From: Caldifarciminota bacterium | GTDB taxonomy: Bacteria > Hydrothermota > UBA3073 | Assembly: GCA_023129165.1 (NCBI GenBank) | Contig: JAGMCL010000109.1 | Location: forward strand, 1-52,037 | Direction of reading: 5' to 3' | Length of the DNA: 52,037 bases | Part shown: positions 1-52,037 of the stretch, piece after piece | How the letters are laid out: every line of letters starts with the position of its first letter | How positions within the stretch are numbered: the first letter of the stretch is position 1 | Program-made: the position numbers and the translations under genes | Notes under the pieces: generated by a model | Seen by the model: only the letters and a program-made list of their open reading frames with translations | What the model was told of the DNA's origin: nothing | The model's database searches: none

Positions 1-1
1 T

Positions 2-154
2 GAAGAACATATGTTAAGAGAACTTCTACGATTCAGAGAAATATTAGGTTTCCAATATATAAGTGAAAAGAAAGATTTGGAAATTAATGCTAAATTACTT
101 AAGGTTCTTATATCTCTAAATAAAGGAAGCTATAATTTATTAAACCCATTGTAG
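2..154 (+). CDS. 3' end of a CDS truncated by the window edge, unknown function
   Basis: Open frame from base 2 (EEHMLRELLRFREILGFQYISEKKDLEINAKLLKVLISLNKGSYNLLNPL*) ending at TAG 152-154. Confidence 0.5.
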   Translation, partial: EEHMLRELLRFREILGFQYISEKKDLEINAKLLKVLISLNKGSYNLLNPL

Positions 155-596
155 GATAAAAACATCCTTGCATATTTCTCTATTAAGTAATCCTAATCGT
201 AATCCTTCATGGGATTAAAAAGTAGCCTATCCCCTTTTCTTTCCTTGTGTCCTTCTTTTGGTAATAGAGTTTCCTCTTGACAAAATAAAATTCTTAGGTT
301 ATAATTATCATGACAAAGGAGAATATCTGACCCAAGATAAACATATATTCACCATTCTACCTGCCTCCTGCCTGCTGTCAGGCAGGGTAGACAGGCACAC
401 CGGGTGCGGGAAATATTACTTAATATACGGCTTTCAAGTCCCAGCAAACTATTTTTTCTCGCACCTTTTCGTAATACAGCCCACGAAACACACGGAGTGC
501 ACTAAAAATAATTAAAATAAAATGGGAATGTCCCAAAGTTTCGTGGTAGAATTATTCGTTGAACTCCCCATTATGTTTCTTAGGTCTCTTGTCTGC

Positions 597-780
597 TTGC
601 CCTGCTTGCCCTGTTAGATGTGTTAACTATCTAACAGGGTGTAATAAGGTTTTTTATATTTCATCGGGGCTTGCCCTGTAGTGATAATGTACAGGGTGAG
701 ATGTGTAAACTATCTAATGGGGTGTAATGTTTCACTTTATTACATTATGGTTGGAGCGAAGCGACTTTACGGGGTAGTCT
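597..780. repeat. Cluster of small palindromic elements (CCCTGTTAGAT..ATCTAACAGGG, CCCTGTAgtgataatgTACAGGG etc.)
   Basis: Visible inverted repeats, e.g. 609-639 CCCTGTTAGATGTGTTAACTATCTAACAGGG; related copies at 1560-1870, 34089-34117, 34379-34407, 40258-40515, 41850-41945. Confidence 0.8.
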
Positions 781-814
781 ATTGTCTTTCCTATTAGAAG
801 GGGGGTACTATAAA

Positions 815-1162
815 ATGAAACGACTTAATGAATGTCAAACTCTTGCAGCAAGAGAAAAGACTTTGCTGTGTCGTTGTCGTGAGGCTATTCACAAGATCTC
901 TCCTAATGTAGAGGTGATTCTCTATGGTTCCAGAACACGTGGCGATGCAGAGCCTGAATCTGACTACGATCTCCTTATTTTGGTAGACGAGCCTGTGAAC
1001 CTTACACAGGAAGACATTTTTCGTCGCCAATTGTTTCCTATTGAGATTGAGACAGGGTGTGTATTTACTGTGAATGTCTATAGTTACAAAGATTGGAACA
1101 GCCGCTTGTATAGCGCAATGCCATTTCATCAAAATGTAGAGAAAGAGGGTATAATTCTATGA
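815..1162 (+). CDS. MNT-type nucleotidyltransferase (MntA-like)
   Basis: Motif LYGSRTRGDAEPESDYDLLIL (GSxxRGxxxxxSDxD); overlaps a HEPN-like ORF. Confidence 0.8.
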   Translation: MKRLNECQTLAAREKTLLCRCREAIHKISPNVEVILYGSRTRGDAEPESDYDLLILVDEPVNLTQEDIFRRQLFPIEIETGCVFTVNVYSYKDWNSRLYSAMPFHQNVEKEGIIL

Positions 1163-1449
1163 TACAAGAGACCAAGACCTTAATCCTCTATCGTACGGAG
1201 CGGGCTCATGAGGCACTCGATGAAGCCTTGATTCTCACACTCCTCCATCAGAAGTTTGTGAAGCCTGGAGTGGTAGATGCAGAGATGGGTAGGCTGTATG
1301 ATAAGTTATTCGACACCCGTCAAAAAGGGGATTACGCAGATTTGGTGTATTTCAACCTTGATGAAATACGACCGTGGTTTGAGGAGACCAAGAATTTTGT
1401 TGACTCTTTAGAAAAATTGATAAAGAAGAAGTTGGCAACAATAACTTAA
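1159..1449 (+). CDS. HEPN-domain protein, apparently internally shortened
   Basis: Overlaps MNT gene by 4 nt; C-terminal part (HQKFVKPGVVDAEMGRLYDKLFDTRQKGDYADL) is HEPN-like but the usual central helices seem absent. Confidence 0.6.
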   Translation: MIQETKTLILYRTERAHEALDEALILTLLHQKFVKPGVVDAEMGRLYDKLFDTRQKGDYADLVYFNLDEIRPWFEETKNFVDSLEKLIKKKLATIT

Positions 1450-1509
1450 TTCCGTGCACTCCGCTTGCCCCGCCTGTCCTGTAGCATAGCGTACAGGATG
1501 AAATGTAGC

Positions 1510-1556
1510 CTGCTCTGCCTGCCATGCTTGTCCTGCTTGCCATACTTGCCCTGTGA
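1510..1556. repeat. 9-nt period tandem repeat (TTGCCNNNC-like units)
   Basis: ctgctctgc ctgccatgc ttgtcctgc ttgccatac ttgccctgt; inverse-orientation relatives at 40384-40410 and 40525-40560. Confidence 0.7.
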
Positions 1557-1870
1557 GATGTGTAAACTATCTAACAGGGTGTAATTAGGTTTTTTATATT
1601 TCATTATGGCTTGCCCTGTGGAAGCAAAGCTATTCAACAGGGGCTTGCCCCGTTGCTCCAAAGGAGCTTTACAGGGTGGTCTGCTTGCCCCGTGTAAGCA
1701 ACTTGTCCTGCTTGCCATATGTAATGTGTCTTTTCTGTTACATTGTGGTGAAATGCTTCTCGCCCCGTTGGCCATATGTAATCAGGCTGTTCTATTACAT
1801 CGTGGTGGAGTGTGTAAACTACTCCATGAGGGAGCTATTTCTGCAGGAAGCTATTCCACGGGGTGGTCTC
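1557..1870. repeat. Cluster of palindromic mini-elements and GCTTGCCC-type repeats
   Basis: Repeated inverted motifs flanked by GCTTGCCCYGT; no convincing CDS. Confidence 0.65.
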
Positions 1871-1937
1871 ATGTCTGTAGTCTTTCCGCTTTTCACTTTG
1901 ACCTTTATCCTTAAAACGAGGCAAAAAAGGAGGTGAA

Positions 1938-2153
1938 ATGAATACTGTTAAAGGTAGAACCAAAGAACTTATCGACTTCCTACCCGACGAAGATGTAGAG
2001 GTTTTACTTAAGGTGGCGGAAAGGTTGGCTGAATGGGAAGCTACCCGTGAGCTTCTTGAGGATAAGGAGATAATGGTCTCCATTAAGCGTGGGCTGGAAG
2101 AGTTGGGGCGAGGCGATACGATCTCTTTGGAAGAGTTGAGGAAAAGTGTATAA
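1938..2153 (+). CDS. Putative type II antitoxin
   Basis: 71 aa ORF overlapping the RelE-like gene by 8 nt. Confidence 0.6.
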   Translation: MNTVKGRTKELIDFLPDEDVEVLLKVAERLAEWEATRELLEDKEIMVSIKRGLEELGRGDTISLEELRKSV

Positions 2154-2409
2154 AATCGTTCTTTCTAAAGAAGCAGCCAAGTACTATCGAAAAGTAGATA
2201 AACCGGCTCGGAACCGATTGGACAATGCTCTGGATGCGCTCGCCAATGACCCATTTGATGTACAGCATCACGACATCAAACCGCTCCGTGAACCTTTAAA
2301 AGGTCTATGGAGGTATCGAGTGGGGAAGTTCAGGATTATATATCGAGTTGACAAGAAAGGAACACAGATTCAAACTGTAACTATTTGCTCACAAGCTAAA
2401 GCATATTAA
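2146..2409 (+). CDS. RelE/ParE-family toxin
   Basis: MYKIVLSKEAAKYYRKVDKPARNRLDNAL...LKGLWRYRVGKFRIIYRVD is typical of the RelE/ParE fold. Confidence 0.85.
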   Translation: MYKIVLSKEAAKYYRKVDKPARNRLDNALDALANDPFDVQHHDIKPLREPLKGLWRYRVGKFRIIYRVDKKGTQIQTVTICSQAKAY

Positions 2410-2503
2410 GTTATCTCCAAATGCTTCTGTTAACATCATTGACTCAACGACACAAAGACTCAATGACCCCGTTGCCTCTATTACAAACCAGTGAGGCGAG
2501 AGA

Positions 2504-2908
2504 ATGAAGCTTAAATCATTCAAGGAGCTTAAGGTTTGGCAGCTGTCTCATAAACTTTCAATAGAAGTTTCAGATCTTGTAAAAACCTTTCCCAAAGATG
2601 AGAAATACGATCTTGCTGATCAAATGCGGCGCTCGGCACGAAGCATTCCTTCGGCGATTGCGGAAGGTTTTGGTAGGTTTCACTTTAATGACAAGTTAAC
2701 ATTCTATGAAAGGGGAAATGCATCGTTATTAGAGCTAAAGAACCATTTTGATGAAGCCAAAGAGAATAAATATATAAGTGATAAAGAATACAGGTATTAT
2801 CAAAAAAGAATGAATGAAATAGGGTTTCTTTTAGTTCGAATGATGAGTAAGATAAGAAAACATAGGGATGAGTATGAAGTTCAGAAAAAAGCCTATTCTC
2901 GTAAATAA
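2504..2908 (+). CDS. Four-helix bundle protein (23S rRNA-IVP/S23 family), copy 1
   Basis: FKELKVWQLSHKLSIEV...FPKDEKYDLADQMRRSARSIPSAIAEGFGR. Confidence 0.9.
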   Translation: MKLKSFKELKVWQLSHKLSIEVSDLVKTFPKDEKYDLADQMRRSARSIPSAIAEGFGRFHFNDKLTFYERGNASLLELKNHFDEAKENKYISDKEYRYYQKRMNEIGFLLVRMMSKIRKHRDEYEVQKKAYSRK

Positions 2909-3135
2909 CAATTCCAGCGAACGAAGTGAGCTAACTTCCAGTCGCAGGCTAACTTCCAGTCGCAGGCTAACTTCCAATGCGAAGCATTAACTTCCATTCC
3001 GAAGGAATAATTTCCAGCACGCAGTGCTCTTTTCCAGCGAACGAAGTGAGATAACTTCCAGCATCGGAGATGGTATCTTCCAGCACCAACGGTGCTAACT
3101 TCCATTCACGAAGTGAATAACTACACGAAGTGAAT
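2907..3135. repeat. Array of about 11 mini-hairpin units: conserved TAACTTCCA linker plus sequence-variable short palindrome with GNA-type triloop
   Basis: Units such as ATGC-GAA-GCAT, TTCC-GAA-GGAA, AGCAC-GCA-GTGCT, CATC-GGA-GATG, GCACC-AAC-GGTGC, TTCAC-GAA-GTGAA. Confidence 0.9.
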
Positions 3136-3214
3136 AATGTCTATCCACAATCCGAAATGTTTCTATAAAATGGTCGCTGTCCCTGTTTTTCCTATTTTTA
3201 TAAAAGAGTCATAA

Positions 3215-3733
3215 ATGAGGAATACATTGCAGGTTATAAATGAATTAAAAGAAAAAGGACTTATAAAAGATTATGCCATTGGAGGAGCAATTGGGGCTTT
3301 GAGATGGATTGAGCCCTTTTTTACTCGTGATCTGGATATATTTATTGTACTTAAGGAAAAATCCGAAGAAGGGGAACTGATTGTGTTGTCACCTATATAT
3401 GAGGAACTTAAAAAAAGGGGTTATATCTGGGAAGGGCATTGGATAATTATAGAAGGTATTCCCGTTGATATTTTCCCCGTTGATGAACTTGAAGAGAAAG
3501 CTGTAGAAAACGCTCAAGAAACAGAATATGAAGGAGTAAAGACAAAAGTAATAACTCCCGAGTACCTGATTGCCTTGTTCTTGAGAGTAAATAGGGATAA
3601 AGATAAAAGAAAAATCCAGATGCTCTCAGAGCAGTCAGAAATAGATGAAGAGAAACTTAGGGAAATTCTAAAGGAGTTTGAATTAACTGAAAAGTTTGAT
3701 AGGTTTAAGAAAGAGTATTATGGAAGGGAGTAA
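3215..3733 (+). CDS. Nucleotidyltransferase-fold protein (AbiEii/DUF-like)
   Basis: AIGGAIGALRWIEPFFTRDLDIFIVL...VDIFPVDEL. Confidence 0.6.
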   Translation: MRNTLQVINELKEKGLIKDYAIGGAIGALRWIEPFFTRDLDIFIVLKEKSEEGELIVLSPIYEELKKRGYIWEGHWIIIEGIPVDIFPVDELEEKAVENAQETEYEGVKTKVITPEYLIALFLRVNRDKDKRKIQMLSEQSEIDEEKLREILKEFELTEKFDRFKKEYYGRE

Positions 3734-3935
3734 AAAAATTGTTATTGGTAATAAAATGATGACAAGAAAAGAGTTATTTGAAGAGCATGAAAAATTTCGA
3801 AAGGAGCAGGCTAAACTTCCATTTGAAGAAAAAGTAAGGGCACTTATTGATTTGCAGAAAATTGCTTATAATTGGGGCAAAAAAAAGGATGTAATCGTTT
3901 GGAGAAGTGAGAAAAGGGGGACGGCTCATATTTGA
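3696..3935 (+). CDS. Small hypothetical protein paired with the preceding gene
   Basis: Overlapping ORF; likely start at 3720. Confidence 0.5.
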   Translation: MIGLRKSIMEGSKKIVIGNKMMTRKELFEEHEKFRKEQAKLPFEEKVRALIDLQKIAYNWGKKKDVIVWRSEKRGTAHI

Positions 3936-4188
3936 AATAAAGGATATGATACTCAGCCATATAAATGAGGTGAAGACAAGAAAAGGAATGATTATAACAA
4001 TAGGACCTTCTGATGTGGAACTCGAAAAAGTAAGCGATTTCCACATAGAGATACCAGAAGCAAATTATTATATATTTCCCATCCTATCTGTAATTCCTTT
4101 GCAACTTGCTGCGTACTTCATGAGTGTAAAAAGAAACCTTAACCCCGACTTCCCCCGCAACATCTCAAAAACACTCACGGTCGATTAA
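3907..4188 (+). pseudogene. glmS: 3' fragment of glucosamine-fructose-6-phosphate aminotransferase (GlmS)
   Basis: YYIFPILSVIPLQLAAYFMSVKRNLNPDFPRNISKTLTVD matches the GlmS C-terminal signature; no N-terminal domains upstream. Confidence 0.75.
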
Positions 4189-4411
4189 ATGGCGTTGCAA
4201 GGAAAAGGATAGATTAATAATGGCTATTATTTACTTAAGGCTTTAATCTTGGGTTGATCGTCAGGCTTACCTTTCTTTCTATGGTCCATAAAATCGGGCA
4301 AAAAGAATGGAGGGAGACTTCCACATTTCATGAAATCACGAATTATTCCCTGGAGTGTATCGGGAAAGACTTGTGCCGTTCCAACTTTTGATAGCCAATT
4401 TTTAAGTTAAT

Positions 4412-4786
4412 ATGTATTATACTTATGTTTTGTTGAGCAAAGTAGATGGCCAATTTTATACTGGTTGTACGGATAATTTGAAAAGGAGATTTGAAGAGCA
4501 TAATAGAGGTCGTGTACAATCAACAAAACGAAGAAAACCATTGGATTTAATTTATTATGAAGCTTGCCCTGTTAGATACGGATCCCTTTCGCTATGTGCT
4601 CAAGAATTAGTTATGGAATATCGCTGTGAACAGCTCCGTTAGTACATGTAACTTTTTAATCTAACAGGGCTTGCCTTTCTAATGAAGATGCTTATCGCCG
4701 TGAGAGATATTTGAAGACGGGTAAAGGCAAACGTTATATACGAAATAGACTTAAGGTCGCTCTATCAAAAATATGAGTTGGAACGG
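4412..4786 (+). pseudogene. GIY-YIG endonuclease (UPF0213-like) interrupted by a palindromic insertion at about 4562-4675
   Basis: MYYTYVLLSKVDGQFYTGCTDNLKRRFEEHNRG...DLIYYEAC then, after 107 bp, ACLSNEDAYRRERYLKTGKGKRYIRNRLKVALSKI*. Confidence 0.85.
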
Positions 4787-4975
4787 TACGAGTTTAGATA
4801 TTCTTCTCCTACTAATGAAGAAAGGGGAATTATCAGTTGGTGTTATCGCATCTGAACTTAATCGAAAGGTTAACCCCGACTTCCGCAATTGATACTTTTA
4901 AATTCAAGATAGCTGATATTACTGAGTTTAGAGAGCATAAAATTCGGTCACACATTTTTAATAAAGAGATCTAGT

Positions 4976-5191
4976 TTGCTATTATTTCGCCATTTGAAGA
5001 TTTTAAGTGCGGAGGTCGGGGTAAACACTGCTTCTCGGAATCTTGGCATCCTGGAGAAAGATAATTTCGTAGTTGCCAGACACACATCTTCTAATGTTTT
5101 CTATTCTATTAAGGAAGACCCAAGGTACAAATATAATCAGGATATCTTTGTGATATTAAGAAAAAGACTCGAAGAGATAAAAAACAGATGA
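4976..5191 (+). pseudogene. Fragment of an HTH regulator
   Basis: VGVNTASRNLGILEKDNFVVARHTSSNVFYSIKEDPRYKYNQDIFVILRKR resembles a wHTH regulator; upstream pieces out of frame. Confidence 0.4.
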
Positions 5192-5195
5192 AGAG

Positions 5196-5219
5196 TTCCA
5201 CATTTCATGAAATGTGGAA
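5196..5219. repeat. Perfect 24-bp palindrome TTCCACATTTCATGAAATGTGGAA
   Basis: Equals its own reverse complement; half copy at 4318-4337. Confidence 0.9.
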
Positions 5220-5466
5220 GTCTTCAAAAGGATATATAGGATGCAAATATTATGATGTTGGGATTAAATAAAATAAAGAATCTTTTAGAGCACCTGTAGA
5301 AGATACATGAATAGATGGAAAAAGTAGCCTGTCCCCTTTTTCCTGTTCAGGGTAACATGAAAACAGGGCATATTGAAATTTGTAAAAATATTTTTTTGAT
5401 ACCTTTTTTGAGTATATTTATGAACTCCGTGCAAATTATGGGCTTTATATTTACAGTAGACGGGGT

Positions 5467-6354
5467 GTGGATGGTAGCAAGATGATAAGTGCTTTGATAG
5501 AATCTATGCGTCCCAAGCAGTGGACGAAAAACCTTCTCATCTTTGCGGGGATCGTATTTTCGTTGAACCTTTTTGATCCCCATCTTTTTCTGAAAGTTAT
5601 CCTCGCATTCGGAATATTCTGTCTTCTGTCCGGAGCGGGATATCTCATTAACGATGTCAAGGACCTCAAACAGGATAGGGCACATCCCCTGAAATCAAGG
5701 AGACCATTGCCATCGGGGAGGCTTAAAGTTCCCGTAGCTATAGTTTCAGCCATCCTTATTTCTGGGATAGCACTACCATTATCGTTTTTGCTCAATAGAA
5801 ACTTTGGCCTGTTAGCCCTAAGCTATTTATTAATCATTGTGTCTTATTCTTTCTGGCTGAAGCACATCGTGATCTTAGATATCCTTGCCGTCTCTTTTGG
5901 TTTTATTTTGAGAGCAGTTGCCGGAGCCGTTGTGATAGATGTCACCATATCTCCCTGGCTTGTTCTCTGTACCTTATTTCTGGCTTTGTTTATCGTTATG
6001 AGCAAGAGGAGACACGAGTTATCTCTACTTGGCGAAAATCTAATAGTGCACAGAAGGGTACTTTGCGAGTACAACCCACATCTTCTCGATCAGATGGTTG
6101 CTATTGTTACAGCGTCGACCCTGACAGCGTATGCTTTATATACTACCTCCCCGGAAACCGTATCGAAGTTTGGGACAGGCAATATGATCTTTACATTTCC
6201 CTTTGTGCTCTATGGGATTTTCAGGTATCTTTATCTTGTTCACACAAAGAATATGGGCGGTAACCCCGAGTTGGTATTTATCAAAGACCAACCTATGGTG
6301 GGGAACATTATTCTCTATCTAATTGTGGTTATCATTGTACTGTATCTGAAATGA
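5467..6354 (+). CDS. UbiA-family prenyltransferase (decaprenyl-phosphate phosphoribosyltransferase-like)
   Basis: RPKQWTKNLLIFAG...GYLINDVKDLKQDRAHPLKSRRPLPSGRL. Confidence 0.85.
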   Translation: MDGSKMISALIESMRPKQWTKNLLIFAGIVFSLNLFDPHLFLKVILAFGIFCLLSGAGYLINDVKDLKQDRAHPLKSRRPLPSGRLKVPVAIVSAILISGIALPLSFLLNRNFGLLALSYLLIIVSYSFWLKHIVILDILAVSFGFILRAVAGAVVIDVTISPWLVLCTLFLALFIVMSKRRHELSLLGENLIVHRRVLCEYNPHLLDQMVAIVTASTLTAYALYTTSPETVSKFGTGNMIFTFPFVLYGIFRYLYLVHTKNMGGNPELVFIKDQPMVGNIILYLIVVIIVLYLK

Positions 6355-6461
6355 AAGTACATATAACCAGATTAATGACAAATGAATTTTGGTTATAAAT
6401 AATTGATTTATTTTGTGGTATTCACTCGCTATTCCATAAGGGTAAGACAAACCTAAACTCA

Positions 6462-6782
6462 ATGACTGTAATTGAAAATTTAGAATCCGATCCAATTGCT
6501 GTAAATGTGAGAGAGGCTAATCTACTTGCATCTCATAAGGAAGGTATTGCCGGTAAAGTCTTTAACATAGCTTGTAGCGTAAGGACCACGGTTAATAACT
6601 TGGTAGAGGAATTAAATAAAATATTCGAAAGCAGTATTCAAGCAACCTACATCAAACCAAGACCGGGAGAGGTTAAGCATTCCTTAGCAGACATTGGGAA
6701 AGATAGAAAGTTGCTGGGTTATAATCCATCCATCGATTTCCAAGACGGATTACAGAAGGCTGTTAAATGGTTCACTCAATGA
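6462..6782 (+). pseudogene. C-terminal fragment of NAD-dependent epimerase (GalE/WbpP-like)
   Basis: KVFNIACSVRTTVNNLVEELNKIF...KPRPGEVKHSLADIGKDRKLLGYNPSIDFQDGLQKAVKWF; no Rossmann N-terminus. Confidence 0.7.
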
Positions 6783-6998
6783 TCCAGTAAATCAATGACT
6801 AATAGATTTACCCTGTTTGCTATATAGAATACGTTTTCTATTACAACACGGTGGAATATGTATCAGAACCAGATTAGCGGTATGAACCGTGTAGATTTCA
6901 GTTTTCAGCCTGACCCCAAAGACATTATCTGTACTGCTATGGGGAATAATAGTAGGTATAATTATTTTATATTGCCAATAAATCTTTAGAGAAAACAA

Positions 6999-7964
6999 AT
7001 GGAAAAAATTGTTATAATAGGCAGTGAGGGGTTCACAGGAAAGGTTTTAACATCAAAATTACAAAATAACAACTGTAAATTGACACGTGTTGATATTGTA
7101 GAAGATAATATCTCAAGTGATAATTACTTGAAATGTGATATTCGTAATATAAATGAGGTTGAAAGAATTCCTTTTGATGAAGGCACAACAGTTATACATC
7201 TTGCAGCGAGACAATATCGTAATGATGTTCCAATAAGGAAGAAAAGAAAAGAATTCTTTTTTGAAACAAATTATAAAGGCACAAAAAATATTCTGGAAGT
7301 AATGGAAAAAAATAAATGTAAAAATATGATTTATTTTACAACCGATATGGTATATGGAAAACTACAAGAAACTCCAGTAAAGGAAAATCATCCAAGGAAT
7401 CCTTTTGGACCATATGGTATGTCAAAAGTTGAATCTGAAAATCTATGTGAGCAATATAGAAAAAAAGAATTTAATATTACTATATTTAGACCCAGATTAA
7501 TTATGGGACCGGGAAGACTTGGCATTCTTAAAAAATTATTTTTTCTTATTAAAAACAACCTTCCGGTACCTTTAATTGGTAATGGGAAAAATTATTATCA
7601 AATGGTATCAGTCTTTGATTGTGCTGATGCTATAATTCTTGCTTTGAAAAATAAAATACCAAATGAGAATCTTAATTTAGGCTCAGACAATCCACCAACA
7701 GTTGAAAATCTTCTTAAAGATATGATAAATCAGGTAAACTCAAAATCAATTCTGCTGAAAACACCTGCTTTGGTAGTAAAATCAACACTAAATGTTTTGG
7801 ATAAAATAGGTATTTCCTTAATGTATCCCGAACAATTTATGATTGCAGATGAAAATTATCTACTTGATATATCAAAAGTAAAAAGCGAATTAGGGTGGAA
7901 ACCGATATATGATGATCAAGATATGATAAAAGATGCTTTTGAATATTATTTGAAATATAATTAA
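6999..7964 (+). CDS. NAD-dependent epimerase/dehydratase
   Basis: Rossmann N-terminus; YGMSK catalytic motif. Confidence 0.85.
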   Translation: MEKIVIIGSEGFTGKVLTSKLQNNNCKLTRVDIVEDNISSDNYLKCDIRNINEVERIPFDEGTTVIHLAARQYRNDVPIRKKRKEFFFETNYKGTKNILEVMEKNKCKNMIYFTTDMVYGKLQETPVKENHPRNPFGPYGMSKVESENLCEQYRKKEFNITIFRPRLIMGPGRLGILKKLFFLIKNNLPVPLIGNGKNYYQMVSVFDCADAIILALKNKIPNENLNLGSDNPPTVENLLKDMINQVNSKSILLKTPALVVKSTLNVLDKIGISLMYPEQFMIADENYLLDISKVKSELGWKPIYDDQDMIKDAFEYYLKYN

Positions 7965-7979
7965 AGGACAGGAGGAAAT

Positions 7980-8345
7980 ATGAAGTACACTCCATTAATT
8001 TTATCAGGGGTTTGTCTTAATGCCTTTGCTCAATTGTTCTTAAAAAAAGGTATGATGAAAATTGGCATATTTAATTTCTCGATAAATAATGTTGTCCCAA
8101 TAACATTAGCTGTAGTAAAAAACCCTTCTATATTGCTTGGTTTGTTATGTTATGTCATAAGTGTAATTATTTGGCTTTTAGTTCTATCAAGAGTAGAAGT
8201 AAGTTATGCTTATCCTTTTTTAAGTATTGGTTACATTGTAACAGCAATAATAGGTTATCTCGCTTTTAATGAAAATCTATCTATAACAAGAATTGCCGGA
8301 ATTGTTGTTATTTGTATTGGGGTAATTCTTATATCAAAGAGTTGA
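7980..8345 (+). CDS. EamA/SMR-like small transporter (ArnE-like)
   Basis: Four TM segments, VSYAYPFLSIGYIVTA. Confidence 0.7.
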   Translation: MKYTPLILSGVCLNAFAQLFLKKGMMKIGIFNFSINNVVPITLAVVKNPSILLGLLCYVISVIIWLLVLSRVEVSYAYPFLSIGYIVTAIIGYLAFNENLSITRIAGIVVICIGVILISKS

Positions 8346-8368
8346 AAATATAAGTTCACATTAGAGTT

Positions 8369-9883
8369 ATGAAAAATAAAAACAGAGTTATTAAAAATTT
8401 ATTGTTGGGACTTATATTATTTTTAATTTTATATTATCCTATTAATTTTCTAATCAAATATGCGTTAGATACATTTTTGGATAGTGGCACTCTAAATGCC
8501 AGTTCAATTAATAATGTTAGAATATTATCCGAAAATTTTGTTTATTTTTATATTCTCTTTGCTTGTATCGTTTTGTTGGTTGTAGCTTTCAAAGATAGAT
8601 TTATTCGGCTGTTTGGAAAGATATCTTCAATAAATATAGTTATTATTTTACTTTTTGCACTTCTTGTTCGTATTCTATGGGTCATTATATTTCCCACAGG
8701 TCCAGTCAGCGACTTTAAAGAATATAATAGTTTAGCATTAGGATTTGCAGAAACCAATAGTTTCCCTTATCCCAGTATTCCCTTCCTACCTGTTGGTTCA
8801 ATTTTTATTTTTGCTTCAATATACAAATTATTTGGTACCCATCTGATTTTCATAAAGTTTTTTCATATCATTCTGTCTCTTTTGACTATCATACTTTTCT
8901 ATAAAATTTCGGATAAGTTATTTGGAAAAGAAACTGCTAAAATTTTTATTATTCTGTATTCCTTCTATCCAGCTCATATTTCAATGATAAATATTACATC
9001 CCCTGCAGTCATAATGACTTTCTTGTTTGCTTTGTTTATTTATATTTTTGTATCAAGTAAGGAAATATGGTATAAATATCTCATCTTGGGAGTAGTAGGA
9101 GGAGCACTTCTATATATTAAACCTGTTTTTATATTTGCAATGTTTGTGCCATTTATATACAATTTCACAATAAGAAATTATCTTAGTGTGTTAAATAGCC
9201 TTCTGGTTCCAATTTTTGCATTATTAGTTATTTTACCCTTTAGTTTACATTATGGGCATTTCTTTATAGTTAATACCAACGGAGGAATCAATTTTCTTGT
9301 TGGCAACAACGAAAATGCAACTGGTACTTACTTTTCTCCCTCACAACTTGAGGAATTAAATAGGCAACAATTCAATGTGAGAACACCAAAGGGAAATCAA
9401 GAATGTATAAGGCTCACTAAAAATTACATTTTGAAAAATCCGCTAAAGTTTATCTCATTGGTTCCTAAAAGATTATTTTATCTACTTTTTAAGGATACGG
9501 GCTCTCTTTCGCTCTCCTTTTTAGGTCTAAAAATAAATAGTATAATAAAATGGATACTTTATATTATTAACTCTATCTATTATTATCTGATAATGCTGAC
9601 AGGTATTTTTAGCCTACGCTGGAGGAACATTAAAAGAGATTTTAAGGGATATTTAATTTTATTAAGTTTCATTTTAAGCGTGGTGGTAGTATTCATGGTT
9701 AGTGTTGGTGTAGATAAGTATAAATATCCTTTCATGCCACTGATTATGATTTTATCATCATTTTGGATATTTCAATTATTAAAGAAAGAGGATGGGGGAG
9801 AAGAATTTTATAGCCCAAATAAAATTCGGAATAATATGTGTATTTCGAATACTACAACCACTGCACCAGGGTTTGGTATTTAA
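8369..9883 (+). CDS. PMT/ArnT-like membrane glycosyltransferase
   Basis: Multi-TM protein; GPVSDFKEYNSLALGFAETNSFPYPSIPFLPVG. Confidence 0.7.
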   Translation: MKNKNRVIKNLLLGLILFLILYYPINFLIKYALDTFLDSGTLNASSINNVRILSENFVYFYILFACIVLLVVAFKDRFIRLFGKISSINIVIILLFALLVRILWVIIFPTGPVSDFKEYNSLALGFAETNSFPYPSIPFLPVGSIFIFASIYKLFGTHLIFIKFFHIILSLLTIILFYKISDKLFGKETAKIFIILYSFYPAHISMINITSPAVIMTFLFALFIYIFVSSKEIWYKYLILGVVGGALLYIKPVFIFAMFVPFIYNFTIRNYLSVLNSLLVPIFALLVILPFSLHYGHFFIVNTNGGINFLVGNNENATGTYFSPSQLEELNRQQFNVRTPKGNQECIRLTKNYILKNPLKFISLVPKRLFYLLFKDTGSLSLSFLGLKINSIIKWILYIINSIYYYLIMLTGIFSLRWRNIKRDFKGYLILLSFILSVVVVFMVSVGVDKYKYPFMPLIMILSSFWIFQLLKKEDGGEEFYSPNKIRNNMCISNTTTTAPGFGI

Positions 9884-10221
9884 CACCAAGTGAGGGTTTA
9901 ACGAGATAGAACAAACAGATCAAGAAAAAGAGGGAAATGTGTTGTAGCTATGTCTAATAAATACAGATGTCAAAGAACAAAGGTTTATCTCTAATTTGTC
10001 CCGAGGAGACTATGTCCTTGATAAGTCTAAACAAAAATATTTGAAATCACTGTCAAAAACCCTGAAACAATACAATAATAGTATTAAATAGACATAATTG
10101 AGTTCTCTAAAATTGTAAAGAGTAAAAAGAATGCTTGTAAATACTTTAAGGAACAGTGCTGGGGAAAGCGTGCTGATTTCTGTATTCACTATGGCAAGCA
10201 AAAGGTAATATAAACTTCGAA

Positions 10222-10608
10222 GTGGTAAACATCGTTGTTATGTCTATGGATTCACATTCTAGAATAGACCATTCGAAAGTGATAATTATAGCAGCTAGTA
10301 TGGGTAATCGGCTGACGCCTTTGACTAATGACAAACCTAAATGCATGCTAAAAATAGGAAACAAAACTATAATGCAATTACAATTGGATGTATTAAGACA
10401 ATGTGGCGTAGATAATATTGTAAGGTAATTATAAAAGGATACAAGAAAGAGTTGATTAATTACCCTGGTATAAGATATTATGAAAACCCAGATTATCAGA
10501 ATAATATTTTGAATTCCTTACTTGGTGAGCAAAGTTATCTTTGAACTTTTCTTGGAAAATGAAGTCTATAATGCAGGATTTGGCGATTAAACATTATTAA
10601 TGAAATAG
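10222..10608 (+). pseudogene. Degraded sugar-phosphate-type nucleotidyltransferase
   Basis: KVIIIAASMGNRLTPLTNDKPKCMLKIGNKTIMQLQLDVLRQCGVDNIV, then frameshift to VIIKGYKKELINYPGIRYYENPDYQNNILNSL. Confidence 0.7.
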
Positions 10609-10631
10609 AGTAAAAAATTGGAGGTGAAAAA

Positions 10632-11930
10632 ATGAAAAAAGTATATGTAGCATTGAGTGCAGATTTAATACATCCAGGCCATCTTAATATCATTAATAAA
10701 GCAAAAAAACATGGCGAAGTTATAATTGGTTTATTAACAGATAAAGCTATTGCCAGTTATAAAAGACTTCCATTTTTATCTTATGAACAGAGAAAAATAA
10801 TAGTTGAAAATATAAAAGGAGTTTCCAGAGTTATACCTCAAGAAACTTTGGATTATATCCCCAATTTAAAGAAGATCAAGCCTGATTATGTAGTGCACGG
10901 AGACGATTGGAGAACAGGAGTACAAAGAGAGACAAGAGAAAGAGTTATAAAGACTCTTAAGGAATGGGATGGGAGGCTAATAGAGCCAAAATATACCCCA
11001 GGAATATCATCTACAAAATTAAATATTGGATTAAGAGAAATCGGAACGACTCCTGAAATAAGATTGAAAAGATTGAGAAGACTATTAGAGTCAAAAGAGT
11101 TAATAAGAATACTTGAAGTCCATAATGGACTAACAGGATTGATTGTAGAAAACACACAGATTTTTAAAAATAATGTTCTTAAAGAATTTGATGGGATGTG
11201 GTTAAGTAGCTTGACAGATTCAACTGCTAAAGGGAAACCAGATATAGGTTGTGTTGATTTAACCTCAAGAATGAATACGCTTAATGATATATTAGAGGTT
11301 ACGACAAAACCGATAATATACGATGGAGATTCAGGAGGATTACCTGAACATTTTGTATTTATGGTAAGATCGCTAGAAAGAGAAGGAATATCTGCTGTAA
11401 TAATAGAAGATAAAGTAGGCTTAAAAAAAAATTCTCTATTCGGTACTGAAGTAGAGCAAACCCAGGATAGTATAGAAAATTTTTGTAGGAAGATAAATCA
11501 AGGTAAAAAAGCACAAGTTACTGATGATTTTACGATAATTGCAAGAATAGAAAGCTTGATACTAAAAGCTGGCTTGGAAGATGCATTAAAAAGAGCGAAA
11601 GCGTATATTGCGGCAGGTGCGGATGGAATCATGATACACAGTAAAGAAAAAACGCCAGATGAAATATTAGAATTTTGTGAAGAATATAAAAAATTTAATA
11701 ATAGGGTACCTTTAGTTGTCGTGCCCAGTACATACAACCAAATAAGCGAAACAGAGTTAATAAAAGCAGGTATTAGAATAGTTATCTATGCCAATCAATT
11801 ACTGAGAAGTGCCTATCCTGCAATGGTAAAAACCGCAAAAACAATTTTAGAAAATGAGAGAGCTCTGGAATGTGAAGAAATGTGTATGTCCATTAAGGAA
11901 ATTTTAACATTAATTCCGGGAGGTAAATAA
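10632..11930 (+). CDS. pepM: Phosphoenolpyruvate mutase with N-terminal cytidylyltransferase-like domain
   Basis: HPGH in N-domain; [10 protein letters not shown] matches the PepM EDKxxxxxNS motif. Confidence 0.92.
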
Positions 11931-11931
11931 A

Positions 11932-13023
11932 ATGAAACCAGAAAGATTTGTAAAAGTATTAGATGGAATTGGCTTTTCTCCGTTTATGGGCATTCCTTGC
12001 TCTGTGTTTAAGTATCTTTTGAACTATGTAGATGATTGTACAAAGGTAGAAAGTTATATTTGTTCCTCAGAGGGCGAAGCAATGGGATTAGCTGCCGGAT
12101 TTGCCCTGTCTGGAAAAATACCAGTAGTTTATATGCAAAATGATGGTTATGGAAATGCTGTGAATCCACTATCTTCTTTACAATTACTGTATAAATTACC
12201 GGCATTACTTTTAATTTCCTGGCGCGCTGAGCCAGGAAAGGAAGATGCTCCTCAGCATTTTATAATGGGCAAAACAATTTTACAGTTATTAGATGTCTTT
12301 GAAATTCCTTATATCATACTTAAGAATGAAATAGCAAATTTGAAGAATTCAGTAATAAAAGCTAAAGAATACTGTAAAAACAACTCGGTTCCTTTTGCAT
12401 TTATTATTAAAAAGGGATATTTTGAAAAGTATGAGAAAGTTACTTCTCTGTCGGCTAATAACTTAAACAAACGGATAGAGTATATAAAATTACTGGCAAA
12501 GAATATCAACCACAACGATATTCTTTTGGGCGCGACAGGATTTTCAGGCAGGGAGTTATATCAAACAACAAAACACAAAGGAAAATTTTATATGATGGGT
12601 TCTATGGGATGCTTACCTTCAATTGGGTTAGGTTTAGCAATAGAAAATCTAAATAAAAGGGTATTCGTTATTGATGGCGATGGCTCTCTCCTAATGAAAA
12701 CGGGGACTTTATCTACAATTGGGCATTATTTACCTAGAAATCTAATACATATTTGTTTTGATAATAACAGTTATGAATCAACAGGAGGGCAACCAACAAC
12801 TGCAGATTCGACGGATTTTGCAAAAATAGCTTTGGCATGTGGATATAAGAGTTCAAAAAACATAACTAAATTGAAAGATTTCGAAAATTTATTATTAAAT
12901 TTAGAAAAGTATAAAAACCCTCAATTCATTTATATTAAAATTAATTCAGGTTCCATTGAAGGATTACAAAGGCCGAAAGAAACTCCCGAAGAAATGCGTG
13001 ATAGTTTAAAGAGATTTTTATAA
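11932..13023 (+). CDS. Phosphonopyruvate decarboxylase (ThDP-dependent)
   Basis: SEGEAMGLAAGFALSGK; GDGSLLMKTGTLSTIG; adjacent to pepM. Confidence 0.9.
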   Translation: MKPERFVKVLDGIGFSPFMGIPCSVFKYLLNYVDDCTKVESYICSSEGEAMGLAAGFALSGKIPVVYMQNDGYGNAVNPLSSLQLLYKLPALLLISWRAEPGKEDAPQHFIMGKTILQLLDVFEIPYIILKNEIANLKNSVIKAKEYCKNNSVPFAFIIKKGYFEKYEKVTSLSANNLNKRIEYIKLLAKNINHNDILLGATGFSGRELYQTTKHKGKFYMMGSMGCLPSIGLGLAIENLNKRVFVIDGDGSLLMKTGTLSTIGHYLPRNLIHICFDNNSYESTGGQPTTADSTDFAKIALACGYKSSKNITKLKDFENLLLNLEKYKNPQFIYIKINSGSIEGLQRPKETPEEMRDSLKRFL

Positions 13024-13028
13024 AATAT

Positions 13029-14129
13029 ATGTGGAAGTATTATAATCCTGTTAAGATAATTTTTACTGAACATTTTGATAATGAGATTAGTGAAATTGTT
13101 GATATTAATAAGAAATGTCTTTTATTATGTTCAAAACGCTTTAGAAAATCGCAGAATTATGAAAAAATCTATAAAATAATTAGCAATTTAACAACATTTA
13201 CAGATATAGAAAATAATCCATCGTTTAATAGTTGTAACAAAGCTATTAGGACTGGATTTGATATTAAGCCTAATACTATTATTGCCATTGGTGGTGGTTC
13301 TGTTATTGATACTGCCAAATCTGTACGAATGGCTCTATATAAAAATAAATCTAATTTGAAGGAATTATTTGAGAGGTGCCCAGATAAAAAAGTAAAACCT
13401 ATCTTTATAGCAATTCCAACAACTCATGGCACTAGTAGTGAATTAACAATGTGGGCAACAATATGGTATAAAGAAAATAAAAAGAAGTTTTCTCTTTCAG
13501 AATCTAACAATTATCCTGATTATGCAATATATGATGTAAGTTTAGTTAAAAATTTACCTATAGATATTTCTATTTCGACTACATTAGATGCTTTATCACA
13601 TGCATTTGAATCGATTTGGAACGTAAATAATAATCCAATTTCAACGAATTACGCGATTCAGGCTATAAAATTAATATTTGAAAAAATAGATAAGTTATCC
13701 GATAATACAACAATAGATGTTAGGAAAAAACTTGTATTTGCATCAATGCTTTCTGGTTTAGCATTCTCAAATACAGCAACTGCAGCTGCTCACGCTATTA
13801 GCTATCCGTTAACTCTAAATTATAATATTCCTCATGGGATTGCTTGTTCAATGCCCCTGTTTGCATTATTAGAATTAAATTATCCATTAATCCAGGATGA
13901 AATTAATAATTTATTGAAGACTATACATTGTGAAAGTATTACTGATTTTATTAAAGTGTTTTATGATAAAATAAGAAGTAAAATACCGTTTAAACTAAGG
14001 AACTATGGTGTTAAAAGGTATGAAATTCACAATATTAAAAGGGAGTGTTTTTTAAGTAGTAGAATTGAAAATAATATAGTTAGATTAGACAATGATAAGG
14101 TTTTACATATCTTAGAAAAAATATATTAG
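13029..14129 (+). CDS. Iron-containing alcohol dehydrogenase, probable phosphonoacetaldehyde reductase
   Basis: GGGSVIDTAK and AHAISYPL...IPHGIACSMPL; third gene after pepM-ppd. Confidence 0.85.
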   Translation: MWKYYNPVKIIFTEHFDNEISEIVDINKKCLLLCSKRFRKSQNYEKIYKIISNLTTFTDIENNPSFNSCNKAIRTGFDIKPNTIIAIGGGSVIDTAKSVRMALYKNKSNLKELFERCPDKKVKPIFIAIPTTHGTSSELTMWATIWYKENKKKFSLSESNNYPDYAIYDVSLVKNLPIDISISTTLDALSHAFESIWNVNNNPISTNYAIQAIKLIFEKIDKLSDNTTIDVRKKLVFASMLSGLAFSNTATAAAHAISYPLTLNYNIPHGIACSMPLFALLELNYPLIQDEINNLLKTIHCESITDFIKVFYDKIRSKIPFKLRNYGVKRYEIHNIKRECFLSSRIENNIVRLDNDKVLHILEKIY

Positions 14130-14178
14130 TATATAATGACGACGCAAAAAAAAGTATTTTTTAGTAAAATGAATATTT

Positions 14179-14430
14179 TTGCAAAAACTGACAATATCCC
14201 ATGATGCATTGAAAAACTTTCTGAACTTGCTGACAAATTTAAGTGGAATCATATATGGATATTCTAAAGAAGGAATTATAATGTTAATCAGGGATTATAC
14301 TAGGATTAATGGAAGATATAAAATTGTTAACAAGTATTGTAATGCTCTTAAAACTTACTATAATGTTTTATATAGAACTAGGAAAGAATATATTAAGATG
14401 TTCAAAAGAACAGGTTATATTTTAATTTAA
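14179..14430 (+). pseudogene. Degenerate ORF remnant
   Basis: Weak reading frames between Fe-ADH and sulfatase-fold gene. Confidence 0.3.
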
Positions 14431-14524
14431 TATGAAGACATTTTAAGAGAAGAAAGTACTATGAATAAATGGTAGAAAACAAGATTAAGAGTATATCTTT
14501 TCAGGCAGGAAAGGAGGTAAGGTT

Positions 14525-16189
14525 ATGAAGTACAATCTTCTATGGATTTTCATTGACAGTGTAAGACGCTATCATTCGATTGGTGATGATAGAAGTAGAC
14601 TCAACATAATGGATGAATTTGGTAAAGATTCCATTGAATTTTTGAATGTTGTTACTAATGCACCAAGTACATTCCAGTCGCTAAGCGCAATGGCTAGTGG
14701 GGTGAATTCTTATTTCACCAACCGGAATTTTACAGATTTTATTTTTGATAATGAAACATTTCCTTCAATAACCTACAAACTTAGAAGAGTCTGTTATTAC
14801 TGTTATTCATTTTTAATGCTTAAAGATACAAGGGAGAGCATGATAAACATATTTCCTATGATTGAAAGAAAGTATTGGCCGAAGGGATTTACACATCGAA
14901 AATCTTGGAGCAACAGCGATATAAACAAAGCCATTGATAAAACTTTATTCATAGGTGTTGAAAGGCCATCGTTTTTCTTTGTAGATTATAATTGCCGCAA
15001 AGATCCTCAAACAAGTAATAAAGTAAAATGGGCTTTTAATAGATTTAAGGAAGCAGGACATACTGAAGAAAATACTATTACAATCTTGTGTTCAGATCAT
15101 GGATATCCTGACCCTTCAAAAGTTACAGGAAGACCTGAATTTTATGAAAAATACAACTTAACTCATGATTTAATATTAACTGATGATAACATTATGATAC
15201 CTTTATTTATCCAATACCCAGGGTGTCCAAAAGGAAAGAAAGTTGAAACCACAATAGGAAGTATAGATATATACCCAACAGTTATGGATATCTTGGGTAT
15301 TGATATTAAACATAAAATTCATGGAAAGAGTCTTCTTCCTTTAATCAATAATGATGGAGAATATCGGAGAATGATGGAATCACGATTTCATCGATGTGAT
15401 TCTCGGTTAGCGTGCCAGACGGGTAGAGGAACGGCTATTAGAAATGGCGAATATAAATATATATATTATCATGATAAAGTCAGGGGTAGAAATCAAGAAG
15501 AATTTTTTGATTTAAAAGAGGATAAATACGAGCAACATAATTTAATAAACAGTTCTGATACAGTAATACAGAATCGATTAAATGTTTTCCGGAAAGAATT
15601 TCAAAGGAGTGAGAACGATGCGTTCAGGTATCAGTTGAAATATTTGTTTGGCAAGTTTTCTAACAAGTATGGGTGTGGCATAAAAAAAGCAAAAGAAATA
15701 TTACTGACCGATAGTTGCAGTCCTGTATTTTTAGATATGCTAATCAAGATGTTACAAAAACTTAATAGAAGTGCGATAATTAGTATTCTAAAAGTGGAGC
15801 ATGAATTTAATTTTAGGAGTAGTTCAGTAAACATAATTGATTCTGGCAGTGGCAGTTGGACCAATGTGAATTTGAAAGATTTATTAAAGAGAGTAAATAA
15901 TTTAAATATAGACTTTCTTTTTGTTCCTTATAATATCTCTGAGCAGCGAGACAATAATCAACTTAGAAAAATTGTTAGGAGGATAAAAGCATCCCAAAAG
16001 ATATATCTTGATTACAATATGGAGAGTTATAAAAAGACTATAGACTATTATTGGAAAAGATTCAAAACTATTTGGTCCTTTATCAAATATGAACCATCTT
16101 ACCTAATATTATACTTTAAGCCCTTTCTAAATAAGAGATTAAAGAGTATTCTCGGACTTAAAAAAGAAAACTGGAAGGATATAAATTAA
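14525..16189 (+). CDS. Sulfatase/alkaline-phosphatase-superfamily protein
   Basis: LLWIFIDSVRR...CSDHGYPDPSK...GSIDIYPTVMDILGIDIKHKIHGKSLLPLI. Confidence 0.85.
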   Translation: MKYNLLWIFIDSVRRYHSIGDDRSRLNIMDEFGKDSIEFLNVVTNAPSTFQSLSAMASGVNSYFTNRNFTDFIFDNETFPSITYKLRRVCYYCYSFLMLKDTRESMINIFPMIERKYWPKGFTHRKSWSNSDINKAIDKTLFIGVERPSFFFVDYNCRKDPQTSNKVKWAFNRFKEAGHTEENTITILCSDHGYPDPSKVTGRPEFYEKYNLTHDLILTDDNIMIPLFIQYPGCPKGKKVETTIGSIDIYPTVMDILGIDIKHKIHGKSLLPLINNDGEYRRMMESRFHRCDSRLACQTGRGTAIRNGEYKYIYYHDKVRGRNQEEFFDLKEDKYEQHNLINSSDTVIQNRLNVFRKEFQRSENDAFRYQLKYLFGKFSNKYGCGIKKAKEILLTDSCSPVFLDMLIKMLQKLNRSAIISILKVEHEFNFRSSSVNIIDSGSGSWTNVNLKDLLKRVNNLNIDFLFVPYNISEQRDNNQLRKIVRRIKASQKIYLDYNMESYKKTIDYYWKRFKTIWSFIKYEPSYLILYFKPFLNKRLKSILGLKKENWKDIN

Positions 16190-17517
16190 TGAACTTAGCA
16201 AAAGCCTCTCTTTACAATCTCATTACTAAAGTAATTCTTTTCTTTTTAAGTATATTCTTAAGCGTGTTAGTGGTTCGCTTAATAGGTGCTGAGGGGAAAG
16301 GAATATTAAGTGTAGTTTATACCTTTTTTGGAATATCAGTAAGTTTTGGGTTTTTGAGTTTAGGTTCAGGTTTAATATATTATGCTAGTAAGAGAGGAAA
16401 GAAGGAAATTTATATAAATAGTGGATTAATATACAGTTTATTAGTATCAATATTACTAATAATACTTTCTTTAATATTTAGGAATTATTTCAAGAATCTT
16501 TTTTTCAAATCTATTCCAATTAAATATTTTTATTTTGGGATTGGATTAATTTTTTTGTATTGTATCGGAAAAATAACGACCGCTTTAACTAGAGTAATGG
16601 AAAGACCTGTAATATATAATTCTGCCTTGCTTATAAATAAAATTGTATATATCTTTTGTTTGATTGGTTTTTGGATATCCAAAATCAATATAACAGTCAG
16701 TACAGTAATTATCTCTTTAGCTATTTCTTTAATTGTTGGAGAAATTTATATTTTATTTAAGTTTAGAGAGTATCTTAGTATTTCATCTGTCAAATTAAAT
16801 GCGATTGGGAAAATGTTATCGTTCGGGATTAAAGAACATATTGGTGTAATTGCTCAAAAGCTAAACCTTAAATTAGACATCCTTATTATGAGTGCACTAC
16901 TACTCCCCAGAGATATTGGTATTTATTCCATTGCTGTATTATTTGCTCAACTAATTTGGTATGTTCCGGATTCAATTGGCATTTTTCTTTATCCACAAAT
17001 TGCTCAAAAAAATGATAGAATATCATCTGCTACTTTAACAACTAAAATTAATAGAATTAATCTTGCTATAGTAGTAATTATTGGTATATTTCTTTTTTTC
17101 ATAAGTAACCCTTTGATACCATTTATGTACGGTAAAGAATTCATCACATCAGTAAAAGTAGTAAAGATATTACTATTAGGCACAATCGGACTATCAATAG
17201 CAAAAATACTTACAAAATATTTTGCTGGAATTGGTAGACCAATTATCTGTTCTTATGGTTCAATAGTAGGACTTATTTTTAACATCCCTCTATTGTTATA
17301 TCTGATTCCTAAATATGGAATTTTAGGAGCAGCTATTGCGACTACACTTTCATATCTAATAATTAGTATATACCTAATTTTGGCATTTCTTGCTGATCAA
17401 AAAGGCTTAGTTCCTTTAAAGAATTTGCTTTTCATTAAAAAGCAAGACATCAAAGACCTGAAAGGTGCTATGTATTTTGGAGGTAAGCTAAAGTTAAGGC
17501 TTAATGAAACCGACTAA
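16189..17517 (+). CDS. Polysaccharide flippase (Wzx-like)
   Basis: Multi-TM, VVRLIGAEGKGILSVVYTFFG. Confidence 0.85.
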   Translation: MNLAKASLYNLITKVILFFLSIFLSVLVVRLIGAEGKGILSVVYTFFGISVSFGFLSLGSGLIYYASKRGKKEIYINSGLIYSLLVSILLIILSLIFRNYFKNLFFKSIPIKYFYFGIGLIFLYCIGKITTALTRVMERPVIYNSALLINKIVYIFCLIGFWISKINITVSTVIISLAISLIVGEIYILFKFREYLSISSVKLNAIGKMLSFGIKEHIGVIAQKLNLKLDILIMSALLLPRDIGIYSIAVLFAQLIWYVPDSIGIFLYPQIAQKNDRISSATLTTKINRINLAIVVIIGIFLFFISNPLIPFMYGKEFITSVKVVKILLLGTIGLSIAKILTKYFAGIGRPIICSYGSIVGLIFNIPLLLYLIPKYGILGAAIATTLSYLIISIYLILAFLADQKGLVPLKNLLFIKKQDIKDLKGAMYFGGKLKLRLNETD

Positions 17518-18148
17518 ACAATTGATACAAGTTGATAAATCACATTATGCCCCAATCGGGTATGATAGTAAAGGAAGATTTGTCAGCTACTGGCATCAGA
17601 TTCATGAGGTAATGAACTTAAATCTCAAATCAGTTTTGGAAGTTGGGATAGGTAATAAATTTCTTAATAATTTTATGAAAAATTACGGTAAAATAAATGT
17701 TACTAGCGTTGATGTTGATAAAGAATTAGAACCCGATATTTGTGCTTCCGTGAACGAATTACCGTTGCGAAATAGAACTTTTGAGTGTGCGGTTTGCTTT
17801 CAAACCCTGGAGCATTTACCGTTCAAAAAATTTAAGACGGCTTTATTCGAACTATCAAGAGTATCAAAGAAATGGATGATTATATCTTTACCAGATCAGA
17901 GTAGATGTGTTGGGTTAAAAATATATTTCAAAAATATTCCTATAAGAAGTTTGCAAAAAATAATAAATATTCCAGCAGTATTTCCTGCGAAGCACATTTT
18001 TGACGGTGAGCATTATTGGGAAATAGGTAAGAGGGGATATTCACTGAAAAAAATAGAGGCTATCTTTCCCGAATTAAATTTGAAATTAATAAAAACATTC
18101 CGTGTTTTTGAAAAACCTTCGCACAGGTTTTTCATACTATGTAAATAG
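17504..18148 (+). CDS. SAM-dependent methyltransferase
   Basis: VLEVGIGNKFL...FQTLEHLPF. Confidence 0.85.
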   Translation: MKPTKQLIQVDKSHYAPIGYDSKGRFVSYWHQIHEVMNLNLKSVLEVGIGNKFLNNFMKNYGKINVTSVDVDKELEPDICASVNELPLRNRTFECAVCFQTLEHLPFKKFKTALFELSRVSKKWMIISLPDQSRCVGLKIYFKNIPIRSLQKIINIPAVFPAKHIFDGEHYWEIGKRGYSLKKIEAIFPELNLKLIKTFRVFEKPSHRFFILCK

Positions 18149-18156
18149 TATTAATA

Positions 18157-19356
18157 ATGAAAAATATACTATTTTTAGAAACAGCCTCTGTAGTAGGTAA
18201 TGCAGGGATTGGAGGTTCGTTGAGAAGCTTGCTGCAAATAGTTAAGGGACTGAATAAAAATGAGTATAGGCCAACTGTTTTGCTTTACCATAATTTTGAT
18301 ATTATAGATGAATATAGGAAAAATAATTGCAAGGTTATTGTAGCAGAACTTGGTAATAATCAAAATCTGATAAAGAGAGGGGACAATAAAAATAACAGCT
18401 ATATAAATAAATGCCTTAGAACATTCAAATTCCTTAAAAAAATAAAAAGGAATTTTGTTATTTTGAAGAAATGGAAGAGAATAAAACACATTTATAAAAT
18501 AATAAAAGAAAATGACATTGATATATTGCATTGCAATAATAGAATTAGCACAACGTTAGAGGGTATCGTAGCTTCGAAACTTGCTAAAATTCCTTGTATA
18601 GTCCATCAAAGAGATTTTAACTATGATTTGCCCTTTGTAACCAAATTTATCGCAAGAAAAGTCAATAGATTCATTGCAATTTCATATGCTATTCAACAAA
18701 ATTTAATCAATGAGAATGGTGTAAGTCCTATAAAAATTGAAGTAATTCATAATTGGATAAATGTTGAAGAAACAGAATTAACTGCACCAGAAAAAATGTA
18801 TAATAAATCCTTTTCGATTTTATGGATAGGAAGAATTATCCCTTGGAAAGGTACACATTTATTAGTAGAAATAGCGAATAAGCTAAGAGAAACTCATAAA
18901 GATTTTGAGATAGATATTATTGGAAGCTATTATAAAAATAGTCCGGAATATTTCAATAGTATCAGGAATAGAGTAGATGCATATAACCTAAATGATAGGA
19001 TAAATTTTAAGGGATATGTAAATTATAATGAAATTTATAAAAAGAAATATGACGTATTTTTACATACTTCTGTGAAACCTGAACCATTTGGTCGGGTTAT
19101 AATTGAGGCTATGCAGCACAGCATACCTGTTATTGCAACTAATATGGGGGGGGTCTTAGACATTGTCAAGGATGGGGAAAATGGTTTTTTGTATGACCCA
19201 AATAAATTAAATGAGCCTGTGAATAAAATAAACAGAATATGGAACAGTGCTCATTTAAAGAATAAATTTGTTGAGAATGGACTTTTAACAATCAAGAACA
19301 AATTTTCTAGTAAAGATAAAATTGAAAAGATACAGGATATATATGGTAGAATGTAA
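18157..19356 (+). CDS. GT4 glycosyltransferase
   Basis: ILWIGRIIPWKGTHLLVE...EPFGRVIIEAMQHSIPVIATNMGG. Confidence 0.9.
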   Translation: MKNILFLETASVVGNAGIGGSLRSLLQIVKGLNKNEYRPTVLLYHNFDIIDEYRKNNCKVIVAELGNNQNLIKRGDNKNNSYINKCLRTFKFLKKIKRNFVILKKWKRIKHIYKIIKENDIDILHCNNRISTTLEGIVASKLAKIPCIVHQRDFNYDLPFVTKFIARKVNRFIAISYAIQQNLINENGVSPIKIEVIHNWINVEETELTAPEKMYNKSFSILWIGRIIPWKGTHLLVEIANKLRETHKDFEIDIIGSYYKNSPEYFNSIRNRVDAYNLNDRINFKGYVNYNEIYKKKYDVFLHTSVKPEPFGRVIIEAMQHSIPVIATNMGGVLDIVKDGENGFLYDPNKLNEPVNKINRIWNSAHLKNKFVENGLLTIKNKFSSKDKIEKIQDIYGRM

Positions 19357-19377
19357 AATATAGGGTGGGGTTAACTT

Positions 19378-20541
19378 ATGAAGATATGTTTATTTACAGA
19401 CTGTTTCTTTCCTGGTATTGGGGGTGCAGAAATTGTTGTGCACATTCTTGCCCGTGCTTTCAAAAGACAAGGACATGCTGTAGTAGTAATTGTTCCCAAC
19501 TCAAGAGGACTAAGAGAGTTTAAATTGCCTTATAGTGTTGAAACTTTCCCATCTATATTTTACAAGTTTAGATTAAAGACTTTTATAGAAATAATGTCCT
19601 TAATTTACTTTCAACATAAATATAAATTCGATGTTATCAATATACATAAAACTTATGTAGGTTATCCTGCTGGGAAAATAAAAAATTTATTAAAGATTCC
19701 TATAATAATCACGGCTCATGGGGGAGACATACAAAAATATCCTGAAATAAACTATGGGAAAAGGTTAAACCCAAAATGGGAAAAGAAAATTTCTTTTTCT
19801 ATTAGAAAAGCAGATGGTCTCATCGCCATCAGCGAGGAAACAAAAAAGAATTTCATTGATTTAGGCACCAAGGAAGAGAATATTTACAGAATTCCCAATG
19901 GTGTAGATATAGAGAGATTTAAAGAATGTAGTAGTCTCGGCGAACAAATAAAAAAGGATGGTAAAAAAATTATTTTAGCAGTCGGTAGATATCACATAAA
20001 AAAGGGATTTGAAAGCCTCTTGAAAGCTATACAAATTTTATCAAAACAACGCGATGATTTTAAGTTAGTAATTGTGGGTAAACGATTACAAAAGTTAGCT
20101 CCTGTTATTGATAAGTTGAATATTGCAAATTTTGTAGAACTTGTTAAGCAACAAAAAGGCGAAATGGGAAATAATATATTTCCAAATAATTATCTTCTGT
20201 CTTTTTATAAAAGTTCAGATATTTTTGTTTCTGCATCCTTAATGGAAGGCTTTTCTCTTGTTTGTGTTGAGGCTATGGCTGCGGGATTGCCATTAGTTAT
20301 TACAAAATGTCCGGGAAATGAAGATGTTTTTAATGAGAAAGAGGACCAATGTGGTTATTATGTACCACCCGGGGATTATAATAAAATGGCGGAAAATTTA
20401 TTAATACTATTGAAAAAGGATGAATTAAGAAAAAAAATGGGAGAAAATAGTAGGAGAATTGCTATGCAAAGATATGACTGGAATATAATTGTAAAACAAT
20501 ATTTAGTTGTATTTAATAAAATACTGAATAGAACAAAATAA
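19378..20541 (+). CDS. GT4 glycosyltransferase
   Basis: FFPGIGGAEIVV...SASLMEGFSLVCVEAMAAGLPLV. Confidence 0.9.
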   Translation: MKICLFTDCFFPGIGGAEIVVHILARAFKRQGHAVVVIVPNSRGLREFKLPYSVETFPSIFYKFRLKTFIEIMSLIYFQHKYKFDVINIHKTYVGYPAGKIKNLLKIPIIITAHGGDIQKYPEINYGKRLNPKWEKKISFSIRKADGLIAISEETKKNFIDLGTKEENIYRIPNGVDIERFKECSSLGEQIKKDGKKIILAVGRYHIKKGFESLLKAIQILSKQRDDFKLVIVGKRLQKLAPVIDKLNIANFVELVKQQKGEMGNNIFPNNYLLSFYKSSDIFVSASLMEGFSLVCVEAMAAGLPLVITKCPGNEDVFNEKEDQCGYYVPPGDYNKMAENLLILLKKDELRKKMGENSRRIAMQRYDWNIIVKQYLVVFNKILNRTK

Positions 20542-20547
20542 GGAATC

Positions 20548-21840
20548 ATGCATATAATAATAGTTCTATCTATACTTACAATCGTTGTGTCACTATTAAT
20601 TTGTAAGCCTTACTGGCTAGCTTTTGTTGTTATTTTTTTGCATTTTTATAGGATTAACGTTGAATTACCATTTTTATATGATGCTCGCGGGATATTAAAT
20701 ATACTTGTTTTGGCTCGACTGATAACCCTTAGAGACAATCGGGCAGATATGAAAAAGTTATTAGCAGACAGTTCACTTCATATATTACTGGCATTTTTCC
20801 TTGTATGTATAATCTCTTTATTGATTAATGCGGAAGGTCTAAAAAATATTTCCTTATTTTTAACCTTATTGGGGATGCTAATTTTAGGCTTTTTGCTATT
20901 CAAAACCGATAGAGGGAAAAAGGTAATTCTATATGGTTTATTTACTGCTACACTATTTTCTTGCGTTGATACTATCTATAATTCTTTGTATTTTAAATCA
21001 TTAAATATCCATAAACTTTTTAATTATTACATTATTGGAGATAGAATATCATATAGTAATCATAATGGTGTGGCGTTGGTAATCGGAATAGGTTTGCTTT
21101 TTGGGGTTAGATATTATATGAGAAAAAGAAATCTGGCTGCCTTGATTTATATTCTAATTTCTTTAGCTGGATTACTTTTGACAACATCTAGAAGTGCAAT
21201 AATGGCAACATTTTTTTCACTAATACTCTTCGTATTCTTTAATAAATACAAATTCAGTTTGACAAGCTTTCTTAAATTGATTTCCGCTTCTGTGCTACTT
21301 TTTTTCATTCTTAAGTCGTTGTTTTCATTTCTGCCAAGTGAATATCAGGAAGTTGCAGGTGAAAGATTATGGACCGAGCCCAAAGCAGTTTTTAATAGAA
21401 AGATCTGCTCTACAGGTAACTTCACTGGAAGAATAGAATTGGTACGGGGAGCTATTAATTACTTAAGAAACAGGCGGGTTAACAAATTGTTTGGTATTGG
21501 TTTTGGAAATTGGGGGATAAGTAGAAAGTCCGCATATGAAGTTAGCTACACAGCAGTCCACAATGGCTATCTCTTGTTGTTAATGGAAAATGGGCATATA
21601 GGTTTAAGTTTATATATTATCTTTTGTCTCATACTTGTAAAAAATTCATGGAAGATATTTAGAAGAAAAAAAGAAAAGAACAGAATGCCTGTTATTTTTG
21701 CATTTATTTATTTTTTAGTATTTAGTATTGCACAAAATGCAGAGTTAACTTCATCGGTAATAATGTTCGTTATTGGAATTGTTATAGCAGAAAACCATTT
21801 TGGTTACCATGAATTAAACAAGAAAAAGGACGAAGATTAA
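20548..21840 (+). CDS. O-antigen ligase/polymerase-like (Wzy)
   Basis: Multi-TM; SNHNGVALVIGIG; HNGYLLLLMENGHIG. Confidence 0.8.
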   Translation: MHIIIVLSILTIVVSLLICKPYWLAFVVIFLHFYRINVELPFLYDARGILNILVLARLITLRDNRADMKKLLADSSLHILLAFFLVCIISLLINAEGLKNISLFLTLLGMLILGFLLFKTDRGKKVILYGLFTATLFSCVDTIYNSLYFKSLNIHKLFNYYIIGDRISYSNHNGVALVIGIGLLFGVRYYMRKRNLAALIYILISLAGLLLTTSRSAIMATFFSLILFVFFNKYKFSLTSFLKLISASVLLFFILKSLFSFLPSEYQEVAGERLWTEPKAVFNRKICSTGNFTGRIELVRGAINYLRNRRVNKLFGIGFGNWGISRKSAYEVSYTAVHNGYLLLLMENGHIGLSLYIIFCLILVKNSWKIFRRKKEKNRMPVIFAFIYFLVFSIAQNAELTSSVIMFVIGIVIAENHFGYHELNKKKDED

Positions 21841-22127
21841 AATTATATACTAAAGAATCTCTAATTGAAAAATAGCTGAGTAGATATTTAAAAATCCGAT
21901 TCATCTTCCGATTTGTAGGTTCATTCTCCCGAGAAAGCCTGTTTGGCTTTGAGAATAAGGTACCAGCTGTGTCCCGATTCCTCAAATATTCCAAAACGGC
22001 CATAGTTTTCTCCTTTGATCTCCATCTTCCTTCTGCGACGCATATACTTTCCCCTTTTTGACAAAATTATACAAGTTTTTGTATTCTATCAACAGGAATT
22101 ATAGATGGATCAGAAATATTCATTACT

Positions 22128-22832
22128 ATGAAAATTTTATTTTTTATTGATAGCCTTCGTTCCGGAGGCAAGGAACGCCTCTTAGCTGAGTTAATAAAAG
22201 GTTTAAAGGATTATCCAGATATTCAGTGTGAACTTGCAACTATGTCTAATGATATTCATTATCAGTATGTATTTAAGCAAAATGTAAAAATTCATTATCT
22301 AATAAGAAAATGGAAAAAAGATTCGAGAATATTTTTTAAACTATATAATCTCTGTAAAGAGTTTAAACCAGATATTATACATAGTTGGGGAAGTATGTCA
22401 TCTGTATATGCATTGCCGATTGCAAAAATGTTAAAAATAAAATTCATCAACGCAATGATTTCCGATGCTCCGTATAAACTGTCCCTGAAAGCCTTGATAA
22501 GGTCAAAACTGACTTTTCCATTTTCAGATGTTATCCTTTCAAATTCAATTGCAGGATTGAAGTCCTATAATGCTCCAAAAAATAAAAGTTTTTGTATTCA
22601 CAATGGATTTGATTTTTCCAGAATTAAAAATAAAGTGGAAATCAGGAAAAAATTTGGGATAAAAACTGAAAAAGTTGTAGGGATGGTGGCAAGCTTTAGT
22701 AAGAAACTTAACAGGTTTCAAAAAGATAGGTTCCAGATATACAGTTCCGTACAAATTACGAAAATTGGAACTATTGCTCTCAAACTCTTTTTCCAGTTTT
22801 TTTCTAAATTCAGCTTTCAATATTTACTGTGA
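22128..22832 (+). pseudogene. GT4 glycosyltransferase truncated after the N-terminal half
   Basis: Good GT4 start up to KVVGMVASFS, then unrelated tail; donor-binding domain missing. Confidence 0.65.
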
Positions 22833-22845
22833 AAAATAGGAATTA

Positions 22846-23976
22846 TTGAACATGAAAAACAAAAGCATTTGTTTTGTAGCTCCAGAAGCCTATCCCCTGT
22901 TGGCAAAAACGAAACACCATTCAGTAGGAGGGGCGGAAGTCCAGCAAGTTTTAATAGCGAAAGAGCTTAAAAAATATGGGTTTGATGTTTCCTTTGTTGT
23001 TGGTAGTTATGCAACTAAGTTAATCGAAAATGTAGATGGTATTAGGATAATAAAATCTTCATCGCGATATTCGGGAGGTAAGTTAAATTATCTGCTTACA
23101 TTATTTGCTCTTTTTATTGCGCTGCGTAAAGCAAATGCTGATGTATATTTTCTTAGAAGCCCGAAGCATTTATTGGGTGTGATTGGTTTTTATTGCCGAT
23201 TTAAAAAAAGGAAATTTATCTTTTCTTCGTCAATAGATTATGATAGTAATTTAAAGCACATTAGAGAAACAGAAAGCAATATAAGTAGAATTCTTTTTTT
23301 TTATGGCATTAAGCAGGCTGATGCGGTTGTTGCTCAAAGTAATCACCAAAGAAGACAGTTTGAAATGAACTTTGGGTTAAATTCTATATTAATTAAAAAC
23401 ATGCAACCCCTAACTTTTTCAATACCCTCTAAGGAATTACCACCAGTTGCATTGTGGGTAGGAACTGCCTATGAAAGGAAAAGGCCTCACCTTTTTTTAG
23501 AATTGGCTAAGACTATACCTTTTTCAAGATTCAGAATGGTTGTAGCACCCGGTAGAGGGAAAAAATTAAACGAAGCGATAGAAGAACATGCTAAGGAAAT
23601 ATCCAATTTAGAATATTTAGGATTTATCCCATATCATAAAATAAATGAACAATATGCTCGAGCTTCTATTTTGATTAATACCTCACGCTGGGAAGGATTT
23701 CCTAACACCTTTCTTCAAGCATGGGCGAATAAGACACCTGCAGTCAGTTTAGAGATAGACCCAGACGAAGTTATTTGCAAAAATAAATTAGGATTTCATT
23801 CCAGTACATTTGATAAAATGGTTAAAGATATTAAACTATTGCTAAAGAATGAGAATTTAAGAAGGGAAATGGGTGAAAACGCAAGAAAATATGTAGAAAG
23901 GGAACATGATATTAAAAAAGTAGCTCAACAGTATGCTGAACTCTTTCAAAATCTTCAAGGTAAACGATGGACTTGA
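22846..23976 (+). CDS. GT4 glycosyltransferase
   Basis: HHSVGGAEVQQVLIAKEL...NTSRWEGFPNTFLQAWANKTPAVS. Confidence 0.9.
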   Translation: MNMKNKSICFVAPEAYPLLAKTKHHSVGGAEVQQVLIAKELKKYGFDVSFVVGSYATKLIENVDGIRIIKSSSRYSGGKLNYLLTLFALFIALRKANADVYFLRSPKHLLGVIGFYCRFKKRKFIFSSSIDYDSNLKHIRETESNISRILFFYGIKQADAVVAQSNHQRRQFEMNFGLNSILIKNMQPLTFSIPSKELPPVALWVGTAYERKRPHLFLELAKTIPFSRFRMVVAPGRGKKLNEAIEEHAKEISNLEYLGFIPYHKINEQYARASILINTSRWEGFPNTFLQAWANKTPAVSLEIDPDEVICKNKLGFHSSTFDKMVKDIKLLLKNENLRREMGENARKYVEREHDIKKVAQQYAELFQNLQGKRWT

Positions 23977-25001
23977 AAATCTGCATAATTTCTGAGGAGT
24001 TGTCCAGTCCTTTTGATGAAGGGATAAAGAATTTTGCCTATAATTTGATAAAAGGATTATCAAAAGACAATAATATTCTTGCTCTTTCTATCAGAGGTAA
24101 CAAAACTGACGGAAGATACATTACAAAGTTGGATGTTAACAAAACTTTTTTGAGTTTTGCCCTATGTAGAAAAATCAGTAGTTTTAATCCTGATACAATT
24201 CTTTATATACCGTCTCCCTCTGCGACTCTTTTTAGTTTTATGAGGACGAAAGTACTTAAATTGTATGTGAATAAAGCAAAGGTGGTAATGATTGCTCTTC
24301 AACCAAGAGAATATTCGTTTTTTGCAAGAAAACTTATTCCTCTCTTAATTCCCGACTTGATATTTGTTCAATCTCAAACTGTCTTAAATCAACTTTACAA
24401 ATTTGGCTGTAATGTAAAACTTATCCCAGGTGGAGTGGATTTTGAGAAGTTTCATCCGGTAAATAATGGAAGCAAAGCTAAATTGAGAAAGGAATATGGA
24501 ATTGACCGAACCAAGTTTGTGATTCTACATATTGGACATATAAATAGAAATAGAAATATTCAGGTATTAAAAGGACTTCAAGGTAATAACAAACAAGTGG
24601 TTATTGTAGGAAGCACAAGCACAGAGCAGGATAAAAATTTGGTTGATGAACTTCGGTCAGCTGGTGTTATGGTTATTACAAAATATCTTGATGATATTCA
24701 AGAGATTTATCAGCTTTCAGATATTTATCTTTTCCCGGTAAAAAAGGAAAATGCCGCAATATCATTCCCATTAAGTATTCTTGAAGCAATGGCTTGTGAT
24801 CTTCCTGTGATTTCAATCCACTTCGGTGCCCTTTCATATTTTCTGAAAGAAGAAAATGGATTTTTCTGGGCAGATACTCTGGAAGAGGTTTTAGAAAAGA
24901 TAGATAAAGTTAGGAGATTACAGGGGGTTCAAACAAGAGAGATAGCAGAGCAATTTTCCTGGGAAAAAGCAGCAAAGAAGATAGAAGATGCTGTCTATTA
25001 A
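23967..25001 (+). CDS. GT4 glycosyltransferase
   Basis: KLIPGGVDFEKFHP...LSILEAMACDLPVIS. Confidence 0.85.
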   Translation: MDLKICIISEELSSPFDEGIKNFAYNLIKGLSKDNNILALSIRGNKTDGRYITKLDVNKTFLSFALCRKISSFNPDTILYIPSPSATLFSFMRTKVLKLYVNKAKVVMIALQPREYSFFARKLIPLLIPDLIFVQSQTVLNQLYKFGCNVKLIPGGVDFEKFHPVNNGSKAKLRKEYGIDRTKFVILHIGHINRNRNIQVLKGLQGNNKQVVIVGSTSTEQDKNLVDELRSAGVMVITKYLDDIQEIYQLSDIYLFPVKKENAAISFPLSILEAMACDLPVISIHFGALSYFLKEENGFFWADTLEEVLEKIDKVRRLQGVQTREIAEQFSWEKAAKKIEDAVY

Positions 25002-26514
25002 GGAGTATAAAAGAGTAAATATAATCCTTCAAAGGAATGGTATTGATACAGTGCTAATCAAATCCATATTTTCTTTCCCATATTATTCTGATAACTTGGA
25101 TGTCCTTGTAAGAAGAAATGATATTAAAAAGGCAAAGAATATTTTAAGAGAAGAAGGCTATATAGAGTTAAAAAATGTAGAAGAGCCCGAGAAATTTCTA
25201 TTTAGAAAGTTTAATGGTGGCAAAACTGTTTTACCAATACATATTCACACTGTTGTTGGATGGGGAGTACCTTTCCTTGACAATGATTTTGTCTGGAGAG
25301 ATTTGAGATGCTCAATGGATTGTCCAGAATGTTATATCCCATCAAAGGAGGCATCTTTTTTAATCACTATTGCCCATGAATTTTATGAGGATAAATTTAT
25401 TAAGAGAGAATCAATAGATGGGCTAAAAAAATTAATAAAAGAAGGTATAAATTGGGATGACATTATAAAACAATCGAAGACAAGAGGCTGGTCGGATGGA
25501 TTCTATCTTATAATGGCCCTTCTTTCTGACTTTTGGAAAAGATTTGGCAAATCAGTAGAGATACCATCGGAAATACTGCAAGAAAAATGGGGGCTTATTG
25601 CACAGAAGAAAATAAAGTCAATAACAAGAAAGATGACTGAAAAAGGTATCAAGATTCCATTCTTTTATAGTAAATGGCTTTATTATAAGAAGGTTTTACA
25701 GGACAAAAGAAAACCTTTACATACAAAGATTTTTAATGTATTAACAACTTTGCTATGGACAATAGAGTTAAAGGTAAAGCAATATTTTAAGTATAATTCT
25801 CAGCCAGGGTTTCTTATTGCTATCTCTGGTATTGATGGGTCAGGAAAAACGACCCAGGCAGAAATGTTTATAAATGCTCTGAAGGAATGCGAAATAAGAA
25901 CAAAATATATCTGGATGAGGTATGGGTCAAGTAGCTTCGTTAATAAATTAATCAAATTTGGGAAGCTCATAATGAGAAAAAAAGAAAGAGCAAAGCCAGA
26001 TTCAAAAATAGAAGAAAGAAAGGCATATCTTGGCTCTCAAATAGGCAAGGTTCTATGGGAAATTACAACTGTAATTGAGTTATATTTTTATTCCTTGAAA
26101 ATTCGATGGTTTTTGTTCTGGGGTTATTTTGTTGTATCCGACAGATATATTCTGGATGCTATTTCTGAAATGGCATTTTATATTAAGGAGGTAAATAATT
26201 ATGCAAAGATTTTATCATTTGTATTTCCAAGACCTCATATTTCTTTTTATTTAAGTTTATCACTTAATGATTTCTTAAATAGAAATTCTGATGAAAAAGA
26301 ATTACTCCAAAATCCCGAGAACGCGGAAAAACTTATTTCTTTATACAATTTTTGGTCAAAGAAATTAAAAGTGAAAGATATAAATGGAACTGAAGATAAG
26401 AGTAAAATTAACAATAAAATTCTTATAGAAACTCTTCAAGGGCATTATTCAAATTTCTGGACATTATATAGGTGGTTACTATTCTCAACCTCTAATCGAT
26501 TAAACAGAGTATAA
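24988..26514 (+). CDS. Nucleotidyltransferase-like domain fused to thymidylate-kinase-like P-loop domain
   Basis: N-terminal part resembles EPS-locus NTase; AISGIDGSGKTTQAEMFINAL Walker A. Confidence 0.75.
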   Translation: MLSIKEYKRVNIILQRNGIDTVLIKSIFSFPYYSDNLDVLVRRNDIKKAKNILREEGYIELKNVEEPEKFLFRKFNGGKTVLPIHIHTVVGWGVPFLDNDFVWRDLRCSMDCPECYIPSKEASFLITIAHEFYEDKFIKRESIDGLKKLIKEGINWDDIIKQSKTRGWSDGFYLIMALLSDFWKRFGKSVEIPSEILQEKWGLIAQKKIKSITRKMTEKGIKIPFFYSKWLYYKKVLQDKRKPLHTKIFNVLTTLLWTIELKVKQYFKYNSQPGFLIAISGIDGSGKTTQAEMFINALKECEIRTKYIWMRYGSSSFVNKLIKFGKLIMRKKERAKPDSKIEERKAYLGSQIGKVLWEITTVIELYFYSLKIRWFLFWGYFVVSDRYILDAISEMAFYIKEVNNYAKILSFVFPRPHISFYLSLSLNDFLNRNSDEKELLQNPENAEKLISLYNFWSKKLKVKDINGTEDKSKINNKILIETLQGHYSNFWTLYRWLLFSTSNRLNRV

Positions 26515-27528
26515 ATGAGAGTTTTAGTCCTTACCAATATGTATCCAACTTGCGGACACCCTTTTTATGGAATATTTGTAAAGGAGCAAGTTGAATCACT
26601 TAGAAAAGAAGGCATTAATGTTGATGTATTCTTTATAAATGGACATGACAATAGATTCAATTATTTTCTTGCAATTACTCGTCTATTTAGAAAATTGCGG
26701 TATAATCATTACGATATTGTTCATTCACACCATACATATTGTATATATCCTCTCTGGATTGCAAAGTCAATTTTAGATTTTAAAATGCCTCTGATTTCGA
26801 CCTTACATGAAGGCGAAATATTAAAATCGCGGAATTTCATTCCCAACGATATAGACTTTGTTTCTAAGCTTGTTTACTCAAAAAGAATCAAGAAATGGGC
26901 GCTTCAGAAGATTGATTTCCTCATAACTGTGAATGAAGATTTAGTAAAAGGCCTTAATTTTAATGTCAGAGCAACGGTTATACCTCCAGGGGTTAATCCA
27001 GAACTGTTTCGTCCAATGAATAAATTGGAATGTAGAAGAAGATTAAACTTACCCAAAGATAAAAATATATTATTTTTCCCTGCTGATATTAAAAGCCCAG
27101 GAAGAAGAACTGAAAAAGGTTTTGATATTTTACAGGATGCCCTGTCAATTATTAAAAGAAATGATATATTTCTATTGACAGGAGGAAATATTCCTCACCA
27201 GGATGTGCCAATATATATGAATGCGGCAGATGTTGTTATTCAAACTTCTAATTTCGAAGCGTCCCCTATGGTTATTAAAGAAGCGATGGCATGCAATATA
27301 CCAATAGTTTCTACGGATGTGGGAGATACTAAATGGGTATTGGGTGATACCAAAGGTTGTTTCATATGCAAGCGGGACCCTAAAGATGTTGCTATTAAAA
27401 TAAAAATGACATTAGACTATGGCAAAAGAACAAATGGAAGAAAGCGAATAGAGAGACTTTGTTTGGGACTGGAACAAATTGCTAAAAGAATTATTGAAGT
27501 CTACAAAGGAGTCCTTGAGAACCTATGA
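26515..27528 (+). CDS. GT4 glycosyltransferase
   Basis: VIPPGVNPELFRP...NFEASPMVIKEAMACNIPIVSTDVGD. Confidence 0.9.
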   Translation: MRVLVLTNMYPTCGHPFYGIFVKEQVESLRKEGINVDVFFINGHDNRFNYFLAITRLFRKLRYNHYDIVHSHHTYCIYPLWIAKSILDFKMPLISTLHEGEILKSRNFIPNDIDFVSKLVYSKRIKKWALQKIDFLITVNEDLVKGLNFNVRATVIPPGVNPELFRPMNKLECRRRLNLPKDKNILFFPADIKSPGRRTEKGFDILQDALSIIKRNDIFLLTGGNIPHQDVPIYMNAADVVIQTSNFEASPMVIKEAMACNIPIVSTDVGDTKWVLGDTKGCFICKRDPKDVAIKIKMTLDYGKRTNGRKRIERLCLGLEQIAKRIIEVYKGVLENL

Positions 27529-28700
27529 GGAAGAAAAGGGTTTGTATTGTTAGACATAATTACTATCCTCAGGAAAACCATGTTTGCAGGGATGCAGAAA
27601 CACTTCGTGATGCGGGATATCAAGTAGACATTATTTGCTTAAAACTCAAGAATGAAAAAAACTTCGAGATTGTGAATAGAATAAATATCTATAGAATGCC
27701 TGTACACCATCAACGAGGAGGGACACTCCGATACATAATAGAGTATGCCATCTTTTTTATCCTTTCATCCATTAAATTAATCATACTCCACTTAGAAAAA
27801 AAATACGACATAATCGAGGGTGACACAATGCCTGATTTTTTGGTGTTTACAACTGTTATACCAAAACTTCTTGGAGCAAAGGTTTTATTATATATGTTTG
27901 AAAATATGCCTGAGCTTTATGCCTTTGAACACAAAATAAGTATGGAGCATCCTATTACCAAGTTTTTTAAGATAGTAGAAAAATTAAGTCTCAAATTTGC
28001 GGATAAGGTTATTGTTACACATGAGCCTGCTCGCAGAATCTTCATAAAACATGGAATTCCAAAGTCAAAATTCACTATCGTTCTTAATGTTCCTAATGAA
28101 TGTATATTTTCTTCCGATTTTTATAAAGTAGAAAAACAGGATAAAAAAAATTTTTTACTGGTTTCGCACGGTTCAATACTTGAACGTTATGGTTACCAGA
28201 TAATGGTAAGAGCTTTAAAGTTATTAGAGACCACGATCCCTAACCTTAGATTACTGATAGTAGGTGATGGAGAGTATAAAAGTGAAGTCGAGAGAGTAGT
28301 CAAAAATCTAAAGCTTGAAGAAAGGGTTAAATTCACAGGTTACGTCCCTTTTGATGAAATACCTATGACTATTGGTATAGCGGACATAGGAATCGTTCCG
28401 ATACTTTGTAAATATCCCACGCTTCCTAACAAACTATTTGAATATATTGCCTTGGGGATACCAACAATAGCTTCAGCTTTACCCACCATGAAAGCATATT
28501 TTGATGATGATTCTGTCATGTTTTTTGAGCTATGTAACGAAAACGATCTTGCACGCTGTATTCTTGAGCTTTATAAAAATCCTGCCAAAAGAAAGTCGTT
28601 AGTTGCAAACGCAAGCAAAGTTTATGAGAAATATCGGTGGTCAATTATGAAAAAAAAGTATCTTAAAGTATATGAGGAGCTTTTGTCAGGGGAAAAGTGA
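27525..28700 (+). CDS. GT4 glycosyltransferase
   Basis: LLIVGDGEYKSEVERVVKNLKLEERVKFTGYVPFDEIP. Confidence 0.9.
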   Translation: MRKKRVCIVRHNYYPQENHVCRDAETLRDAGYQVDIICLKLKNEKNFEIVNRINIYRMPVHHQRGGTLRYIIEYAIFFILSSIKLIILHLEKKYDIIEGDTMPDFLVFTTVIPKLLGAKVLLYMFENMPELYAFEHKISMEHPITKFFKIVEKLSLKFADKVIVTHEPARRIFIKHGIPKSKFTIVLNVPNECIFSSDFYKVEKQDKKNFLLVSHGSILERYGYQIMVRALKLLETTIPNLRLLIVGDGEYKSEVERVVKNLKLEERVKFTGYVPFDEIPMTIGIADIGIVPILCKYPTLPNKLFEYIALGIPTIASALPTMKAYFDDDSVMFFELCNENDLARCILELYKNPAKRKSLVANASKVYEKYRWSIMKKKYLKVYEELLSGEK

Positions 28701-29763
28701 TATGCAAGTCAAAATTATTGATCCATCAAAATATAAAAGATGGGATGAGTTTGTAGATAATCACCCTCAGGGAACTGTGTTTCATCTTTCTAACTGGGCA
28801 AGGGTAATTCAAAAGAGCTATGGATACATTCCATATTATTTTATTCTTGAAGATTCCAATAAAAAGATTAAAGCTGGATGTCCTTTTTTTCTTATAAAAA
28901 GCTGGCTTACCGGCAATCGACTGGTCTGCTTACCTTTCAGTGACTATTGTGATCCTTTAATAGATTCAAAACAATCTTTGGATTTATTGCTCGGTGCAAT
29001 AAAGAATTATGTTAAAGATAGCACGGTTATTCAGCTTCGGACACTCTCGACAAAAAACTTAGAAAAAGACATATTCCTGAAGCAAGGATTCAGCGAATGG
29101 TCCTACTATAAAACTTTCCTTATAAATTTATGTGGTGGATTAGAACTTGTTCGAAAACGTTTTGATAGAAAAGCGGTACGACAGGCAATTACGAAGTCCA
29201 TAAGAAGTGGAGTGCACATAGAACGAGGAAATACTGAGGGGGACCTTGTAGAACATTATAAACTGATTACAGCAACCAGAAAGAAGTTGGGCGTTATACC
29301 ACAGCCTTACAGATTTTTTCAAAACCTATGGCAGATAATGATAACCAAAAATTTGGGCTTTCTACTATTAGCAAAGTATAACGGCATTCCCGTTGCTAGT
29401 GCTATCTTTCTTACTTACAAAGGAACTATCTTTCCTAAATTTAATGGGTCCGATCAAAGATTTCTCAATCTTCAGCCAAATAACTTATTATATTGGTCTG
29501 CAATAGAATGGGGAGTAAAAAACGGTTATGCGTGTTTCGATTTTGGCAGAACTTCCCCTGATAACAGTGGGCTTATTGCATTTAAACGCCGTTGGGGTAC
29601 TGAGGAAAGGGATCTTTCTTATTATTATTGGCCAGTTGTTAAGGGTATTACTTCTACTGAGCTGAAAAGTTTAAAGTATAGGATGATAACTTCTGTCCTA
29701 CGGCGAACACCAACGGTTATTTCTCGAGCAGCTGGAGAATTACTTTACAAACATTTAGGGTGA
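28672..29763 (+). CDS. FemAB-like GNAT-fold protein
   Basis: GTVFHLSNWARVIQKSYGYIPYYF...CFDFGRTSPDNSGLIAFKRRWGTEE. Confidence 0.85.
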   Translation: MRSFCQGKSDMQVKIIDPSKYKRWDEFVDNHPQGTVFHLSNWARVIQKSYGYIPYYFILEDSNKKIKAGCPFFLIKSWLTGNRLVCLPFSDYCDPLIDSKQSLDLLLGAIKNYVKDSTVIQLRTLSTKNLEKDIFLKQGFSEWSYYKTFLINLCGGLELVRKRFDRKAVRQAITKSIRSGVHIERGNTEGDLVEHYKLITATRKKLGVIPQPYRFFQNLWQIMITKNLGFLLLAKYNGIPVASAIFLTYKGTIFPKFNGSDQRFLNLQPNNLLYWSAIEWGVKNGYACFDFGRTSPDNSGLIAFKRRWGTEERDLSYYYWPVVKGITSTELKSLKYRMITSVLRRTPTVISRAAGELLYKHLG

Positions 29764-29764
29764 A

Positions 29765-30946
29765 ATGGGTGAATTAAAGAGATTTTGGAAATTGGCGACT
29801 GATTTTGATGCTCCTTTAGAGAATTGCAAAGAGGAGATTGAAAAATTCCTTTTAGAGAGATATAAGAATAAGAGTAATTCAAGGATGTTGAAAATTTACT
29901 ATGCCTTGAAACCCTTGCTTCCATGGAGATTGCAGATTTCTTTAAGGAGAAGAAGAGCAAAATTTGTGCAGGATTCATTCCCTCATTGGCCAATTGAAGA
30001 AAAACTCGAAAATCTAAAGAGAAAGGTGTTAAAAAGCTCTTTAAAAAAAGATAATAACACTCCTTTTATATGGTTCTGGCCTCATGAAAAAAAATTCACT
30101 TTTGTCATCACTCATGATGTGGAAACTCAAAAGGGACTTGCAAATATTGAGAGAATTTGCGAGATTGAAAAAAAATACGGAATTAAGTCTTCCTGGAACC
30201 TTGTGCCTGAGCGATATTCTGTTGATCCCGGAGTCCTTGATAAGCTTATACGAGAAGGTTTTGAGGTTGGTATTCATGGATTTAAGCATGATGGGAAACT
30301 TTTCAACTCAAGGAAGATTTTTGATGAGAGGATGAAGAAAATCGAAAAATATGCCCTTGAATGGGATGCTGTGGGATTCAGAAGTCCAGCGACTCATCGA
30401 AATCATGAATGGATGAGGAATATACCATTTGAATATGATTCTTCTTTCCCGGATACCGACCCCTATGAACCTCAACCTGGTGGCTGTCTCTCCATTTTCC
30501 CATTTTTCATAGGGAATCTTGTCGAACTTCCAATCACCCTTGCACAGGATCATACACTTTTTGAGATTCTCGAATATAAAGATATTTCTATTTGGAAACA
30601 AAAAATTGACTGGATTGAGAAGATGAACGGAATGGCTCTTGTGATTGTTCACCCGGACTACATTGAAGTAAGCAGAAAAGACAGCCCCGGTGAGATTAGC
30701 TTTGCTATCTCACGAGGCAAGTATCCGATTAAGTATTATGAGGAGCTGTTAAGGTATGTAAAGAATAAGAGCAATTGCTGGTATTCTTTACCCCGAAATG
30801 TAGCGCGATGGTGGAGAAAAAGGGATAAATCAGAAATTAGGTTTAATAAAAATGGAAAGCCTTATATTGAAGGTCCTGCAGCCAAGGATGGCGCTATCGC
30901 CTGGGCTAAACTTGTAAATGACAGGCTTGTGCTTAGTCAAGTTTAG
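29765..30946 (+). CDS. Polysaccharide deacetylase family protein
   Basis: FVITHDVETQKG...EGFEVGIHGFKHDGKLF...GFRSPATHRN. Confidence 0.85.
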   Translation: MGELKRFWKLATDFDAPLENCKEEIEKFLLERYKNKSNSRMLKIYYALKPLLPWRLQISLRRRRAKFVQDSFPHWPIEEKLENLKRKVLKSSLKKDNNTPFIWFWPHEKKFTFVITHDVETQKGLANIERICEIEKKYGIKSSWNLVPERYSVDPGVLDKLIREGFEVGIHGFKHDGKLFNSRKIFDERMKKIEKYALEWDAVGFRSPATHRNHEWMRNIPFEYDSSFPDTDPYEPQPGGCLSIFPFFIGNLVELPITLAQDHTLFEILEYKDISIWKQKIDWIEKMNGMALVIVHPDYIEVSRKDSPGEISFAISRGKYPIKYYEELLRYVKNKSNCWYSLPRNVARWWRKRDKSEIRFNKNGKPYIEGPAAKDGAIAWAKLVNDRLVLSQV

Positions 30947-31050
30947 GCACGAAGAGCAGAGAGTAAAGAATAGGCAGTAAGGAGTCCCAGTGGAATAGTT
31001 AAATCATTCCACGGGATAAATAGGGAGTGAGAAGTGATGAGAAAAATAGA
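30945..31050. repeat. Heptamer-type repeat remnant interrupted by a palindromic element (CCCAGTGGAATagttaaatcATTCCACGGG)
   Basis: gaagagc agagagt aaagaat aggcagt aaggagt | palindrome 30986-31015 | gataaatagggagtgagaagtga. Confidence 0.7.
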
Positions 31051-31139
31051 ATATAAGGGATTAAAGTGATTAAAGGTATAGAAATCACGGTTGTTCGTAA
31101 AAGGGGGAAGGATGCAGGTGCTGTTTATGGATTTCATAT

Positions 31140-32504
31140 TTGTGTGAATCTAAAATGATGCTTATTATTAGTGATATATTTGTTGTCACTATAGCATTTT
31201 TCCTTACAGTCCTTTTGCGGTTTGGGGGTGTCGTTGATGTTGTCAAGCACCAGTGGTCTACGCTCATCTTCCTATATATTATTACCCTTGGCCTTTTCTA
31301 TTTCCTTGACTTTTACAACCGCAAAATGTACGCGAGGAGATTGCAGCTCTCCTTTGGGCTGATTCGTGCTTGGATCGCAATTGTTTTCATTTACCTAATA
31401 GTTGGTTTTTTGACCCGATTCAGCTTTCTAATTGACAGTCGTATATTTATTGTGGTTTATGGATTGTTCTTTCTTCTTCTACTTCTTGGTTTCCGTATCT
31501 TTCTGGTTCCTAAATGGTTTGATATTTATTATTCCAAATCCGACAGGAAAATTCCCTGTATATATTTGGGTCCCAAAGAAAGGTTTAAAAGAGTTAAGGA
31601 TTTTCTTCAGAATAATCCATTTCTTGGCATTGGCCCTGTGCTTGTAGGCAATGATTACGGTGATTTAAGGGATGATTACAGTGATATAAGGGATGATTAC
31701 AGTGATAAGGAGGTATTTTTATGGAGTGATGCAAGTGACTTTGAGATGTTGTACAAACAGATAAAGTCATTTGTGAGGATGGGACGGAATCTACAGGTTG
31801 CATCAAAACTCTTTGACGAATTGAACCTGAACTGCGATTGGTATCGCATTGATTCTGTGCCAGTTTATACATTTCGGCAGAAGAACTGGAGTTCACTCCG
31901 TCCATTTTTCAAAAGAGTCATCGACATAGTTGGCTCGTTCCTTGCACTTGTTATCTTATGTCCGGTATATGGTGTGTTTGCACTTGCAGTAAAATTAGAT
32001 TCCCCAGGTTCCGTTTTCTTCAAACAACGCAGATGTGGATTAAAAGGCAAAGAATTTACCTTTTTTAAGTTTCGGTCGATGTTTCAACAACAGACTGAAG
32101 ATAAGGAACGTGTAGAAGAATTCAAAAACTATATAAATAATAGGGAAGATAAGGGGAAAATTGTCGATTCAGAAAACATCACAAGGGTTGGCAGAATCTT
32201 GAGGAAGACTACTATGGATGAATTACCACAGTTCTGGAATGTTTTAAAGGGAGAGATGAGTCTGGTTGGACCACGACCGGGAATAGATTATGAGGTTAAA
32301 CACTATAAGAACTGGCACAGAGATAGACTTATGGTTAAGCCCGGAATGTCTGGGCTCTGGGCAGTTTACGGAAGAGGAAACACGCCATTTGACACCTCAG
32401 TATTTCTCGATATCATGTATATCACAAATCGCTCTACTTCTATGGATATAAAGCTCATTTTTCAGATTATTCCTGTGGTGGTGTTTGGGAGAGGAGCGTA
32501 CTAA
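31140..32504 (+). CDS. Undecaprenyl-phosphate sugar-1-phosphate transferase
   Basis: KRVIDIVGSFLALVIL...SPGSVFFKQRRCGLKGKEFTFFKFRSM...DELPQFWNVLKGEMSLVGPRP. Confidence 0.95.
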   Translation: MCESKMMLIISDIFVVTIAFFLTVLLRFGGVVDVVKHQWSTLIFLYIITLGLFYFLDFYNRKMYARRLQLSFGLIRAWIAIVFIYLIVGFLTRFSFLIDSRIFIVVYGLFFLLLLLGFRIFLVPKWFDIYYSKSDRKIPCIYLGPKERFKRVKDFLQNNPFLGIGPVLVGNDYGDLRDDYSDIRDDYSDKEVFLWSDASDFEMLYKQIKSFVRMGRNLQVASKLFDELNLNCDWYRIDSVPVYTFRQKNWSSLRPFFKRVIDIVGSFLALVILCPVYGVFALAVKLDSPGSVFFKQRRCGLKGKEFTFFKFRSMFQQQTEDKERVEEFKNYINNREDKGKIVDSENITRVGRILRKTTMDELPQFWNVLKGEMSLVGPRPGIDYEVKHYKNWHRDRLMVKPGMSGLWAVYGRGNTPFDTSVFLDIMYITNRSTSMDIKLIFQIIPVVVFGRGAY

Positions 32505-32567
32505 GGAAAGATTACAATGATTTTTTGTAAATTGATTACGGTGATAATCAACTAGAAGGGAGGGACT

Positions 32568-33569
32568 ATGTTCAAGATTGGCGTTGTTGGTTGTGGGTAC
32601 TGGGGTCCTAATCTTGTAAGAAACTTCTTGGGACATCCCTCAGTTGAAAAGGTCTTCTGCTATGACAAAGATAAAAGAAGGCTCTCTTTTATTAAAAGGC
32701 AATTTCCGATGGTCGAAGCCACTGAAGATTTCAATGAAATGGTGAAAAATCCAGAGATCGATGCTATCGCCATAGCAACCCCTGTCTTTACCCATTTCCC
32801 AATCGCAAAAGAGGCAATTGAACAGGGAAAAGATGTGCTCATTGAAAAACCACTCACATCGAAGAGCAGTGAGGCAGAGTTACTTATCGAATTGGCAGAA
32901 AAGAAGAGGAAGACAGTTATGGTTGACCATACCTTCATATATACAGGTGCTGTAAAAAAGATAAAGGAGATCATATCAAATGGGGAAATCGGAAATATTA
33001 TGTATTTCGACTCTGTCCGAGTTAACCTCGGTTTATTTCAGCATGATATAAATGTCGTTTGGGATTTGGCCCCTCACGATATTTCCATTATGGATTATAT
33101 TATAGATGAAACTCCAAAAGCGGTTTCGGCAATTGGAATAAACCACTATAATCAGTTTGAGGATGTTGCATATCTTACCGTTTATTTCAATGGGAAAAGT
33201 CTGGCGCATTTTCATGTAAACTGGCTTGCACCTGTAAAGGTAAGAAACATTCTCGTTGGTGGCACGAAAAAAATGATATTATATGATGATACAGAACCAA
33301 GTGAAAAGGTTAAAGTATATGATAAAGGAGTAGAGGTGATAACAAGGGAAGGTGTCTATGAGACGCTTATTCAATATCGAACTGGAGATATGTATGCGCC
33401 AAAACTCGACACAACAGAGGCACTTACAGGGGTTGTGAACGAATTTCTCTCCTCCATAGAAGAAGATAGGCCTCCCTTAACAGATGGATTAACGGGATTA
33501 AATGTGGTTAAAATTCTTGAAGCATCTGAGCAATCCATAAAAAATAACAGCAAGATTGTTTACCTGTAA
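32568..33569 (+). CDS. Gfo/Idh/MocA oxidoreductase (WbpB-like)
   Basis: GVVGCGYWGPNLVRNF...VLIEKPLTSK. Confidence 0.9.
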   Translation: MFKIGVVGCGYWGPNLVRNFLGHPSVEKVFCYDKDKRRLSFIKRQFPMVEATEDFNEMVKNPEIDAIAIATPVFTHFPIAKEAIEQGKDVLIEKPLTSKSSEAELLIELAEKKRKTVMVDHTFIYTGAVKKIKEIISNGEIGNIMYFDSVRVNLGLFQHDINVVWDLAPHDISIMDYIIDETPKAVSAIGINHYNQFEDVAYLTVYFNGKSLAHFHVNWLAPVKVRNILVGGTKKMILYDDTEPSEKVKVYDKGVEVITREGVYETLIQYRTGDMYAPKLDTTEALTGVVNEFLSSIEEDRPPLTDGLTGLNVVKILEASEQSIKNNSKIVYL

Positions 33570-33574
33570 GATTT

Positions 33575-34051
33575 ATGAAATACCAAAAGATTGCTTTCAA
33601 TGTTAAACTTGGGAAAAATGTAAGAATATACGATTTTGTCAACCTATATGGTTGTGAAATTGGGGATAATTCAAAGATAGGTACCTTTGTAGAGATTCAG
33701 AAAAATGTAAAGGTCGGAAAGAACGTGAAAATATCAACACACACATTCATCTGCGAAGGAGTAACCATAGAGGACAATGTGTTTATCGGGCATAATGTAA
33801 CTTTCATCAATGATAAATACCCTCGTGCAACGACTGAGAGCGGGGAACCTCAGACCGAGGCAAATTGGAAGGTTATTCCAACATTGGTTAAGAAAAGTGT
33901 ATCAATTGGCTCAAGCGCCACGATATTATGTGGGGTGACAATAGGTAAAAATGCGATAGTTGGGGCGGGTGCCGTAGTCACAAAAGATGTTCCTGATAAT
34001 ACGATTGTAGCTGGAGTTCCAGCTAAGATAATAAAAGGTGGTGTCAAATAG
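33575..34051 (+). CDS. Hexapeptide acyltransferase (WbpD-like N-acetyltransferase)
   Basis: Hexapeptide repeats; HNVTFINDKYPRAT...GVPAKIIKG. Confidence 0.9.
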   Translation: MKYQKIAFNVKLGKNVRIYDFVNLYGCEIGDNSKIGTFVEIQKNVKVGKNVKISTHTFICEGVTIEDNVFIGHNVTFINDKYPRATTESGEPQTEANWKVIPTLVKKSVSIGSSATILCGVTIGKNAIVGAGAVVTKDVPDNTIVAGVPAKIIKGGVK

Positions 34052-34088
34052 AATATGAAAGAATATGAAAAACCACAGAGGTCATTCA

Positions 34089-34117
34089 CCCCGTTAGATA
34101 GTAAACATCTAACAGGG
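34089..34117. repeat. Palindromic element CCCCGTTAGATagtaaacATCTAACAGGG; near-identical copy at 34379-34407
   Basis: Both copies preceded by GAGGTCATTCA and followed by CAGGGA. Confidence 0.9.
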
Positions 34118-34481
34118 CAGGGAGTAAATTTAATTCTCTGTGTTCTCAAAAAACAAGGACTAAGGTTAACCACAGATAAATAAAAAACTTTGAAGTAAGA
34201 AACAATCAGTGTAAATCAGCATTAATCTGCGTCAGCGAAAATAGAAGTCATCCGTGTTAATCAGCGTCAAAAAAACAGAGAAATATAAGGTAAAGTGATT
34301 AGTCTTATCCGTGAGATTCCGTATCCTTTCCATACAGATTATGTGGAATGGATATTGAGATGTATAAGAGGTCATTCACCCCGTTAGATAGTAAACATCT
34401 AACGGGGCAGGGAGGGGAGGGGCTTTATTACTCTATAATCCTCTGTGCACTCTGTGGTTGATATTTAACACAACGTGTTAA

Positions 34482-35735
34482 TTGATGGGAGGGATTATGA
34501 AGGTAAATTTCTTAGACTTAAAAGCCCAGTATTTATCTATTAAAGAAGAAGTCGACGAAGCTATCCAAAACGTTTTGCTTGATTCTGCTTTTACAGCAGG
34601 ACCCTATGTAAAATCATTCGAAGAAAATTTTGCCAGAAGACATAATGCTAAATACTGTGTGGGGGTTAATTCTGGCACATCTGCACTTCATACTGCTTTA
34701 GTGGCTCTTGATATTAAAAATGGGAATGATGTTATAGTACCAACTAATACATTCTTTGCAACTCCGGAAGCAGTTAGTCTCGCAGGTGCAATCCCAGTAT
34801 TTGTGGACTGTGAGCCAGTTTATTACAATATTGATATTAATCAAATAGAAAAATCAATTACAGATAAAACTAAAGCAATTATCGCAGTTAATCTGTATGG
34901 GCAACCCGCTCAACTTGATAAAATCAAAGCAATTGCTAAAGAAAATAATCTGATTTTAATTGAAGATTGCGCTCAATCACATATTTCTGAGTATTTACCC
35001 CGTGGAATAAGTGATAAAGAAAAGAACCCAGACAATAAGGGTAACAATATTCCACCGGGTTCACCCTGTGGAATAAATAAAGAGAATTCAACTCAAACAA
35101 ATATTATATCTATTCCACAGGGTAAAGGTAAATCCGTTGGTACATTCGGTATTTGTGGCTGCTTTAGCTTTTACTGTGGGAAAAATCTTGGTGCTTATGG
35201 GGAAGGTGGTGTAATTATAACCAATGACGAAAATTTATATAAGAAAATGATGATGATCAGAGACCATGGTATGTCTCAAAAATATCATCATGAAATTATA
35301 GGGCACAATTACAGAATGGCAGGGTTGCAAGGCGCTATCCTTGATGTAAAACTGAAATATTTGGATGAATGGACAGAAACTCGTAGGAAAAATGCTGAAT
35401 TATACAGACAGTATTTAAAAGATTGCAAAGAAATTGTATTGCCAGGGGAAATGTCTAATGCTAAGCATGTTTATCATCTATTTGTAATTCGTACCCAAAA
35501 AAGAGACGGATTAATGAATTTTCTGAAAAAAAACCAAATATTCGCAGGAATGCATTATCCTATTCCCTGTCATTTACAAAAAGCATATAGTTTCTTAGGC
35601 TACAAAAAAGGGGATTTTCCAGTTAGTGAGAAATACGCCGATGAGGTTTTATCCCTGCCTATGTCAGAGCAGTTAAAAGAAGACGAAATCAAATATGTAT
35701 CGGAAAAGATAAAGGAATTTTTTAGTATGTTTTAG
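34482..35735 (+). CDS. DegT/DnrJ/EryC1 aminotransferase (WbpE-like) with a 43-aa in-frame insertion
   Basis: GVNSGTSALHTALVAL...EDCAQSH...SVGTFGICGCFSFYCGKNLGAYGEGG; insertion at 34994-35122. Confidence 0.93.
   Translation: MMGGIMKVNFLDLKAQYLSIKEEVDEAIQNVLLDSAFTAGPYVKSFEENFARRHNAKYCVGVNSGTSALHTALVALDIKNGNDVIVPTNTFFATPEAVSLAGAIPVFVDCEPVYYNIDINQIEKSITDKTKAIIAVNLYGQPAQLDKIKAIAKENNLILIEDCAQSHISEYLPRGISDKEKNPDNKGNNIPPGSPCGINKENSTQTNIISIPQGKGKSVGTFGICGCFSFYCGKNLGAYGEGGVIITNDENLYKKMMMIRDHGMSQKYHHEIIGHNYRMAGLQGAILDVKLKYLDEWTETRRKNAELYRQYLKDCKEIVLPGEMSNAKHVYHLFVIRTQKRDGLMNFLKKNQIFAGMHYPIPCHLQKAYSFLGYKKGDFPVSEKYADEVLSLPMSEQLKEDEIKYVSEKIKEFFSMF
34994..35122. repeat. Double palindromic element inside the aminotransferase CDS
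   Basis: TTACCCCGTGGAATA (34995-35009) / TATTCCACAGGGTAA (35111-35125), with inner TATTCCACCGGG (35048-35059) and CACCCTGTGGAATA (35062-35075). Confidence 0.85.
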
Positions 35736-35765
35736 AGCCAATTACAGAAAATATGAAGATTTAAT

Positions 35766-35850
35766 TATGACCTTAATCTTGAGTATCATACTCATATCTG
35801 TTTATATCCCCGTAGATAGCTGGCAGAACGATTATACGAAAAATATCTCA
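35766..35850 (+). pseudogene. 5' fragment of a wzi-like gene
   Basis: TLILSIILISVYIPVDSWQNDY mirrors LLILAITSISIPIDSWQNEM at the start of the intact gene at 36352. Confidence 0.65.
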
Positions 35851-36052
35851 ATAAAAACTTCATTCCTATAACCACCATTAACTTATTATCGATAATTAGG
35901 TAGTGAATAAACAATGGAAGCGAAATTGAGGGCAAGCTCGCATTTTATCCTGAACGTGAATTTTACTTCTCACTTGCACTTTTTTTAATTAACTTTGTTA
36001 TCTTATTATCGATAATTAGGTAATGAACCAACAAGGTTTATAGAAAACGGCA

Positions 36053-36346
36053 ATGACTGATGTAAACGAGTTAATGAGACTCTTTAAGGCGGTCGCAAAT
36101 AAACGAAGATTGGAAATAATTAGGCTCTTATCCTCGAAAGGTGAGAAAAATGTCTCGGAAGTGGCGGAATGTATGGATATTTCTATAATGAGTGCATCTC
36201 GACACCTCCTACAGTTGGAGAGAGTAGGGTTGTTAAAGAATCGTCAACAAAGCCTCTGGATATACTATTCCATCAACGATAAACCTTCACCCATTGCAAA
36301 AAACGTATTGCAACTGATTACAGAAAGTAAAACTTTGATGAAATAA
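36053..36346 (+). CDS. ArsR-family HTH regulator
   Basis: LMRLFKAVANKRRLEIIRLLSSKGEKNVSEVAECMDISIMSASRHLLQLERVGLLKNR. Confidence 0.9.
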   Translation: MTDVNELMRLFKAVANKRRLEIIRLLSSKGEKNVSEVAECMDISIMSASRHLLQLERVGLLKNRQQSLWIYYSINDKPSPIAKNVLQLITESKTLMK

Positions 36347-36351
36347 GAGCT

Positions 36352-37806
36352 ATGTTTGCATTGTTAATTCTCGCAATAACTTCCATCTCTATCCCGATAG
36401 ATAGTTGGCAGAATGAGATGGTGGATGAACTTCGTGTAAGGGGGATGTATCTCACTAAATTTACTGGGGTAAAGCCTTATTACACTGGAAGATTTGAAAT
36501 CCCAGAAAGAGAATTAAAAAATGTGGAAAATTGGCTTCTTTCAAGGATAATGAGTGAAACACGCTTTCTCGAGGCTGCCTGGGTGTATGATACGATTAAC
36601 ACTGCAAGAGTAAAAGTAAATATATTTTATGAGGATGAATACTTTAACCTTTTCCTGCAACCCATCTTCAAGGTAGGAAAGGATAGTCTACATCCAAGAA
36701 AATTATTTAAGGATATCGTGGCAGCGGATTATGAGAGGGCATATATAAGGTTCTCCCCTGGTGATTTCAACCTCCTCATAGGAAGAGAGAGAATCTCACT
36801 TGGACCATCTCCCTATGATAATCTTCTGCTTTCTGGAAAGGGAATTCCTCTTGATATGATAATGGGTTCATACGAATCTCATTTCTTCAAACTTACTATG
36901 TTATTTTCAAGATTAGAAGACATATACGATAAAGAGGTGGATTTTGTTGGGGATACAACTACCTATAAGACAAATCAATTCAGGTATATCACGATAAAGA
37001 GAGTCGATTTTTCATTGAAAGACCTGTTTGAATGGGCTGGGTTGGACTTGACACATTTTGTTGATGCAATGAGCTTGGGTTTTTCAGATGTGTGTGTCTT
37101 CGGGGGTGAAAATGTCTTTCCCGACCTTTATTATCTAAATCCACTGACCCTGGGCTATTTAAGTCAATGGACAAGAGGAGACGACTCGAATACCCTGTGG
37201 TGTCTTGATGGACGTATAGACTTTAGAGGTTTGTCTTTTTACGCACAGTGGCTGATTGATGACTATCAATATTCAAAGGACATAAACGCTGAACCGAACC
37301 ACACAGGATGGAATTTGGGTATTCAATCAGCAGATCCATTTGGATTAAAAAACTCTTTTATCACAGCAGAATACTCCAGGGTATCGAGATGGACATACAC
37401 CTATTTTCGCCCCGTTGGAAGGTATAACTACTATGAGCTTCCACTCGGGCATCCCGATGGTCCTGGTTTTGATAAAATATCATTCAGAACGGTATATCAT
37501 CTAAATAGAAACTGGGATATAATCAGCAGATTTAGTTACAGACGCAAGGGGGAGACTAATATTGAGACTCTTTGGCCAATACCAGAGATGCCAAGGGTAC
37601 CGGGTACATTCTTCCCCGATAACAATTTTTTAAGTGGAGTAGTCGAGAGATCAATGGATTTTAGATTTGGCCTGAGATATTACAGACTTCCTCAGGTTTC
37701 GCTTCATACTGAGATAGGTTACTCAACGGTTGCTAATTACCAACACATAGAGGGAAAGAGAAAGGGATTTCTTGCAATCAATATGGGAATTTCGCTTAGA
37801 ATATGA
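36352..37806 (+). CDS. Capsule assembly Wzi-like outer-membrane protein
   Basis: Beta-barrel-like; SRVSRWTYTYFRPVGRYNYYELPLGHPDGPGFDKISFRTVYHLNRNWDI. Confidence 0.75.
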   Translation: MFALLILAITSISIPIDSWQNEMVDELRVRGMYLTKFTGVKPYYTGRFEIPERELKNVENWLLSRIMSETRFLEAAWVYDTINTARVKVNIFYEDEYFNLFLQPIFKVGKDSLHPRKLFKDIVAADYERAYIRFSPGDFNLLIGRERISLGPSPYDNLLLSGKGIPLDMIMGSYESHFFKLTMLFSRLEDIYDKEVDFVGDTTTYKTNQFRYITIKRVDFSLKDLFEWAGLDLTHFVDAMSLGFSDVCVFGGENVFPDLYYLNPLTLGYLSQWTRGDDSNTLWCLDGRIDFRGLSFYAQWLIDDYQYSKDINAEPNHTGWNLGIQSADPFGLKNSFITAEYSRVSRWTYTYFRPVGRYNYYELPLGHPDGPGFDKISFRTVYHLNRNWDIISRFSYRRKGETNIETLWPIPEMPRVPGTFFPDNNFLSGVVERSMDFRFGLRYYRLPQVSLHTEIGYSTVANYQHIEGKRKGFLAINMGISLRI

Positions 37807-37854
37807 GGTATAAAAATAGCTAATGCCGAATGACTAATACCTAATTTTATAAGA

Positions 37855-38226
37855 TTGAAGGAAAAAGTAAAAGATAAAAGTTTTGGTTTTATGTCGTTGC
37901 CGTTTGGTCTAATTTCCGTGATCTATATTGCCCTAATTTTCATTCTTTCGGGTATTTCGGGGGAAATTGAATTGATAAAGAGGTTTAATCCGCTTAGTCT
38001 GCTGCATATCCCCTTATATGGTTTATTAACGTTTTTTCTTATATGCACCTTCTGGCAAAAGGGCAAAAAGTTATTAATTCTTGCAATTTTTATTGCTCTT
38101 TTGGTAGCGATTTTTGACGAACTGAATCAGATTCATATACCAGGAAGAATGGCATCAGGATGGGATGTGGTGATGGATGCGGTGGGGATAGGGATGGTGA
38201 TGTTATGCGTAAGGCGTAGAGCGTAA
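37855..38226 (+). CDS. VanZ-like membrane protein, copy 1; last codons run into the heptamer array
   Basis: DELNQIHIPGRMASGWDVVMDAVGIG. Confidence 0.85.
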   Translation: MKEKVKDKSFGFMSLPFGLISVIYIALIFILSGISGEIELIKRFNPLSLLHIPLYGLLTFFLICTFWQKGKKLLILAIFIALLVAIFDELNQIHIPGRMASGWDVVMDAVGIGMVMLCVRRRA

Positions 38227-38367
38227 GGCGTAGAGCGTAATGCGTAAGGCGTAAAGCGAGGAACATGGGGAGTAGGGCGTAAGGCGTAGAGTGTAGGGAG
38301 TAAGGCGTAGAGTGTAGGGCGTAAGGAGTAGGGAGTAGGGAGTAAGGCGTAGGGCGTAAAGCGAGGA
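38207..38367. repeat. Heptamer array A, 23 x 7 nt in register (GCGTARR, GAGTARG, GTGTAGG variants)
   Basis: gcgtaag gcgtaga gcgtaag gcgtaga gcgtaat gcgtaag gcgtaaa gcgagga acatggg gagtagg gcgtaag ... gcgtaaa gcgagga, directly before ggattATG of the four-helix gene. Confidence 0.95.
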
Positions 38368-38372
38368 GGATT

Positions 38373-38756
38373 ATGAGGGGCGATTTAAAAGGATATAAAG
38401 ATTTGGATGTTTATCAATTGTCTTACAAAATGGCTATTGAGATATTTGAAGAAACAAAGAATTTTCCTAAAGAAGAAAAGTTTTCGTTGACTGACCAGAT
38501 TCGCCGTTCCTCAAGGTCAATAGCGAGTAACATTGCTGAATCATGGGGTAAACGAATGTATCGTAACCATTTTGTAAACAAGCTCAGCGATAGTTATGCA
38601 GAGGCCAATGAGACCCAGACCTGGCTCGACTTTAGCCTTTCGCATAGCTATATGAATAAAGAAAGGTATGACTATTTCACTGATAATTATGACCATATAA
38701 GTCGAATGTTGTTTAATATGATGAAAAATCCTGAAAAATTTCTTTTAAAGTTATGA
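38373..38756 (+). CDS. Four-helix bundle protein (S23/IVP family), copy 2
   Basis: YKDLDVYQLSYKMAIEIF...FSLTDQIRRSSRSIASNIAESWGKR. Confidence 0.92.
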   Translation: MRGDLKGYKDLDVYQLSYKMAIEIFEETKNFPKEEKFSLTDQIRRSSRSIASNIAESWGKRMYRNHFVNKLSDSYAEANETQTWLDFSLSHSYMNKERYDYFTDNYDHISRMLFNMMKNPEKFLLKL

Positions 38757-38802
38757 TCTTTTATGCGATATACCATACTTTTCACATTTCTCTATTGTAG
38801 TT

Positions 38803-38867
38803 GCTCTTTACGCATTACTCTATACTCCTTACGCAAGATTAAATGTGCATACTGCTTACTGCATACT
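38803..38867. repeat. Heptamer array A' in inverted orientation, plus three GCATACT/GCTTACT heptamers
   Basis: gctcttt acgcatt actctat actcctt acgcaag = reverse complement of GCGTAAG/GAGTATA/GAGTAAT/GCGTAAA; then gcatact gcttact gcatact. Confidence 0.9.
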
Positions 38868-38948
38868 TAATCTGTGGGGGAAAAATCAGGTCATCTGTGG
38901 GGGAAAATTTTCGTGGATAGTTTTTCCTTGTTATTTTATCAAAGGTGT

Positions 38949-38973
38949 GATATAATTACAATGTAATTATATC
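38949..38973. promoter_or_regulatory. Palindrome GATATAATTACA-a-TGTAATTATATC overlapping a probable -10 element
   Basis: 12-bp perfect arms, contains TATAAT. Confidence 0.7.
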
Positions 38974-39029
38974 AAGGGGATAGTAACTCAGTAGGAGGAA
39001 AATTTTATGCCCCTTTGTGGGCTTTTTTC

Positions 39030-39058
39030 TTGACTTTTACTACTTTTTATGATATAAT
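39030..39058 (+). promoter_or_regulatory. Sigma70-type promoter TTGACT-N17-TATAAT
   Basis: ttgacttttactactttttatgatataat; no ORF until 39255. Confidence 0.7.
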
Positions 39059-39226
39059 TTTACCATTCATAACCTGCTTGACAGCAGTCAGGTAACCTCC
39101 GGAACAAAATTGGAAGAAATAGATTCACTCTACATGATATCCTATTTTCTATAGAGCACCCCCAACTCATAATTTGGAATAGTCTATTTCTTAAAGGGTG
39201 TTGTTATTCCAATATATTGAACAGTA

Positions 39227-39242
39227 GTCCAAAATTCTGGAC
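39227..39242. promoter_or_regulatory. Imperfect palindrome GTCCaaAATTctGGAC just upstream of the wHTH-MNT gene
   Basis: Inverted repeat 13 nt before the start codon. Confidence 0.45.
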
Positions 39243-39254
39243 AATAAGGAAAGT

Positions 39255-39803
39255 ATGACTAAAAATAAAGAAATTTTGTTTGTTACTAATACCCAAAAGG
39301 TGTTATATTTTTTCCTAAATAAGTCTGGAGAAGAATTTTTGGGAAGTGAGCTGGAGGGGAAAATCGGCATCAGCAGATCTGGTATCTATTATGCGTTGAA
39401 GGAACTTACTAACGAAGGATTCTTATGTCAGCATGTAAAAGGCGATATAAGCTTTTACTCGTTGAATTATAATAATCCAGTGGTCAAGCATCTTAAGGTC
39501 TTAAAAACGGTAATAGAAATTCAACCACTTCTTGAAAAACTAAAAAAACTCTCATCAAGAATAGTCCTTTTTGGTAGCTCTTCTCGTGGAGAAACTGTCA
39601 AGGATAGCGATATAGATTTATTTATCGCGACTCATAACAAAAAGGCAATTGAAGAAGAAATTACAAAGTTTGGGTTGAAAAAAAGGATACAGGCTGTTAA
39701 AAAGACAGAGCTAGAGTATGTAGAGTTGAAAAGAAGTGATCCTGTTTTTTATGAACAGATAAATAGAGGTATTCTATTATGGGAGGAAGAGGATGAATCC
39801 TGA
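39255..39803 (+). CDS. wHTH domain fused to MNT-type nucleotidyltransferase
   Basis: KIGISRSGIYYALKELTNEGFL...RIVLFGSSSRGETVKDSDIDLFI. Confidence 0.88.
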   Translation: MTKNKEILFVTNTQKVLYFFLNKSGEEFLGSELEGKIGISRSGIYYALKELTNEGFLCQHVKGDISFYSLNYNNPVVKHLKVLKTVIEIQPLLEKLKKLSSRIVLFGSSSRGETVKDSDIDLFIATHNKKAIEEEITKFGLKKRIQAVKKTELEYVELKRSDPVFYEQINRGILLWEEEDES

Positions 39804-40221
39804 TTTTGAAAATTGCTTGAAGAAAAACAAGATAAGAAAATTTAGCCCTGGAAAATCTCTCACAGGGAAAGAAATTGCTACTGCAGAAAGTGATATTAAA
39901 GAAGCAAAGGAATCTCTCGCAAGAAAGAAGTATAAATGGGCGACCATTCAGGCATACTATTCTATGTTTCATTCCGCAAGGGCGCTCTTATACAACAAGA
40001 ATTACAGAGAGAAAAGCCATTACTGTTTGATTATTGCTTTGAAGGTTCTTTATGTAAAAACTGGTGAATTACCTATTCGTCTTGTGGAGGGTTTACAAAG
40101 AGGCAAGAACTTGCGGGAGGACGCTGATTATTACAACGAGTGGTCAAAAGCAGGATCTGAGGAGATGATAAAAATAGCCTATGAATTTTTAGAGGTCGCA
40201 AGTAGTATTGATAAACAGTAA
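39793..40221 (+). CDS. HEPN-domain protein
   Basis: KYKWATIQAYYSMFHSARALLYNKNYREKSHYCLIIAL; overlaps MNT gene. Confidence 0.88.
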   Translation: MNPDFENCLKKNKIRKFSPGKSLTGKEIATAESDIKEAKESLARKKYKWATIQAYYSMFHSARALLYNKNYREKSHYCLIIALKVLYVKTGELPIRLVEGLQRGKNLREDADYYNEWSKAGSEEMIKIAYEFLEVASSIDKQ

Positions 40222-40249
40222 AAGTGAACTTTGCCGAAAGAGTTAGGGA

Positions 40250-40610
40250 TAAATAAGGCGTCCCAGTGGAATAGTTACCCGATGAAATAGTTACACAATT
40301 CACCCTGTACATTATCACTACAGGGCAAGCCATAATGTAATATAAAACCTAATTACACCCTGTTAAATAGTTAACACATCTCACAGGGCAAGTATGGCAA
40401 GCAGGACAAGTCGCATTTCACCCTGTACACTACGCTACAGGACAAGCCATAATGTAATAAAGTGAAACATTACACCCCATTAGATAGTTTACACATCTCA
40501 CCATAATGAAATATAATAAACCTGATTACATATGGCAAGCAGGGCAAGTATGGCAAGCGGGATAAATAGGGTGTGAAGCGTAAGTCGTGAGGAGTAGATA
40601 AGCGATAAAT
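40250..40610. repeat. Cluster of palindromic mini-elements, 9-mer repeats and heptamer remnants
   Basis: CCCAGTGGAATAG, CACCCTGTACattatcacTACAGGG, CCCTGTtaaatagttaacacatctcACAGGG, GGCAAGTAT/GGCAAGCAG 9-mers, gaagcgtaagtcgtgaggagta. Confidence 0.75.
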
Positions 40611-40726
40611 ACCCAAAACCGTTTAGAAGTGTTTTTCACTTTTTCAAAAATGTGGAAAGTTGTGTATTTTCCTTCTCTACAGTCAGGGTTGCAGGAACTG
40701 ATTTTATGAAATTAGGAGATATAGAA

Positions 40727-41053
40727 ATGGATTTAAAAACATTAATTTCACAAAATGAGTCAGAAATTTTGGAGTTTAAAAAAAGGTTCGATTTTGAGAA
40801 GTATCAAGGCTTCAGGGTTGTTTTTATGAAAGATATTTATTCAGAAGAATACTTGAGAGATTTAAGTTTGAATGAGAGACAAATTAGAGCGGTGATGTAT
40901 CTTAAAGAAAAGGGAAAGATAACAAATAAAGATTATCAAGTTTTAAACAAAATCTCAAGAGAAACCTCTAAGATAGAATTAAACACACTTGTAGACAAAA
41001 AGATAATAGTAAAAATCGGGAAAGGAAGAGGTGTCCACTATCATTTGGGATAA
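40727..41053 (+). pseudogene. AlbA_2/Schlafen-type (RecG-like helicase) protein with the central region deleted in frame
   Basis: MDLKTLISQNESEILEFKKRF (N-terminal signature) joined to RDLSLNERQIRAVMYLKEKGKITNKDYQ...KGRGVHYHLG (C-terminal wHTH). Confidence 0.6.
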
Positions 41054-41095
41054 ATGGGTAATAAATGGGTAATAAATGGGTAATAAAGGAACACC

Positions 41096-41150
41096 TCAGA
41101 AATCAGGTTTGATAAAAATGGGGAGTTTTATATTGAAGGTCCTGAAAGGC
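41096..41150 (+). pseudogene. Fragment similar to the 3' end of the polysaccharide deacetylase gene
   Basis: cagaaatcaggtttgataaaaatggggagttttatattgaaggtcctg vs 30832 cagaaattaggtttaataaaaatggaaagccttatattgaaggtcctg. Confidence 0.7.
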
Positions 41151-41190
41151 CTTCTTCAGTATTTCGAAATAGTGAAAAGTTCTATATTAG

Positions 41191-41409
41191 ATGCCAAGGG
41201 TACCAGGTACGTTCTTCCCCGATAACAATTTTTTAAGTGGAGTAGTCGAGAGATCAATGGATTTTAGATTTGGCCTGAGATATTACAGACTTCCTCAGGT
41301 TTCGCTTCATACTGAGATAGGTTACTCAACGGTTGCTAATTACCAACACATAGAGGGAAAGAGAAAGGGATTTCTTGCAATCAATATGGGAATTTCGCTT
41401 AGAATATGA
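41191..41409 (+). pseudogene. Duplicated 3' end of wzi-like gene
   Basis: Protein identical to the C-terminal 72 aa of the ORF at 36352-37806. Confidence 0.95.
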
Positions 41410-41457
41410 GGTGTAAAAATAGCTAATGCCGAATGACTAATACCTAATTTTATAAGA

Positions 41458-41841
41458 TTGAAGGAAAAAGTAAAAGATAAAAGTTTTGGTTTTATGTCGT
41501 TACCGTTTGGTCTAATTTCCGTGATCTATATTGCCCTAATTTTCATTCTTTCGGGTATTCCCAGTCAGATTGAATTAATAAGTAAGTTTAATCCGCTTAG
41601 TCTGCTTCATATCCCTTTATATGGTTTATTAACATTTTTTCTTATACGCACCTTCTGGAGAAAGGGGAAAAAGTCATTAATTCTTGCAATTTTTATTGCT
41701 CTATTAGTAGCGGTTTTTGACGAATTGAATCAGATTCATATACCAGGAAGAATGGCATCAGGATGGGATGTGGTGATGGATGCGGTGGGGATAGGAGGTA
41801 TGGCGATGTTTTATCAAAGACTTGTAAAATATCGCAAATGA
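41458..41841 (+). CDS. VanZ-like membrane protein, copy 2
   Basis: Near-identical to 37855-38226 with scattered substitutions and a different C-terminus. Confidence 0.88.
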   Translation: MKEKVKDKSFGFMSLPFGLISVIYIALIFILSGIPSQIELISKFNPLSLLHIPLYGLLTFFLIRTFWRKGKKSLILAIFIALLVAVFDELNQIHIPGRMASGWDVVMDAVGIGGMAMFYQRLVKYRK

Positions 41842-41972
41842 CCCTGATGAAATACATACCCTGTTGAATAGCTCTGCTTCCACCATAATGTAATAAAGTG
41901 AAACATTACACCCCATTAGATAGTTTACACATCTCACAGGACAAGCATGGCAAGCAGGGCAGGCAGGGTAAA

Positions 41973-42076
41973 CTAATTATTAATTTCTAATTTCTAATGG
42001 AAAAGAGGAAAAGGGAAATCAATTAACAATGCAAAATTAGCAATTAGCAATGCGAAATTAGTAATGCAAGTAGTAA
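41973..42076. repeat. Two opposed heptamer arrays without an intervening gene
   Basis: ctaatta ttaattt ctaattt ctaatgg - 20 nt - aattaac aatgcaa aattagc aattagc aatgcga aattagt aatgcaa gtagtaa. Confidence 0.85.
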
Positions 42077-42110
42077 GCTGACAACAGATGAAATTACAAG
42101 ACTGTTAGGA

Positions 42111-42160
42111 CTGCTATGGGTGTTTTTATATTGTAGCGGTATAAAAACACTTGTAGCAGA
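42111..42160. repeat. Imperfect long palindrome upstream of AAA ATPase gene
   Basis: CTGCTATGGGTGTTTTTATAttgtagcggTATAAAAACACTTGTAGCAG. Confidence 0.85.
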
Positions 42161-42187
42161 AATAATGAAATTCAAGAGGGAGGTAAA

Positions 42188-43396
42188 ATGTGGAAGGGAA
42201 TTGGTTTTAGTGCTGAGCCCTTTCTATCAATAGAGCCATTGTCTGCAAAAGAGGAACTTGAGTACTTCGTGGACAGAGAAGAAGAAATAATAGAACTTTC
42301 TTCTTATTTAGCAAGAGACCATTCTTTTAATCTCTTGATTACAGGAAAAGCCGGTATTGGTAAGACATCGCTTGTTAATAAGACCCTCTCCCGCTTTCCG
42401 ACATCTCTTCGGATAAACCTTTCACAATTGGAAGAACATCAGGCTATTATGGATAGAATCGTTCTTGAAGTAGCAAAATTTGCGAAAAATTTAGGCATAA
42501 GGGAAGGAAAGAGTATTGAGGAACAACTTGTATATGAATCACGGTTGATTAAAGGTACCGCAGGAAATCTTAGTGGGGGGATACCATTTCTTAGAGGAGG
42601 AATACAAAGAGAAAAAAGAGAAGAGGAGGTTTTAAGGGAAACTCTGATTTCGAGAGAAACACTATTGGAAGAGCTTTTGGAGAAAATTATGAATAAGAGA
42701 GGATTATTGATAATGTTTTTAGACGACGCTGACCATTTACCAGAAAGCCTCCAGACAAGAATTCTTGAATCCTGTGAATCCGTTTTTGTTTCTAAGAGAT
42801 GTATCTCAATCTTTGCATCAAGGAAAGAGACAGGCAAGCTCTTTGCAAGCGACGCCGATTCTGTTTACAGAGCGCGCTTCGTTGATTTTATAGAATTGAA
42901 AAACATTATAAAAAGGGACCCACGTTCAGTAGAGCAAATTTTACGTCCAAGATTTGAAAAGGTTGCATTAGATACTTACGTTTATCCGTTTACTACAGAA
43001 GCAAATCGATTCCTGAGCGATATATGTGATGGTAATATTAGAGAACTATTACGGTACGCTTCAATCATAATAGGGCAAGCAGTTCGCCAGAATGTACCCG
43101 TACCCTTGCAGGTTGAATTTGCAATGGCTGCCCTTGCAAGCAAAAATTATCTTGTTGGAGAAATAGATGAAGAATTATACCATGTGCTAAATGCATTGAA
43201 GAATAAATCTATGTCAGCATCTGATATAGAGTTCCAAACGTCTACAAGTCTTGCACGGGCAACACTTTCAAACATTTGCAATCGTCTTTGCAAAGATGGA
43301 TTACTTAATAAGACCATTAACAAGAAAAAGGTATTTTACTCCATTTCACCCAAAGGGGAACATACCTTGAACATGTACGAGACCTTAAGGAGATAA
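42188..43396 (+). CDS. AAA+ ATPase with C-terminal winged helix
   Basis: LLITGKAGIGKTSLVNKTL Walker A; LIMFLDDADHLPE Walker B; C-terminal wHTH (TSTSLARATLSNICNRLCKDGLLNKTINKKKVFYSI). Confidence 0.88.
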   Translation: MWKGIGFSAEPFLSIEPLSAKEELEYFVDREEEIIELSSYLARDHSFNLLITGKAGIGKTSLVNKTLSRFPTSLRINLSQLEEHQAIMDRIVLEVAKFAKNLGIREGKSIEEQLVYESRLIKGTAGNLSGGIPFLRGGIQREKREEEVLRETLISRETLLEELLEKIMNKRGLLIMFLDDADHLPESLQTRILESCESVFVSKRCISIFASRKETGKLFASDADSVYRARFVDFIELKNIIKRDPRSVEQILRPRFEKVALDTYVYPFTTEANRFLSDICDGNIRELLRYASIIIGQAVRQNVPVPLQVEFAMAALASKNYLVGEIDEELYHVLNALKNKSMSASDIEFQTSTSLARATLSNICNRLCKDGLLNKTINKKKVFYSISPKGEHTLNMYETLRR

Positions 43397-43431
43397 AACT
43401 GTTGGAATATGAAATTGAAAAATTGATAAAA

Positions 43432-43480
43432 CTGCTACAACTGTTTTTATATTGTAGCAGATAAAAACAGTTGTAGCAGA
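43432..43480. repeat. Long palindrome downstream of AAA ATPase gene, related to 42111-42160
   Basis: CTGCTACAACTGTTTTTATattgtagcagATAAAAACAGTTGTAGCAG, 19-bp perfect arms. Confidence 0.9.
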
Positions 43481-43529
43481 ACTGTTTGATAAAATTGTGC
43501 ATAAGGAAGGTCGTTTATAGAAAGGAGAG

Positions 43530-43592
43530 ATGATGCGAGTACCAATTATGGACTTGAAGAGACAGTATCTTTCAATAAAGTCTGTGGACAGG
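43530..43592 (+). pseudogene. 5' fragment of a DegT-type aminotransferase gene
   Basis: MRVPIMDLKRQYLSIKSVDR* resembles MKVNFLDLKAQYLSIKEEVD of the intact gene at 34500. Confidence 0.75.
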
Positions 43593-43911
43593 TAAGAGAG
43601 AATTCAGACAGATAGGTGAGGAGGATGCAAACGGATAAGAAAAGATGCAGACTGAAGACCAGAGACAAGGGGAAAAGGAAAAAGGGAAATTGCCCACGGA
43701 GATCACTGAGTAAAAAGATAATTAAAGAATTATAAACGTTTCGTGTTTTTCGCCTGCCCCGCAGGGAGGAATGACCGTATCGGGGTGTACTTCGTGGGGG
43801 AAAAATTTGTGTAATCGATTTATAATCTGTGAAATCAGAGATTGCTGACTCTTTCAGTAATCTCCAGTTTTTTCTTGACATTCTTCAGGTTTTATGTTAT
43901 AGTTTATTTAT

Positions 43912-43978
43912 GTAGTAAACCGGATTTGGTATAAACTAATAAAGTTTACTAAAAGGTAAACTAAATAAGAGTAAACTG
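43912..43978. promoter_or_regulatory. Cluster of GTAAAC/GTTTAC sites between promoter and start of ATPase gene
   Basis: tgtaGTAAACcgg..atAAACt..aGTTTACt..gGTAAACt..aGTAAACtg in 67 bp. Confidence 0.6.
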
Positions 43979-45115
43979 ATGGAGTTTAAAATGTACAAGA
44001 TATTTCCTGTTGGGGTCCCGGTAACGGGGAGAAATTTAATAGGGAGAAAAAAAGAGATAGAAGAAATTGGGAGATCGTTGGAGATTGGACAAAGTGTTAT
44101 CATAACTGCTCCAAGAAAATATGGTAAGACATCACTCATATTTGAAATGCTGAATCAGGCAAAGGTAAAGGGTTATTTTACAGGATTAGTGGATGTATTT
44201 GGTGTACTTACAAAGAGAGAACTTGCCGAGAGAATTGTAGATTCTGTGCTTGTCAATAGACGAATCAGGCATGCAATAAAAAGGGTCAAGGAGAATATTG
44301 TCAATGCAATGAAGAGCATGGAATTTAAGCAGGTTGTCCAAGACTTTGAATTCATACTTGGGTTTTCCAATTATCAAATTGACGAGGAAGCCCTCCTGGA
44401 TGAAGCATTGGACTTCCCCGAGAAATTTGCACGGAAATATGATAAAAGAGTCATCCTGGCATTTGATGAGTTCGGAGACATCTGCAAACTAGATGGCGAA
44501 GCCCTTATGAAGAAAATGAGATCTAAATTTCAATTACACCAAAACGTCACTTATATATTCTCTGGCAGTCAGGAAACCCTTATGAAAGATTTATTCACCA
44601 AGAGAAAAAGTGCTTTTTTCAGGTTCGGTAGAGTCTTCTATTTATCCGGGTTGCCAAAGGCAGATTTTAAGTCGTACATTATCAGGAGCTTCAATCGAGA
44701 GGGAGTCGAGATAGATGAATCCTGTGTAGATGATCTTTTGTATAAGACAGATGGTCACCCCTATTATACGCAACTTGTCTGTCAATTATGCTATCTAAAT
44801 GTAAAAAGGGGGAAAGAGAGGGTTGCATCAAGAGAAATGGAAGAGGCATATAAGAAGGCGATATTACTTGAGAGACCATATTTCGAAGAAATGGAAATAT
44901 CTTTGATGGAGAATAAATACCAATTACTCCTTGTCAGACAACTTGTTTATGACGAGGGATCTGCATATAAGGTAAAAGGGATAGATAAACAATACATTTA
45001 TAAGTTGATTGTTGCATTACAGAAAAGGGGGATAATCAAAAGAATTGATAGGGGAAAATATACCCTCACCGACCCTTTATTCAAAAGTTATCTGGAACTA
45101 AGAAACGAGAAGTAG
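43979..45115 (+). CDS. AAA ATPase (ATPase_2/archaeal-type)
   Basis: GRNLIGRKKEIEEIGRSLEIGQSVIITAPRKYGKTSLIFEML; VILAFDEFGDI. Confidence 0.88.
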   Translation: MEFKMYKIFPVGVPVTGRNLIGRKKEIEEIGRSLEIGQSVIITAPRKYGKTSLIFEMLNQAKVKGYFTGLVDVFGVLTKRELAERIVDSVLVNRRIRHAIKRVKENIVNAMKSMEFKQVVQDFEFILGFSNYQIDEEALLDEALDFPEKFARKYDKRVILAFDEFGDICKLDGEALMKKMRSKFQLHQNVTYIFSGSQETLMKDLFTKRKSAFFRFGRVFYLSGLPKADFKSYIIRSFNREGVEIDESCVDDLLYKTDGHPYYTQLVCQLCYLNVKRGKERVASREMEEAYKKAILLERPYFEEMEISLMENKYQLLLVRQLVYDEGSAYKVKGIDKQYIYKLIVALQKRGIIKRIDRGKYTLTDPLFKSYLELRNEK

Positions 45116-45141
45116 GAAGTGATGAGTAGGGAAAAGGGAAA

Positions 45142-45240
45142 TTGCCCACGAAGGACACCCCGATATAGTCGTTCCCCATTAAATATTGCTTCGCATTTAA
45201 CGGGATAAACCTCCCTACGGGGCAGGCGGAAATCACTAAA
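45142..45240. repeat. Palindromic element with a second palindromic element nested at 45175-45210
   Basis: CACCCCGATATAGTCGTTC[CCCATTAAATattgcttcgcATTTAACGGGataaac]CTCCCTACGGGGCAGGCGG vs un-nested copy at 46708-46745. Confidence 0.88.
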
Positions 45241-45355
45241 TTAAAAGATAGAATTAAATTAAAAGATATAAGGCCCACAGAAAACATGGAGTGCACTAAA
45301 AAATAAAGAAATTAAAGAGTTATAAGAATTCCGTGAATTTCGTGGGAAAGAGATG

Positions 45356-45403
45356 GCCCACGGAGTACACCCCGATATAGTCATTCTTCCCTACGGGGCA
45401 GGC
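45356..45403. repeat. 33-bp palindromic insertion (45371-45403) in a repeated intergenic module
   Basis: gcccacggagtacac[cccgatatagtcattcttccctacggggcaggc]tgagttcactgaaaataaag; empty counterpart at 46931-46965. Confidence 0.88.
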
Positions 45404-45545
45404 TGAGTTCACTGAAAATAAAGAAAATAAATTCCGTGTGTTCCGTGATCTTCGTGGGAGAAAAATCAGGTCATCTGTGGGAGATAATAGCTCAGTGGGA
45501 GAATATTTTTGTGGGCTTTTTTCTTGACTTTCTTGCGAAATTATA

Positions 45546-45561
45546 GTATAATGCATTATAC
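45546..45561. promoter_or_regulatory. Perfect 16-bp palindrome GTATAATGCATTATAC overlapping the -10 region
   Basis: Self-complementary; TTGACT upstream. Confidence 0.75.
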
Positions 45562-45587
45562 AAAATAGTATAACAACAATTACTATA

Positions 45588-46694
45588 ATGAAAAATCCCT
45601 TCAAATATGGTGAAATTGTAAGTGGTGAATACTTCACCGACAGGAAGAAAGAGATAAGGGATATAACTGAGTGTATTAAGGCTTCTCAGAATATGTTCAT
45701 TTACTCCTACAGGCGGATGGGCAAGACATCACTAATTAAAAATGTCCTGTCTCTGTTTAAAGACAAGATAACTCCCATTTATATAGACTTGGAAAAGTCG
45801 CCGACCATAAATCACTTTCTTAAGGATTATTCTGCTTCAATAAGTCAGCATTTTCTTGGCACAAAGGAGAGATTGAAGGAGATCGCCTCTTTCTTCAAGC
45901 GAGTTATTCCAAGTTTTGAACTTTCTGAGGGAGGATGGAAGGTGTCTTTTGACTTTTCAAGAACCACAGCAGGTATTGAAAAGGCGTTGGATGAGGTGAT
46001 TGAAATACCCCAAAAGATTGCAGAAAGGTACAAAAGGCATGTTGTCGTGGTTTTTGATGAGTTTCAGGAGATAGAGCAATATAACGGTAAAGTATTTGAG
46101 AAGAGGTTAAGGGCGTCTATTCAGCATCAGAATGATGTATGTTATATCTTTATAGGTAGTAAGACCCATATAATTCTTAATATGTTTACCAATCCTGAGA
46201 GGGCGTTTTTCAGGTCTGCTATGGTTTATCCCCTTGATTATATCCCGGATAATGAACTAGTAGAATTTATACAAGGTCGTTTCGGTTCAACAGGCAAAGA
46301 TGTTTCTGAATCATCGGCAAAAAGGATTGTTCAACTCTCTAACAGAAGTCCCTATCATATACAACTACTTTGTTTCCATATCTGGTTAGTAAGTGGAAAG
46401 AAGATAGACGAAACACAGATTGATAAGGCACTTGACGAGGTTTTGAGCGCTCAGAATGAGTTGTATTACAGTTGGTATGATTCGCTCTCGTTGTATCAGA
46501 AGGCCGTCCTTTTGGCACTTTCGCAGGAGAGGGAGATATTTTCCCAGGATGTAATACTGACCTATGGATTGAAAAATCCCTCTACAACTCAGGCATCGGT
46601 GAAGGCACTGTTGAGGAATAATCGGATTATAAAGACAAAAGAGGGATATGACATCTTCGATCCATTCTTTAAGTTATGGCTGATGAAGAGATAA
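45588..46694 (+). CDS. AAA ATPase (ATPase_2/archaeal-type), paralogue of 43979-45115
   Basis: FTDRKKEIRDITECIKASQNMFIYSYRRMGKTSLIKNVL; VVVFDEFQEIEQYNG. Confidence 0.9.
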   Translation: MKNPFKYGEIVSGEYFTDRKKEIRDITECIKASQNMFIYSYRRMGKTSLIKNVLSLFKDKITPIYIDLEKSPTINHFLKDYSASISQHFLGTKERLKEIASFFKRVIPSFELSEGGWKVSFDFSRTTAGIEKALDEVIEIPQKIAERYKRHVVVVFDEFQEIEQYNGKVFEKRLRASIQHQNDVCYIFIGSKTHIILNMFTNPERAFFRSAMVYPLDYIPDNELVEFIQGRFGSTGKDVSESSAKRIVQLSNRSPYHIQLLCFHIWLVSGKKIDETQIDKALDEVLSAQNELYYSWYDSLSLYQKAVLLALSQEREIFSQDVILTYGLKNPSTTQASVKALLRNNRIIKTKEGYDIFDPFFKLWLMKR

Positions 46695-47103
46695 TGGCCC
46701 ACGAAGGACACCCCGATATAGTCGTTCCTCCCTACGGGGCAGGCGGAGATCACTAAATTAAGTAAATAAAAGACAAAGAATAATAGAAGATTAAAAGATG
46801 GCCCACGAAGGAGATAGGGAAATTGCCCACGGAGTACACTAAGTTCACGAAAGATATAAATTAAAAAGAAAAAGAAATAAAAGAATTGTAAGATTTTCGT
46901 GCATTCCGTGAATTTCGTGGGAAAGAGATGGCCCACGGAGTACACTGAGTTCACTGAAAATAAAGAAAAGAAATTTCGTGCATTCCGTGTATTTCGTGGG
47001 GAAAGTTTTTTTGTCTTTAGTGGGGGAAAATTTTCGTGGGCAGTTTTTTCTTGACTTCTTTTAGATTTTATGATATTATTTGTGTAGTAAACTAGATATA
47101 TAT

Positions 47104-48309
47104 ATGTTCGATGTTGCGGTTATAGGAGCTGGACCCATAGGTTGTTACACTGCATACCAACTTGCTGACAAGGGATTTGATGTGCTGTTGTTAGAGGAGG
47201 ATGATGAGGTTGGAAGGAATGTTGTTTGCACCGGAGTAATTGGTAAGGAGGCATTTGAACGATTTAATATTCCTAAAGATTCTATAATTGCCAAGATAAA
47301 TAGACTCCTTTTTGTTTCACCATCTAATATTCACCTTGAGTATATACACCAGGATGAGCTTGCATATGTTGTGAATAGATACAGGTTCGATAAGGGGATT
47401 TTTCAACTGGCATTAAGTAGAGGGGTTGAGGTCAAATTGGGAGAGGGTGTACAAGATATAAGAGAAGAGGGGGATAGGGTCGTATTACAGACAGACAATA
47501 GCATATATAGAGCTAACACTGCTGTTATTGCTACTGGTGTAAACCCCGCACCCTGCCCTACTTCGCGGAGTAAGGCTGGGGAAGGACGAGATGTTATGAG
47601 GTGCGGGGTAAATTACGAGCTACAACGTTCAGCAGGGATGGGAATAGTTAAAAATTTCCTGATGGGGGCGCAGATTAATTTACCTGAATACCGAACATAT
47701 GAAGAGTTATCTACTGCGAATTCAACGGTTGAGATACATACTGGACGGAGGATTGCACCAGGTTCATTTGGGTGGGTTGTGCCATCAAATGGAAGTGTTA
47801 GAGTTGGTGTGATGACTGAGAAAAATCCAAAATATTGGCTAAAGAAATTCATTGAAAATAGATTGAATCAAGTAATTTCTAATGACGATGGATTTAGAGA
47901 GAAACCCATTGCATTTGGTTCCATTGAAAGGAGTGTAAGTGGTAGGATACTTGCAGTAGGAGAGGCTGCTGGACAGGTAAAGACAACAACAGGTGGAGGA
48001 ATATTTTATGGGCTTTTAGGTTCTGAAATAGCAGTGAATATGCTTATAAAAGCTATCAAGACTGGGAATATGGATTATCTTACAGAATATGAGCAGAGAT
48101 GGAGAGGAATGCTCGAGGAAGAGATATTTATGGGATGGCATATAAGAAAGTTGGCTAAGAAAATAGATGATGAGACACTTGATAGGCTATTTAAACGGTT
48201 CAAGAGAGGAAAGTTCCTTGCAATGAGGATAATAAGACGGATAAATTTTGAATATCATGGAGCCCTTTTAGCTTTTTGCCTAAAGGCGTTTGGAGGAATA
48301 ATTAAGTGA
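47104..48309 (+). CDS. FAD-dependent oxidoreductase (geranylgeranyl reductase family) with 23-aa in-frame insertion
   Basis: FDVAVIGAGPIGCYTAYQLADKGFDVLLLEED; AVGEAAGQVKTTTGGGIFYGL; insertion at 47539-47612. Confidence 0.9.
   Translation: MFDVAVIGAGPIGCYTAYQLADKGFDVLLLEEDDEVGRNVVCTGVIGKEAFERFNIPKDSIIAKINRLLFVSPSNIHLEYIHQDELAYVVNRYRFDKGIFQLALSRGVEVKLGEGVQDIREEGDRVVLQTDNSIYRANTAVIATGVNPAPCPTSRSKAGEGRDVMRCGVNYELQRSAGMGIVKNFLMGAQINLPEYRTYEELSTANSTVEIHTGRRIAPGSFGWVVPSNGSVRVGVMTEKNPKYWLKKFIENRLNQVISNDDGFREKPIAFGSIERSVSGRILAVGEAAGQVKTTTGGGIFYGLLGSEIAVNMLIKAIKTGNMDYLTEYEQRWRGMLEEEIFMGWHIRKLAKKIDDETLDRLFKRFKRGKFLAMRIIRRINFEYHGALLAFCLKAFGGIIK
47539..47612. repeat. 69-bp palindromic element inside the FAD oxidoreductase CDS, with direct repeat GTAAA
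   Basis: GTAAA(47539-47543)-CCCCGCACC...GGTGCGGGG-TAAA; GTAAA repeated at 47608-47612. Confidence 0.85.
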
Positions 48310-48310
48310 T

Positions 48311-48436
48311 GATAGACTACAGACAGCAGACCACAGACCGCAGACTACAGACCGCAGACTACAGACCGCAGACTGCAGACTACAGACCACAAACCACAGA
48401 CTACAGACCGCAGACTACAGACCACAGACTAAGGAC
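48311..48436. repeat. Heptamer array B, about 18 x 7 nt (TACAGAC, CGCAGAC, CACAGAC)
   Basis: gatagac tacagac agcagac cacagac cgcagac tacagac cgcagac tacagac cgcagac tgcagac tacagac cacaaac cacagac ... Confidence 0.95.
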
Positions 48437-48470
48437 TAAAAAATTAATTAATAAAGGAAGGAGGAGGATT

Positions 48471-48833
48471 ATGGGAAGGGATTATAGGAAGATTAAGGCA
48501 TGGAAATTAGCAGATGAACTGGCAGTCTTAATATATAAGTCAACAGGTGATTTTCCAAAGTCTGAAATCTATGGACTTACTTCTCAAATAAGGAGAGCAG
48601 CGGTATCTGTAGCTGCAAATATAGTAGAAGGAGCATCACGCAAAACAAAACTTGATTATTCCCATTTTTTATATATTTCAAGAGGTTCATTGGCTGAGGT
48701 TGGATATTATATACATCTTTCGAGAAGATTGGACTTCATTGATGACAATAAGTGTACTAAATTGGGTAGGTTGCAACAAGAAACTGCTGCTACACTTTAT
48801 GGATTGATAAAGTCTGTAGAAAGTGAAACTTGA
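48471..48833 (+). CDS. Four-helix bundle protein (S23/IVP family), copy 3
   Basis: MGRDYRKIKAWKLADELAVLIYKSTGDFPKSEIYGLTSQIRRAAVSVAANIVEGASR; GAGGAGGATTATG start context as in copy 2. Confidence 0.92.
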   Translation: MGRDYRKIKAWKLADELAVLIYKSTGDFPKSEIYGLTSQIRRAAVSVAANIVEGASRKTKLDYSHFLYISRGSLAEVGYYIHLSRRLDFIDDNKCTKLGRLQQETAATLYGLIKSVESET

Positions 48834-48852
48834 AAAAAAACCTTATATTTTT

Positions 48853-48887
48853 AGTCTATGGTCTGTGGTCTGTAGTCTGTTGTCTAA
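48853..48887. repeat. Heptamer array B', inverted orientation
   Basis: agtctat ggtctgt ggtctgt agtctgt tgtctaa = reverse complement of CAGACT/CAGACC units. Confidence 0.92.
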
Positions 48888-48906
48888 GCTTATCAACGGG
48901 GGTATT

Positions 48907-49371
48907 ATGATAAAGGGAAGTAGGTTATTAATATTACTTGTGTTATTGTTTGCTACAATTTCTTTTGCTCAAGAGGGAATACAGGGGGGTGCACAGTTTT
49001 ATGTATATCCAGGTGATGTGGGGGAGCTTCAGATTAAGGTTCAGATATGGGGACAGGTCCGAATGCCCGGGATGTATCAGGTGCCAAAGAGTATGGATGT
49101 AGTAGGACTTATGTCTCTTGCCGGAGGACCGACTGAGGATGCAAACCTTTCGGCAGTGAGGATTGTACGCACAGCACCTATATCTGATGTCCTTAAGGTA
49201 GATATACAAGGTTATACACGTTCCGCATCAATAGAATCCATACCAATACTTGAGGCTGGTGATATGGTGATTATTCCTGAAAACCCATATCATAAATTTG
49301 AAAGGTTTGTAAGGGTAGTAGCACAAATTGCCATAATAGCGCAGGTGTATAATGTGTTGTTTGGAGAATGA
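48907..49371 (+). CDS. Secreted SLBB-domain polysaccharide-export-like protein
   Basis: Signal peptide MIKGSRLLILLVLLFATISFAQ; VQIWGQVRMPGMYQVPKSMDVVGLMSLAGGPTEDANLSAVRIVR. Confidence 0.85.
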   Translation: MIKGSRLLILLVLLFATISFAQEGIQGGAQFYVYPGDVGELQIKVQIWGQVRMPGMYQVPKSMDVVGLMSLAGGPTEDANLSAVRIVRTAPISDVLKVDIQGYTRSASIESIPILEAGDMVIIPENPYHKFERFVRVVAQIAIIAQVYNVLFGE

Positions 49372-49375
49372 GATA

Positions 49376-49438
49376 GTTAGTAAACAGTATGCACTATGCA
49401 GTAAGCAGCAGGTTGCTAAATATAATGCACTAAGGAGT
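49376..49438. repeat. Heptamer array C (degenerate)
   Basis: gttagta aacagta tgcacta tgcagta agcagca ... atgcact aaggagt. Confidence 0.7.
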
Positions 49439-49443
49439 GAAAA

Positions 49444-49818
49444 GTGGGATATAAAGGATATAGAGACTTAAAGGTATTTAAATTATCATATAAATTAGCT
49501 ATGGAGGTATTTGTAATAACAAAATTATTTCCCAAGGAAGAGAAATATTCGTTAACCGATCAAATAAGAAGGTCGTCTCGAGGTGTGCCTGCCAATATAG
49601 CAGAAGGATGGAAAAAAAGAAGATATCCAAAAATGTTCATCAGTAAGACAATCGACGCCGCTGGTGAAGCAGGTGAAACAGAAGTATGGCTTGATTTTTC
49701 GTTGGATTGCGGCTATATTAATCAAGAAAAATATGATTATTTTATCGAAGGATATGATGAGGTAAACCGGATGCTTTATGGAATGATAGGGAAGCCAGAG
49801 AGTTTCTGTGGAAGTTAG
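49444..49818 (+). CDS. Four-helix bundle protein (S23/IVP family), copy 4
   Basis: YRDLKVFKLSYKLAMEVFVITKLFPKEEKYSLTDQIRRSSRGVPANIAEGWKKR; GTG start. Confidence 0.92.
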   Translation: MGYKGYRDLKVFKLSYKLAMEVFVITKLFPKEEKYSLTDQIRRSSRGVPANIAEGWKKRRYPKMFISKTIDAAGEAGETEVWLDFSLDCGYINQEKYDYFIEGYDEVNRMLYGMIGKPESFCGS

Positions 49819-49853
49819 TGCTTAGTACATACGGCTTACTGCTTAGTTAATAT
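49819..49853. repeat. Heptamer array C', inverted orientation, starting right at the stop codon
   Basis: tgcttag tacatac ggcttac tgcttag ttaatat. Confidence 0.75.
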
Positions 49854-49885
49854 CTGAAGTCTATTATCTAATCCGGGGGGGAAAT

Positions 49886-52015
49886 ATGGAAGGGGAGCAG
49901 GAACAAGTATCTTTAGAGGATTATTTGAGAATTCTCTTTGAAAGAAAGTGGATAATCTTGGGTGTTTTCCTGGCAATTGTTATCTCAACTGCTGTGTTTA
50001 CATTCAGACAAGAGCCTATATATGAGGCAACATGCACCATAATGATAGAACCAGAGACCCGACAGGAGGACATATTTCAACTTGGTTATCCAACTGCGGT
50101 GAATATCGAGAACTACACAGAGATTTTGAAATCGGTTACTATAGCTGAACACACAATTAAGAAAGTAGAAGGTACTGGTTTTTCTATATTAATGTCAGTA
50201 AATCCGGTGGTTGCACTTATTGGCAGGTTAGAGGTTTCGCCTGTGAGGAATACTGATATATTGAAGATTTCTGTTAAGGGTAAGACACCTGATGAGGCAT
50301 CTGTGCTTACAAATACAATTGCAGATGTCTTGATTGAGTTAGAACTTGCTACTTCCAGAAAGGAATATAGCGAGCAAAGGCATTTTTTAGAGGAGCAGAT
50401 GCCAATCGTTAAAGATAGGTTGGCAAGTGTAGAAGGTCAATTGAAGAGGTTCAAGGAAAGGACAGGTTTGGTTGATTTATCTGAGGAGACGAGGCAACTT
50501 ACAGAAAAGTTGCTTGATTTTGATAAGTTGTATGGTCAGGTAGAAAGTGAACTTGAATATCAAAAATCGAGATTAGCTTCTTTTGAAGTAAACCTTGAAG
50601 AGACACAGAGAACACTTATAGAGAAGATATCACAGATATCATCACCATATATTCTTGAATTGCGAAGCAGGCTTGTAGAATTAGAGACGACTTATTCTAT
50701 GTATTTAGTACAGGGATTACCAAAGGGCAACCCAAAACTTATTAGTTTAAGAAAGAGTATTGATGAGACAAAGATAAAACTCATCGAGGAGACCAATAAG
50801 ATAAAGGATGTAGAAATCCCCACACTCGACCCATTATCCTACTCCCAAAAGCTCGTAGACGAGATAGTCACTTTAAGGATTAATGTATCCGCAGGAGAGA
50901 CAAGGTTGAATGTTCTTGGAGATGCAATTAAGGGTTATGAGGAACGATTGAAGAGATTGCCAGCACACGAACTTCAGTTGATAGAACTCGAAAGGGAAAG
51001 AGAAATAAATGCAAATACCTATAAACTTTTAATGGAGAGGTATGAGGAAGTAAGAATTGTTGAGGCGGGTAAGATATCCAATGTAAGGATTATCGATAGA
51101 GCCAGGCCGCCAGGGAGTCCTGTATCCCCGAAAAAGAGATTGAACCTTATATTATCGATTATTATAGGACTTTTGGTTGGAGTTGGTGGTGCATTTGTGC
51201 TGGAATACACTGACAATTCGATAAAAACACCAAAGGACATAGAGAGATATGCAGGTCTTCCAATTATCGGTTCAATACCAATGCTGAAAAGAAAAGATAA
51301 TAACAAACCAATTCTTATCACTGATTTATCGTCGAGGTCAACTCTTCGGGAGGCATTAAGGGGAATAAGAACAAACTTGAAGTTCATAAATCCTGATAAA
51401 CCAATAAAGACATTACTTGTAACATCTCCAATTCCCCAGGAGGGTAAGACTTCGGCAGCAGTGAACCTTGCAATAACGTTATCTCAACTTGGTTTGAAAA
51501 CACTTATCATAGATGCTGATATGCGAAAATCGGCTGTATACAAGTTTTTAGATATCGAGGGCAAAACTCTTACAGAGTATCTTGTATCTGGTGGCGACAT
51601 TGAATCGATTATTCATTCGACTGATATTGATAACGTGAGTGCTATAATATCGAAGAGCCCACCACCTAATCCATCAGAGTTATTAGGTTCTGAAAAGATA
51701 AAAGACTTGCTTTCAGATTTAAAAGAAAAATTTGATTTTATTTTAATAGACAGTCCACCTGTGCTTACATGTACTGATGCTGCAGTCGTTGCCTCTTTTG
51801 TAGATGCTGTTTTGATCGTTGTGAAGTCACATAAAACTCCAAGAAATGCACTTGTGCAGACAAAGGATATAATGGAGCGTGTAAGGGCAAAGATTGCTGG
51901 AGCAGTATTAAATATGGTACCAACGGGTCGCAGTTCCTTTGGTTATTACCGTTATTACCATTACTACCACTATTATTCCTATCATCCGTATACTGAGGAG
52001 GAAAGGAATGCGTAG
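49886..52015 (+). CDS. Wzz/GNVR chain-length determinant fused to BY-kinase (Wzc/CpsD-like)
   Basis: EEYLRILFERKWIILGVF-like N-terminus (here EDYLRILFERKWIILGVF); VTSPIPQEGKTSAAVNLAITLSQLGLKTLIIDADMR; Tyr-rich tail YYRYYHYYHYYSYHPY. Confidence 0.95.
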   Translation: MEGEQEQVSLEDYLRILFERKWIILGVFLAIVISTAVFTFRQEPIYEATCTIMIEPETRQEDIFQLGYPTAVNIENYTEILKSVTIAEHTIKKVEGTGFSILMSVNPVVALIGRLEVSPVRNTDILKISVKGKTPDEASVLTNTIADVLIELELATSRKEYSEQRHFLEEQMPIVKDRLASVEGQLKRFKERTGLVDLSEETRQLTEKLLDFDKLYGQVESELEYQKSRLASFEVNLEETQRTLIEKISQISSPYILELRSRLVELETTYSMYLVQGLPKGNPKLISLRKSIDETKIKLIEETNKIKDVEIPTLDPLSYSQKLVDEIVTLRINVSAGETRLNVLGDAIKGYEERLKRLPAHELQLIELEREREINANTYKLLMERYEEVRIVEAGKISNVRIIDRARPPGSPVSPKKRLNLILSIIIGLLVGVGGAFVLEYTDNSIKTPKDIERYAGLPIIGSIPMLKRKDNNKPILITDLSSRSTLREALRGIRTNLKFINPDKPIKTLLVTSPIPQEGKTSAAVNLAITLSQLGLKTLIIDADMRKSAVYKFLDIEGKTLTEYLVSGGDIESIIHSTDIDNVSAIISKSPPPNPSELLGSEKIKDLLSDLKEKFDFILIDSPPVLTCTDAAVVASFVDAVLIVVKSHKTPRNALVQTKDIMERVRAKIAGAVLNMVPTGRSSFGYYRYYHYYHYYSYHPYTEEERNA

Positions 52016-52037
52016 GGCGAAAGGCGTCCCAGTGGAA
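52008..52037. repeat. Heptamer-type repeat running into a CCCAGTGGAA palindrome end, cut by the window edge
   Basis: gcgtagg gcgaaag gcgtccc agtggaa. Confidence 0.6.

Follow-up and report, generated by a model that had tools for sequence, protein, structure and literature searches.

The array of short DNA hairpins that follows one of the S23 ("four helix bundle protein") genes of a Caldifarciminota bacterium probably represents one arm of a small mobile element, of which the S23 gene is the coding part and from which the second arm is missing. The window analyzed comprises positions 1 to 52,037 of contig JAGMCL010000109.1 (assembly GCA_023129165.1) and contains four S23 genes. S23 copy 1 (positions 2504 to 2908, forward strand, 134 aa) is an intact open reading frame matching the 23S_rRNA_IVP family PF05635 with an E-value of 2.9e-30 (105 bits against a cut-off of 33.8, covering positions 1-104 of 106). 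It follows an overlapping RelB/RelE-like pair (1938-2153 and 2146-2409), identified by eye. The array starts directly after the stop codon and spans positions 2909 to 3137 of the forward strand. It consists of 11 hairpins, located between 2917 and 3135, in which AACTTCC linkers alternate with stems of variable sequence closed mostly on GNA triloops.

The first hairpin (2917-2931) reads GCGAAC-GAA-GTGAGC and contains tandem G.A mismatches. It is followed by AGTC-GCA-GGCT (2940-2950), by a third hairpin identical to the second (2958-2968), and by AATGC-GAA-GCATT (2976-2988), ATTCC-GAA-GGAAT (2996-3008), AGCAC-GCA-GTGCT (3016-3028), GCGAAC-GAA-GTGAGA (3037-3051) and AGCATC-GGA-GATGGT (3060-3074). 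Hairpin 9, AGCACC-AAC-GGTGCT (3082-3096), has a non-GNA loop; it precedes ATTCAC-GAA-GTGAAT (3104-3118) and a degenerate last unit, TACAC-GAA-GTGAAT (3122-3135). To assess whether pairing is maintained while the stems vary, 15 units, 8 of them from this array, were aligned. Pairing was found in 94.5% of stem cells, with 28 cells changed on both sides against 8.5 in shuffled alignments, whereas sliding the partner strand by 1-3 columns lowered pairing to 26-38%. Since the units had been picked as hairpins, which favours them over the slid controls, the variety of the stems constitutes the stronger argument. The minimum-free-energy fold of the whole array does not recover all of the unit hairpins. 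No Rfam family, rRNA included, matched the window.

The first-pass annotation had noted that all four S23 genes abut a repeat array, that copy 1 differs in being followed by hairpins, and that four of four is hard to put down to chance, suggesting a link between the family and repeat arrays in general. The observation was confirmed and the proposed link is supported, but not for the reason given. Copy 1 lacks a clear heptamer array: in the interval where a left arm would be expected (2411-2503) no hairpin unit was found, only a 27-bp stretch of period 8 at 2441-2467 (score 9). The other three genes do abut heptamer arrays and each has the reverse complement on its opposite side. Copy 2 (38373-38756, forward strand) is bracketed by inverted heptamers at about 38202-38360 and about 38800-38850, copy 3 (48471-48833, forward strand) by CAGACTA-type heptamers at 48314-48439 and about 48847-48890, and copy 4 (49444-49818, forward strand) by degenerate inverted heptamers. 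Two nearly alike VanZ-like genes (PF04892; 37855-38226 and 41458-41841), each preceded by the same stretch, lie about 3.6 kb apart, a local duplication around overlapping nucleotidyltransferase (Polbeta; 39255-39803) and HEPN (39793-40221) genes, a likely MNT/HEPN toxin-antitoxin pair. The window also contains a dispersed repeat family with CTTGCCCTG / CAGGGCAAG motifs (596-670, 1545-1610, 4563 and 40321-40540), one copy of which lies within the GIY-YIG ORF at 4412-4642.

Abutting an array proved to be weak evidence by itself. In 20 stretches (about 370 kb) of the same genome, 73 of 180 intergenic gaps of 60 bp or more (41%) hold an array of period 5-12, as opposed to 3 of 180 shuffled gaps, and 49% of 121 non-S23 genes with gaps on both sides have an array beside them. 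Nearly all of these stretches come from contigs that hold S23 genes and are therefore not a random sample of the genome. A sharper test was obtained by scoring the upstream flank against the reverse complement of the downstream flank. With a score of 15 or more, 10 of 14 S23 genes of this genome (8 of 12 in one scoring, plus copies 3 and 4 from another) were found bracketed by mirror-image arrays, compared to 12 of 307 other genes (p 2e-10). In 30 loci of the phylum the figure was 23 of 29 against 3.8% of mismatched flank pairs, and in 80 loci from many bacterial phyla it was 50 of 74 against 8 of 122 neighbouring genes (p 6e-20). The repeat sequences differ from locus to locus but match within a locus. 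The threshold of 15 was set after examples had been seen; at 18, the bacteria-wide result is 36 of 74 against 4 of 122. As a mobile control, GIY-YIG genes were examined, and at most 2 of 9 have inverted flanks. Locus L064 (positions 1-230) of genome G014 of the phylum carries an inverted heptamer array (CAGAAAACAGA / TCTGACTTCTGA) with no gene in the loop.

Copy 1 itself scores only 8-10 in this test, its downstream arm being the only one present. A covariance model of the hairpin unit, R1, gave matches in this array and identified arrays in several other genomes of the phylum. Searches of viral contigs gave 53 pattern hits, none of which was a hairpin array on inspection; no hit was found in phages, and plasmids yielded a single 27-base chance match. 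The three S23 proteins nearest to copy 1 (61-68% identity; next best 47%) are encoded in genomes G014, G067 and G075. Interestingly, each of these genes has the same type of hairpins on both sides, in inverted orientation. R1 gave matches beside all four S23 genes of this group, which lie in four families of the phylum, and beside a split copy-1-like gene (locus L329) in genome G079; apart from one 20-bit match (L105), it gave none beside about 150 other S23 genes (p 4e-8). The model was trained partly on the G014 and G067 arrays, though not on that of G075. In a tree of 155 S23 proteins the four form a clade (support 100/98) inside a clade of 15 (100/83), whose other members mostly have hairpin arrays with the linkers TTACAG or GTGTCTTCA; the small number of columns makes the tree rough. 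The hairpin array is not an odd substitute for heptamers, but the array type proper to the clade of copy 1. The idea that all S23 genes have hairpin arrays was rejected: only one clade does, the rest having plain short-repeat arrays or none.

Counting generic 4-bp hairpins was too noisy to separate the clades. We therefore counted hairpins of the c(GNA)g or c(GNNA)g type, a criterion chosen after the loops had been seen. These number 48 in the 15 clade loci against 37 in 140 other loci (p 1.6e-10), although two of the 15 (L304 and L308) show none of the strict c(GNA)g hairpins. The hairpins face outward at both ends, with a polarity of 29 against 3 downstream and 19 against 6 upstream. Of 53 distinct triloops in TTCC arrays, 29 are GNA (p 2e-21) and most close on C-G, a motif that appears to form unusually stable DNA mini-hairpins; about 45% of the triloops are not GNA. 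Together with the mirrored polarity, these data point to DNA ends folded out of single strands rather than to an RNA signal, but this remains an inference.

Evidence bearing on mobility came from orphan palindromic arrays in one genus, found in genomes G079-G082 and G093. These arrays have ATGAAGGGAATTAAAAC at the centre, corresponding to the first codons (MKGIKT) of a copy-1-type S23 (compare the start of the G075 gene, ATGAAAGGAATTAAAACC). In locus L263 the reading continues MKGIKTFKDLKVL before a GIY-YIG frame. One deletion junction, within 3 mismatches, occurs 18 times (7 in G079, 6 in G082, 2 in G080, 2 in G081 and 1 in G093), and was absent from the reversed-pattern control and from the 11 other genomes searched. 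Flanks beyond 220 bp share nothing over 150 bp, except for one 155-bp pair. The left arms are mostly alike while the right arms are mosaic. These findings are best read as one deletion followed by spread, the orphan arrays resembling amplified, internally deleted (MITE-like) copies. No target-site duplication or clean empty site was obtained for a hairpin element, the region compared for an orphan element in genus g54 being too rearranged. Separately, an S23 unit 85% identical between two genera was found at different places of the nuo operon in genomes G000 and G144, and the S23-less site of G144 keeps both arrays. This shows movement or loss of the S23 unit, but not which came first.

What appears to be a natural swap was found in G079 (L280, reverse complement of 851-2000). 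Here, a copy-1-like N-terminal half (67-73% identity to the TTCC clade) lies beside a TTCC arm; a GIY-YIG gene interrupts it, and the C-terminal half belongs to the TTACAG clade (64-69%, against 32-36% to the TTCC clade) and lies beside a TTACAG arm that runs on into TTCC units. We read this arrangement as a recombinant whose halves kept their arms, although a misjoined assembly is not excluded. This locus (L280, 850-2000) and L014/L015 of the genome under study (contig C34, 47454-48051) contain S23 genes split by a GIY-YIG gene whose insert ends read like CCCTGTGTAATA ... TATTACACAGGG, an arrangement that looks like homing into S23. Other GIY-YIG genes of the same genome (L351, L352 and L355) lie within or beside tRNA-like sequences, as if inserted into tRNA genes.

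Taken together, these results led us to favour, with a probability of roughly 0.65, a model in which copy 1 and the array behind it are the gene and right arm of an element composed of a left hairpin arm, an S23 gene and a right hairpin arm, the two arms being inverted to each other. Copy 1, having lost its left arm, is probably a fixed remnant. We postulate that S23 protein, an Avd-like helical bundle, recognizes its own kind of arm and drives copying with host enzymes; this role is inferred without expression or binding data, and clade-specific arms may reflect plain co-inheritance rather than binding. The element encodes no recognisable nuclease or recombinase.

A less likely alternative is that the arrays are standing targets, arising between genes by slippage and template switching, and that S23 genes insert at the tips of such fold-backs much as IVSs insert at rRNA helix tips. 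Arrays without S23 are indeed common, the S23-less G144 site keeps both arms, so that S23 could be inserting into, or be lost from, pre-existing arrays, and the Coxiella IVS lies in 23S helix 45. However, hairpin type follows S23 clade, each half of the chimeric S23 has the matching arm, and the orphan palindromes keep the S23 start, so in this clade arms and gene seem to travel together. A device acting at the RNA level, in which the arms pair in the transcript and are cut by RNase III or stabilise or silence the S23 message, appears more doubtful still. Inverted arms would pair in RNA, and the Coxiella IVS has heptamers upstream of S23p in a stem cut by RNase III; yet the copy 1 array folds only moderately as RNA (z -2.4, compared to -3.2 as DNA), GNA polarity is mirrored at the two ends rather than set by the transcript, and gene-less copies appear to have spread. 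That the hairpins are ordinary 3'-end structures (terminators or message stabilisers) unrelated to S23 is very improbable: although the array of the window lies only behind the stop codon and some arrays elsewhere are not beside S23, the orthologs have the same arrays upstream as well, inverted, and the type is specific for one S23 clade. A chance neighbourhood of an S23 gene and a dispersed repeat, despite the 41% of sampled gaps with some array, can be dismissed as the least likely reading, given the presence of this array type beside all four clade members.

A broader and more tentative hypothesis, which we consider less likely than not, is that S23 genes across bacteria are the coding part of a class of mobile elements without a known transposase, whose ends are inverted arrays (plain heptamers or GNA mini-hairpins) recognized by the cognate S23 protein, and which seed many of the short-repeat arrays between bacterial genes. 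PF05635 genes are widespread and have no known function. Their association, across many phyla, with mirror-image repeat arrays, and that of one clade with mini-hairpin arms having amplified gene-less derivatives, gives the family a testable role in the recognition and spread of its own ends and offers a source for the degenerate heptamer arrays found between genes in many bacteria.

No report of the bacteria-wide bracketing or of the hairpin arms was found in the open-access literature searched. CPR rRNA insertions also encode 23S_rRNA_IVP (PMC11270868) and, in a different context, 23S rRNA IVP has been listed among CRISPR-associated proteins (PMC10910872). The closest known system is the 23S rRNA intervening sequence with an S23p ORF, exemplified by that of Coxiella burnetii (PMC4990558). 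There, the S23 ORF lies between inverted termini that form a stem, and direct heptamers, variable in number between strains, are found just upstream of the ORF. The IVS, however, is located in 23S rRNA and is cut out by RNase III, while copy 1 lies between genes; copy 1 itself, unlike its three orthologs and copies 2-4, is not bracketed by inverted termini, and the arms described here are arrays, in this clade arrays of mini-hairpins, with gene-less amplified copies. The S23 protein is related to the accessory protein Avd of diversity-generating retroelements (PMC10053308); copy 1 matches bAvd (PF22296) with an E-value of 1e-5, below the cut-off of that family, and its only PDB relative is 2gsc. 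The STRR heptanucleotide repeats of cyanobacteria seem likewise to be degenerate heptamer arrays lying between genes, although a link to S23 genes or mirror-image bracketing was not found reported for them in the papers searched. Finally, dispersed palindromic gene-less copies alongside a gene-bearing parent, and hairpin ends, are features that appear to be shared with MITEs and with REP elements and their RAYT (Y1) transposases. In the present case, no Y1 or other transposase domain is found in the element, although there are Y1_Tnp matches elsewhere in the genome, and the ends are arrays with variable stems, not one conserved hairpin.

Follow-up and report, generated by a model that had tools for sequence, protein, structure and literature searches.

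An array of variable mini-hairpins beside a four-helix-bundle gene is the probable terminal repeat of a small one-gene element

Results

The mini-hairpin array and the gene that it adjoins

The window, by which we mean the whole stretch of 52,037 nucleotides analysed here, is contig 12 of a 3.03-Mb genome in 153 contigs. It contains a gene for a four-helix-bundle protein (4HB, 'S23/23S-IVP') and, downstream of it, an array of short units, each made of a linker and a mini-hairpin, mostly of the form C-GNA-G. The stop codon of the 4HB reading frame occupies positions 2906-2908 and the array starts at the very next base, 2909.

2504..2908, + strand: PF05635 4HB gene, 134 aa, bounded by the array
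2909..3136, + strand: array of 11 linker and mini-hairpin units, putative 3' terminal array
2912..2931, + strand: unit 1, TTCCA + GCGAAC-GAA-GTGAGC, tandem G-A in the stem
2932..2967, + strand: units 2 and 3, TAACTTCCA + GTC-GCA-GGC, identical copies
2968..2987, + strand: unit 4, TAACTTCCA + ATGC-GAA-GCAT
2988..3007, + strand: unit 5, TAACTTCCA + TTCC-GAA-GGAA
3008..3028, + strand: unit 6, TAATTTCCA + GCAC-GCA-GTGC
3030..3050, + strand: unit 7, TTTTCCA + GCGAAC-GAA-GTGAG, tandem G-A
3052..3073, + strand: unit 8, TAACTTCCA + (G)CATC-GGA-GATG(G)
3074..3095, + strand: unit 9, TATCTTCCA + GCACC-AAC-GGTGC, loop not GNA
3096..3117, + strand: unit 10, TAACTTCCA + TTCAC-GAA-GTGAA
3118..3136, + strand: unit 11, TAACTA + CAC-GAA-GTG, degenerate and terminal

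Profile searches assign the protein to PF05635 (23S_rRNA_IVP; E 2.9e-30, 105.1 bits against a cut-off of 33.8) and TIGR02436 (E 7e-27, 93.8 bits against a cut-off of 24), with a weak match to Pfam bAvd (1e-5). It is basic, with a pI of 9.7; the proteins of the hairpin branch described below range from 9.1 to 10.6. The AF2 model, built from 14 sequences, is a four-helix bundle with a pLDDT of 92. A Foldseek search with this model returned 2gsc as the best PDB entry (E 2e-6), 2rld as the next (E 5e-5), and then the Avd structures 4dwl and 8ub7. As modelled, the protein shares the fold of the S23 structures, and its resemblance to Avd is weaker by E-value.

The array is genuine and lies beyond chance. 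Linkers matching TAACTTCCA with at most one mismatch lie at 2932, 2950, 2968, 2988, 3008, 3052, 3074 and 3096, and degenerate linkers at about 2912, 3032 and 3118. Eight triloop hairpins with stems of at least four pairs are present, against a mean of 1.6 and a maximum of 6 in 1000 dinucleotide shuffles; six of the eight loops are GNA, against 0.13 and at most 2 in the shuffles. A preliminary description had quoted six hairpins, all of which are found in the window, and had called their loops GNA triloops. This holds for six of the eight triloops, while the loop of GCACC-AAC-GGTGC is of another kind.

The arms of the hairpins are matched unit by unit. Among the nine distinct units, 23 of the 27 arm positions outside the closing pair are Watson-Crick pairs, against 7.6 expected, and when right arms were re-dealt in all 362,880 ways only 12 dealings were as good. 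Sheared G-A pairs, which two units (GCGAAC-GAA-GTGAG) need, were not counted as pairs in the scoring. Each arm thus fits its own partner much better than one dealt to it at random, and the stems vary by unit yet stay self-complementary, which bears out the phrase 'constant handle, interchangeable stem' of the preliminary description. TTCCA is followed by such a stem in 8 of 10 cases in the array and in 18 of 165 cases elsewhere in the window. The tandem repeat finder reports periods of 18-22, and the identity of units 2 and 3 indicates some tandem duplication.

Folded as a whole, the 228-nt array departs only moderately from expectation (DNA z -2.9 and -2.6; RNA z -2.3 and -1.1), and the folding energies separate neither DNA from RNA nor the plus strand from the minus strand. 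No Rfam match was found between 1501 and 4500. The array lies on one side of the gene only, no upstream array being visible 5' of the reading frame. In the genome to which the window belongs TAACTTCCA is not enriched (43 matches against 62 for a control pattern) and a single array is evident.

Several other features were observed in the window. A ParE/RelE-type toxin gene and a small upstream partner (1938-2409) immediately precede the 4HB gene; a similar-looking pair lies inside a hairpin array in another genome (G102, locus L468). Upstream of the toxin-antitoxin-like pair, TGCCCTG/GCCCCGTTG repeats and others of TTACAT...TGTAA type form a dense patchwork at 1441-1870. At 4412-4760 a GIY-YIG gene is interrupted by an insert (4566-4670) with ends GCCCTGTTAGAT...ATCTAACAGGGC, and at L022/L023 and L463 GIY-YIG genes with CCCTGTGTAATA or CCCCGTTAGAT-like ends split 4HB genes. 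Short tandem repeats occur at 31651-31707 (21-nt ATGATTACAGTGATATAAGGG) and 41050-41087 (11-nt ATAAATGGGTA).

Mini-hairpin arrays at related genes

We scanned 147 genomes of the phylum with a tight pattern (CTTCCA, CGAAG, AACTTCC). It matches three genomes only; the reversed control gives one match. The closest homologues of the window protein (61-68% identical; G036, G092, G099) have TTCCA arrays, and the next homologues (40-47% identical) have the same kind of array with other linkers. Arrays of TTACAG + hairpin + CGTT occur in G020, G031 and G109, the last with units such as GCGC-GCA-GCGC, GCAC-GAA-GTGC, GCCC-GTA-GGGC and GCTCC-GCA-GGAGC; GTGTCTTCAG arrays occur in G102, G098, G114, G100 and G110. 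The preliminary description had pointed to related genomes as the place to look for such arrays, and the arrangement of gene and hairpin array indeed recurs at 12 related 4HB loci in 12 genomes.

The arrays adjoin relatives of the window gene in several families of the phylum, usually on both sides and inverted. At the related loci 57 downstream linkers lie on the plus strand and 3 on the minus strand, while upstream 4 lie on the plus strand and 36 on the minus strand. With 57 of 60 downstream linkers on the plus strand and 36 of 40 upstream ones on the minus strand, the two arrays of a locus are oriented towards each other in the manner of terminal inverted repeats. The exception is locus L396 in G109, where both arrays run in the same direction.

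Near the 12 genes 46 of 117 linkers are followed by an anchored stem of at least four pairs, against 9.4 (sd 3.0) in shuffled sequence; the controls are 11 of 74 for the same linkers farther away and the 18 of 165 for TTCCA elsewhere in the window. When every CGNAG core near the related genes was taken, without selection for a stem, a fraction of 0.471 of the four outer positions was paired, against 0.253 (sd 0.020) after re-dealing and 0.27 for cores elsewhere. Covariation of stems across related arrays, which the preliminary description had proposed to measure, is observed. That description had named stems without covariation, or plain duplication with random drift, as outcomes that would speak against it, and neither is seen, because the arms co-vary both within the array and across related arrays.

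Arrays are also found apart from genes. Gene-less arrays occur in G036, G021, G113 and G109, and in the first two they are intergenic, without a 4HB gene. Near-identical copies of units, as seen in the window, are also found in arrays of G099 and G102. Palindromes, for example TCCTGAGCGAAGTCGAAGGA and GGAGCGAAGCGACGTG, occur within some array units (L273-L275 and L270 in G036; L421, L423); we take these palindromes to resemble the dispersed repeats of many genomes, with which they may share an origin. A search of genome and viral contigs for the three-linker pattern hit, for the most part, simple AACTTCC heptamers and repeats in coding sequence, and gave no convincing hairpin arrays. In viral contigs the matches to the TTCCA+CGAAG hairpin pattern lie in coding sequence, and no close homologue of the window protein was found.

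Linker classes on the protein tree

We placed the linkers on a tree of 60 4HB proteins (118 columns). Each linker class falls on a single branch (TTCCA, 100/98; TACAG, 94/39; GTGTCTTCAG, 100/99), and all hairpin loci lie within one branch of 15 rows (95/93), two members of which, L407 and L410, have no clear hairpin array. The linker labels require 4 changes on the tree, against 12.8 when shuffled. The inner forks are weak because the alignment has only 118 columns. Among the sequences compared, the linker is concordant with the branch of the 4HB protein.

Heptamer arrays around other 4HB genes

Three further 4HB genes of the window are accompanied by arrays of another kind.

38207..38364, + strand: array of ~7-nt units (GCGTAAG/GCGTAGG) upstream of the second 4HB gene, inverted partner at ~38820-38835, z 8.8
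38373..38756, + strand: second 4HB gene
48311..48435, + strand: array of ~7-nt units (CAGACTACAGACCG...) upstream of the third 4HB gene, inverted partner at ~48850-48885, z 13.7
48471..48833, + strand: third 4HB gene, flanks CAGACTACAGACCG... and ...GGTCTGTGGTCTGTAGTCTG
49378..49440, + strand: array upstream of the fourth 4HB gene, z 5.7
49444..49818, + strand: fourth 4HB gene, between a polysaccharide-export gene and a wzz-like gene

Similar settings, in which 4HB genes lie within inverted, degenerate ~7-nt arrays with a gene-specific unit, were observed in the window (38207-38870, 48311-48890, 49378-49860) and in several phyla (L009-L021, L360-L389, L424-L457). Among 41 4HB genes from seven genomes, 32 have upstream and downstream flanks that are inverted complements of each other to a degree that none of 60 shuffles reached. 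Outside the phylum, significant inverted flanks occur at 26 of 29 4HB loci, a share that is biased upward because the genomes concerned were chosen for holding AACTTCC repeats. The array period is a multiple of 7 in 43 of 64 cases and 8 or 16 in 12 of 64. By eye, inverted arrays also flank four 4HB genes of cyanobacterial plasmids that lie in or beside cas, nrd and transport genes; among the plasmid loci (L424, L426), the neighbours of the 4HB gene are cas6 and cas4 in one case and cas10 and cmr3 in the other.

Gain and loss at the wza-wzz junction

Within one family we compared the site at which an SLBB/wza-like gene adjoins wzz (loci L458-L469). The two genes are separated by 2 bp in G096, 1 bp in G098 and 116 bp in G021, without a 4HB gene, and by only a short decayed repeat in G113. 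The junction holds TTCCA-type units in G099 and G117, GTGTCTTCAG-type (TCTTCA) units in G110, G114 and G102, and other 4HB genes in G112, G109 and G103. The same operon junction can thus stand empty or hold one of several 4HB units, which come with array types of their own. The region 49378-49860 of the window, with the fourth 4HB gene, is a further occupied junction of this kind in a polysaccharide-export operon. In G001, a genome of the same genus as the window, the best homologue of the window protein is only 37% identical, while other families hold homologues of 61-68% identity, which indicates a patchy spread. We read the empty or differently filled junction and the patchy spread as mobility, and the 4HB units would accordingly be mobile. 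Presence and absence at the junction is evidence of gain or loss rather than of a mechanism, and part of the pattern may be vertical inheritance with decay. Neither a target-site duplication nor a joining enzyme was identified for the 4HB element.

Discussion

Interpretation of the array

The comparison of sequences shows the association of the arrays with 4HB genes, their inverted orientation, the concordance of linker and protein branch, the co-variation of the arms, the empty and filled states of one junction, and the occurrence of gene-less arrays. The association with 4HB genes, the inverted arrays of relatives and the filling of the wza-wzz junction make the 3' end array of a 4HB element the most likely identity of the window feature. 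We consider it probable, with some reserve, that the window array forms the downstream end, as a terminal repeat, of a small one-gene 4HB element bounded by short-unit arrays. This main point, together with a handle that tracks the protein phylogeny, is absent from the preliminary description.

At most 4HB genes the units are words of ~7 nt, and the upstream and downstream arrays are inverted complements. In the branch of the window gene the unit is a short linker with a variable mini-hairpin, usually closed as C-GNA-G, in arrays that are again inverted. According to the mechanism we propose, the basic, Avd-like 4HB protein would recognise the linker and hairpin as single-stranded DNA or RNA, and another enzyme would supply the joining chemistry in trans. 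Stems may drift freely provided that pairing persists, since shape and linker would be what is read. That the element's own protein binds the array would be the simplest reason for a linker that tracks the protein tree beside a stem of free sequence, and the hairpins are probably recognised, as single-stranded DNA or RNA, by this protein. As a rule, DNA mini-hairpins of exceptional stability have GNA or GNNA loops with any N and G-C closing pairs (PMC4686876). Six of the eight triloops of the array and 27 of 46 loops across the relatives fit this rule, which favours recognition as single-stranded DNA, RNA being possible.

The best-surviving alternative, which we hold to be unlikely, is a role at the RNA level. 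The transcribed units would then be hairpins that process, stabilise or regulate mRNA, and base pairing between the inverted arrays would enclose the gene, on the model of an rRNA intervening sequence, with the 4HB protein binding this RNA. 4HB genes do lie within operons (wza-wzz, and cas operons in cyanobacteria), inverted flanks would pair as a stem like that of the Coxiella intervening sequence, which is cut by RNase III (PMC4990558), and Avd, a relative by fold, acts in an RNA complex (8ub7). However, the hairpins do not look optimised for RNA, as seen from the RNA z values of the whole array; the loops are GNA/GNNA with any N, following the DNA rule, and not GNRA; two of the plasmid 4HB genes are oriented opposite to their neighbours; and the Rfam search returned no match.

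A REP/RAYT-type system, in which the linker is the tag, the mini-hairpin is the palindrome, an IS200/IS605-like Y1 (HUH) transposase encoded elsewhere moves the single-stranded units and the 4HB gene is a passenger, appears less likely still. REP elements are laid out in this way, as a tag beside a hairpin in intergenic arrays that are dispersed (PMC3733652), and each of the 19 genomes tested, all array-bearing or related, has a Y1 gene, above the cut-off in 18. Yet none of the 32 Y1 loci has an array; a single isolated C-GNA-G hairpin is the most that any of them contains, and their ends are other sequences, for example TAGCCCAC...GTGGG or GGGGTCAGGCT. G100 has an array and a 4HB gene while its Y1 match is below the cut-off, and the linker tracks the 4HB tree. 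Membership in REP/RAYT is rejected, as the linkers (TAACTTCCA, TACAG, GTGTCTTCAG) contain no GTAG or CGTC tag and the Y1 loci lack such arrays.

Neutral palindromes are a distinctly improbable source of the array. Template switching yields perfect palindromes without selection, so that tandem duplication could multiply units while intrastrand switching during replication keeps their arms complementary, with no function involved. The identical units 2 and 3 and the near-identical copies in G099 and G102 agree with this, but it leaves unexplained the tie to a single branch, the inverted facing of the arrays and the constant linker with changing stems. Selection at the single-stranded level, as put forward in the preliminary description, is upheld in so far as preservation at that level is likely; template switching that keeps palindromes perfect would look alike, and the strand may be DNA or RNA either way. 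A plain tandem repeat with random drift, to which the periods of 18-22 would correspond, is refuted by the re-dealing test, the arms matching their own partners only, and we give it almost no weight.

Under the 4HB-element interpretation, the inverted terminal arrays give the S23/IVP family a testable partner, its own repeats. The family is common and, to our knowledge, without assigned function outside rRNA introns. The arrays also offer one possible origin for the degenerate heptamer and mini-hairpin repeats scattered in bacterial genomes. The hairpin branch lends itself particularly well to experiment, as its linkers and hairpins could be exchanged for those of other branches, and in it the GNA mini-hairpins of DNA, whose great stability is known from chemistry, would have a natural role. 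More tentatively, the stand-alone S23/4HB genes of many phyla may form a large unrecognised class of mobile elements, whose ends would be short-unit arrays that the 4HB protein reads; within a single branch the units would be interchangeable mini-hairpins with a branch-specific handle, the protein and its code of shape and handle co-evolving without a recognised transposase.

Comparison with known systems

What is new, as far as the open-access literature shows, is the arrangement of a 4HB gene with terminal arrays of short units, which in this case are mini-hairpins; both the protein family and the chemistry of the hairpins are established. We found no report of 4HB/S23 genes with flanking arrays in the open-access literature.

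One close parallel is the 23S rRNA intervening sequence (IVS) with an S23/IVP reading frame, which shares PF05635, a reading frame between mutually complementary sequences, a patchy spread and suspected mobility (PMC4990558). Complementary ends are seen in relatives of the window gene, while none are visible 5' of the window copy. The 4HB unit differs in lying between protein genes, in ending in tandem short-unit or mini-hairpin arrays instead of one stem, and in the existence of gene-less arrays. A location inside 23S rRNA is rejected for the window gene, whose neighbours are protein genes in a region free of Rfam matches.

REP/BIME repeats and the REPtrons of RAYT (TnpA-REP) likewise combine a constant tag beside a hairpin, an intergenic position, a repeat-flanked gene and extra copies elsewhere. 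Cleavage of single-stranded units by TnpA-REP was assayed in vitro (PMC8266576). Unlike those repeats, the 4HB arrays have stems that vary from unit to unit within one array and no GTAG/CGTC tag; the array gene encodes a 4HB protein without an HUH domain, and the Y1 genes of the same genomes are without these repeats.

The accessory protein Avd of diversity-generating retroelements (DGR) resembles the window protein in fold (Foldseek probability 1.00, TM 0.72/0.89 to 4dwl) and through the weak bAvd match. A DGR-like mechanism that uses a resident reverse transcriptase is nevertheless not supported, as 15 of 16 array genomes, that of the window included, have no PF00078 reverse transcriptase.

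The heptameric repeats of cyanobacteria and Xanthomonas (GGGAATC, GGGGA(C/T)T) resemble the degenerate ~7-nt arrays around other 4HB genes, and XCC0516 (2gsc), a 4HB relative of solved structure, comes from Xanthomonas campestris, a species rich in such repeats (PMC4692102). That paper mentions no S23/four-helix genes and describes no mini-hairpins. The TAACTGA direct repeats of Beggiatoaceae are also intergenic 7-nt repeats found in cyanobacteria and Bacteroidetes; they were interpreted as regulatory, with no mention of a 4HB gene (PMC4679880).

Follow-up and report, generated by a model that had tools for sequence, protein, structure and literature searches.

Why should a gene of the S23/IVP family, which is known from the intervening sequences (IVSs) of 23S rRNA genes, lie among protein-coding genes and between two opposed arrays of heptanucleotides? 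The question was raised by positions 38207-38867 of a 52,037-nucleotide contig from a Caldifarciminota bacterium. Here we refer to this whole stretch as the window, and to the S23/IVP four-helix-bundle genes and proteins as 4HB.

A four-helix-bundle gene between inverted heptamer arrays

Read directly from the sequence, all 23 units of the left arm stand in an unbroken 7-nt register, two of them (ACATGGG and GCGAGGA) being outside the vocabulary of the array, and the array runs into an AGGAGG that precedes the ATG of the 4HB gene at 38373 (Table 1). In a profile search, the encoded protein exceeded the curated cut-offs of both family models, PF05635 (23S_rRNA_IVP; E 3e-33, 114.7 bits against a cut-off of 33.8) and TIGR02436 (E 4e-31, 107.4 bits against 24), which places it in the S23/IVP family. 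Its relatives in the PDB, 2RLD and 2GSC, the latter being the solved 4HB protein XCC0516 of a xanthomonad, are both pentameric, forming a homopentameric ring. About 47 nt after the stop codon, the vocabulary of the left arm returns as its reverse complement. Alignment of the left flank with the reverse complement of the right flank gave a score of 22, compared with a mean of 12.5 and a 95th percentile of 16.5 for 205 ORFs of the genome, a control that is conservative because the window's own 4HB genes are among these ORFs. The locus holds, in short, an S23-type ORF between complementary ends, and in the predicted RNA fold of 38195-38870 the arms pair around the 4HB gene (z = -2.5, 20 shuffles). 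Linkage to rRNA was rejected, as the neighbours on both sides are protein-coding and the conserved 23S motif was found in 0 of 271 loci searched. In all these respects the preliminary description of this DNA, which had reported an array in register up to the ribosome-binding site and ATG, an S23/IVP-family gene, the same vocabulary inverted after the stop, a possible fold with the gene in the loop and no rRNA, was borne out.

Stop codons are more frequent in the sense than in the antisense reading of the left arm (0.064 vs 0.042), an excess that does no more than mirror the purine bias. The arrays are nested, since the remnant outside the right arm carries the word of another cassette of the window. 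A 622-bp duplication (C-terminus of Wzi plus vanZ; 37586-38204 and 41189-41810, 95% identical) has one copy that stops right where it meets the heptamer array. The duplicated vanZ (37855 and 41458) was considered as an empty site and rejected: the copies part exactly at the start of the array, and the pair is not a clean before/after pair, because the sequence that continues the second copy was not found past the right arm.

Further downstream in the window, a gene for an HTH-nucleotidyltransferase (MNT) and then a HEPN gene (39255-40221) are likely an MNT-HEPN toxin-antitoxin pair. Two genes encode AAA/ORC-Cdc6-like ATPases (42188-43396 and 43979-45115), the first of which is flanked on both sides by TTTTTATATTGTAGC repeats.

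Table 1. Cassettes and 4HB genes of the window
Feature	Position	Strand	Remark
Left arm, 23 x 7-nt units (GCGTARR/GAGTARG/GTGTAGG)	38207..38367	+	substitutes for the 3' end of the upstream vanZ copy
Ribosome-binding site AGGAGG	38364..38369	+	overlaps the last left-arm unit; read directly
S23/IVP 4HB gene, 127 aa	38373..38756	+	PF05635, TIGR02436; solved relatives 2RLD, 2GSC
Right arm CTCTTTACGCATTACTCTATACTCCTTACGC	38804..38834	+	left-arm word family as reverse complement
Outer array remnant	38846..38867	+	word TGCATAC/TGCTTAC = word of the 49.4 kb cassette; read from the sequence
Second cassette, left arm (AGACTAC/AGACCGC)	48314..48431	+	
Second cassette, 4HB gene	48471..48833	+	in sister genome G001 at the other site, before wzz
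Second cassette, right arm GTCTGTGGTCTGTAG	48854..48885	+	
Third cassette, left arm (AGTATGC/AGTAAGC)	49379..49408	+	
Third cassette, 4HB gene	49444..49818	+	in G001 at the site before the SLBB gene
Third cassette, right arm TGCTTAGTACATACGGCTTACTGCTTAG, then GTCT-word remnant	49819..49847	+	
Fourth 4HB gene	2504..2908	+	exception: no clear inverted arms, score 10

Four-helix-bundle loci and gene-less arrays in the source genome

The source genome (G000, 3.0 Mb) has 16 matches to TIGR02436, including the 4 in the window. Nearly every one of its 4HB loci is bordered by short-period arrays, with a word that differs from locus to locus and is inverted across the gene. Three partial copies were left aside and 13 loci were scored by aligning the left flank with the reverse complement of the right flank; 11 of the 13 reached 18-31 against the control described above. 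The preliminary description had proposed to look for opposed arrays of this kind next to other 4HB genes, and they are indeed enriched there, in the genome itself and, as described below, in many phyla. The copies are mostly very divergent (17-56% identity to the window protein), and there is therefore no sign of recent bursts. One 4HB gene is split by a GIY-YIG-like ORF with TGCCCTGTGTAAT ends (L014/L016, G000:C34:47439-48039), and another is truncated by a related 9-nt repeat, TGCTTGCCA (L015, C35), which is also present in the window at 593, 1511, 40534 and 41937.

Arrays were counted in 286 kb, made up of about 233 kb of sampled stretches of the genome and the window. Period 7 was the sole abundant period, with 18 arrays compared with 0 in shuffled sequence, while locus L006 showed a period of 9. 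In this sampled DNA, 16 of the 18 strict period-7 arrays are not beside a 4HB gene. Arrays lying equally beside unrelated genes had been named beforehand as evidence against an array-protein system, and most arrays do lack an adjacent 4HB gene; however, the words they carry are those of the resident cassettes. At a slightly looser array threshold, 22 gene-less arrays were compared with the arms of the 13 own-genome cassettes, and their mean best score was 25.0; when the arms were taken in equal number from other genomes, also with AT content matched, it was 16-17 (p=0.0005). The gene-less arrays are therefore derivatives or relics of resident cassette families.

Another multicopy family of this genome, the GxxExxY proteins (TIGR04256, PDDEXK_3; 19 matches), is encoded by genes that likewise stand between inverted arms, here with a word length of ~9-10 nt (CACAGAG..., ATCTGCG..., CCTGTTCAT; own arms 18.3 vs 12.0). 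These GxxExxY nuclease loci (L036:9525-9923, L022:9594-9992 and L242-L261) look like a parallel cassette family, and the principle may thus extend beyond 4HB.

Distribution across phyla and placement in operons

Within the phylum, the 4HB gene is present in 26 of 40 genomes, in up to 16 copies each. Own arms scored 19.7 in this set and mismatched arms 11.5, the own partner ranking first among 38 in 19 cases, and 4HB loci of other genera have flanks with the same array anatomy. A scan of contigs was made with a narrower alignment, the first one being too diverse, and yielded 80 loci, a set which is for this reason biased to relatives of the window protein. They come from Bacteroidota, Nitrospirota, Cloacimonadota, Omnitrophota, Chloroflexota, Planctomycetota, Cyanobacteria, Acidobacteriota, a Lokiarchaeon and others. 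Own arms of this set scored 22.7 when inverted but 14.4 when aligned in direct orientation, and arms combined from different loci scored 11.6; the best period was 7 or 14. The same anatomy was seen in additional genomes of Planctomycetota, Acidobacteriota, Cyanobacteria and Chloroflexota. In all, about 190 4HB elements from >15 phyla show it, each locus with its own word; an inverted-arm score >18 is reached by only 54% of 188 elements, and some loci (L005, L049 and L052) have no clear inverted arms. The two arms of a locus are period-7 arrays complementary to each other, and their common word is private to the locus. Cyanobacterial arms include TTTTGAG and CACTCCCC, which presumably resemble the STRR heptamers of that phylum.

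Where both neighbours could be called, the 4HB gene was codirectional with both of them at 60 of 72 loci, with one or the other at 6 and 6, and antisense to both at 0. As most small genes of the source genome (53/73) likewise run in the direction of both neighbours, it is the zero of doubly antisense loci that is the telling figure. The flanking translations revealed recurrent sites, namely fadJ-fadA, gmd-fcl, ffh-folD, cas1-cas2 and hdrA-mvhD, and cassettes were also identified in exopolysaccharide operons. The cas1-4HB-cas2 cassettes, with heptamer arms, come from three genomes (L037, L038 and L042).

Filled, array-only and empty sites

Genomes of one family were compared at the fadJ-fadA site. 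A 4HB cassette of 413-726 bp fills it in 13 genomes, a gene-less array or hairpin relics are left in L183, L184, L191 and L208, and ten genomes are empty, with a bare gap of 5-45 bp; several of the gaps are array-free. The 4HB proteins at this one site fall into at least two unrelated groups, that of L182 being 26-31% identical to the others. Words vary between the cassettes, left and right arms being concordant, and between L189/L210/L211 and L196/L203, with proteins ~66-71% identical, the word has changed on both arms. The hdrA-mvhD site is filled in L212 and L215, has the right arm only in L214 and is empty, with no array, in L213. In L212 and L214, the latter having no 4HB gene, the right arm is translated as the MvhD N terminus (an M-S/T-E-H-R... 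extension). The cassette thus lies in sense within operons, and orthologous sites may hold all of it, arrays only or nothing, a variation in presence that the preliminary description had suggested looking for.

Comparison of the window with G001 revealed that the cassettes at 48.3 and 49.4 kb sit at each other's sites in the sister genome. The genes and flanks of the swapped cassettes are 93-97% identical, and the breakpoints of the swap fall within the arrays, older GTCT-word remnants lying outside. Cassettes are replaced or exchanged, then, with the breakpoints in arrays, and it is very likely that movement or replacement concerns the whole unit.

Coupling of word and protein

For 188 distinct elements, the left arm of one was compared with the right arm of another, a design by which homology of the gene-proximal sequence is avoided. 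At unrelated sites, the share of pairs with a similar word was 2% below 45% protein identity, 5% at 45-55%, 18% at 55-65%, 45% at 65-75% and 80% at 75-90%, in a comparison whose pairs are not independent, one large protein cluster contributing many. The coupling persists between phyla, where identity at 4-fold degenerate sites is 0.29-0.34 and thus saturated. Since neutral arms would have lost all likeness at such distances, the word is inherited more tightly than neutral DNA. When arms were shuffled among elements within phyla, the observed means were never reached at identities of at least 0.55 (p<=0.001). Most words of the largest protein cluster, which is drawn from many phyla, have an AGT core (AAGCAGT, AGGTAGT, AGTTGGC, AGTAGTG). 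Residues that track the word class are strongest at the N- and C-terminal ends (~5-20 and 108-124), a lead that is confounded by phylogeny.

Judged from these comparisons, the word is inherited together with the protein. Recognition of its own heptamer by the 4HB protein is therefore the best explanation of the coupling, and we consider it quite likely. The preliminary description had proposed that the four-helix protein acts on heptamer DNA or RNA; the coupling which such action would predict was found.

Proposed mechanism and alternative explanations

We interpret the gene and its two arrays as one unit, a heptamer-armed four-helix cassette. That such a unit is real and general is practically certain, and as an overall explanation of the locus it is fairly probable; the chances that the 4HB protein itself promotes the spread appear evenly balanced. 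The original idea of a stand-alone IVS-like element or array-protein system gains support from the inverted arms in many phyla and the coupling between word and protein.

In this interpretation, the 4HB protein, as a ring, would recognise its own word, either DNA or RNA, in a folded hairpin or in the array, and this recognition would allow the cassette to spread or to be maintained at array sites. No recognised catalytic site is present in the 4HB protein, and cutting and joining would be carried out by host or trans-acting enzymes. In the operon transcript, the complementary arms would form a long stem with the gene in the loop. RNase III might excise this stem, as in the 23S rRNA intervening sequences, and insertion would therefore be cheap for the host.

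The alternative that fares best takes the arms as the RNA stem of an IVS-like element, excised by RNase III from the operon transcript, with the 4HB protein binding the stem or being a passenger and the word free as long as the arms pair. The related ORF that 23S IVSs carry between their terminal inverted repeats, which RNase III cleaves (PMC4990558), agrees with it, as do the sense-only placement within operons, the match of the arms within each locus and the predicted fold. However, it leaves unexplained the tracking of the protein by the word across phyla, the period of 7 and the words common to gene-less arrays and resident cassettes, and among the differences between arms the excess of G.U-compatible over other changes (155:125, p=0.08) is not significant. 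We regard this alternative as plausible, if somewhat doubtful.

It is rather unlikely that the hairpins are mobilised in trans by Y1 (IS200/RAYT-like) transposases, in a REP-like manner, with the 4HB protein as an accessory DNA-binding protein. Gene-less arrays do exist, and Y1_Tnp and 4HB co-occur in the 40 genomes of the phylum (both in 24, only 4HB in 2, only Y1 in 3, neither in 11; p=1e-5), but the co-occurrence may merely reflect mobile-element load and genome size (2.24 vs 1.61 Mb), as both rise with size, and the two genomes with 4HB only count against it. The cassette encodes no Y1 transposase. A gene for a Y1 (IS200/RAYT-like) transposase, with GCCTGCGACTACC repeats, was identified at L036:4765-5262.

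If the arms were binding sites through which the 4HB protein controls its own mRNA or the operon, in an immobile unit with arrays growing by slippage, the overlap of the last left-arm unit with the ribosome-binding site in the window and the word that follows the protein would both be expected. Such autoregulation is unlikely, given the orthologous sites that are filled, array-only or empty, the exchange of two cassettes, the unrelated 4HB lineages at one site and the solo arrays. Insertion of 4HB genes into pre-existing, independently arisen heptamer arrays, which the many arrays with no adjacent 4HB gene and the nested words might suggest, is very improbable, since it would give direct flanks rather than the inverted ones observed across phyla, and the clean empty sites (L213 and several fadJ-fadA gaps) are array-free. 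A reverse-transcriptase system, DGR/Avd-like or retron-like, in which 4HB would be an Avd homologue, is barely credible: the weak profile matches to Avd models, which would speak for it, lie below their cut-offs (bAvd 30.2 vs 40; DivGenRetAVD 32.5 vs 80), and RVT_1 is absent from the source genome and present in 1 of 40 genomes of the phylum, which excludes a reverse transcriptase as a general partner there.

In a broader form of the cassette interpretation, S23/IVP proteins might be the word readers of bacteria-wide selfish hairpin cassettes, each lineage spreading or maintaining its own heptamer arrays, with or without the gene, and the GxxExxY nucleases might be a parallel system with 9-10 nt words; we see as much to be said for this extension as against it. 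If true, it would account for the heptamer arrays of Cyanobacteria, Xanthomonas, Beggiatoaceae and Bacteroidetes, which have long lacked an explanation, and would join two old puzzles, the function of the S23/IVP proteins and the origin of intergenic heptamer arrays. There would then be a class of cassettes that enters operons in sense (cas, fatty-acid oxidation, exopolysaccharide), even adding codons to a neighbour protein (MvhD). Should the protein read the word, the sample would contain ~190 natural protein-word pairs, sufficient for deriving a recognition code.

Comparison with known systems

The 23S IVSs of Leptospira and Coxiella, with their S23p ORF, have complementary ends that are cut by RNase III, and they are suspected to be selfish elements (PMC4990558). 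The cassettes share with them a related four-helix ORF of ~120 aa, located between complementary ends and in sense in the transcript. Unlike the IVSs, they have no rRNA around them, their arms are period-7 arrays, they occur in many copies per genome in protein operons, and their word is coupled to the protein. The cassette is thus not a 23S IVS, as it lies outside rRNA, and by analogy it may work like one.

Heptamer arrays, including the STRR of Calothrix and Nostoc, have been described as intergenic 7-nt repeats, some in inverted pairs, in Cyanobacteria, Bacteroidetes and others (PMC4692102, PMC4679880). In Xanthomonas, GGGAATC heptamers form ~70 inverted pairs per genome (PMC4692102), and for the TAACTGA repeats of Beggiatoaceae, with "no mechanism evident", the authors speculated on a mobile repeat-binding protein (PMC4679880). 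The arms described here are likewise tandem 7-nt units in intergenic DNA, whereas neither of these two papers mentions S23/4HB genes. Genes for 23S_rRNA_IVP were previously found among cas genes and read as possibly cas-associated (PMC3936711); here, cas1-4HB-cas2 is one among many operon sites, and it is heptamer-armed.

Like REP/RAYT systems, the cassettes have short repeats and hairpins, of which solo copies lie at other places in the genome, but they have no transposase, and their arms are arrays of a cassette-private word. The 4HB proteins belong to the same four-helix pentamer superfamily as the Avd protein of DGRs (bAvd), whereas there is neither a reverse transcriptase nor a template/variable repeat; having no reverse transcriptase, the cassette is not a DGR.

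We found no paper linking heptamer arrays with S23 proteins in a search that covered few subscription papers and had preprints outside it, so that an earlier description is possible. Heptamer arrays and S23 proteins are each known, and their coupling as a cassette points to a new kind of element.

Follow-up and report, generated by a model that had tools for sequence, protein, structure and literature searches.

The window, that is, the whole 52,037-nucleotide stretch of DNA analysed in this study, carries on its + strand a gene for a FAD-dependent oxidoreductase, and a short palindromic element lies inside the reading frame of this gene. The parts of the locus, preceded by two looser relatives of the element from the same window, are given below.

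34374..34412, + strand: looser relative, an intergenic-looking hairpin with the outer ends of the family, TTCACCCCG...CGGGGCAGG, and a different inner stem (19.0 bits with the covariance model R1 described below; sequence)
45369..45398, + strand: looser relative ACCCCG...CGGGG(CAGG), 33 bp, in a CCCACG repeat (uninterrupted repeat at 46932; filled and empty forms compared by eye)
47104..48309, + strand: host gene, geranylgeranyl-reductase-family FAD oxidoreductase, 401 aa including the insert (TIGR02032 above cut-off; PDB 3oz2; aligned homologues)
47540..47543, no strand: TAAA, 4-bp target-site duplication, left copy (eight of nine exact subfamily copies have flanking 4-bp repeats of this kind)
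47544..47608, no strand: 65-bp palindromic element, in frame, coding for the majority of the 23 additional residues (with the duplication included, NPAPCPTSRSKAGEGRDVMRCGV)
47544..47552, no strand: left inverted end CCCCGCACC
47555..47576, no strand: inner hairpin GCCCTACTTCGCGGAGTAAGGC, unique to the window locus and its orthologue
47600..47608, no strand: right inverted end GGTGCGGGG
47609..47612, no strand: TAAA, right copy of the 4-bp target-site duplication

The two ends form a perfect 9-bp inverted pair, and the 65 bp of the element together with one TAAA (4 bp) amount to 69 bp, or 23 codons without a stop; on the + strand, the frame in use is the only stop-free one. The sequence-only reading had described a 69-bp insert between two GTAAA repeats, in frame in an FAD oxidoreductase. 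These repeats are present at 47539-47543 and 47608-47612, and the length, the open frame and the enzyme family are borne out, though a 65-bp element between copies of TAAA is the tidier reading of the bounds. With its flanking repeats, the element has a GC content of 0.58; the ORF has 0.40 and the window 0.35. Across the 52-kb window, the insert is the sole perfect GC-rich (at least 70% GC) 10-bp inverted repeat spanning no more than 80 bp, and such repeats are expected 0.033 times per dinucleotide-shuffled window (30 shuffles). A structure prediction of the flavoenzyme from a two-sequence alignment gave a mean pLDDT of 30.5 and a pTM of 0.21.

We observed a match to the flavoenzyme protein in 50 of the 60 genomes searched, source genome included, and the window protein was aligned with the best-scoring loci, from 10 of these 50 genomes. 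All nine homologues aligned from outside the genus, which are 29-46% identical, show a clean 23-residue gap, and the closest of them (46%) reads VLATGINYEL where the window protein reads VIATGVN-insert-YEL. The same-genus orthologue, from a sister species and 96% identical, carries the same 23 residues with three changes. Judged from these alignments, the segment is an insertion relative to the homologues; the absence that had been anticipated from sequence is what the alignments display, and no carrier of the segment from outside the genus, let alone from unrelated taxa, appeared among the nine. Between the window and the sister species, the insert has three amino acid changes in 23 codons (dN 0.061, dS 0.124, from few changes) and the rest of the enzyme has 13 in 367 (dN 0.018, dS 0.106, again small numbers). 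All five nucleotide changes of the insert fall in its interior, and the arms and both TAAA copies are intact.

During distribution analysis, no second copy of the full element was detected in the source genome, and among 147 genomes of the phylum it was found at the window locus and that of the sister species only. The degenerate core of the inner hairpin was matched in genome_contigs on the sister's contig only (a collection from which records close to the window may be missing), and had 0 matches in viral_contigs. A search of the source genome with the full element also returned five weak partial matches, and because these fall on the arms of other hairpins, the single-copy reading was dropped as the whole story. 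The search for more copies that the sequence-only reading had proposed thus succeeded for the ends, which belong to a dispersed family, and not for the full element. In the window's genome (G000, where the window is contig C12) and in the same-genus sister (G001), CCCCGCAC was counted 46 and 34 times, respectively; its reversed control gave counts of 9 and 11.

For detailed enquiry, a covariance model, R1, was built from 17 copies, which match it by construction; 93% of the cells of their alignment are paired, and the commonest form of the family is TTCACCCCGCACYTATGCATARGTGCGGGGCAGG. With both strands counted, R1 matches numbered 50 in G000, 43 in G001 and 38 in G002, and about 25 distinct sites were recorded in G000 at E <=0.01. 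The window element itself, which is outside the 17, is matched at 47539-47613 with 25.0 bits. Also outside the model are the CCCCGCAC matches that looked unpaired (C15, C39, C40, C95, C97:756, C125 and C143:4766), C22 and C28, which show a single arm in the stretches viewed, the nested or long copies at C8, C150 and C134:24632, and C29. Across the phylum (WOR-3), an R1 match at E <=0.5 was disclosed in 22 of 60 genomes and in none of the other 38; it was present in all five genomes of the family of G000, and strong matches were noticed in G009, G011, G012, G013 and, from another class, G023, with G011 and G023 being the richest.

Two further observations concern the forms that the hairpins take. 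Intergenic long forms in G000, at C8:4144-4209 and near 24632 of C134, have CCCTCGC...GTGCGGGG ends and the layout of the window element, with a different interior, and share a common inner hairpin CAAGCACCAT...AGTGCTGG. An identical 26-bp element, CCCTCGCACTATAACATAGTGCGGGG, occurs in two classes (C72:316-341 of G023 and C46:17203-17228 of G000), flanked by TTTA repeats in both and otherwise surrounded by different DNA. A known RNA family was rejected, the three Rfam matches all being far under their gathering scores. Spread on phages or plasmids likewise found no support, as the 34-nt consensus had no match among plasmids (34 nt being short for the search mode used) and a 27-position degenerate pattern had 0 matches in viral_contigs.

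The ORF context was investigated for 24 copies of G000, the window copy included; C20 and C85 of that genome (E about 0.005) and its weaker matches, C57, C110:5573, C100 and C29 of G002, most copies of G001 and nearly all of those in G003-G023 are outside the ORF survey. Most of the copies are dispersed between genes, and at least four in the source genome lie in frame in conserved proteins. These four of the 24 are inside ORFs of known protein families, namely the flavoenzyme, a recombinase, PurL and a glycosyltransferase, and a fifth (C23) overlaps a putative ORF of 258 aa; the others lie intergenically, within short putative ORFs or bordering the start of a gene. The frames read differ among the copies, with NPAP...RCGV found twice, KPRT...KVRG once and FTPH...WCGAR once.

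The copy in the Xer/integrase-like recombinase, GLRVSEVVNPAPSRCGVKLKSKDID, is common to G000 and G001, and in the three printed PDB alignments it coincides with an exact 9-residue gap in 4a8e, while IntI4 stops there and XerA aligns differently. The PurL copy, which reads KPRTFTKVRG, is part of an insert of 42 bp (14 aa) that carries some flanking sequence along; this insert is present in G000 and G001 and missing in G002-G004 of the same family, which are 82-84% identical over the stretch (8 of the 19 matching genomes were aligned as protein, and G003 as DNA only). In G002-G004, this site is a short in-frame repeat (AAATTCG/AAATC type), which looks as though another repeat had earlier been accepted by the same loop. 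The glycosyltransferase copy, FTPHKSQAWCGAR, corresponds to a gap of 12-13 residues in all three printed PDB homologues; it is also found in G002 and, on this sequence comparison, therefore likely predates the split of the two genera. In G002, 17 of the 21 listed sites were examined, and the glycosyltransferase copy was the only one in frame; one weak match of 21 bits in an ORF was taken as chance, one copy lies at the start of an MnmE-like ORF, and the remaining 14 sites showed no ORF of at least 100 aa. Five further loci (two in G023 and one each in G058, G002 and G011, the G002 locus being a site also listed once more) are outside ORFs of at least 100 aa.

Evidence of movement came from a hairpin, common to G000 and G002, that lies upstream of a gene judged by eye to be MnmE-like. 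The exact centre of this hairpin is occupied, in G000, by a 24-bp palindrome, CCCTCGCACCTATTAGGTGCGGGG, and G000 has CATA twice where G002 has it once. Copies can accordingly occupy the centre of other palindromes. An exact subfamily search with CCCTCGCAC-N(2-32)-GTGCGGGG in 10 chosen genomes gave nine copies in four of them. Eight of the nine have a perfect 4-bp direct repeat, never longer, of TTTA (2), TTCA, CATA (4) or TAAA, and the ninth has none; when the right flanks were permuted, a mean of 2.9 in nine was obtained (P 0.0007). These nine copies are not all independent, as they represent six distinct combinations of element and flank, and some members of the CATA group may be copies of a composite. 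GCATA stands on the left in five of the nine, in the middle of another palindrome or close to it. The window copy fits the same 4-bp pattern, as TAAA-65 bp-TAAA, so that the flavoenzyme element has the direct repeat of the other copies. Among the 17 model copies, a perfect 4-bp repeat was seen by eye in two, and the recombinase copy matches at three of four positions; TTCA...CAGG copies are mostly without a 4-bp repeat, as are the PurL and glycosyltransferase copies. No target duplication accompanies the looser 33-bp relative (45369-45398 filled, 46932 empty).

Because of the in-frame copies, the empty orthologues, the filled and empty site and the 4-bp duplications, the insert is very probably a copy of a non-autonomous palindromic mobile element, comparable to a MITE or a Rickettsia palindromic element (RPE), of WOR-3 bacteria. 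The mobile unit is taken to be a hairpin with the ends CCC(T)CGCAC...GTGCGGGG, the shortest form measuring 24-26 bp and the flavoenzyme copy 65 bp. Probably, a putative transposase acting in trans would recognise the short inverted ends and make a 4-bp staggered cut. Insertions into genes would survive only where element and duplication add up to a multiple of three, contain no stop and yield a tolerated peptide, and the open, conserved frames suggest that this peptide would then be made as part of the enzyme. With time, the interior would drift and the arms would stay. In what may be the simplest account, transposition of the CCC(T)CGCAC...GTGCGGGG unit generates the 4-bp duplication, and larger repeats have carried many of the TTCA...CAGG copies along inside them. 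The 47-nt interior of the flavoenzyme element has no relative beyond the sister's copy, and therefore the unit that moved here may not be the short one. As far as sequence can tell, a small part of these proteins appears to be translated from mobile DNA.

A more specific proposal is possible, though somewhat short of probable: a near-perfect palindrome of 24-26 bp, about two fused transposon ends, may itself be the unit that moves in WOR-3 genomes, may duplicate a constant 4 bp of target and, through a preference for palindrome centres, may produce nested hairpins, with core enzymes such as PurL tolerating its copies in the form of translated peptides. If true, this palindrome would rank with the smallest known transposable units, and the Rickettsia type of coding palindrome would have an independent origin.

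Spread by repair or template switching, in which a hairpin is captured at a break, with the 4-bp repeats explained as microhomology or as scars of fill-in, is an unlikely alternative to a transposase, though the likeliest of the rival readings. At 24-26 bp, the shortest units leave very little room for two transposon ends to synapse, the GCATA flanks indicate a preference for the fragile centres of palindromes, and copies are nested in other repeats; on the other hand, a constant 4 bp in all eight copies with a repeat, together with conserved ends, is what would be expected from a transposase. We consider it less likely still that the hairpins are REP sequences moved in single-stranded form by a RAYT (Y1/HUH) transposase. 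Such sequences are likewise short, dispersed and mostly intergenic palindromes, the 33-bp relative lacks a duplication, and Y1_Tnp genes exist in both genomes, with eight matches in G000 and five in G001. Nevertheless, no R1 copy was detected within about 1.5 kb of 10 Y1_Tnp loci examined out of these 13 matches, which leaves RAYT unsupported as the mobiliser; the ends read lack a GTAG or CGTC tag, and 4-bp duplications, which are not known from HUH transposition, are present. This search, which covered Y1_Tnp, yielded no transposase for the element. That the segment is a grown protein loop, palindromic by chance, or a selected RNA hairpin, and not mobile, is hardly credible: its arms are intact in both species of the genus, but so few such repeats are expected in shuffled windows, the same ends are in frame in three unrelated genes as well as between genes, no Rfam family reaches its gathering score, and the dispersed copies largely refute it.

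Among known systems, the Rickettsia palindromic elements (Ogata et al. 2000, 2002) are in-frame selfish palindromes, as excerpts of PMC10969869 and PMC3733652 relate; those first reported are about 150 bp long, and nearly half of the first-reported ones of R. conorii are in proteins (excerpt of PMC10969869). The WOR-3 elements resemble them in behaviour and by description, being palindromic, dispersed, non-coding alone and in frame in unrelated genes. They differ in phylum, in unit length (24-65 bp against about 150 bp) and in the share of copies in known proteins, 4 of 24 in G000 against nearly half in R. conorii as that excerpt has it; 4-bp duplications and nesting in palindromes set them further apart. 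The likeness to Rickettsia suggested by the sequence-only reading thus holds for an in-frame palindromic mobile element open to translation, given the homologues, three further in-frame copies and the target-site duplications, and for behaviour in general, but membership of the Rickettsia families is not supported, most copies being far below about 150 bp.

REPs inside ORFs are recorded for Opitutus, Thauera, Rickettsia and others, and some GTAG/CGTC-tagged REPs within ORFs encode residues (uvrA, recB, others), according to the excerpted text of PMC3733652. As that text describes them, tagged REPs are palindromes of 20-40 bp, mostly between genes with some in ORFs, and in this they are alike; the WOR-3 ends read, in contrast, are TTTA, TTCA, CATA, TAAA, CAGG and the like with no tag, the copies are not beside the Y1 transposases examined, and one subfamily has a target duplication. 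Bacterial MITEs share terminal inverted repeats, lack of own coding capacity and occasional in-frame fusion (excerpt of PMC10969869); their target-site duplication has a 4-bp counterpart in eight of nine exact subfamily copies and the window copy, and none in most TTCA...CAGG copies. The shortest WOR-3 units barely go beyond two ends fused together, and no parental insertion sequence is known for them. Coding palindromes were described as a Rickettsia peculiarity, with REPs in ORFs known in some other bacteria, and a literature search, with most subscription papers outside it, gave no description of such elements in the WOR-3 phylum. A candidate phylum now shows the same behaviour. Here, orthologous sites with and without the insert occur in proteins that are 82-84% identical, and there are 4-bp duplications and palindromes inserted within other palindromes. 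These features make the entry and survival of selfish palindromes in proteins a testable question.

The window also harbors other repeats. Tandem CAGACTACAGACCG units occupy 48310-48430, directly 3' of the flavoenzyme gene. A second dispersed repeat, CCCACG(G/A)AG.ACAC..., occurs at 43693, 45145, 45357, 46698, 46826 and 46932, and in four places it holds an ACCCCG...CGGGGCAGG hairpin of 33 bp or longer at the same position; comparison of 45157-45222 with 46710-46739 displays a further hairpin nested in the ACCCCG...CGGGGCAGG hairpin.

Follow-up and report, generated by a model that had tools for sequence, protein, structure and literature searches.

The locus raises the question of what kind of unit is formed when a small gene lies between a tandem array of one heptamer and an array of its reverse complement, and why this layout recurs with different heptamers within a single contig. 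The window, meaning here the whole 52,037-nucleotide stretch of contig JAGMCL010000109.1 from a Caldifarciminota bacterium, holds three such cassettes (A, B and C), and all parts of these cassettes, with the oxidoreductase and SLBB genes beside them, lie on its forward strand.

Three heptamer cassettes and their neighbours

Cassette A follows an upstream operon gene for an FAD-dependent oxidoreductase (47080–48309), whose orthologue in a sister species is 96% identical and whose stop codon stands 3 bases before the array. The 5' array (48313–48437), recognized by inspection and by Tandem Repeats Finder, contains about 17 units of NRCAGAC, the initial annotation having counted about 18; the program returned positions 48314–48431 with a period of 7, 15.7 copies and a score of 101, and a score of 173 for period 14. 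After a good ribosome-binding site, an ATG at 48471 opens a 120-residue gene (IVP-A, 48471–48833) for a four-helix protein of the S23 type (PF05635, 23S_rRNA_IVP, E = 1.5e-31). Next come five units of the inverted 5' word, RGTCTRT (48853–48887; period 7 and 4.6 copies at 48854–48885), and they are paired with the 5' array in the predicted RNA fold. The closest solved structure to IVP-A is 2gsc (E = 1.9e-21), published, according to its title as cited in PMC10053308, as a novel assembly of five four-helix bundles.

A gene with an SLBB domain (48907–49371), supported by a profile match and by comparison with the sister species, separates cassette A from cassette B and thus lies between the two slots whose contents differ between the species. 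In cassette B, a 5' array of the CAGTAAG type (49375–49412; Tandem Repeats Finder and sister comparison) precedes IVP-B, which has a GTG start (49444–49818; profile match; the IVP occupying the sister's 48.3 kb slot is 98% identical), and a 3' array delimited by sister comparison (49816–49863). Cassette C comprises a 5' array of the GTARRGC type (38207–38365), IVP-C (38373–38756; PF05635, E = 2.9e-33) and a 3' array of inverse units (CTTTACGCATTACTC..., 38801–38836) with an inverted score, as defined below, of 22. The layout recognized at 38.2 kb and 48.3 kb, with another word at each place, is therefore found at 49.4 kb as well, and the PF05635 bit scores of the three (109, 115 and 114) stand far above the curated cut-off of 33.8. 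The arms of the window cassettes enclose the IVP gene only, with no Y1 (HUH) tyrosine transposase encoded inside. An Rfam search of the window matched no family, hence no rRNA; cassette A sits between two protein genes.

The 5' array of cassette C takes the place of the last codons of an upstream VanZ-like gene at 37855, which ends within the array, whereas a paralogue at 41458–41841 has an intact end and no cassette. Both belong to a segmental duplication of about 0.6 kb (37501–38226 and 41190–41841) spanning the end of an outer gene and the VanZ-like gene, the second copy being without a heptamer cassette. Elsewhere in the window, an IVP gene without heptamer arms (2504–2908) is directly followed, at 2930–3104, by repeats of 18–22 bases, TAACTTCCA(G/A)..., and a Polbeta/NTP_transf_2 gene adjoins a HEPN gene at 39255–40221, resembling an MNT-HEPN toxin-antitoxin pair.

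The start context GAGGAGGATTATG, which the initial annotation had described as identical in two cassettes, does occur exactly twice in the window, at the gene starts at 38.2 and 48.3 kb. It is simply a strong Shine-Dalgarno sequence followed by ATG and is not a defining feature, since it is missing from the third cassette and a ribosome-binding site of such strength precedes only 49 of the 168 IVP genes collected below.

Arms, words and proteins across six phyla

The proposed conservation of architecture was borne out beyond the window in a non-redundant collection of 168 IVP genes, all with flanks of 200 bases or more, drawn from 62 genomes of six phyla (101 WOR-3, 45 Bacteroidota, 17 Acidobacteriota, 3 Planctomycetota, 1 Chloroflexota and 1 Delongbacteria). 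The genome of the window is grouped in the candidate phylum WOR-3, the sister species being a named WOR-3 genome with a 98% identical IVP, and it contains 16 PF05635 matches, many of them with other words and some with a period of 8 or 9. The inverted score was defined as the best inverted match between the upstream and downstream flanks, a score of at least 18 being taken as strong, and 418 genes of the same loci served as controls. Strong matches flanked 93 of the 168 IVP genes (55%) versus 11 of the 418 controls (2.6%; P = 3e-48), the comparison rates being 1.2% for mismatched pairs of flanks and 7% for the direct orientation. With the threshold at 14 or more, most members in every phylum qualified; a clear inverted pair was missing in 22% of the IVP genes. 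Among the 77 cassettes with arrays on both sides, the period was equal in 68: 53 had a period of 7, and a period other than 7, which the initial annotation had named as contrary evidence, was used by 14 (period 8) and by one (period 9).

A median of 1 nt separates the upstream stop codon from the 5' array, and 4.5 nt lie between the 3' array and the following start. A possible role of the arrays as suppliers of stop codons in all frames was considered and rejected as anything beyond a side benefit (35 of 84, versus 22.6 expected by shuffling; upstream stop inside the array in 29 of 63). Within the heptamer, clustering of the variable positions as the mark of a fixed core was not significant (z = 1.5). 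When IVP genes lie between co-directional genes, the ratio of sense to antisense orientation is 105:1. This is the informative figure, because co-directionality with the upstream neighbour alone (96%) is unremarkable in these operon-rich loci, where control genes reach 91% (P = 0.055).

Comparison with the sister copies gave dN/dS values of 0.02 for IVP-A, 0.05 for IVP-B and 0.06 for IVP-C, as low as that of the flanking SLBB gene. Such strong purifying selection argues that the protein does something; two other IVP copies, each disrupted in one of the two genomes, gave 0.17–0.26. In the predicted fold of the cassette RNA the two arrays are paired, at -148.7 kcal/mol (z = -3.15), with none of 100 shuffles as stable. 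The mismatches between arms carry no wobble signature of RNA pairing (123 incompatible with G.U, 116 compatible), nor any transition bias pointing to it. Since the wobble test gives no support to selection on RNA pairing, the arms may have a role at the DNA level.

A separate measure related the words to the proteins: the upstream flank of one cassette was set against the inverted downstream flank of a second, a similarity that ordinary homology of flanks cannot inflate. For genome pairs from different families, this similarity was 9.8 at 45–50% IVP identity, which is the background level holding up to 50%, and rose to 10.6 at 50–60% and to 12.9 above 60%; neither of the last two values was ever reached in 1000 permutations within phyla (p = 0.001 each). 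The co-variation of word with protein clade, suggested beforehand as a test, was thus found above 50% identity. It also qualifies the initial annotation's view that the vocabularies of different cassettes are unrelated, which is right for IVPs less than about 50% identical and wrong above that level, where words are similar even across phyla. Words of the CAGTAAG type go with one IVP clade in WOR-3, Planctomycetota, Chloroflexota and Bacteroidota, and words of the CAGCTAA type with another in WOR-3 and Acidobacteriota. Unrelated IVPs of one genome have no common word, so the similarity tracks the protein and not the host genome. Neutral DNA is unlikely to stay alignable at such protein distances, and the word is therefore probably held by recognition; the recogniser would be the IVP itself.

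Turnover of whole units between sister species

The genome of the window (G000) and that of the sister species (G001) have flanking genes that are 95–98% identical, and the contents of their operon junctions differ. In G000 the order is oxidoreductase, cassette A, SLBB gene, cassette B, Wzz kinase, and in G001 it is oxidoreductase, cassette B, SLBB gene, cassette A, Wzz kinase, with unchanged orientation. In the sister's 48.3 kb slot, a remnant, GACTACAGACAG, is kept ahead of the CAGTAAG array, and the sister's CAGAC array holds three long direct repeats. Cassettes A and B thus seem to have exchanged slots, as read from draft metagenome assemblies in which misassembly is possible. In a relative of the same family, the slot before Wzz contains a C-type IVP.

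At an ABC-transporter slot, G000 has a 7-mer cassette (D) and G001 an unrelated 8-mer cassette (E), everything between stop and start codon being exchanged. In another slot, G001 lacks a cassette that in G000 is fused with the 3' end of the preceding gene, and at an rfb slot an 8-mer cassette in G000 corresponds to a gene-less inverted array in G001. A cassette of one type lies in different slots of a further operon in the two genomes, the vacant slot of G000 holding a gene-less array; this change is less certain because the sister contig starts and ends in that cassette. Two slots are common to both genomes. Taken at the level of the assemblies compared, whole units were gained, lost, replaced and swapped between the sister species. 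No target-site duplication was seen at the compared slots, where the arrays blur the ends.

Other insertions were noticed at or near these loci. Near one cassette (L103, 4415–5005), comparison with the sister reveals an intergenic insertion made up of little more than an ORF that by eye resembles a Y1 transposase; the genome concerned has 8 Y1_Tnp matches. In the genome of the window (L014/L015, contig C34, about 47454–48051), an insertion bordered by CCCTGTGTAATA and TATTACACAGGG, with an ORF that by eye is GIY-YIG-like, interrupts an IVP gene. A palindromic insert of about 50 bases (CTTGCCCTGTGGAATA...TATTCCACAGGG) breaks the sister's IVP gene and is absent from the genome of the window (L095 8440–9100 versus L101 9730–10400), and members of its CCCTGT...ACAGGG family are also scattered in the window, for example at 40290–40520 and 41840–41970.

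Competing readings and known systems

Matched inverted arms, a common period, the linkage of word to protein clade, sense orientation within operons, purifying selection and the turnover of units are observed features of these cassettes. They are probably best explained by elements of the intervening-sequence (IVS) type, studied until now inside 23S rRNA, that reside in operon junctions, the unit being 5' heptamer array, S23/IVP gene and 3' inverse array, with the IVP recognizing its own heptamer. Briefly, the unit would be transcribed by read-through from the host operon, and its arms would pair in the transcript, leaving the IVP gene in a closed loop like that of the 23S rRNA IVSs, whose stem is cut by RNase III. 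A cut between cistrons would be harmless, so that operon junctions, like rRNA loops, would form a tolerated niche. The IVP, whose solved relative is a pentamer of four-helix bundles, would recognize the heptamer units, with the consequence that the word is inherited with the protein, though drifting between clades; movement of the DNA might proceed by recombination through the arrays or with a helper enzyme in trans. An IVS-type reading with mRNA as the host transcript is suggested by the protein family, the enclosing stem and the kind of heptamer, all the same as in the Coxiella IVS. The IVSs of 23S rRNA lie in helix 9, 25 or 45. This defining location fails for the cassettes, which are accordingly a variant and not members of that group, the window holding no rRNA; no 23S rRNA motifs were found near the collected IVP genes either. 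More tentatively, and with less confidence than in the reading just given, S23/IVP proteins may be sequence-specific readers of short repeats, each clade with its own heptamer read through the 7-nt pitch, whose recognition drives the spread of the units; the 23S rRNA IVSs could then be one niche of a large, mostly unnoticed mobile class in operon junctions.

Among the other accounts, a DNA element of the REP/RAYT kind is unlikely. In it, the arms would be processed as single-stranded DNA by a Y1 (HUH) transposase acting in trans, the IVP being accessory and the gene-less arrays non-autonomous. Y1_Tnp occurs in 73 of 80 IVP-bearing WOR-3 genomes and in 17 of 67 without IVP, a co-occurrence that is suggestive, though confounded by phylogeny and genome size, and 7 IVP-bearing genomes have no Y1_Tnp. 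Gene-less inverted pairs take the place of cassettes in slots, and the Y1-like ORF mentioned above is itself an insertion near one cassette. In an Acidobacteriota genome, gene-less inverted GAGTGCT arrays stand 64 bases apart (L181, 1398–1536), and that genome's IVP cassette (L160) has the same word. Some gene-less copies of this kind are clear, but partnered arrays away from IVP genes amount to 31%, versus 19% expected by chance. Moreover, the cassette carries no transposase gene and has only long-distance inverted arrays, with no short REP palindrome.

The possibility that the arrays are ordinary simple repeats born by slippage and gathered in intergenic DNA, where IVP genes merely landed, is already disfavoured and appears distinctly improbable. 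The copy number and composition of arrays are dynamic, as the direct repeats in the sister's CAGAC array attest. In a 273 kb sample of this genome, drawn without bias, Tandem Repeats Finder detected 30 period-7 clusters; three Markov-3 shuffles of it yielded no period-7 array with a score of 40 or more. The initial annotation had named arrays occurring without the gene as often as with it as contrary evidence; in these 273 kb, 48 of 51 arrays of period 7–9 were indeed not beside an IVP gene, mostly without an inverse partner, whereas in other genomes arrays were 13–38 times denser beside IVP genes (6.1–6.7 per kb) than in other intergenic DNA (0.16–0.5). All 17 arrays near IVP genes had an inverted partner, far above the 31% elsewhere and the 19% obtained with random partners. 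Against slippage also stand the words that follow the protein across families and phyla, and the differences between sisters in whole units, both arms and gene, at one site. Dense mosaics of 7-, 8- and 9-mers without an IVP gene were noted in intergenic DNA of this genome (L024 10420–15060, L030 18640–19260, L034 10740–11000), with words such as GTTGATTA, AATAAACTC, TGTTAAA and AAAGTAA whose order and direction with respect to the genes are often similar.

It is still less probable that the arrays are an autoregulatory leader controlling translation or transcription of the IVP gene, phase-variable through repeat number. The 5' array does lie directly upstream of the ribosome-binding site, its repeat number varies, and for Beggiatoaceae a role of heptamer repeats in regulating translation has been suggested (PMC4679880); this account would explain neither the matched inverse array after the gene nor the exchange of array and gene together. 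Finally, retro-type mobility akin to that of diversity-generating retroelements, suggested by the resemblance of the IVP to Avd, their related four-helix bundle protein and the partner of a reverse transcriptase (a similarity of PF05635 published in PMC10053308 and echoed by weak, below-cut-off bAvd matches of IVP-B and IVP-C), is very improbable, since RVT_1 is absent from G000 and G001 (94% and 90% complete), in both of which cassettes turn over, and is present in only 18 of 147 WOR-3 genomes while IVP is present in 80, which makes a reverse transcriptase unlikely as a required motor.

Even 25 years after 23S rRNA IVSs were first described, their function and origin were regarded as unclear (PMC4990558). 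The cassettes supply sister pairs with recently moved elements and dozens of protein-word pairs, and some of the loci come from cultured members of the Bacteroidota (Flavobacterium, Cognataquiflexum, Dokdonia and Aureibaculum), so that both the ligand of the protein and the means by which the element moves can be tested directly. The cassette layout is now known in at least six phyla, set between ordinary operon genes, and a PF05635 gene, commonly labelled as a ribosomal or intervening-sequence protein, can be the sign of a cassette that rearranges. A literature search, with subscription journals mostly outside its reach, returned no description of IVP genes with inverted heptamer arrays.

The cassettes resemble REPIN/RAYT systems (PMC3116915) in having a small gene between inverted repeats and possibly in having dispersed gene-less repeat copies; they differ in that the unit lacks a Y1 transposase and in that the arms are tandem 7-mers 0.4 kb apart and not short palindromes. 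With the heptanucleotide repeats of Cyanobacteria, Beggiatoaceae and some Bacteroidetes (STRR, TAACTGA; PMC4679880) they have in common intergenic tandem 7-mers, often just before start codons; however, those repeats were described without an IVP gene or an inverse partner, and in the cassettes there is one word per cassette, not per genome.

The closest parallel is found in the 23S IVS of Coxiella burnetii (helix 45), whose terminal inverted repeats form a 28-bp stem, which is excised by RNase III, and which encodes S23p, a protein seemingly not expressed (PMC4990558). Three tandem heptamers, GACAGAT, precede the S23 start codon, or two in some strains (PMC4990558), so that tandem heptamers before an S23 gene were already known and the operon cassettes are a variant of that arrangement. 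Both encode a member of this protein family, have inverted repeats at their ends around the gene, carry tandem heptamers of variable copy number before the start, lie in sense orientation in the host transcript and measure 0.4–0.6 kb. Unlike the Coxiella IVS, the cassettes have a protein-coding operon as host transcript, arms made almost wholly of heptamers on both sides, a protein on which purifying selection is strong, and, within a genome, several unrelated units that change slots.

Follow-up and report, generated by a model that had tools for sequence, protein, structure and literature searches.

S23 Genes Enclosed by Inverted Arrays of Short Words, and Their Replacement at Conserved Intergenic Slots in a WOR-3 Genome

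Results

Genes and Repeats at the Locus

The 52,037-nucleotide stretch of DNA analysed here by computation (the window) comes from a genome of the WOR-3 lineage, all genomes of which are metagenome assemblies. It contains four S23 genes, three of them with heptamer arms and one, copy 1 (2522-2833), from which such arms are absent. Toward its end, an oxidoreductase gene, an SLBB gene and a Wzc-like gene are separated by two slots; slot 1 is occupied by cassette B (AGACTAC arms), and slot 2 by cassette A (AGTAAGC arms), which carries copy 4 (Table 1). The initial annotation had described a heptamer run upstream of copy 4 and inverse heptamers beginning at its stop codon, and both were recovered: the upstream run consists of AGTAWGC units (a TRF row covers 49379-49408 with period 7), and the downstream run reads TTAGTGC, TTAGTAC, ATACGGC, TTACTGC, TTAGTTA, overlapping the TAG stop codon (49816-49818). 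The arms of cassette A are short, about 4-5 units each. Their inverted flank match of 29 was attained by none of 600 dinucleotide shuffles (mean 17.8, sd 2.3; 250-bp flanks), and 2 of 300 real control windows reached an inverted score of 28. The single-copy arm signal is thus significant but modest, and the family-wide evidence presented below is overwhelming. For cassette B, the inverted-repeat score is 51 (0 of 600 shuffles). The S23 frame is the only one open between the arms of cassette A, and neither the ORFs nor a profile search revealed a transposase between the terminal repeats, or a Y1 HUH transposase within the unit. The copy-2 and copy-4 proteins are 56% identical in alignment.

Table 1. 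Features of the window discussed in the text
Feature	Position	Strand	Basis or profile match
Upstream arm of copy 2, GCGTARG heptamers	38207..38366	+	
S23 gene of copy 2	38373..38756	+	PF05635 2.9e-33
Downstream arm of copy 2, inverse GCGTARG heptamers	38807..38834	-	
Solo array with cassette A word (AGTATGC AGTAAGC AGTATGC)	38847..38867	-	
FAD-dependent oxidoreductase before slot 1	47080..48309	+	PF01266 4.5e-15
Upstream arm of cassette B (slot 1), about 18 AGACYRC heptamers	48314..48442	+	
S23 gene of cassette B, 120 aa from ATG	48471..48833	+	PF05635 4.4e-31
Downstream arm of cassette B, GTCTRTG inverse heptamers	48853..48885	-	
SLBB polysaccharide-export gene between slots 1 and 2, start chosen at ATG	48907..49371	+	PF10531 2.2e-9
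Cassette A (slot 2), segment unlike that of the sister genome	49376..49851	+	where identity with sister breaks off and resumes
Upstream arm of cassette A (AGTAAAC AGTATGC ACTATGC AGTAAGC)	49379..49406	+	direct reading
S23 / 23S_rRNA_IVP gene of cassette A (copy 4), GTG start, 124 aa	49444..49818	+	PF05635, TIGR02436
Downstream arm of cassette A, inverse heptamers	49815..49851	-	direct reading; pairs with upstream arm in RNA fold
Wzc-like chain-length determinant / tyrosine autokinase after slot 2	49886..52015	+	PF13807, PF13614, PF02706

Several other features of the window were recorded. Downstream of copy 1 (2900-3110), there are 18-22-nt repeats consisting of TAACTTCCA and a short hairpin, and S23 proteins related to copy 1 in another genome (G020) have arms with ACGCTNCGCTGT; the copy-1 subfamily may use hairpin-type repeats. 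A separate dispersed repeat family (GGGCAAGC / ATGTGTWAACTATCTAACAGGGTGTAAT) occupies 593-1812, 40246-40548 and 41857-41968, has opposite orientations toward either end of the window, and adjoins solo heptamer arrays elsewhere in the genome (e.g., loci L263 and L266). A nucleotidyltransferase (MNT) and HEPN gene pair at 39255-40221 is likely a toxin-antitoxin module, and 42188-46694 contains three consecutive ATPase_2/AAA genes in a region with similar TTTTTTCTTGAC...TATAAT promoter-like blocks (repeat family D6).

The S23 Protein

S23/IVP genes, also labelled "four helix bundle", occur widely, and to our knowledge their function is not known. The initial annotation took the slot-2 cassette to be degenerate, a description that does not hold: the reading frame is intact, and its product matches PF05635 with 114.1 bits (4.3e-33; curated cut-off 33.8) and TIGR02436 with 104.7 bits (2.8e-30; cut-off 24), which by these profile scores is an intact member of the S23 / 23S_rRNA_IVP family. 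The AlphaFold (AF2) model is a four-helix bundle (pLDDT 94.5), for which Foldseek returned 2GSC and 2RLD and, more distantly, the Avd structure 4DWL (TM 0.77 by query length); crystals of relatives contain five chains. The source genome has 16 PF05635 matches. A PADLOC run gave zero defence matches, and zero phage records were matched.

The weak similarity to Avd models and the Avd fold match raise the question of a retroelement, in which an Avd-like S23 protein would act with a reverse transcriptase copying the cassette RNA. This reading is strongly disfavoured and has a very small probability in our assessment: the Avd profile scores fall below curated cut-offs (29.2 vs. 80 bits for NF033474, 25.3 vs. 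40 for bAvd), and RVT_1 was found in none of 11 genomes (the source and 10 relatives) by a search that does find it in control genomes, so a reverse transcriptase partner was rejected.

In a separate observation, an S23 gene of the source genome (contig C34:47454-48051) is interrupted, in two pieces, by an 85-aa ORF (MYYVYILRSKKDMQFYIGYTADLKKRVEL...) that looks GIY-YIG endonuclease-like by eye; an S23 match of the sister genome (contig C57:853-1265) is likewise in two pieces.

Inverted Arms and Their Words

The flanks of S23 loci in the source genome share one design, with tandem heptamers on one side and their reverse complement on the opposite side, and the word differs at nearly every locus. 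We examined 193 S23 genes from WOR-3 relatives, many phyla and viral-contig collections, and found inverted flanking arrays (match of at least 28) at 142 of them, compared to 2 of 300 control windows; direct flank matches were far rarer (34 of the 193). The repeat unit is mostly 7 nt, with units of 8, 6 and 9 nt found too, and the median arm has 5 units. About one quarter of S23 genes, window copy 1 among them, have no clear arms. The order of units in the two arms is barely mirrored, as shuffling it hardly lowers the pairing score (z 0.37); this rejects exact mirror palindromes and leaves inverted arrays. Among IMG/VR contigs classed as viral, a class that is a database label, 26 of 28 S23 genes have strong inverted arms, several of which share GGCNNTC; a seemingly reversed S23 orientation in viral contigs was not used, given their GC richness (0.57) and unreliable ORF calls.

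The more identical two S23 proteins are, the more similar are their arm words, an effect confined to words compared in the same orientation (Mantel rho 0.245, compared to a maximum of 0.088 in 500 permutations); for the WOR-3 relatives alone the values are 0.19 and 0.118. The profile survey of genome contigs covered the relatives of the copy-4 protein, i.e., one subfamily. Among 32 homologues of this protein with at least 60% identity, including ones from WOR-3, Auribacterota, Omnitrophota, Deltaproteobacteria, Nitrospinia and Bacteroidota, AGTA[AGT]G occurs at least twice upstream on the + strand in 20 and downstream on the - strand in 20; both arms have it in 17, and the opposite arrangement was found in 0. 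Unconstrained intergenic sequence should be unrecognisable at the divergence of this set, and we therefore infer that the word is under functional constraint. Because the word follows the protein, the S23 protein probably binds its own word. Cyanobacterial plasmids carry the copy-4 protein type with GCAGGGGA-type arms. On a Pseudanabaena plasmid (NZ_CP112875.1), an S23 cassette with AGCTAAA arms of about 15 units interrupts a CRISPR operon between its cas6 and cas4 genes.

Exchange and Absence of Cassettes at Conserved Slots

The closest genome available for comparison (G001; same genus, about 95% DNA identity) has a contig (C41) that is colinear with window positions 48134-52002 at about 94-97% identity, with the order oxidoreductase, slot 1, SLBB, slot 2, Wzc; the SLBB proteins share 96% of amino acids. 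A same-genus sister contig, JAUWGP010000054.1, belongs to a candidate division WOR-3 MAG. In the sister genome, the contents of the two slots are swapped: cassette A is in slot 1 and cassette B in slot 2, each with its own arms and in unchanged orientation. Identity at slot 2 ends after GAATGAGATA (to 49375) and returns at TCTGAAGTCTATTAT (from 49852). At slot 1 of the sister genome, cassette A is embedded in leftover B-type arm sequence (TAGACTACAGACAG ... TGTCTAAGC), and the swap junctions are within arrays or at array edges. A graph misassembly seems an unlikely cause, because the mixed junction array is only about 40 bp long and the contig name indicates an assembly with k=141. By this comparison, the arms appear to belong to the cassette and to move along with the gene, and the movement itself would take place via the arms.

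Other cassette sites of the source genome are also differently filled in the sister genome: one (L013) is without a cassette and measures 53 bp instead of 556, one (L007) has a short, gene-less inverted array, one (L012) keeps the arrays while the gene is absent, and one (L001) holds a different S23 gene with different arms. Comparison of occupied with empty sites revealed differences at both ends, and neither a clean target duplication nor a fixed terminal motif was seen. At the first of these sites (C127:8564), the S23 cassette replaces the end of a nucleotidyltransferase-like gene, the frame of which continues through the arm into S23 as a read-through ORF of 284 aa; the cassette is absent there from the sister genome.

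In most of the more distant relatives examined, SLBB and Wzc are adjacent and S23-free, with gaps of roughly 20-75 bp, and because of this the insertion between them appears to be derived. The claim of an insertion in the initial annotation is thus borne out by most relatives; the gene is not a constant resident of the site, and empty sites exist. The proposed search for an uninterrupted SLBB-Wzc pair in closely related genomes succeeded in most relatives and failed in the closest genome, the slot of which holds cassette B.

Solo Arrays

Arrays also occur alone. A 221-kb genome sample not picked for S23 has 39 period-7 arrays, compared to 2 after shuffling (the counts include two all-N stretches, once each, on both sides), and the words of solo arrays resemble the S23 arms of their own genome more closely than they resemble reversed arms (38 vs. 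16, p=1.4e-5). Most solo arrays do not adjoin an S23 gene. The copy-4 doublet AGTAWGCAGTAWGC has 26 occurrences with at most one mismatch, compared to 5 for the pattern read backwards. The three heptamers noted earlier beside copy 2 (GCATACT-GCTTACT-GCATACT) are indeed there and belong to the same vocabulary, and they are one array among about 15, dispersed in the genome, that carry the cassette A word. The accompanying hint of exchange between distant arrays is supported in a stronger form by the swap of whole cassettes with their arms across SLBB; derivation of this particular array from copy 4 cannot be shown, because the doublet recurs at so many other places.

We know of no agreed origin for the heptamer repeats of bacterial genomes. 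Such repeats are common in many of these genomes (PMC4679880), and S23-free arrays are abundant in the source genome, as would be expected if the heptamers were ordinary products of polymerase slippage and the S23 genes were merely located in repeat-rich spacers. We consider this highly improbable: inverted arms are not equally frequent around random genes (the 142 of 193 vs. 2 of 300 comparison above), and slippage explains neither why one word, in one orientation, accompanies one protein subfamily in several phyla nor why arms stay with their gene when it changes place.

Transcript Context and Host Enzymes

In 91 of 108 cases, the S23 cassette and the co-directional genes on either side of it have the same orientation, and in 3 the cassette is antisense, as expected if cassettes are tolerated through the transcript. 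RNA folding predictions for cassettes A and B have the structure closed by the arms and the ORF in the loop; fold stability is unremarkable for cassette A (z -1.65), and z is -3.75 for cassette B. An RNA stem should have G-U mismatches in preference to A-C ones. The WOR-3 set had this preference (81 vs. 53, p=0.02), and a wider set did not (81 vs. 73); this signature, seen in the WOR-3 set only, was dropped as a proof of RNA selection.

The arms directly adjoin the gene and are located, in sense, within operons; the word is specific to the protein subfamily, the median arm has 5 units, and crystals of relatives hold five chains. These properties would also suit operator or attenuator sites, where each subunit of an S23 pentamer would bind one word (about 5 x 7 nt in all, as TRAP does on its repeats) and the pentamer would regulate the expression of its own gene and the neighbouring operon, with movement being incidental. 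We regard this as unlikely. The same slots of the sister genome are empty, swapped or filled with unrelated S23 types, and the neighbours are therefore not a conserved target; moreover, autoregulation needs no inverse arm downstream of the stop codon, and most solo arrays are not beside an S23 gene.

Mobility between slots and the REP-like dispersal of solo arrays could alternatively reflect a transposon-like element, on the terminal arrays of which a host transposase acts in trans, e.g., an IS200/REP-type Y1 HUH enzyme on hairpin arms. Y1_Tnp genes are present in 9 of the 11 genomes, with 8 matches in the source genome; however, one genome (G007) has 5 S23 genes and zero Y1_Tnp matches, and the Y1 transposase was rejected as an obligatory partner. 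Furthermore, neither a fixed terminal motif nor a clean target duplication could be made out, and so strong a sense-orientation bias is unusual for such elements. We judge this explanation to be rather improbable.

Discussion

A Cassette Model

The architecture, the coupling of words to protein subfamilies, the conserved slots at which one cassette has replaced another, and the solo arrays were all seen in the data, and the best explanation is probably that the units are selfish cassettes of about 500-600 bp, similar to an IVS, with an S23 gene between inverted arrays of a short word. The S23 protein, a pentamer by homology, would recognise its own word in DNA or RNA, and the arms would pair in the host transcript, placing the whole ORF in a loop. 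RNase III could then trim the looped cassette from the transcript, as in 23S rRNA intervening sequences, and therefore insertion between co-directional genes of an operon would be tolerable. The arms would also mediate relocation, through strand invasion or through recombination of one array with another, with existing arrays as landing sites, and reverse transcriptase would play no part.

A broader proposal, which we advance tentatively and hold to be possible rather than probable, is that such cassettes constitute a widespread class of mobile elements. These elements would encode a single protein, a small four-helix-bundle pentamer without enzymatic activity, which would read the 6-9-nt word of its own element; inverted arrays of the word would serve as element ends, landing sites and RNA hairpin stem, and rRNA intervening sequences and many dispersed heptamer repeats would be special cases or debris.

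Comparison with Known Systems

The literature that we found on the subject consists of the Coxiella heptamers and unrelated heptamer surveys; a general account of arm-bracketed S23 genes, of word-protein coupling or of slot exchange was not found in it, the coverage being incomplete. Several known systems resemble the cassettes in part. RAYT/TnpA_REP genes and REPs (PMC8266576, PMC3116915) are similar in that a gene is flanked by its own repeats, which co-vary with it and have scattered gene-free copies; this is an analogy only, as the cassette unit has no HUH transposase, and its repeats are tandem 6-9-mers, not palindromes with GTAG. The Avd protein of diversity-generating retroelements has a four-helix-bundle fold like S23 (4DWL), whereas the source genome here has no reverse transcriptase, and the Avd scores are below cut-offs. 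The TAACTGA repeats of Beggiatoaceae and the cyanobacterial STRRs (PMC4679880) are, like the cassette arrays, intergenic tandem heptamers in many copies; the text of that survey contains no mention of S23 or four helix, and no link to S23 or inverted-arm design.

The closest known counterpart of the cassettes of the window is the 23S rRNA intervening sequence. In Coxiella burnetii, this sequence contains an S23p ORF with terminal inverted repeats that form a 28-bp stem, tandem GACAGAT heptamers beside the ORF vary in unit number between strains, and RNase III cleaves at the start of the repeats (PMC4990558). Cassette A and the intervening sequence are alike in encoding S23p between complementary termini, and the intervening sequence and the window cassettes both have tandem heptamers next to the S23 ORF; the sporadic, presumed horizontal distribution of intervening sequences is also counted as common to the cassettes. 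They differ in location, as the intervening sequence lies inside the 23S rRNA gene and cassette A is instead between the SLBB and Wzc protein genes. Unlike intervening sequences, cassettes are present in many copies per genome, with a word of their own for each subfamily and solo arrays elsewhere. The intervening sequence is excised by RNase III, and its ends are not religated afterwards, whereas the stem of the cassettes is predicted from sequence alone. The present data join S23 genes and heptamer repeats into one unit with a subfamily-specific word, from which follows the testable prediction that each S23 protein binds its own word, and the nature and spread of rRNA intervening sequences become directly approachable.
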